Part shown: positions 1 to 35,946 of the stretch, in pieces
How the letters are laid out: each line of letters begins with the position of its first letter
How positions within the stretch are numbered: the first letter of the stretch is position 1
Assembly: GCA_031277715.1 (NCBI GenBank)
Contig: JAITLW010000325.1
Span: 1-35,946 of the forward strand
Source: Sphingobacterium sp.
GTDB lineage: Bacteria > Bacteroidota > Bacteroidia > Sphingobacteriales > Sphingobacteriaceae
DNA: 35,946 nt
Reading direction: 5' to 3'
Position numbers and translations under genes: made by a program
Notes under the pieces: generated by a model
The model's database searches: none
The model's input: the letters and a program-made list of their open reading frames with translations, nothing else
What the model was told of the DNA's origin: nothing

Positions 1-543
1 ACCAGATTTTGCTTCAAACCAATAGGCTGCATCAGCAAAGTGTCCGGCAGGAAGTATACCTCCCCGGTCCTTAATAGCGATACCAATTACCTTAGACTGA
101 AAGTTTGTTGCCAGTTTAAGTTGATCAGTGATTGTAGAAGCTAATAGATTACGGGGCGACTGTTTTCCTTCTTTTTCTGTCGTACCTACCCCTTCGACAT
201 TCTCATCCTGAGTACAGTACATCGGTTGTCCCGTAGCCTGTATAATCCAGTCATTGCCAGCAATACCGTGGATAGAAGGCACGGATCCGGTATAGACAGA
301 GCTGTGGCCGATAGCTGTATAAGTAGGAATGTAGTTTATCAATGTATTCTCGCAGGAGAAACCTTCTTTTAGAATTCTCTTGAAGCCATCCTGGCCATAA
401 CGATCTGCGAAGCGATACAAATAGTCCCATCGCATTTGATCTACCATGAGGCCGACTACCAATTTAGGTCTTTCCACTTGTGCGTTTACATCTTTGACAA
501 ACGCTAGAGCTAGCGCGAGAAAGAAAATGAAATGTTTTTTCAT
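1..543 (-). CDS. Alkaline phosphatase family protein (PafA-like), N-terminal part; runs off the left edge
   Basis: Reverse-strand reading MKKHFIFFLALALAFVKDVNAQVERPKLVVGLMVDQMRWDYLYRF...NYIPTYTAIGHSSVYTGSVPSIHGIAGND; signal peptide and the PTxTAxGHxSxYTGSxPxxHGI motif of the phosphatase superfamily. Confidence 0.85.
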   Translation of the reverse strand, partial: MKKHFIFFLALALAFVKDVNAQVERPKLVVGLMVDQMRWDYLYRFADRYGQDGFKRILKEGFSCENTLINYIPTYTAIGHSSVYTGSVPSIHGIAGNDWIIQATGQPMYCTQDENVEGVGTTEKEGKQSPRNLLASTITDQLKLATNFQSKVIGIAIKDRGGILPAGHFADAAYWFEAKSG

Positions 544-565
544 TGGAATAATTGTTTTAAGGACA

Positions 566-605
566 ATAAATCTATCAGGAGGACAGATATTCCTGATAGA
601 TTTAT
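566..605 (-). terminator. 15-bp perfect hairpin between uvrA and the phosphatase gene (terminator or 5'UTR structure)
   Basis: ATAAATCTATCAGGA (566-580) pairs with TCCTGATAGATTTAT (591-605), loop GGACAGATAT; no strong U-tract. Confidence 0.6.
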
Positions 606-633
606 CTGTTTAAAGGTTCTGTTGAACTACAAA

Positions 634-3438
634 TTAAGCTTTTTTAAGATGATTAATGAGAAACTGACCCGTAAAACTTTCTTTACACATGGCCAAATCC
701 TCAGGTGTTCCCGTAAAAACAACATTACCTCCTTTTTCTCCGCCTTCAGGACCAATATCTATCACCCAGTCGGCAGATTTAATCATGTCCATGTTGTGTT
801 CGATTACTAATATGCTGTTACCTAGAGCAATTAGCGCATCAAATGATGTGAGCAGTTTCTGTATGTCATTAAAATGGAGACCTGTTGTGGGTTCATCAAA
901 AATGAATAAGGTCTTTTTACTATTATTGCCTTTGATCAAAAAGGAAGCAAGTTTTATACGTTGTGCCTCTCCTCCGGATAATGTGCTAGAAGACTGACCT
1001 AATTTGATATAGCCTAATCCCACATCTTGTAGAGGCTGTAGTTTTGCCAAAACTTTAGGTTGATCTGTAAAAAACAAGAGAGCCTCGTCAACACTTAAAT
1101 CAAGAATATCCGATACTGATTTTTCTTGGTACTGTACGTCTAGCACATGCTGTTTAAACCGTTTACCCCCACAGGCTTCGCAAGGAAGTACAATGTCAGC
1201 CATAAACTGCATTTCGATCTTTACTTCTCCATCCCCCTGGCAGATATCACAACGCCCACCTTCCACGTTAAAGGAGAAAGCGGCTGGTTTTAGACCTCCG
1301 GCTTTGGCAGCGGGTAGATTTGCGTATAACGCTCTTATTTCGTCCCAGGCCTTTACGTAGGTTACAGGATTTGAACGCGAGGAACGGCCGATTGGATTTT
1401 GATCCACCATTTCGACCTGCTCTATCTGATGAGTATCTCCTTCGATACTATCAAATTGTCCTGTTTGTTCTCCAGAGTAATTGCCTAACGATTTTTGTAG
1501 TGCAGGATATAGAATTCGCTTTACTAAAGATGTTTTTCCAGAACCTGATACTCCAGTGACTACTGTAAATACATGAAGCGGAAAATCAACATGAACTCCC
1601 CGTAAATTATTCTCTCTAGCACCCTTTATGCTAATTACATCAGACCATTTACGTCTTTGTTTAGGGATAGCAATTTCTTTTTCACCACTGAGGTATTGAC
1701 CAGTTAGTGATTTTTTATCTTTTAGTATTTGGTCATAGGTGCCTGCAAAGACTAGTTCGCCACCATTGATTCCTGCTTCTGGACCGATATCTATCAAATA
1801 ATCTGCCGCTTCCATCATCTCTTGTTCATGCTCCACAACGATTACGGTATTGCCAATATCCCGTAGCGTTTTCAATACACTGATAAGCCGTTGTGTATCT
1901 TTTGGATGAAGACCAATACTTGGTTCGTCAAGAACGTAGATCGATCCGACGAGCGAACTTCCCAGGGAAGTTGCCAAGTTGATCCGTTGGGACTCTCCTC
2001 CAGAAAGTGTATTGCTAAGCCGGTTGAGTGTAAGATAACTTAAACCTACATCACACAAAAACTGTATACGGTTTATGATCTCCCAGAGTAAACGTTTAGC
2101 AATTGTGGCTTCATTTGCAGATAGTGTTAGGCCGTTGAAAAATGCCAGTGCTTGGTCTATAGGAAGTAACACAAGGTCTACAATAGATTTACCGGCAATC
2201 TTTACATATGTCGCGTCTTTGCGCAGTCGACTACCTTTACACTCCGGGCAGTCTGTTTTGCCTCGATAGCGGGATAGCATGACGCGGTATTGGATTTTGT
2301 AGGTCTGCTCTTCAAGTTCTTGAAAGAAATCATTTAGACCTCTAAAATATTTATTCCCTGTCCATAAAAGCTCTTGTTGTTCTTTGGTAAGATCAGCATA
2401 GGATCTATGGATTGGGAAGTCAAATTTAATGGCAGTGCGTACTAAGGCCTCTAACCAAGTGCCCATCTTCTCACCTCGCCAAGGAGCAAGAGCACCGTCA
2501 TAAACAGACTTGCTTTTGTCCGGTACAACTAGGTCTGGGTCTATACCGATAACCTTGCCATAGCCTTCACAACGGCGGCAGGCACCGAATGGATTGTTAA
2601 AACTGAAAAAGTTAGGTGTAGGTTCTTCAAAGGTGATTCCGTCTAATTCAAATTTGTCCGAAAAATGAAAGCGTTGTCCTTCAACCTCTACTGTACATTC
2701 CCCTTTACCTTCAAAATAAGCCGTCTGTATGGAGTCTGCTAGACGTGTGGTCGTATCTTCTTCGCCATCAAGGCGTATACGGTCGATAACGATTTCAATA
2801 TCGCCCGCCTTAAACATTTTGTTTGAAACAGATTTGTCATCAATTATGGACTCAATCTTTTCGATAGCCCCGTTGAAGAATATGCGAACAAAACCTTTTT
2901 GAAGTAATAAAGAAAGTTCCTCTTTCAATTTTCGCCCATTGGTAGGATGCAAGGGACTGAAAATCGTGACTGTAGAATCTATTGGTGAGGTTAAGATCCG
3001 ATCTACAATAGAAGACACCGAGTTCTTGGAAACCACCTCGCCAGAAATCGGAGAATAGGTTTTTCCTATTCGTGCAAAAAGAAGCTTGAGATAGTCATAG
3101 ATCTCTGTTGATGTTCCGACGGTAGATCTCGGATTGCTCGTGATTACTTTTTGCTCGATTGCAATAGCAGGAGCTATCCCCTTAATATAATCTACTTCGG
3201 GTTTGTGCATTCGTCCCATAAACTGGCGCGCATAAGACGACAGACTTTCTACGTAGCGACGTTGTCCTTCGGCATACAAAGTGTCAAAAGCCAAAGATGA
3301 TTTGCCTGAGCCCGACATGCCCGTGATGACCACCAATTTGTTCTTCGGGATATCAACATCAATGTTTTTCAGGTTATTGACACGTGCTCCCTTGATTTGG
3401 ATATGAGATTTTGGATTTTGCTCCTTCTTATTTTGCAT
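634..3438 (-). CDS. uvrA: Excinuclease ABC subunit UvrA
   Basis: 934 aa; two Walker A ([20 protein letters not shown]), two LSGGE signatures, zinc-binding CxxC pairs, UvrA-type start [16 protein letters not shown]. Confidence 0.97.
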
Positions 3439-3444
3439 AACTTA

Positions 3445-3452
3445 CAAAGTTA
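3445..3452 (-). promoter_or_regulatory. Bacteroidota -7 element for uvrA (TAACTTTG on the minus strand)
   Basis: CAAAGTTA on + strand = TAACTTTG, matches TAnnTTTG, 6 nt before the uvrA ATG. Confidence 0.5.
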
Positions 3453-3586
3453 AGCATTTCTGATAAGTTGCGGGTAGGAGCTTTCGCTATTTTGTTTCAG
3501 AAGTGAAGAGATACTTGGAGTTGTTGAGCGTATTTATGCCTGTTTTGCCTGTTTTGTTGAATAAAATTGCAATTTTCTTTTCAATA

Positions 3587-3609
3587 CAATTTAGTTTAAT
3601 TCTAAATAG
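3587..3609 (+). promoter_or_regulatory. Operator-like inverted repeat (site E), 9-5-9
   Basis: CAATTTAGT-TTAAT-TCTAAATAG; perfect ATTTAG-N7-CTAAAT core, 2 nt upstream of TATATTTG; resembles sites at 26965, 30503, 30539, 34525. Confidence 0.6.
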
Positions 3610-3611
3610 TG

Positions 3612-3619
3612 TATATTTG
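3612..3619 (+). promoter_or_regulatory. Bacteroidota -7 element TATATTTG
   Basis: Match to TAnnTTTG, 18 nt upstream of the ATG at 3638. Confidence 0.65.
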
Positions 3620-3637
3620 CATGATTTTCCACATATT

Positions 3638-6382
3638 ATGAAGAAAGTATTTCTCTCGGTTGCACTATGGAGCACCACATTATTAACGGGCCATCTGCTA
3701 GCCTCAACTAGTACGGCATATTTTTTTCAGCAACAGTCTTCAGTAGATATAAAGGGATTGGTTGTTTCTGAGGGACAACCTCTTGTAGGGGCTACCGTCA
3801 CCTTGGTCGAGTTAGGCTTGACTTTGTCTAGTGGTAAAGACGGGAAATTTGTTTTTTCGAAAGTACCTCAAGGAAGTTATACGCTAATAGTACAATACGC
3901 TGGAATGAAAGTACAGCAGGTAAAAGCCACTCTAGGTCAAGAGATAAAGGTTGAACTGGAAGAAAACTCTATTGCTATTGACGATGTTCAGGTAATTGGA
4001 CAGCGTTCAAAGGTAAAGGGAGCGACTTCTACTTTCATATCCCGACAGGCTATTGAACACCTACAGGCGACAAGTATTGCGGAGGTCCTACAGCTACTAC
4101 CTGGACAAGCTATCTATAATCCTTCTTTTTCGACTCTTACTACCCCAATGATTCGTCAGGGAGGAAGTGACCCAACAGGAAAAACTCACGATAATAAATC
4201 ACGGGGCGTAGCATCCCTTGGTACCTCTATTATTATTAATGGTGCGCAGTTGTCAAATAATGCGGATATGCAAGCCGTAAATACAGCGCAAGGTGGTGTA
4301 TTGTCTAGTTTTGATAATGCTTCTGGGAGAGGAACCGATCTGCGGCAGTTGACAGCAGACAATGTGGAGTCTATAGAGGTCATTCGTGGTATTCCTTCTG
4401 TCGAATATGGTGATTTGACATCGGGTGTGATTGATGTTAAGACAAAGGCAGCGGTACAGCCGTTACAGGCCAAATTCCGATTGAACCCAACATTAAAACA
4501 AGGTTGGGTTGGGCAAGGTTTTGCTGTAGGTAAGGATCAAGGGGCATTGTTTGTTGATGTAGATTACACTTATGCTGCTAATAATCAGATACAGACCAGC
4601 GAATCGTATAAACGTTTTAACACCTCTTTGCAGTATACCAATACTTTTGGAGCGAATCGAAATCTATATACCAATACAACTTTGAATTTTGGGGGGTATT
4701 ACGATGATAGTAAGATAGATCCCGATCTGGTAGTCAATCAGGTTATTAATCAATCAGAAAATTATGATCTGCGGTTCTCCACTAATGGACGATGGAATCT
4801 GGATAAGCGCTTTGCGCGGAATATAAATTACGTACTATCAGCTCAATTAGGATTTCAGAATGGTTTCCAGCAGATGATGAATAATGGTTCGCTGTTCGCT
4901 GTTTCGAATGCTTTGGTCGATGGTACTTATGAAGTCGACTTCTTACCATCTAGTTACCTGCAGCAGATTTATATTAAAGGGAAGCCCTTGAACCTACAGG
5001 CACGACTATCCGATAATTTTTATTTCTCTACAGGCGCAGCGCGGCATGCCATCACTGTAGGGGGGACGTATACTTTGGACAAGAATTTTGGTCAGGGCAA
5101 ATATTTCGCAGGAGATATGCCTCCTAAGAATAATTCGGGATTAGGGTTCAGGCCCCGTCGATTTGAGGATATTCCCGCACTGAATCAAATTGCCTTTTAT
5201 GCAGAAGATAAATTGGCAGTAGATGTGTTTGGAAGACCATTGGATATTGTTGCTGGTTTACGTTACGATTGGATACAGCCTTTCAGAGATGATGCTAAGA
5301 GTGCTTTTTCTCCTCGTATCAATGCGTCCTATGAACTATTTAAAGATTTTTCTATCCATGGTGGGTACGGATGGAGCGCTAAGGCGCCATCTCTGATATA
5401 TATGTATCCCGACCCGGTGTATCTGGATGTATTCAGTTTGAGTCATTATAAACAAGATCCAGCAGAAAGGCTTGCTTTGGTAACTACGCGGGTATTTGAT
5501 GCACAAAACCAGAATCTAGAGATGGCTAAGTCCAAAAAAATAGAGATTGGTGTAGACTATAAAAAATTCTCCATTACAGCTTATGATGAACGAATCGCTA
5601 ATGGATTGGATATGTACCAATATTATAATTTTACCAATGTACCCATCTATACTGTAGCTTCTCAACAACCAGGACAACGACCAGAATTGAGTGATGTAGT
5701 CAAAGACTCTTTATATGTAACAGATTATAACGTGCCGCGCAATAACGTTAACATCGTAAACAGAGGGATTGAATTTGATTTTGACTTTGGTAAAGTAAAA
5801 CCTTTACGTACATCATTTACCTTGAATGGAGCATACGCTTATACCAAATCGTTTGATAATAATCCATTCGTATATGCACGGCGTGTCCCTAACCAGCCAT
5901 ATAATAAATTGGGGGTTTATGAAGGTAGGGGGAAAGAATATACACGGTTCCTGACCACTTTGCGGGCTATTCATCAAATACCTGAAATTCGCCTCCTCAT
6001 CACCTTGACGGCTCAGACAATCTGGACAGATAAGGACAAGAATTTGAATTATACGTCTAGACCTTATGCCGTGATGGATATTGTTGAAGGCGGTGCTGGA
6101 GAGACGCGGATGTTGTCTGAACAGGAAATTGCTGCTATTTCTGAAACGTCGGGTTTATTCTTGCCTGTTGCAGAGTCTTATTATAGAACCGAATCCTGGA
6201 AGCCATTATGGCTATTCAACACTAAAGTGACAAAGGAGTTTGGAAAGAACTATGGTTTTTCGTTCTACGTGAATAATATTACCAATAACAGACCTTATCA
6301 ACGGAGTAAACGTAATCCAGATCAATTGGAGAAGCGAAATATCCCAGTGTTCTTTGGTAGTGAATTGAGTATCAAATTTTAA
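3638..6382 (+). CDS. TonB-dependent receptor with carboxypeptidase-like regulatory N-domain
   Basis: ORF 3503-6382; preferred start MKKVFLSVALWSTTLLTG at 3638. VDIKGLVVSEGQPLVGATVTLVE, plug motif VESIEVIRGIPSVEYGDLTSGVIDVKTK, C-terminal beta-barrel ending ELSIKF. Confidence 0.92.
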   Translation: MKKVFLSVALWSTTLLTGHLLASTSTAYFFQQQSSVDIKGLVVSEGQPLVGATVTLVELGLTLSSGKDGKFVFSKVPQGSYTLIVQYAGMKVQQVKATLGQEIKVELEENSIAIDDVQVIGQRSKVKGATSTFISRQAIEHLQATSIAEVLQLLPGQAIYNPSFSTLTTPMIRQGGSDPTGKTHDNKSRGVASLGTSIIINGAQLSNNADMQAVNTAQGGVLSSFDNASGRGTDLRQLTADNVESIEVIRGIPSVEYGDLTSGVIDVKTKAAVQPLQAKFRLNPTLKQGWVGQGFAVGKDQGALFVDVDYTYAANNQIQTSESYKRFNTSLQYTNTFGANRNLYTNTTLNFGGYYDDSKIDPDLVVNQVINQSENYDLRFSTNGRWNLDKRFARNINYVLSAQLGFQNGFQQMMNNGSLFAVSNALVDGTYEVDFLPSSYLQQIYIKGKPLNLQARLSDNFYFSTGAARHAITVGGTYTLDKNFGQGKYFAGDMPPKNNSGLGFRPRRFEDIPALNQIAFYAEDKLAVDVFGRPLDIVAGLRYDWIQPFRDDAKSAFSPRINASYELFKDFSIHGGYGWSAKAPSLIYMYPDPVYLDVFSLSHYKQDPAERLALVTTRVFDAQNQNLEMAKSKKIEIGVDYKKFSITAYDERIANGLDMYQYYNFTNVPIYTVASQQPGQRPELSDVVKDSLYVTDYNVPRNNVNIVNRGIEFDFDFGKVKPLRTSFTLNGAYAYTKSFDNNPFVYARRVPNQPYNKLGVYEGRGKEYTRFLTTLRAIHQIPEIRLLITLTAQTIWTDKDKNLNYTSRPYAVMDIVEGGAGETRMLSEQEIAAISETSGLFLPVAESYYRTESWKPLWLFNTKVTKEFGKNYGFSFYVNNITNNRPYQRSKRNPDQLEKRNIPVFFGSELSIKF

Positions 6383-6394
6383 GTGTTGCCGATA

Positions 6395-7597
6395 ATGAAA
6401 AAGATATATTTATTGATCCTGTCTGCCCTCGTTTTGGTGTTGGGTAGCTGTAGGAAGGATTTTGAACCAGTTACCACTGTGCAGCTTACATTGCAACTAG
6501 AGTTTCCAGATTCATTTGTCGATGGGAGTGTACCTAAGGGGGTAGAAGTGATGCTGCGCAATAATATTACAGGTGAATTGCTTAAAACAAAGACCGACGA
6601 TCAGGGAAAGGTAGTTAGCACTGTGATTCCCGGCACCTATACCGTGACTGCATCAAAAGCTTACAGCCCAGAGGAGACGTCCGAATTGTTAGGGAGCGAG
6701 GTAGAGATGTTTGTCAATGGAAATCTTTCGCCCGTTATCGTGAACGAGGAGAAAACAGTCTCCCTTAAATTGAAAAGTAGTAGAGCAGGGGGATTGGTCA
6801 TTAGAGAATTCTATTATAGTGCGGTTACGTCCTATCTTTATGATGGCTTTACAGAAATCTACAATAATTCCAACGAACCTATTCGAATTGATAGTCTGTA
6901 TATTGGTTCTACACGTGCCGGAGCGACTAATAATACGTCTGCAACTGGACCGTATAATTTCTTAACGGCCTATCCTGAGGAGGTCTATTTGAATCAGGTC
7001 TTTATGGTTCCTTCTACAGGTCAGCCGAGATTTCTTGAACCTGGAAAATCTTTGGTAATTGCTATTAGTGGATTGAATCATAAATCCGATCCAAATGGCA
7101 ATAAAAACTCCCCTGTTGATTTGGGGGATGCAGATTTTGAAGTTTTTTGGGATTACCCTACAGGTCGAGATATAGATTATCCGGAGGTTCCTAACATGAT
7201 ACATGCGTTTGCAGGTAGTACCGCTGGATTTGATTGGAATATCGGCATTAATGGTGCTGGTATGGTGATTTTTAATACCAAGGACTTCGATAAACTGCCT
7301 GTCCGATTTGAACCAGATGCTAAAACTGCTGGAACAACACAGTATATAGGTATCCCTGTTAGTGATATTATCGATGGTGTGGACGCGACAGCGAATGCTA
7401 CGATATTGCTAAGTAATAAGCGTTTGCCTGTGTCTGTAGATGCAAGCATGACTACAGCAGAGGTTCCCTTGAAAGGTCGGTCGGTAAGACGTAAAGTCAA
7501 AACGGTAATCAATGGACGCACTATTTTTGTCGATACAAACAATTCATCTGCAGATTTTGAAGTTAATCTAACACCCTCACCTCGTAAATGGAATTAA
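6395..7597 (+). CDS. Lipoprotein, DUF4876-like
   Basis: Start MKKIYLLILSALVLVLGSCRKDF (lipobox LGSC); VIREFYYSAV...DGFTEIYNNSNEPIRIDSLYIG pattern typical of DUF4876 proteins next to TonB receptors. Confidence 0.75.
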   Translation: MKKIYLLILSALVLVLGSCRKDFEPVTTVQLTLQLEFPDSFVDGSVPKGVEVMLRNNITGELLKTKTDDQGKVVSTVIPGTYTVTASKAYSPEETSELLGSEVEMFVNGNLSPVIVNEEKTVSLKLKSSRAGGLVIREFYYSAVTSYLYDGFTEIYNNSNEPIRIDSLYIGSTRAGATNNTSATGPYNFLTAYPEEVYLNQVFMVPSTGQPRFLEPGKSLVIAISGLNHKSDPNGNKNSPVDLGDADFEVFWDYPTGRDIDYPEVPNMIHAFAGSTAGFDWNIGINGAGMVIFNTKDFDKLPVRFEPDAKTAGTTQYIGIPVSDIIDGVDATANATILLSNKRLPVSVDASMTTAEVPLKGRSVRRKVKTVINGRTIFVDTNNSSADFEVNLTPSPRKWN

Positions 7598-9156
7598 CAA
7601 TGAACAAGAAATTAATAATAAGTATTCTAATAGCGAGTAGTGTTGGAGCGTTGCGTGCACAGACTACAGCTTTTGAACTGGAGCGGTTTAAAATACAGGA
7701 AGTTGGGCTGAAAAGTGCCAATGCCTCTTTATTGAATACCAATGATTTTCGAAATTTAGGAAATACCAGTGTATTCTATAATCAGAAAAGTGGTGACTTT
7801 AAACATCCTTTACTAGCTTCGGAAAGTCGTTTTGGTGGTTTCGAAACGGAACGTTTTCAGGAATTAAAAAATTGGAAGCTATACGGTCGTTTTGGATTGG
7901 ACTTTGGAAAGGATAAAAAAGTGAGTAATACCACACAGTTGGACCCCTTACGGTTGAATCCTTTTATCGTTGTTGACTCGTTGAGCGGAGACTGGAATAA
8001 ACAGAATTATGCACTCGAAACGAAGATTGCTTCTCCAATTCTGAACGAACGGATTGCCTTTGGACTGGGGTTTGATTATAAGGTGTCTACTGGAGCTAGA
8101 CAGCGGGATCCTAGGCCGCTGAGTACCAGTAATAATCTGGTGTTGACTCCTGCGGTAACCTATTTTTTGAATGAACAAAATGCGATAGCTCTTAATGGAC
8201 GGTATGAATACTTTGTTGAAGATTTAAGTGTATCTAATGTTAATAAGACTACCGTACATAATATGTATAAGCTTATCGGGGTTGGTGAATATGTAGGAAG
8301 TAGCCCAACTTTTATCGGTACTAGCGAGATTTCGAGAAGATATGTTGGAAATAAGTTTGGAGGAGCTTTGCAATATGTTTTTAAAGGTGAATCGTTTCGC
8401 TTCTTTGGAGAAGGTTTTGTGAATCATAATGCCGAGCGTGCTAAAGATGGGAGCACCAATCCTCAAGAAGCAGGTAAGCATGAATATTGGGAATACGGGG
8501 CAAATGTTGAAGCGGTCTATAACCAAGATCTTTCTATGCACAGGCTTGGATTTTCCTGGAACCAGAAAAATGTCGATAATACCGAATACCACCAATATCA
8601 AGATGTTGATACCAGACAGTTTGTTACGTTGTTTTCAGCGGTGTTTAACACAAACCTAGTGACCAATAGTAACGTTTCCTATGCATTTACGAAGTGGAAA
8701 GGTGAGGCAATAAATTGGGATTTAGGACTGAATGTTATGTATGCGGGTTGGGATAATAAGTACGCGATCAACCAGAGTCAGCAAACTGTTGATCGTCTGG
8801 GCTATGATCTGAGATTCAAGAAGTATTTCCAATTTCGTGATGCTTCTGTTTTTGCGGTAGAGTTAAGTCCAGGGTATAGTCATCATATCGATTCCGAATT
8901 TAGGTATGATGAAAAGAGCTATTCCACAAATTTTGTGGCTAAGGATATTCTGTACCCTACGAATGCCTATTTGGTTGCCGACTATTTCAATGTTGGGGCA
9001 AGTGTACAGTATACGTTTAAGCCATCTAAAAATAATACCCAGTTATATATCAAGCTGTCGGAAAACTATATCAAGCCGACAGGGAGTAATGAATACTTTA
9101 CCAAGTCACAATACCGTTTGAATTGGCAGGTTGCAGTAGGACTGTTGACATTTTAG
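7588..9156 (+). CDS. Outer-membrane beta-barrel protein, DUF6850-like
   Basis: Signal peptide MNKKLIISILIASSVGALRAQ (alternative start 7600), repeated amphipathic beta-strands, position after DUF4876 gene. Confidence 0.7.
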   Translation: MELTMNKKLIISILIASSVGALRAQTTAFELERFKIQEVGLKSANASLLNTNDFRNLGNTSVFYNQKSGDFKHPLLASESRFGGFETERFQELKNWKLYGRFGLDFGKDKKVSNTTQLDPLRLNPFIVVDSLSGDWNKQNYALETKIASPILNERIAFGLGFDYKVSTGARQRDPRPLSTSNNLVLTPAVTYFLNEQNAIALNGRYEYFVEDLSVSNVNKTTVHNMYKLIGVGEYVGSSPTFIGTSEISRRYVGNKFGGALQYVFKGESFRFFGEGFVNHNAERAKDGSTNPQEAGKHEYWEYGANVEAVYNQDLSMHRLGFSWNQKNVDNTEYHQYQDVDTRQFVTLFSAVFNTNLVTNSNVSYAFTKWKGEAINWDLGLNVMYAGWDNKYAINQSQQTVDRLGYDLRFKKYFQFRDASVFAVELSPGYSHHIDSEFRYDEKSYSTNFVAKDILYPTNAYLVADYFNVGASVQYTFKPSKNNTQLYIKLSENYIKPTGSNEYFTKSQYRLNWQVAVGLLTF

Positions 9157-9191
9157 GTGGCGTTGTTTATTTTTTTAAATTTGAATTCGAT

Positions 9192-11411
9192 ATGTATAAT
9201 ATAAAAAGGGTTGTAGGAGCGCTATTGTTGTCAGGAAGCTTGATGGCTAATGCGCAGGAGATAGAGAAGCCAAGTGTTAAATCAAAAACTTCTTTCGCAA
9301 TTGTCGTTGATAAAGCGACTTACGAAGCGGTAGGTCCCGAGATTCGTGCCTACAAGCAGGTTGTGGAAAAAGATGGGCTGGGGACTTATATCATCTATGA
9401 TGATTGGCAGTCACCAGAAAAGATTCGTCAAATATTGCAAAAACTACATCAGGATAAAGGTGCCCCATTGGAAGGAGCCGTGTTGGTTGGTAATATTCCG
9501 GTGCCTATGATCCGTGACGCCCAGTTCTTGACTTCGGCATTTAAAATGAATCAAAAAATAAGATGGGACAAATCTTCAGTGCCTTCCGATAGGTATTATG
9601 ATGATTTTGACCTTAAGTTTGATTTCTTGAAACAGGATACCGCAAAAGGTAAGGAACACTACTTCTATTATAGTTTACGGCCAGATTCAAAACAATACAT
9701 TGATATGGACATCTATTCAGCTCGTATCAAACCTCCCGTAGCCGCTGGTGAACAGATGGTTCCTAAGATTAAAGACTACTTGAATAAATTGATCACGCTA
9801 CGGTCAAAAAGTTACCCATTGAATGATATGCTGGTTTCTTATGGACATGGGTATAATTCGAATTCGGTCAATGCCGTCTCGGGCGAAGCTCTAGCGTTGA
9901 AATCACAATTGCCACATCTTTTTAGACCAGGAGGGTCTATCAAGTTTCTCAATTTTAGAAATGCTGATTTCATGAAGTTTAATCTATTGTCCGAACTGAA
10001 AAGAGATGGGTTGGATTTTGCCTATATGACAGGGCATGGTACACCTACATTGCAGTTGATTAACGGCTATCCGCTCGTGTCCAATCCGCAACCTTCAATG
10101 GAGAATGTTGCCCGTTATCTACGGTCAAAAATGCGTGATGCCAAAGACGATGGAAGAGATGTAGAGAAAACAAAAGAAGGATTTAAGAACTCTTTGGGGG
10201 TATCAGATAAATGGTTTGAGAATATATTTGATGCCAAAGTAGCAGAAGATGATTCTATTTTCAATGCAAATCTAGATGTGCAGATTGAGGATGTGCGCAA
10301 TGGAGGTATTCAAGCAAAGCTTGTCTATTTGAATTCTTGTTTGACAGGTTCTTTTCATTTAGATAATTATATCGCCGGATATTATCCTTTCTCCAATAAC
10401 GAAAACGTAGCAGCTGTTGCGAATTCTGTTGGTGTCTTGCAAGATTTATGGCCTGCAGAAATGATGGGCTTGTTGAACAAGGGGTATCGTGTGGGCAACT
10501 GGCTTAAGCATATCGCTTATCTAGAGACGCATGTGCTTGGAGATCCGACTTTCCACTTCGATTCTAAAGATAGCTATACCCTCAACGAGGCGGTGATGCT
10601 CAATAAAGATGTCACCTATTGGAAGAATGCATTGAAGGAAAATGATGCTGACGTACAGAGTTTAGCTTTAGTCAAATTGGTAGCCTTAATGCCGGAGAAG
10701 GAAAGTGCACCACTATTAAGAGATATTTATTTCAGTTCCCCGTTTGAGACCACGCGGATGGAAGCATTCCAGCTGTTACGTCAATTTGAGAATAAGGAAT
10801 ATATTGAGGTCTTACACGCCGCAAAAAATGATCCTTATGAGTATATCCGTCGTCGTGCAATATATGATCTAACGGATTTTGGATCAAATGAATTTGTTAA
10901 AGACCTGATCCAATTCTATGTTTCTGATCCGCATTCTGAGCGGGTTGCTTATCGAGTGAGATGGGCATTGCAGTTTATGGATCCAGTATTAGCGAAACAG
11001 GAAGTGAATACCCTAATCCGGGAGAACAAAGCAGTTCATAATGGTGTTGCTCTGGCAGACAAATTGGATAAAGACCTGGATTACTACGGAAAAAAACGCG
11101 ATGATTTGATAAAATCCCTGCAAAATGAATCGCTTTCTGAGAAAGAAAAACTTGGAGAGGTTACTACTTTGCGTTTATACCGGCACCATGCCGCCGTACC
11201 TGAGGTAATCACATTGATAAAGGATGAAAAAACACCCGAAAGCATTCGTGTAGCAGCGTTGGAGGCATTGGGCTGGTTTACCTTGTCTTATCAGAGAGAT
11301 AATATCATCAAAGGTTGCGATGAAGTACTGCTTTCCGATGCTCCACAAGGTGTAAAGGATGAGGCATTGAAGACGAAGAATAGAATTAGGGAAGCAACGC
11401 ACAAGATCTAA
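9192..11411 (+). CDS. Secreted caspase-fold (peptidase C25/gingipain-like) protein with HEAT-like C-terminal repeats
   Basis: Signal peptide MYNIKRVVGALLLSGSLMANAQ; EGAVLVGNIPVPM, PSDRYYDD, FAYMTGHGTPT (His-Gly), VYLNSCLTGSF (Cys), LGDPTFHF; alpha-helical repeats from about residue 450. Confidence 0.75.
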   Translation: MYNIKRVVGALLLSGSLMANAQEIEKPSVKSKTSFAIVVDKATYEAVGPEIRAYKQVVEKDGLGTYIIYDDWQSPEKIRQILQKLHQDKGAPLEGAVLVGNIPVPMIRDAQFLTSAFKMNQKIRWDKSSVPSDRYYDDFDLKFDFLKQDTAKGKEHYFYYSLRPDSKQYIDMDIYSARIKPPVAAGEQMVPKIKDYLNKLITLRSKSYPLNDMLVSYGHGYNSNSVNAVSGEALALKSQLPHLFRPGGSIKFLNFRNADFMKFNLLSELKRDGLDFAYMTGHGTPTLQLINGYPLVSNPQPSMENVARYLRSKMRDAKDDGRDVEKTKEGFKNSLGVSDKWFENIFDAKVAEDDSIFNANLDVQIEDVRNGGIQAKLVYLNSCLTGSFHLDNYIAGYYPFSNNENVAAVANSVGVLQDLWPAEMMGLLNKGYRVGNWLKHIAYLETHVLGDPTFHFDSKDSYTLNEAVMLNKDVTYWKNALKENDADVQSLALVKLVALMPEKESAPLLRDIYFSSPFETTRMEAFQLLRQFENKEYIEVLHAAKNDPYEYIRRRAIYDLTDFGSNEFVKDLIQFYVSDPHSERVAYRVRWALQFMDPVLAKQEVNTLIRENKAVHNGVALADKLDKDLDYYGKKRDDLIKSLQNESLSEKEKLGEVTTLRLYRHHAAVPEVITLIKDEKTPESIRVAALEALGWFTLSYQRDNIIKGCDEVLLSDAPQGVKDEALKTKNRIREATHKI

Positions 11412-11508
11412 TAGTTTGTGTCGATGAGAACAAAATCGTGGCAGATCTGTTAAGTACAATGAGGAAAATAATAGTTAATGACCATTAAAAAAGTCGAATT
11501 TTTTACAT

Positions 11509-11928
11509 ATGAAACTTATAGAGATAACAAGCCGGATTGCTATTCGTGTCGAGACCGTATGGAACGCTTATAATTCGGTAGAGGATATTATGCAATGGAA
11601 TCATGCTTCGGATGATTGGCATTGTACAAGCTCAATCAACGATTTGCGTATAGGGGGAAAGTTTATAAACAGGATGGAGGCGAAAGATGGGAGCTTTGGA
11701 TTTGACTTTGAAGGTATTTATACCGAATTAATACCCTTTAAGAAAATTGCCTATACCATGACCGATGGTCGTAAAGCGGAGGTGAATTTTGAAGCACATG
11801 AAAGCTATACAAATATAGTGGTGCGTTTCGAACCTGAGCTTGAAAACCCGATAGAGATGCAGCAGCAAGGTTGGCAGGCGATATTGACTAATTTTAAAAA
11901 GTACGTCGAATCGGTTTATACGGTTTAA
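11509..11928 (+). CDS. SRPBCC/AHSA1 family protein
   Basis: 139 aa; IAIRVETVWNAYNSVEDIMQWNHASDDWHC...GGKFINRMEAKDGSFGFDFEGIYTEL pattern of AHSA1-type START proteins. Confidence 0.85.
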   Translation: MKLIEITSRIAIRVETVWNAYNSVEDIMQWNHASDDWHCTSSINDLRIGGKFINRMEAKDGSFGFDFEGIYTELIPFKKIAYTMTDGRKAEVNFEAHESYTNIVVRFEPELENPIEMQQQGWQAILTNFKKYVESVYTV

Positions 11929-11948
11929 TTTCAAAATACATAAAGAAC

Positions 11949-11990
11949 AATCGCTGCCATTTATACGAAGTGGCAGTGATTATTCTTTTT
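11949..11990. terminator. Convergent intrinsic terminator
   Basis: AATCGCTGCCA (11949-11959) pairs with TGGCAGTGATT (11971-11981, one G-U), followed by T-rich run. Confidence 0.75.
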
Positions 11991-11998
11991 AGGGGGGA

Positions 11999-12604
11999 TT
12001 AATGCTGATGTGCCTCAAGCGGAGGTGTAATCATGATATGGGCTTTATAGGTTCCTTCATCCATCAGCCAAGGCATTCCTAAATTGTTGTGCTGATTAGA
12101 AAGACCGAGGTCCGCCGCTTTGGCGAATGGCACATAGATTACGTATCTTCTTTTAGCATCTTTAATCTCTCCTGTTTCCAAATTTACATCTTTAGCTGCA
12201 CCCCAATAACCGTACAATGTGGATGGCGTCTGAGGTATAGACAGTTTACCCTCTTTAAATTCCTGTTCACGGATTTTATCTCTTTCTTTACGTTTACCCT
12301 GTGCTATCAGTTCGCGTCCCCGAGCCATCAAAGGCTCTAAACTCACCGGATAACAATAGGCGTAATACACCGACATCTTGTAGTCTGGTGCCAAACAGAT
12401 ATAGCCATTGCTCCCTTCTCGAAGCGTAACGAAGTTTCCTTCTTGGTCATATCCATATACCTTCGCTCCCTCTCTAAATTCGGCTGGAGCGGCCTGTACC
12501 GCAATTTTGATTTGAATTTCGGAAGCTAAAATTTTCTTGTCTTGTGCATGGATGTTGCCTATACCCGTCCAGAGTAATAGTACAGCGATTATCAATTTGT
12601 TCAT
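11999..12604 (-). CDS. Secreted protein of unknown function
   Basis: Start MNKLIIAVLLLWTGIGNIHAQ at 12604 (ORF extends to 12619); no recognised domain; ends PPLEAHQH. Confidence 0.75.
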   Translation of the reverse strand: MNKLIIAVLLLWTGIGNIHAQDKKILASEIQIKIAVQAAPAEFREGAKVYGYDQEGNFVTLREGSNGYICLAPDYKMSVYYAYCYPVSLEPLMARGRELIAQGKRKERDKIREQEFKEGKLSIPQTPSTLYGYWGAAKDVNLETGEIKDAKRRYVIYVPFAKAADLGLSNQHNNLGMPWLMDEGTYKAHIMITPPLEAHQH

Positions 12605-12627
12605 TCTATAGTTAATCATTTAAAAAC

Positions 12628-14529
12628 TCAATTTAATCTATTTATCGTTCGTTCTACTTCAATTTTCAATTCTTTGGTGGCCTTGGACTTTAATAGGGTT
12701 TGAAAGTTTGCCAAGATTGTCTCTCTTTTCCAAGAATGGCTAAAGGCCCCTAAGGCGGTAACGAATGCAACCCGTAGCTCAATAGGTTCCTGTTTATCAT
12801 TTATTATGTCGAGTATGCCATCTATACCAGGGTGGTAATTGTGGGTTGCCATGAGTTGAACCAGGCGAATACGTTCTTCTTTAGGCCTAGTTTTGTCTTT
12901 TATCTGCTCCAGTGAGCTTTCAAGAATAGCAGGTTGTGTATATTGACTTTTTATGGATGCTATTTCTGTCTCTTGATGTAATCGATTACTGTTGTGCAAA
13001 GCCGTTGTCAGTGATTTTTCAACAAGGTTCCTGTCAAATACTTCAAATGTTGATTTTATATGCTGTTGGACTCGTCGTCTGGATTTGTCATTCATCCATG
13101 TTTGTGTCAAGGGGCCTATTAAAACGGTATCTCCTATTATTCCAGCATATAGCGTAGCCTGTTGCGCTATGAGCTCATATTCATCACTGAGCCCTGTCGA
13201 TACAGCGTTTGTAAAATGTTTATCCTTGTGGATCGATAAAGCATGTAATGCCTGTAAGCGCACAGTACGATAAGGGGAGTTCTCAAAATACGGCATTATG
13301 GCTTCGGATGAGCTTGTATTGCTGGAGCTAAGTTTGAACAGCGCTAGCGTTTGGTAGATCGCATTGTCTTTCTTCAGCAATGACCGCCAATATTCGGGGT
13401 TATCTTCTTGGCTGAGTTTTGCATTTAGATTTTCCGTATCCTTATTCGCAAAATGAAACGTCGGATCTCCAAATAAATGACGTTCCAGGGTTAAACCCAA
13501 ATTGTGAACATGCCCCCAGCGTAGTCCGTACGATAATAGGCCGCTAAAGTTTATGTCCGTAGGGGCTGGGCGAGTATTCGCCTGTACCGCTATGGTATTG
13601 CCTGAATTAAAGATATATTGCCTGGCGGTGTACTCCACCATGTTATCGAAAGCGCCTGCCGGTTGGGTGTCGAAGATAAGGTATAAAGGATAGGTGTCCA
13701 GTTTTTTAGTCGGAGTGGGTTGTGTACTAGAGCTACTGTCCGAACGAATTAAAAACAAATCAACCTCTTTACGTTGTAGCTCATTTAAGATTGAGGTGTT
13801 ATTGTCCGTTTTAAAAGCTAATTGCTGTAAACCGTTAACCTGCTTTACTAAAAAAGGGAAGTATTCCCTGTAAGCTTTGAGTTCATCTTTCCAAGCGGTT
13901 GTACACCCATTATAGTAATTCCTATTTGTGGAACTAACGACATGGTCTAAGACATTGTCTCGGCGTGTGCGTGTTACTTTTAAAAGGTAATTATTAATTG
14001 CTTCATATGACTCATCATATTTTAAAGTAGGGTAGTAGATTCGTGCAGAGTAAAAGCTTGGATTGATGTCCTGCGGACTGCTCTCCTGTAATTTATAATA
14101 GTGGAGGTTGCTTTGGTTTGCATCTTGTTTGATGTATTCAAAATTGAGATGAAGGTCGTCATAAAAGCGGTCCGATGGAGTGGCAGTCACATGGCCTGAA
14201 AAATCATAAACCATAGGAATCGGAATGTTGCCAATAAAAACAGCGCCTTCCAGAGATTGTTTGGTTTTATGCAGCTTTATAAGCTCTTTTTTAATATCGT
14301 CAGGCCGATTGAATACCCCATGAATGATATAGGTCGGTATACCATCGCTCTCCACCGTTTTTTGATACGCTTTTAGGGCATCTTCGGTATGGGTATAGGT
14401 ATCTTGATCCACGACTATTGCAAAAGCCTTGTTATTCGAGGCCAAGGTAGATTTTTCTATCTTTAGCTGTCCATATGCGATGGTTGCTGTAGAGAGCAGG
14501 ACGAGTAGAGCGAGCAGAGACTTTTGCAT
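12628..14529 (-). CDS. C25-like caspase-fold/HEAT paralog, predicted catalytically inactive
   Basis: Homologous to the 9192-11411 product (FAIVVDQDTYTHTEDALKAYQKTVESDGIPTYII, PSDRFYDDLHLNFEYIKQD, LFGDPTFHF, C-terminal LRVAFVTALGAFSHSWKRETI); Cys position is FDTQPAGAF, His position LIRSDSSS. Confidence 0.8.
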   Translation of the reverse strand: MQKSLLALLVLLSTATIAYGQLKIEKSTLASNNKAFAIVVDQDTYTHTEDALKAYQKTVESDGIPTYIIHGVFNRPDDIKKELIKLHKTKQSLEGAVFIGNIPIPMVYDFSGHVTATPSDRFYDDLHLNFEYIKQDANQSNLHYYKLQESSPQDINPSFYSARIYYPTLKYDESYEAINNYLLKVTRTRRDNVLDHVVSSTNRNYYNGCTTAWKDELKAYREYFPFLVKQVNGLQQLAFKTDNNTSILNELQRKEVDLFLIRSDSSSSTQPTPTKKLDTYPLYLIFDTQPAGAFDNMVEYTARQYIFNSGNTIAVQANTRPAPTDINFSGLLSYGLRWGHVHNLGLTLERHLFGDPTFHFANKDTENLNAKLSQEDNPEYWRSLLKKDNAIYQTLALFKLSSSNTSSSEAIMPYFENSPYRTVRLQALHALSIHKDKHFTNAVSTGLSDEYELIAQQATLYAGIIGDTVLIGPLTQTWMNDKSRRRVQQHIKSTFEVFDRNLVEKSLTTALHNSNRLHQETEIASIKSQYTQPAILESSLEQIKDKTRPKEERIRLVQLMATHNYHPGIDGILDIINDKQEPIELRVAFVTALGAFSHSWKRETILANFQTLLKSKATKELKIEVERTINRLN

Positions 14530-16439
14530 TAGTTTATATTATTTAAAGTTCGACGGGCTTCGTCACGTAGCCTTTTTGAATGTCTGGTGTCTACCATTAA
14601 CTCTTTACAGGCCGCGATAATCTCCTGTTTACGGTACGAATCCCGAAAACAGGATAGGGATTCGAGCATGGCAATCCGTAAGTCTATAGGCATCTTGCTG
14701 TTGCGGACGAATTCAAGATATCGGGTTACAGATGGATGATAGTGTATCGTTCGTAAATCCGTTATTCCCTGTCGTTGACTATCTGGCTTAGTATCAAAAA
14801 TGTTCTTGTCAATCTCTAAATAGATCCCTGTAAACTGAGTTTCATAAAACTTTTCTTTTTCCTTAACCTTGTCAACAAAACTGTTGGTCGTCATAAAACG
14901 TTGCTCAGCGATGTTTTTGATTAAATCTTTATTGAATACATAGAGTGCCATATTTATAGCGGATAGTGTGCCCTCCGCGTGTTGATTGTCTATATAGGCA
15001 TCTATTAGAGCAGGGATGAATATTGGATCTCCGATACGTGCGATGGCATTGATTACTTCTAGGCGGATGGACTCATCACTGTCTTTAATGCCTTTTGCAA
15101 ATAGAGCGGATCTTGTTTCCCCTTCTTGTTGGTCGGCTAGATGTATGCAGGTATAACGTACTGTAGTATAGTTGGAATTGTCGTAGTATTGGGTGATCAG
15201 TTTAGGCAACCCGTCATAATTGTTAAGGGAGAGTTGGTTCAATAAGAAACTTTGGCCCTCTGGAGATTTAGCTTTTGACAAAGCCTCTACTAGTTTTTTA
15301 TTGTTCTTTTCGTGTACAAATCTGCTTAATGTATCTGTAGAACTAATAGAAAAGGTAAATGTCGGGTCGCCGAAAAGGTGTGATTCAAGTGTATTATTCA
15401 GCTTGGCCCATTGACCGATATTCAGGCCCATGCCTAGAGATCCCATCAGGTATGTGGGATGACGATGTAGAGCTGGTTGTACGGTATTGGCCAATGCAGC
15501 TAATGCCGCACCTTTACTGAATGTAAACTGGCCTGCGTTATATTGCGCTTCGCTAAAATTTCCTATGGGGTTGTCCGCAAAAATACTCAACGTAACATTC
15601 GGGTGGATTGTGGAGACATCAGGGAGAGGATATTGACGAATAAAGGCTATATCTAAATCATGTCTTCTAAGCTGATTAATGGTTTCATCTTGTAGCAGAC
15701 GTTGTTTGTCATCCTTGTAATTTTGGAACTGTGTGCTTGCTTTTGAAATCTGAGGAAATTGCTCTTCTAGAAAGTAGGACTGGGATGACCAAGTAGATAG
15801 TGGTTGATACGCGACATAAGACATGACCTGGTCAATACTGTTCTTGGATGCTCTGGCCTGTATTGCTTTGTTTAGATAAGTGGAGATCTGTTGATATTTG
15901 TCGTTTTTTTTGTCCGTAACAGTAAGGGGCTTGAGACGTGCAGAATAAATTGTTGACTTGATGCGGTTGGGAGAAGATAGTCCCAAATTGTAAAAAAATA
16001 ACTGCGGGTTCGTTTTGCTCTGCTCCAGAAAATCGAAAGTCAATTCGAAATCATCATAAAAGCGGTCCGATGGAATAGCTGTTGATACGTTGGTAAGATG
16101 CTGTGCTTTAAGCACCATCGGAACTGGTATATCTCCAATAAAGATAACACCTTCTATTTTGGAGGTTTCATATAGCTTCTGCAACTCTTTTTTTAGTTGT
16201 TCCGGGGTTTTCCAATCATGGTAAACAATCAATGCGGGTAGCTGTGTTGATTCAATAACATCGCGGTAAGAGAGAATCTCTTTTTGACATTTTTCAAAGG
16301 TGCTCCTGTCTGTAATGATAGCGAAAGAACGGTCTGTTATTTCGAGGGTAGCAGGTATGATTTCCTGGGCCCTAACTGTATTCAAGATAGATAGATACGA
16401 GACTAAAAGAATGAGGAACAGTTTGTGTGAAGCCTTCAT
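14529..16439 (-). CDS. C25-like caspase-fold/HEAT paralog, predicted catalytically inactive
   Basis: Start MKASHKLFLILLVSYLSILNTVRAQ at 16439; shared EGVIFIGDIPVPM, PSDRFYDDFELTFDFLEQ, LFGDPTFTF; Cys position FADNPIGNF, His position FIRQYPLP. TAATG overlap with the next gene. Confidence 0.8.
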   Translation of the reverse strand: MKASHKLFLILLVSYLSILNTVRAQEIIPATLEITDRSFAIITDRSTFEKCQKEILSYRDVIESTQLPALIVYHDWKTPEQLKKELQKLYETSKIEGVIFIGDIPVPMVLKAQHLTNVSTAIPSDRFYDDFELTFDFLEQSKTNPQLFFYNLGLSSPNRIKSTIYSARLKPLTVTDKKNDKYQQISTYLNKAIQARASKNSIDQVMSYVAYQPLSTWSSQSYFLEEQFPQISKASTQFQNYKDDKQRLLQDETINQLRRHDLDIAFIRQYPLPDVSTIHPNVTLSIFADNPIGNFSEAQYNAGQFTFSKGAALAALANTVQPALHRHPTYLMGSLGMGLNIGQWAKLNNTLESHLFGDPTFTFSISSTDTLSRFVHEKNNKKLVEALSKAKSPEGQSFLLNQLSLNNYDGLPKLITQYYDNSNYTTVRYTCIHLADQQEGETRSALFAKGIKDSDESIRLEVINAIARIGDPIFIPALIDAYIDNQHAEGTLSAINMALYVFNKDLIKNIAEQRFMTTNSFVDKVKEKEKFYETQFTGIYLEIDKNIFDTKPDSQRQGITDLRTIHYHPSVTRYLEFVRNSKMPIDLRIAMLESLSCFRDSYRKQEIIAACKELMVDTRHSKRLRDEARRTLNNIN

Positions 16440-16575
16440 AGTAAAAATTAAGACTAAAGGTAAAACCAGAAATAACTGAAAATCGGCAAATATCAGAAGC
16501 AAATATAAGCTGAAATTCTTAATAGTGGGTCGGAACAAACCCACTAAAAACTAATTCTATTGTCAAATTATGTCT

Positions 16576-16800
16576 CTAATCGGGCTCGGAAGAGCTTTGA
16601 TCCGTTTCCTGCAGTTTGGCCAATAAGGCATTAACCTCTTCTTCTGATGAAGTTAGTTTCGCTTTGCAGATCAGGATTAACTGAGAGGCCCTTTTTATTT
16701 TGTCCGCTAGTTCATCCACATTGACATCTCCCGTTTCTATTTCTGAAACGATCTGCTGTAATTCGCTGAATGCGTCCTTGTATGTATAGTTTGACTCCAT
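16576..16800 (-). CDS. xseB: Exodeoxyribonuclease VII small subunit
   Basis: 74 aa; YKDAFSELQQIVSEIETGDVNVDELADKIKRASQLILICKAKL; adjacent to xseA. Confidence 0.95.
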   Translation of the reverse strand: MESNYTYKDAFSELQQIVSEIETGDVNVDELADKIKRASQLILICKAKLTSSEEEVNALLAKLQETDQSSSEPD

Positions 16801-16806
16801 GTGTTA

Positions 16807-18063
16807 CTAAGTTTTTGAGATGATTTTGCTCGATAATATGCCGTTGGCATAGCTCGTCTCTATGATATCGCCCTCATTAATCTGTTCTTTTGAGGTGATG
16901 GCCCTTCCGTTGATTCGTGTGATACTAAACCCCTTTTTTAAGAGAAGCTGAGGGTCTGCCATATTGATAATACGGGAGATTCCTTCCAGTGCATTTTGTT
17001 GCTCTTTTAGAATATGTTGACCATATAGTTTCAATTGCTGAGATATCAGTTGTATCTGATGTCCCTCGGATGTAAGTTTCTGCTTACTGTTCCAGGATAG
17101 TACTTGTGCCGATTCCGTAAGTTTTTTTCGGTGTAGTGAAAATAACTCTTGAGCAAGAGAAATAATACTTTCCTGTGCTTTTTCTACGGGGATCGAAAAG
17201 TTGTGAAACTTCTGGATTAGAAAGTCGGCGAGTTCACTCGGGGTAATCGCATTTTTGTAAGCCACCATTTCGCTGACTGTTTCATTGGTCGAATGTCCTA
17301 TGCCCGTCAATACGGGGATGGGGAAAATTGCGATTGCTTTGGACAGTGCGTAATTATTATAACTCGAGAGTCCGACTTCACCGCCACCACCTCGGATGAT
17401 AGCAACGGCATCATATTTTTCAAGATGATCCGCAATAATAGCAAGTTGTCGGATAATTGATGGAATGGATTTATCTCCTTGCAAAAGAGCGGGGTAAAGC
17501 GTTGTTTCAATTTTATATCCCCACGGGTTGTGTGTTATGATTTTAAAGAAATCGGATAGACCTTTGCTGGTTTCAACCGAAATTATAGCTAGCCGTTTGG
17601 GGAGCAGGGGGAATGTTAATCGTTTGTTGGCATCGAATAGGCCCTCTTGTTGTAGCTTAGCTATACTTTCCTTTTTCTCTTTTTCAAGTTCACCCAGAAC
17701 GAATGTGGGGTCGATATCTACTATGCGTAAACTGAGCCCATATAAGGGGTCGTAGGATACCCCTGCTTGAAATAATACAGTTATACCATCTCGTAAAGGC
17801 TCATTGAGCAATTGAATAAATTGCGCGTTAATTCGTTCAAAATCTGTCTTCCATAGTATAGACCGTATTTCTGCGACTATTTTACCGTCTTTTTTCTCGA
17901 CGAGTTCAGGATAGCAATGTCCGGAATGCTTATAATGGTTGAGTTTGTTCATCTCTGCTTTTATCCAATACAAGCTCTTGTAACGCTCTGCAATGGTTCG
18001 CTGTATGCTTTTCGTTACTTCTAGGAGGGAAAAAATAGTTTTGTCTTCAACCACTTCAGGCAT
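16807..18063 (-). CDS. xseA: Exodeoxyribonuclease VII large subunit
   Basis: 418 aa; YWIKAEMNKLNHYKHSGHCYPELVEK, DAVAIIRGGGGEVGLSSYNNYALSKAIAIFPIPVLTGIGHSTNETV. Confidence 0.96.
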   Translation of the reverse strand: MPEVVEDKTIFSLLEVTKSIQRTIAERYKSLYWIKAEMNKLNHYKHSGHCYPELVEKKDGKIVAEIRSILWKTDFERINAQFIQLLNEPLRDGITVLFQAGVSYDPLYGLSLRIVDIDPTFVLGELEKEKKESIAKLQQEGLFDANKRLTFPLLPKRLAIISVETSKGLSDFFKIITHNPWGYKIETTLYPALLQGDKSIPSIIRQLAIIADHLEKYDAVAIIRGGGGEVGLSSYNNYALSKAIAIFPIPVLTGIGHSTNETVSEMVAYKNAITPSELADFLIQKFHNFSIPVEKAQESIISLAQELFSLHRKKLTESAQVLSWNSKQKLTSEGHQIQLISQQLKLYGQHILKEQQNALEGISRIINMADPQLLLKKGFSITRINGRAITSKEQINEGDIIETSYANGILSSKIISKT

Positions 18064-18185
18064 GAATCAAAGGTAAATAAAAACTTTGATGTATAGCACA
18101 GGGATCAGCAAGGGGACAAGTTTGGAACGCCTTATTATTAAAAAGGTAATTAACTGGGATTTAAATCGTAGATAAGACGGATATT

Positions 18186-18203
18186 ATTCGGATATATCCG
18201 AAT
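18186..18203. repeat. 18-bp perfect palindrome ATTCGGATATATCCGAAT
   Basis: Read directly; overlaps the first tandem-repeat unit. Confidence 0.85.
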
Positions 18204-18253
18204 GAAGTCCCTATTAAGTCCGAATAAAGTCCCTGTTAAGCCCCTATTAAATA
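18198..18253. repeat. 22-bp tandem repeat, about 2.5 copies
   Basis: CCGAATGAAGTCCCTATTAAGT (18198-18219), CCGAATAAAGTCCCTGTTAAGC (18220-18241), partial CCCTATTAAATA. Confidence 0.85.
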
Positions 18254-18390
18254 TAGACATGATACTTCTTTGGTACCAATCAGTACCAAGCTTACTGAAA
18301 GCATTTATTCGGTGAATGAAAGGTAGTTTCTTTATTAATGTTGCGGTTTTGTGCGGTTTTTACATATATTTACTTTAGAAACTTATTGTC

Positions 18391-20130
18391 ATGAATCAAT
18401 TATCAATAAAACCCTTTGGGCTTCTCCTATTTTTTCTACTGTGTATAGGTTTAGTCAATGCACAGTACAAACAAACTGTTCTAAATAAAACACAGCTGTT
18501 ATTTAATAAAGAGCATGCTGTTCCTCTGGGGCGTCTGGACGAAACAAAGATTGCAGTTGTAACTCCTGATTTGCAGAAATACTCGACCTTTATTCAGCAA
18601 CTGGAGCGTTACGCTGATATTGCTTCCTTTGATTTCTCCAAGTATGATGAACAGACAAAATACTTCAATACGATTATTGTAGCAGGGACAGAGACAGACC
18701 TTAGCAGAGAGATGTTGTACATGCTGAGACAGTCTTTGGTCAATCGCAAGAATATTATTCTTTGTCGATTTCAGGACGCAGGAAGGAGCCTGCCTCAATG
18801 GTCGCCGTTATTAGGGGGACGCGTTACGGAGCTTGGCTATCCGTCCTTTTCTGAAATGGCGCAGCGAAATATGGCGATGAGTGTCTTCGGTGGATTGGCG
18901 ATTACGGAAGGCAATCTGGGTAATCGAACGGAGCAGACCCGACTACAGTATACACTAGGAGAGGGATCAGGACTTGATATAGCGAAGATGACAAAAAAAA
19001 TAGACCTTATTGCCAGCGAGGCTATTCGTGAGAAGGCAGCGCCCGGGATGGTGGTCATGGCAGTCAAGAATGGACAGGTTATCTTCGAAAAAGCCTACGG
19101 TACGCATACCTATGACAAACAAAGACCGACAGTAATAAACGATATCTTTGATCTCGCTTCGGTGAGCAAGATTGCAGGGACTACACCTGTCATTATGCAG
19201 CTTCAGGAAAAGGGAATTATCAACTTGGATAGTACAATGGGACATTATTTATGGCAAGCTAAAGCTAGCAATAAGGCGAATATCTCGTTGCGTACGGTTT
19301 TGCTGCATGAAGCCGGTTTTACTCCTTTTATTCCTTTCTATCGCCATTTGAAACAAGGGGATCTCCAAAAGACTCCTTCTGAGACACATCAAACGAAAGT
19401 AGCGGACAAAGCGTATTTGATAAATAATTATTACAGGGATGTAATGTGGCCCGAGATGTTGAGCTCGGCCGTCAAACCGATTGGTGATTATGTGTATTCA
19501 GATATCAGTATGTATGTGATGAAAGAGATCGCAGAGCATGAGACCGCTATACCTATGGACGAATACGTACAGCAGATACTATATCGGCCTATAGGAATGA
19601 AGACAGCGGGCTATAATCCCAGAGAGCGATTCGAAAAATATAGAATTATTCCTACGGAAAATGATACTTCTTTTAGAAAAGTGTTGTTGGAGGGATATGT
19701 ACATGATCAGGGAGCTGCAATGGCAGGTGGGGTAGCTGGACATGCGGGATTGTTCTCGACGGCCAATGACCTGGCTATCTATGGTCAACTTTTGCTCAAT
19801 AGGGGGGAGTACGGTGGTACACGTTACTTTAAGCCGGCTACGGTCGACTTGTTTACCTCCAAACAGTCCAAAACTAGCCGTAGAGGATTAGGTTTTGATA
19901 GAGCAGATTCGGATCCAAAGAAAGAATATCCTTCCAGATTGGCTAATGCCTCTGTTTTCGGACATACAGGATACACGGGTACTTGTATCTGGGTCGACCC
20001 GAAGCATCAGCTGACCTATATATTCTTATCTAATCGAGTGCATCCGCAGGTTTCAAATAAGTTGTCGGATCTGAGCATACGAGGTCGTATGTTGGATGCG
20101 ATCTACGAAACTATAAACGAAGCGAAATGA
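18391..20130 (+). CDS. Serine hydrolase (class C beta-lactamase family) with GH3-C-like N-terminal region
   Basis: Signal peptide; SxxK LASVSKIAGT, YSD motif, HTG motif; N-terminal LLFNKEHAVPLGRLDETKIAVVTP resembles the C-terminal domain of GH3 enzymes. Confidence 0.87.
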   Translation: MNQLSIKPFGLLLFFLLCIGLVNAQYKQTVLNKTQLLFNKEHAVPLGRLDETKIAVVTPDLQKYSTFIQQLERYADIASFDFSKYDEQTKYFNTIIVAGTETDLSREMLYMLRQSLVNRKNIILCRFQDAGRSLPQWSPLLGGRVTELGYPSFSEMAQRNMAMSVFGGLAITEGNLGNRTEQTRLQYTLGEGSGLDIAKMTKKIDLIASEAIREKAAPGMVVMAVKNGQVIFEKAYGTHTYDKQRPTVINDIFDLASVSKIAGTTPVIMQLQEKGIINLDSTMGHYLWQAKASNKANISLRTVLLHEAGFTPFIPFYRHLKQGDLQKTPSETHQTKVADKAYLINNYYRDVMWPEMLSSAVKPIGDYVYSDISMYVMKEIAEHETAIPMDEYVQQILYRPIGMKTAGYNPRERFEKYRIIPTENDTSFRKVLLEGYVHDQGAAMAGGVAGHAGLFSTANDLAIYGQLLLNRGEYGGTRYFKPATVDLFTSKQSKTSRRGLGFDRADSDPKKEYPSRLANASVFGHTGYTGTCIWVDPKHQLTYIFLSNRVHPQVSNKLSDLSIRGRMLDAIYETINEAK

Positions 20131-21275
20131 AAAGTGTATTGAGCTTTCTATGCCTGTTCGGGTTCGTCGCCGTAGGATGGGCCCAAGACTATGAAGAGGT
20201 CCATCGTCGGATTTTGGTTGTTGATGGGCATAATGATGTGATTATTACAAGTATTTTGAAGGGTAAGGATATCGGCAAGCGTCTGCAAAGCGGACATACC
20301 GATATTCCTAGGTTGATGGAAGGCGGTGTCGATGTGCAGGTTTTTGCTGTCTGGTCGGATGATAAACGTTGGCGGAAGGGTGCTTTTAGGCACGCAAACG
20401 ATCAAATTGATGCGCTAGAGAGAGTAATCGCCCAGAATCCGGATCGAATAGCATTAGCAAAGGGGGCAGCAGATATCGAGCAGATCTATAAGGAGGGAAA
20501 AATAGCCGCTTTGATAGGTGTTGAAGGTGGCAATATGATTGAATCAAGTGTCTCCAATCTGGAAAAACTATATGATCGGGGAGCTCGTTATTTGACATTG
20601 ACCTGGAATTATAACCTGCCTTGGGCAACTGCCGCCGCTATTGAAGATGGAAAGCCGCTGTCTCAGCAGCGTGGGCTGTCGAGGAATGGGAAGGCCATAA
20701 TTCGAAAAATGAATGAATTAGGAATGATGGTGGATCTGTCGCATGGTAGTAAAAAGCTGTTTTATGACGTGTTACAGGTCAGTACAAAACCGATTTTAGT
20801 GTCACATAGTAATGCCGCCGCGCTCACTCCACATTCTAGAAATCTGGATGATCAGCAACTGGAAGCATTGAAGAAAAATGGGGGTGTTGTTGGCGTTAAC
20901 TTTTACGCAGGATTTTTAGATGCGGATTATGAAGCCCGACTAAAAGAGGCATATATAAAACATGTAGGGCCGATAAATAAAGAAGTATCTACTTGGGAGC
21001 AGTTTGCAAAACTCACAAAGGAGCAACAATATGAGGTGACGGCTCCGTTGTCCAAATTATTGGATCATATCGATTATCTGGTAGAGAAAGTTGGAATAGA
21101 TCATGTTGCAGTTGGCTCGGATTATGATGGTATAGAAGCTCCTCCGCAGGATCTAGAGGATGTTTCCAAATTACCCAATCTGACCAAAGCTTTGCTGGAA
21201 CGAGGCTATAGTGAAGAGCATGTTGCTAAGATCATGGGATTGAATTTTTTACGTATCCTGAAAGAAAATGAATAA
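20127..21275 (+). CDS. Membrane dipeptidase (peptidase M19)
   Basis: Signal peptide; ILVVDGHNDVI, GVEGGNMIE, LTLTWNYNLPWA, MVDLSHGSKKLFYDVL, PILVSHSNAAALTPHSRNLDD, VAVGSDYDGI; 4-nt ATGA overlap with upstream CDS. Confidence 0.93.
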   Translation: MKSVLSFLCLFGFVAVGWAQDYEEVHRRILVVDGHNDVIITSILKGKDIGKRLQSGHTDIPRLMEGGVDVQVFAVWSDDKRWRKGAFRHANDQIDALERVIAQNPDRIALAKGAADIEQIYKEGKIAALIGVEGGNMIESSVSNLEKLYDRGARYLTLTWNYNLPWATAAAIEDGKPLSQQRGLSRNGKAIIRKMNELGMMVDLSHGSKKLFYDVLQVSTKPILVSHSNAAALTPHSRNLDDQQLEALKKNGGVVGVNFYAGFLDADYEARLKEAYIKHVGPINKEVSTWEQFAKLTKEQQYEVTAPLSKLLDHIDYLVEKVGIDHVAVGSDYDGIEAPPQDLEDVSKLPNLTKALLERGYSEEHVAKIMGLNFLRILKENE

Positions 21276-21286
21276 CTGATGATACA

Positions 21287-21904
21287 TCAGATGTCCTCCT
21301 TTTCCAGTCGTGTCAGCTCCTCGTAGTTGTTGTTCAATCGTTTTAATAGGAAGCCATATATAACTTTAAAATAGAGTTTGTAGAGCCAAACGAACAGTAG
21401 GCCGAATGCGATGAACAGAATAGACACCAGGATGATAAAGAATAGCATACTGCCCCATGCTTCTCCTTTAATGTATTCTTTGGCAATCAGCTGAATAAGC
21501 TGTAAGCCGAAAGCAGCGTAAGCTGCCAGAAGGTTAAAGCGAATATACCGATGGGCGTTGTTTCGTACTGCTAAGATACTCTCCATAAGTTTGCGCGTAT
21601 TATTGGTGCTTTTTATCTGTACGAGTAACGTGTAAAACTGAAAGATAAAATAGAAGATACAGGCGTAAAATACGATATTATAGATACCGTCAGTGATTTG
21701 GAAAAAAAGCGAATCTTCTTTTTCTACCGGCAAGAAAAGAGAGAGCGCCATCCATAGCGTAAATTCAAGGCAACAGATAAAGAATATCCATCGAACGATA
21801 GAAGAAGAGCTGCGGCGTAACATGACGCGAATCTCGCTACTGTCAATCTGTGGGAATTGTTTGTCCGTGTTCCAGTGCTTTTTTAATAAATCTAATCCAT
21901 CCAT
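21287..21904 (-). CDS. Multi-TM membrane protein downstream of an ECF sigma factor (possible anti-sigma)
   Basis: 205 aa with about 4 hydrophobic helices; overlaps the sigma factor stop. Confidence 0.7.
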   Translation of the reverse strand: MDGLDLLKKHWNTDKQFPQIDSSEIRVMLRRSSSSIVRWIFFICCLEFTLWMALSLFLPVEKEDSLFFQITDGIYNIVFYACIFYFIFQFYTLLVQIKSTNNTRKLMESILAVRNNAHRYIRFNLLAAYAAFGLQLIQLIAKEYIKGEAWGSMLFFIILVSILFIAFGLLFVWLYKLYFKVIYGFLLKRLNNNYEELTRLEKEDI

Positions 21905-22410
21905 TAATAACCTCCATTCTGATCTATCATGTTTTTCAATTTTGTTTTTATCCGGTTCATTTTGACGCGCGCATTGACTTCGCTGATACCCAAGGTGTCT
22001 GATATCTCGGCGTAATCTTTGTCTTCGAGGTACATGTACACTAATGCTTTTTCGATGTCATTGAGTTGCCGAACAGCGGTATAAAGTGTTTTTAATTGTT
22101 CTTCCTGTTCGGTGTCATACTCTTCGTAGCGTATATTCTGTAACGAATTATCCCAGTCTACGGTTGTGATTTTTCGTTTCGTACCCCGATATAGGGAGAT
22201 CGCCGTATTCAGCGCTACGCGATAGGCCCATGTTGTAAATTTGGCCTCGCCTTTGAATGTCGGATAGGATCTCCAAAGCTGAATGACCATCTCCTGAAAT
22301 AGATCTTTGTGCGTATTCAAGTCCGTAGCATATAGCTTACAGATCTTGTGAAGGATGTTTTGGTGTTGTTCCAAAAGGCCCACAAATTCTATTTCCTTGT
22401 TTTTGTTCAT
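21904..22410 (-). CDS. RNA polymerase sigma factor, ECF (sigma-70 family)
   Basis: DLFQEMVIQLWRSYPTFKGEAKFTTWAYRVALNTAISLYR (region 2), YAEISDTLGISEVNARVKMNRIKTKLK (region 4 HTH). Confidence 0.95.
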   Translation of the reverse strand: MNKNKEIEFVGLLEQHQNILHKICKLYATDLNTHKDLFQEMVIQLWRSYPTFKGEAKFTTWAYRVALNTAISLYRGTKRKITTVDWDNSLQNIRYEEYDTEQEEQLKTLYTAVRQLNDIEKALVYMYLEDKDYAEISDTLGISEVNARVKMNRIKTKLKNMIDQNGGY

Positions 22411-22483
22411 TCGCGTATGCTGATATGTCGAAATTAAGAAGATATTGTTACATGTAATGTAAGGTTTTTACTAATTTAGCTCA

Positions 22484-23872
22484 ATGGCTAAGTCAAAATC
22501 AGCATATTTCTGTCAGTCCTGTGGGTACGAATCCCCAAAGTGGATGGGACAATGTCCATCTTGTAAACAGTGGAATTCTTTTGTGGAAGAAGTAGTTACC
22601 CCCACTTCATCGAGGGTGCCGGAATGGCGTAGTACTACAGGAGGTACTACTGCTACGAAGCGGACCAACAAAGCTGCTATCATCCATGAGATTGTTTATT
22701 CTGAAGAACAACGGATATTAACACCGGATAAGGAATTTAATCGAGTATTGGGAGGAGGGATTGTCCCGGGCTCCTTAGTGCTCATTGGCGGAGAGCCGGG
22801 CATCGGTAAGTCTACATTGATGTTGCAATTGGCACTGTCCTTACCTGCAGTAAAGACGCTTTATATCTCGGGAGAGGAGAGCGAACAACAGATCAAGATG
22901 CGTGCAGAACGTTTATCTCAATCGTCGAAAGCAAACTGCTATATCCTTACTGAAAGCAGTACGCAGCATATATTTAAACAGATTGAAGTGGTAAAGCCTA
23001 ATGTTGTAGTGATTGATTCGATTCAGACTCTGCACTCGTCACAGATAGAGTCTGCTCCAGGTTCGGTTTCACAGGTTCGTGAAGGTACAGCAGAGTTATT
23101 ACGGTTTGCCAAAGAAACAAATACTCCTGTATTAATTGTCGGACACATTACGAAAGACGGTTCTATTGCAGGCCCCAAGGTACTGGAGCACATGGTAGAT
23201 ACCGTGCTGCAGTTTGAAGGAGACCGAAATCATGTGTATAGAATATTACGATCTGTAAAGAACAGGTTTGGTTCGTCATCCGAATTGGGTATATATGAGA
23301 TGCAGGGGGCTGGGCTTCGAGAGGTGTCGAATCCTTCGGAGATTATGTTGTCCCAACGGGAAAGCCCAGTGAGTGGGGTAGCGGTAGCCGCCATGCTGGA
23401 AGGGGTGCGTCCGTTGATGATTGAGGTGCAGGCTTTGGTGAGCAATTCGGCATTTGGGACGCCACAACGTACAGCTACGGGCTTTGATAGTAAGCGGTTG
23501 AGCATGCTACTGGCGGTGTTGGAAAAACGGTTTGGCTTTCGCCTGAGTGCTCAGGATGTGTTTTTAAATATAGCTGGTGGACTTCGGGTAGAGGATCCGG
23601 CGATTGATTTGGCGGTGATAGCCGCACTGATATCGTCACAGCAGGATATCCCATTGCCTTCTCAGGTTACTTTCGCAGGAGAGGTAGGCCTATCTGGAGA
23701 AATACGTGCTGTAAACCGTATAGAACAGCGTATTGCAGAAGCGGAGAAACTTGGGTTTGACGGAATATTTATTTCTAAGTATAATGTGAAGGGGCTGGAC
23801 GCTAAAAAGTATAATATCGCCATTAGACCTATGGCTACTTTAGAAAATCTCTTTAACGCTCTTTTTGGATAA
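22484..23872 (+). CDS. radA: DNA repair protein RadA
   Basis: CQSCGYESPKWMGQCPSCKQW zinc finger, GGEPGIGKSTL Walker A, KNRFGSSSELGIYEM, C-terminal Lon-like domain. Confidence 0.97.
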   Translation: MAKSKSAYFCQSCGYESPKWMGQCPSCKQWNSFVEEVVTPTSSRVPEWRSTTGGTTATKRTNKAAIIHEIVYSEEQRILTPDKEFNRVLGGGIVPGSLVLIGGEPGIGKSTLMLQLALSLPAVKTLYISGEESEQQIKMRAERLSQSSKANCYILTESSTQHIFKQIEVVKPNVVVIDSIQTLHSSQIESAPGSVSQVREGTAELLRFAKETNTPVLIVGHITKDGSIAGPKVLEHMVDTVLQFEGDRNHVYRILRSVKNRFGSSSELGIYEMQGAGLREVSNPSEIMLSQRESPVSGVAVAAMLEGVRPLMIEVQALVSNSAFGTPQRTATGFDSKRLSMLLAVLEKRFGFRLSAQDVFLNIAGGLRVEDPAIDLAVIAALISSQQDIPLPSQVTFAGEVGLSGEIRAVNRIEQRIAEAEKLGFDGIFISKYNVKGLDAKKYNIAIRPMATLENLFNALFG

Positions 23873-23893
23873 AGGAAAGGTGCGTGTGATAAA

Positions 23894-23927
23894 AAGGGAG
23901 ATATTTATAATATCTCCCTTAATTTTT
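23894..23927. terminator. Bidirectional intrinsic terminator between radA and the TlpA-like gene
   Basis: AAGGGAGATAT-TTATA-ATATCTCCCTT perfect 11-bp stem then AATTTTTT; overlaps the minus-strand stop codon at 23905. Confidence 0.85.
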
Positions 23928-24570
23928 TCTTTAGATCTTCGCCGTGTAGGTTCCGTCCAATAATAATACCGTTGGGGTCCACAAGAACGTTTTGTGGAAT
24001 TGCCTTGATACCGTAAGGAATGGAGGCGCCATTGTTCCAGTATTGCAAATCTGAGATGTGCTTCCAGGTCAGGTTGTCGTCTGCAATTGCTTTTTTCCAA
24101 GAGTCAAACTCGCGGTCAAATGATACTCCAAGTATTTCAAAATTGCGGTCTTTGAATTCTGCATACGCAGCTACCAGATTAGGGTTTTCTGCACGGCAAG
24201 GAGGACACCAAGAAGCCCAAAAGTCTACTAGGACGTATTTCCCTTTGAGATTTTGTAGACCGTATGGATTGCCTTCCAGATCAAATTGTGTAATTCCAGG
24301 AGCTTTTTTGCCAATAGCTACATTGGACAGGTTTTTAAGATAGCGCTGGAATAGCTTACCTTCATTTGTTTTTTTTACACTCTTGTCGAGGGTTTTGAAC
24401 AAGGCTTCCATTTCTTTGTAGTCCGGATCATAGCCGCCCACACGCTGGATAAGCCGGATTGTCTCTGTCTGAGATGGATTTGCTTTGATCTCTTTTATTA
24501 ACTCATCTTTGGATTGTGCGTTCAAAAGAAACGGGACAATGCTCAAGAATAATGCAAGTAGTCTGTTCAT
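23905..24570 (-). CDS. TlpA-family thioredoxin-like protein
   Basis: Signal peptide; KGKYVLVDFWASWCPPCRAENPNLVAAY (CPPC active site), GVSFDREFDSWKKAI. Confidence 0.93.
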   Translation of the reverse strand: MNRLLALFLSIVPFLLNAQSKDELIKEIKANPSQTETIRLIQRVGGYDPDYKEMEALFKTLDKSVKKTNEGKLFQRYLKNLSNVAIGKKAPGITQFDLEGNPYGLQNLKGKYVLVDFWASWCPPCRAENPNLVAAYAEFKDRNFEILGVSFDREFDSWKKAIADDNLTWKHISDLQYWNNGASIPYGIKAIPQNVLVDPNGIIIGRNLHGEDLKKKLREIL

Positions 24571-24825
24571 GATGTAACTGTTTTATTCAAACTTAGTTAA
24601 AAAGCATAAATTATTCAATCTGTTTTCTTCGATAGGTTTGTTCGCCGTCGGGATACTATAGCTTTCAAATCAGCTACCGTGACTTCCAAAATAAGGCTTA
24701 AAAGACTTGCTAATAGGTTGTAATATCTACTCCTCTTTTCGTCTTCTTTGGTGTCCTGTATGTTAAAATGATTTTAAAATTATTTTTTAATTGCACTTTT
24801 ATTTACGAAAAGCTCATATTATTGT

Positions 24826-24833
24826 TAAATTTG
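24826..24833 (+). promoter_or_regulatory. -7 element TAAATTTG upstream of nagB
   Basis: Match to TAnnTTTG, 34 nt before the ATG. Confidence 0.5.
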
Positions 24834-24867
24834 CTATTCACGATTTATCATATTTATTACCTCATAA

Positions 24868-26790
24868 ATGGCAAGATTAAATTTATTAGAGGAAACACGC
24901 TTTGAAAAAGTACCTGTAACGGTATATCCAAGTCAAAGTGATGCTTCTATTCATGTTGCAAATCGTATCGCTTCACTGATTAAAGAAAAGCAAGCAAAAG
25001 GCGAGAAAGCTGTACTAGGTCTAGCAACAGGAGCAACACCTGTTAAAGTTTATCAAGAACTTGTTCGTCAACACAAAGAAGAGGGTTTGAGCTTCCAGAA
25101 TGTGGTAACCTTCAATTTGGATGAGTACTTCCCGATGCAGCCTACTGCTGATCAGAGTTACGTTACATTCATGAAGAAAAATCTCTTCGACCTGATTGAT
25201 ATTCCTGCAGAAAATATTAATATTCCTGATGGGACAATAGATATCAATCAAGTACAGGCGTACTGTGAAGCTTATGAGCAGAAGATTTCAGCGCTTGGAG
25301 GATTGGATATTCAATTGTTAGGGATTGGACGTACAGGACACATCGGGTTTAATGAACCTGGATCTGCTCCAAACTCGGGTACACGCCTAGTGACATTGGA
25401 TGATTTGACACGCCGTGATGCATCTCGTGGATTTGGAGGTAAAGAATACGTGCCTACGAAAGCAATTACTATGGGGGTCGGAACAATCTTTAAAGCAAAG
25501 GAGATTGTCCTGATGGCATGGAATGAGAATAAGGCGGAGATCGTTAAGAAAGCCGTCGAAGGAGAGATGTCTCCAGAGATTCCTGCGACTTACTTACAGT
25601 TGTCTAATAATGTCGAGTTTATATTGGATGAAGGTGCCGCGTCATTGCTAACCCGATTCGATACGCCATGGTTGGCACACGATGTTGTATGGACCGAGTT
25701 TTTGACTAAAAAGGCAGTGGTCTGGTTGTCTCTAAAATTGAACAAAGCAATTTTAAAGCTGACTGATGAAGACTATAACAATAATGGTATGGCAGAGCTT
25801 GTCACTGAACAAGGTCCGGCATATAATATTAATATCAAAATCTTTAACGAGTTACAGCGGACAATAACTGGATGGCCAGGGGGAAAGCCTAATGTGGACG
25901 ATACAAACCGTCCAGAGCGAGCTGAGCCTGCTCATAAGAATGCGATCCTTTTCTCGCCACACCCGGATGATGACGTGATCTCCATGGGAGGAACTTTCAT
26001 CCGTCTAGCGGATCAGGGACATAACGTACATGTTGCTTATCAAACATCTGGAAATACTGCTGTTTGGGATGATGATGTGTTGCGTTATTTGGAATTCGTA
26101 CAAGACTTTGCGGTAGCAATTGATGACGATCAAGGTATTACAAGTAAGATTTACACAGAGGCAAGAGAGTTTTTCAAAACGAAGAAGCCGAATCAGGTCG
26201 ATCCTGAAATAATCCGTACTGTAAAGGGATTAATTCGTAAGGGTGAGGCTATTGCCGGGGCTCGTTTTGTGGGCTTGCCAGATGAGAATATTCATTTCCA
26301 GAACCTACCATTTTACGATAGAACTAAATTCTCTAAAGAGGTGTCTTTTGAAGATGATATCGTACAAACGATGGAATTACTTCGTAAAGTAAAACCACAG
26401 CAGGTTTTTGCGGCTGGAGATTTTGCTGATCCACATGGAACGCACAAGGTTTGTTTTGACATTCTTTTAGAGGCTTTATTGCGTCTACGTAAAACAGATG
26501 AGTGGACAAAAGACTGTTGGTTGTGGTTGTACCGTGGTGCATGGCATGAGTATCCAATCCATGAGATTGAAATGGCTATTCCGCTTTCTCCACAAGAGGT
26601 AAAACGTAAGCGTTTAGCAATCTTTAAACACCAGTCACAGAAGGATGTTCCTGTATTCCCTGGAGATGATCCTCGTGAATTCTGGGTGCGTGCTGAAGAC
26701 CGTACAAGCGATACAGCAGCTTTATATCATAAGCTGGGGCTTGCAGACTATGAAGCTATAGAAGCATTCGTACGTTGGAAGTTTGATTAA
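24868..26790 (+). CDS. nagB: Glucosamine-6-phosphate deaminase fused to a C-terminal LmbE/PIG-L deacetylase-like domain
   Basis: 640 aa; GLATGATPVKVYQELVR, FNLDEYFPM, LGIGRTGHIGFNEPGS (NagB) then LFSPHPDDDVISMGGTFIRLADQGHNVHVAY and DPHGTH (LmbE). Confidence 0.95.
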   Translation: MARLNLLEETRFEKVPVTVYPSQSDASIHVANRIASLIKEKQAKGEKAVLGLATGATPVKVYQELVRQHKEEGLSFQNVVTFNLDEYFPMQPTADQSYVTFMKKNLFDLIDIPAENINIPDGTIDINQVQAYCEAYEQKISALGGLDIQLLGIGRTGHIGFNEPGSAPNSGTRLVTLDDLTRRDASRGFGGKEYVPTKAITMGVGTIFKAKEIVLMAWNENKAEIVKKAVEGEMSPEIPATYLQLSNNVEFILDEGAASLLTRFDTPWLAHDVVWTEFLTKKAVVWLSLKLNKAILKLTDEDYNNNGMAELVTEQGPAYNINIKIFNELQRTITGWPGGKPNVDDTNRPERAEPAHKNAILFSPHPDDDVISMGGTFIRLADQGHNVHVAYQTSGNTAVWDDDVLRYLEFVQDFAVAIDDDQGITSKIYTEAREFFKTKKPNQVDPEIIRTVKGLIRKGEAIAGARFVGLPDENIHFQNLPFYDRTKFSKEVSFEDDIVQTMELLRKVKPQQVFAAGDFADPHGTHKVCFDILLEALLRLRKTDEWTKDCWLWLYRGAWHEYPIHEIEMAIPLSPQEVKRKRLAIFKHQSQKDVPVFPGDDPREFWVRAEDRTSDTAALYHKLGLADYEAIEAFVRWKFD

Positions 26791-26813
26791 TTAGTAATAC
26801 ATTAAATAGTAAG

Positions 26814-26847
26814 AGCCGGTGTGTGTAAACATGCCGGCTTTTTTTTT
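26814..26847 (+). terminator. Intrinsic terminator of nagB
   Basis: AGCCGG...CCGGCT hairpin followed by a T run. Confidence 0.85.
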
Positions 26848-26898
26848 GAAAGTTTTGTTGTTGTGCTTGGGATTAAACGATGAGTAATGACTCAAATT

Positions 26899-26938
26899 TC
26901 GGATTATTAATCTTTTTGTCGGATTTTTTATTTTATGA
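26899..26938 (+). promoter_or_regulatory. Tandem direct repeats TCGGATTnTTnAT 20 bp apart, candidate activator site
   Basis: TCGGATTATTAATCTTTTTG (26899) and TCGGATTTTTTATTTTATGA (26919), upstream of the siderophore receptor promoter. Confidence 0.4.
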
Positions 26939-26953
26939 CCGGAAGGGTAGCTC

Positions 26954-26961
26954 TATTTTTG
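26954..26961 (+). promoter_or_regulatory. -7 element TATTTTTG
   Basis: Match to TAnnTTTG upstream of the ATG at 26996. Confidence 0.5.
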
Positions 26962-26964
26962 CTT

Positions 26965-26987
26965 CAATTTAGAATAAGTATAAATTA
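26965..26987 (+). promoter_or_regulatory. Operator-like inverted repeat (site D)
   Basis: CAATTTAGA-ATAAG-TATAAATTA; AATTTAGA/TATAAATT one mismatch. Confidence 0.5.
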
Positions 26988-26995
26988 AATCAAAT

Positions 26996-35946: not shown

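Follow-up and report, generated by a model that had tools for sequence, protein, structure and literature searches.

A gingipain-like fold joined to a HEAT solenoid in a TonB-dependent import cassette of Sphingobacterium: a candidate peptidase for imported cargo

The window analyzed here, a 35,946-bp stretch of Sphingobacterium sp. DNA (contig JAITLW010000325.1), encodes on its plus strand (9192 to 11411) a 739-residue exported protein in which a domain remotely related to peptidase family C25 is followed by a HEAT-like solenoid. According to the open reading frame (ORF) and its translation, family alignments, and an AlphaFold2 model, the predicted gingipain-like fold and the remote kinship with C25 are well supported, as is the coupling of the gene to a TonB-dependent receptor cassette. 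The presence of a C25/HEAT gene in a conserved TonB operon of Bacteroidota and adjacent phyla suggests uptake of some cargo by these bacteria and its cleavage by a caspase-fold enzyme. The initial annotation could name no function for the protein; we infer both a proteolytic activity and a substrate, and the range of functions is now reduced to processing linked to import, probably under iron limitation. We see about an even chance that the product is a periplasmic cysteine endopeptidase that processes the cargo of the cassette.

Within this plus-strand gene, the first 21 codons specify a Sec signal peptide without a lipobox (MYNIKRVVGALLLSGSLMANA; 9192 to 9254), as expected of an exported protein. 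The catalytic region (residues 33 to 456; 9288 to 10559), as delimited by hhalign to a C25 profile and by the Foldseek match to structure 1cvr, comprises an N-terminal and a caspase-like subdomain. All the landmarks previously listed for it are found in the translation (GNIPVPM, PSDRYYDD, FAYMTGHGTPT, VYLNSCLTGSF, and LGDPTFHF), and the two catalytic-position residues are encoded exactly where they had been placed, His282 (followed by Gly283) at 10035 to 10037 and Cys383 at 10338 to 10340, with a spacing of 101. The HEAT-like repeats proposed for the C terminus (residues 464 to 734; 10581 to 11393) were recovered in a Pfam search as three stretches matching PF13646 (HEAT_2; E value of 2.6e-13), the sole Pfam family reported for the product, and they are also apparent from the helices of the model and from conservation. 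Five residues of this solenoid (R522, D547, E550, R554, and R584) are invariant in 114 active-type copies of the family, drawn from Bacteroidota, Ignavibacteria, and Neomarinimicrobiota. In agreement with the reported absence of a type IX secretion system (T9SS) C-terminal domain, the product had no sorting-domain match in Pfam or NCBIfam; a PHROGs search gave no match.

An AlphaFold2 model built on a 65-sequence alignment (mean pLDDT of 94.3, pTM of 0.92) returned gingipain RgpB (1cvr) as its top PDB match in a Foldseek search (E value of 4.1e-7, TM score of 0.54 normalized to the length of RgpB, 12% identity), so that the C25/gingipain-type fold suggested by the initial annotation is borne out by prediction. 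The remaining leading PDB matches were HEAT or armadillo solenoids. A first model, based on 13 sequences (pLDDT of 78), had given HEAT/armadillo-type proteins only among the listed PDB matches and was superseded by the 65-sequence model; sequence-only searches of the PDB likewise returned essentially HEAT-type proteins and no gingipain. By strand order in the model, His282 and Cys383 come after strands 276 to 280 and 377 to 381, respectively, and are thus placed at active-site positions as in RgpB, whose dyad residues sit at the ends of strands 3 and 4 of the caspase fold (PMC4357240).

For a comparison independent of the model, 23 PF01364 domains taken from other Bacteroidota, most of them belonging to large PorU-sized proteins, were combined into a C25 profile. 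With the insert between His and Cys removed, the catalytic region aligned by hhalign with the whole profile (global E value of 2e-8, probability of 94%), with the GD, SDxYY, GRI, HG, Cys, and GDP motifs in register, and in 30 column-shuffled controls the E value was always at least 0.075. Removal of the insert was needed for the His and Cys parts to align; when it was kept, the match was weaker and local alignment covered the N-terminal half only (local E value of 0.0017, global E value of 4e-5). The C25-type assignment did not extend to the Pfam Peptidase_C25 model itself (PF01364), which had no match in the product and was matched weakly by 9 of the 65 family members (best E value of 3.2e-4). 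We therefore describe the protein as C25-like and not as a Pfam C25 member.

C25 peptidases are characterized by Arg or Lys specificity at P1, with an acidic residue in S1 (Asp163 in RgpB). With members of this family (gingipain RgpB and PorU, clan CD), the C25/HEAT protein shares the N-terminal and caspase-like subdomains, a strand followed by His-Gly and another followed by Cys, and the GD, SDxYY, GRI, and C-terminal GDP motifs in the same order. However, it falls below the PF01364 threshold, its family carries a helical insert of about 70 residues between His and Cys, a HEAT solenoid replaces the Ig-like domain, and both a large prodomain and a T9SS tail are missing. A further likeness is a Gln-x(2)-Trp sequence near the position of Gln282 and Trp284 of RgpB, which partly hold the P1 arginine (PMC4357240). 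The loop Q417-D418-L419-W420 (10440 to 10451), a candidate S1 lid by its conservation, may be the equivalent of that RgpB loop.

Conservation across the active-type copies argues that these landmarks are more than chance, as His, Gly, and Cys are retained in all 114. H282, G283, C383, Q417, and D418 are each present in 114/114, and W420 is present in 96. The His-Cys interval amounts to 92 to 102 residues in every active-type copy and to 99 in the product, and the helical segment that it contains (residues 291 to 376; 10062 to 10319) was modeled with block pLDDT values above 90. The initial annotation had put this spacing about 75 residues above that of two neighboring paralogs, which is accurate (18 to 23 residues in the neighbors, or about 76 to 81 fewer), but had taken it for a distinctive insertion of the active-looking copy. 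Given that the insert occurs in all active-type copies, it is instead an ancestral trait of the family, which the neighbors lost and the active copy did not gain.

The two neighbors are encoded on the minus strand. In the family alignment, paralog 1 (12628 to 14529) has Asp in place of His and Gln in place of Cys, and paralog 2 (14529 to 16544) has Tyr and Asn at these positions. Both also lack G283, Q417, and the insert, and both keep the structural motif residues D133, R134, Y136, D137, D275, and D451. Neither gene has internal stops, and pairwise dN/dS values of 0.09 to 0.21 and 0.06 to 0.13, compared with 0.04 to 0.09 for the active gene, indicate purifying selection under weaker constraint; judged by these sequence comparisons, the neighbors are decayed yet functional pseudoenzymes. 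Among 78 loci that represent the best 80 of 501 relatives, such dead copies were confined to the S. tabacisoli/yanglingense/faecale/paucimobilis group, where they occur in five genomes, including that of the window. Since the paralogs remain under purifying selection without a dyad (dN/dS of 0.06 to 0.21), the scaffold has noncatalytic uses, and the active-type protein might itself be a caspase-fold binding protein that keeps its dyad for another reason. We consider this the least probable of the explanations weighed here, as none of the 114 active-type copies departs from His, Gly, Cys, and Gln417, and the paralogs have lost these residues together with the insert, as would be expected under catalytic constraint.

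The paralogs likely form a minus-strand operon with a gene for an exported 206-residue protein without a Pfam family (11999 to 12619, minus strand). This protein behaves as a cassette accessory, as it was found in 26 of the 78 C25/HEAT cassette loci and had no match among the ORFs of fetched loci that carry the other cassette genes without a C25/HEAT gene. It is a candidate substrate, partner, or inhibitor.

The placement of the C25/HEAT gene at the end of a TonB-receptor operon, already proposed, was confirmed, as it closes a compact cluster of four genes on the same strand (3503 to 11411). The cluster starts with a TonB-dependent receptor carrying a CarboxypepD_reg domain (3638 to 6382, plus strand, ORF listed from 3503; PF00593, PF07715, and PF13715), followed by a DUF4876 lipoprotein with a lipobox-like start, SCRKDFE (6395 to 7597, plus strand, ORF listed from 6383; PF16215, E value of 1.5e-33), and by a DUF6850 protein (7588 to 9156, plus strand; PF21012, E value of 7e-112). 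The latter is a probable outer-membrane barrel that ends in Phe, and 60 of 73 homologs have F or Y as their last residue. The 501 relatives were found by scanning species genomes, and the 78 loci given by the best 80 belong to Bacteroidota, Ignavibacteria, and Candidatus Neomarinimicrobiota. The full cassette, i.e., TonB receptor, DUF4876, DUF6850, and one to three C25/HEAT genes, is present in 71 of these 78 loci, six of the seven incomplete ones being located on contig fragments no longer than about 13 kb, and the C25/HEAT gene immediately follows DUF6850 on the same strand in 58. Many Bacteroidales carry three tandem active copies with about 33% mutual identity. Across 249 genomes of the phylum, a full-length copy was found in 6 and DUF6850 in 22, including all of these 6, a co-occurrence with a P value of about 2e-7 when calculated by hand with phylogenetic kinship ignored; DUF6850 occurred without a full-length C25/HEAT copy in 16.

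Trios of receptor, DUF4876, and DUF6850 genes also exist without the peptidase gene, in the same and in other genomes, and the enzyme is thus not essential to import as such. Downstream of these trios lie other genes, in four loci one for a MauG-type dihaem cytochrome c peroxidase (PF03150), which suggests a swappable periplasmic enzyme. In four other trios, the gene that follows encodes a member of a related, lipoprotein-like family (about 300 residues) with no Pfam match. In two loci with Ignavibacteria-type cassettes, a YCF48/BNR-repeat protein of about 760 residues is encoded between DUF6850 and the C25/HEAT gene, and one of these two proteins shows a T9SS tail. No relevant paper was found for DUF6850, for C25 combined with HEAT, or for the names BT1936/BT1937.

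PF01364 had no match in the genome from which the window derives (88% complete) or in the other tested genome of the genus, and hence no PorU was found. A signal peptide combined with the lack of a lipobox, of a T9SS tail, and of a detectable PorU points to a periplasmic location for the C25/HEAT protein, as far as sequence features can tell. The signal peptide would also suit a surface or extracellular protease that digests environmental protein for import of the fragments, as gingipains do. Such a role is improbable, because a protein with no T9SS tail, no PorU in its genome, and no lipobox (missing by a simple pattern in 110 of the 114 active-type copies) has no known means of crossing the outer membrane.

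In the mechanism that we favor, the TonB receptor, together with the DUF4876 lipoprotein, would capture and import a polypeptide or a peptide-bound ligand, and DUF6850 would assist within the outer membrane. Docking of the cargo or a partner would then fall to the HEAT solenoid, and the His282/Cys383 dyad, possibly gated by the helical segment between both residues, would cleave the cargo and free a nutrient, probably iron. FusC and PqqL are iron-regulated periplasmic proteases associated with TonB-dependent transporters, described for Proteobacteria in a text that does not mention Bacteroidetes (PMC6793856). The C25/HEAT protein, as a putative periplasmic protease whose gene is linked to that of a TonB receptor in an iron-responsive setting, resembles FusC and PqqL, and import-coupled proteolysis is therefore favored here over maturation, surface digestion, regulation, and a noncatalytic role. 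The Fus and YddA-PqqL systems (PMC6793856) and the C25/HEAT cassette have in common a TonB-dependent receptor and an exported protease in one cluster (a protease by fold and dyad in our case), as well as expression under iron limitation, which for the cassette has been reported at a locus with matching gene content. Fus-type import is further defined by the uptake of an intact iron protein and its cleavage by the protease. They differ in that the peptidase fold is C25-like here and M16 there, in the DUF4876 and DUF6850 partners, and in their occurrence in the FCB group and in Proteobacteria, respectively. The cassette showed neither a Fus-like TonB (FusB) nor a transporter of the inner membrane. 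By analogy, the best explanation is that the C25/HEAT cassette would be the FCB-group counterpart of Fus/PqqL protease-associated import.

A gene order fixed beside outer-membrane proteins could also reflect a maturation protease that trims or assembles the surface components of the cassette itself (TonB receptor, DUF4876, and DUF6850) or a partner such as the 206-residue protein, as PorU does for T9SS cargo. The aligned C25 relatives are indeed large PorU-like proteins, and among the loci compared the 206-residue protein was seen only with C25/HEAT cassettes. This is the strongest of the alternatives but still an unlikely one, as trios that occur without the protease do not need it and as three divergent active copies per cassette (about 33% identity) fit varied substrates better than a single maturation site. 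Regulation deserves less credit than a surface protease. A protease cleaving a signaling protein upon receptor occupancy, and so controlling expression of the uptake operon, would be in keeping with the high selectivity of many clan CD enzymes and with a HEAT solenoid serving as a docking platform through its invariant R522, D547, and E550. However, the cassette contains neither a sigma/anti-sigma pair nor a receptor signaling (STN) domain, and many Bacteroidales have three copies per locus.

The link to iron in import-coupled proteolysis comes from published expression data. In B. theta, BT1933-39, which lists a HEAT repeat domain-containing protein, a DUF4876 protein, and a TonB receptor, is upregulated 3.5- to 7.4-fold in low iron, and in P. 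gingivalis, PG1019-22 (DUF4876 and TonB receptor) is upregulated 20.8- to 214.5-fold as part of the iron stimulon (PMC10434189). The cassette of the window shares the TonB receptor and DUF4876 with both loci and the HEAT repeat protein with BT1933-39, which is a locus of matching composition recognized via its printed annotation and not its sequence. For these DUF4876 operons, PMC10434189 gives genes only, with no mention of C25 or caspase.

Upstream of the receptor, 48 bases before its start, lies an inverted repeat, TTTAG-N7-CTAAA (3590 to 3606), the arms of which are kept across Sphingobacterium loci while the spacer varies. The repeat recurs at 30542 to 30558, ahead of another TonB operon of the window, and the two could represent a shared metal-responsive operator. 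Genome-wide, 13 exact sites were counted compared with 21 for a reversed control; given this lack of enrichment, the reading as an iron operator is kept as a lead only. A classical Fur box (TGATAATNATTATCA) was also considered and rejected, as it showed no excess over shuffles upstream of the receptors.

Polypeptide import followed by periplasmic proteolysis is already known in Proteobacteria with M16 proteases. A broader proposal, which we advance tentatively and to which we give less than even chances as a whole, is that protease-coupled TonB import exists in the FCB group as a class of its own, with a gingipain-fold HEAT peptidase that would cleave a polypeptide after import and so release iron. 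In this view, the receptor-DUF4876-DUF6850 core would take alternative periplasmic enzymes, either the C25/HEAT peptidase or the MauG-type dihaem peroxidase, and in one Sphingobacterium clade the dead paralog pair and the 206-residue exported protein would act as regulators or decoys. If true, protease-coupled import would extend to a major group, the Bacteroidota, with gut commensals in which low iron induces a locus of matching composition, and gingipain-fold enzymes would gain a T9SS-independent role. At present, the genes of the C25/HEAT cassette are concealed behind "HEAT repeat" and DUF names.

Elsewhere in the window, the second TonB operon (30587 to 35944) encodes a TonB receptor, a lipoprotein, and a PepSY_TM protein in a row and resembles the Xus siderophore system in architecture only, with an AraC regulator encoded divergently at 29545 to 30534. 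At 24868 to 26790, glucosamine-6-phosphate isomerase and PIG-L deacetylase domains are fused in one 640-residue protein.
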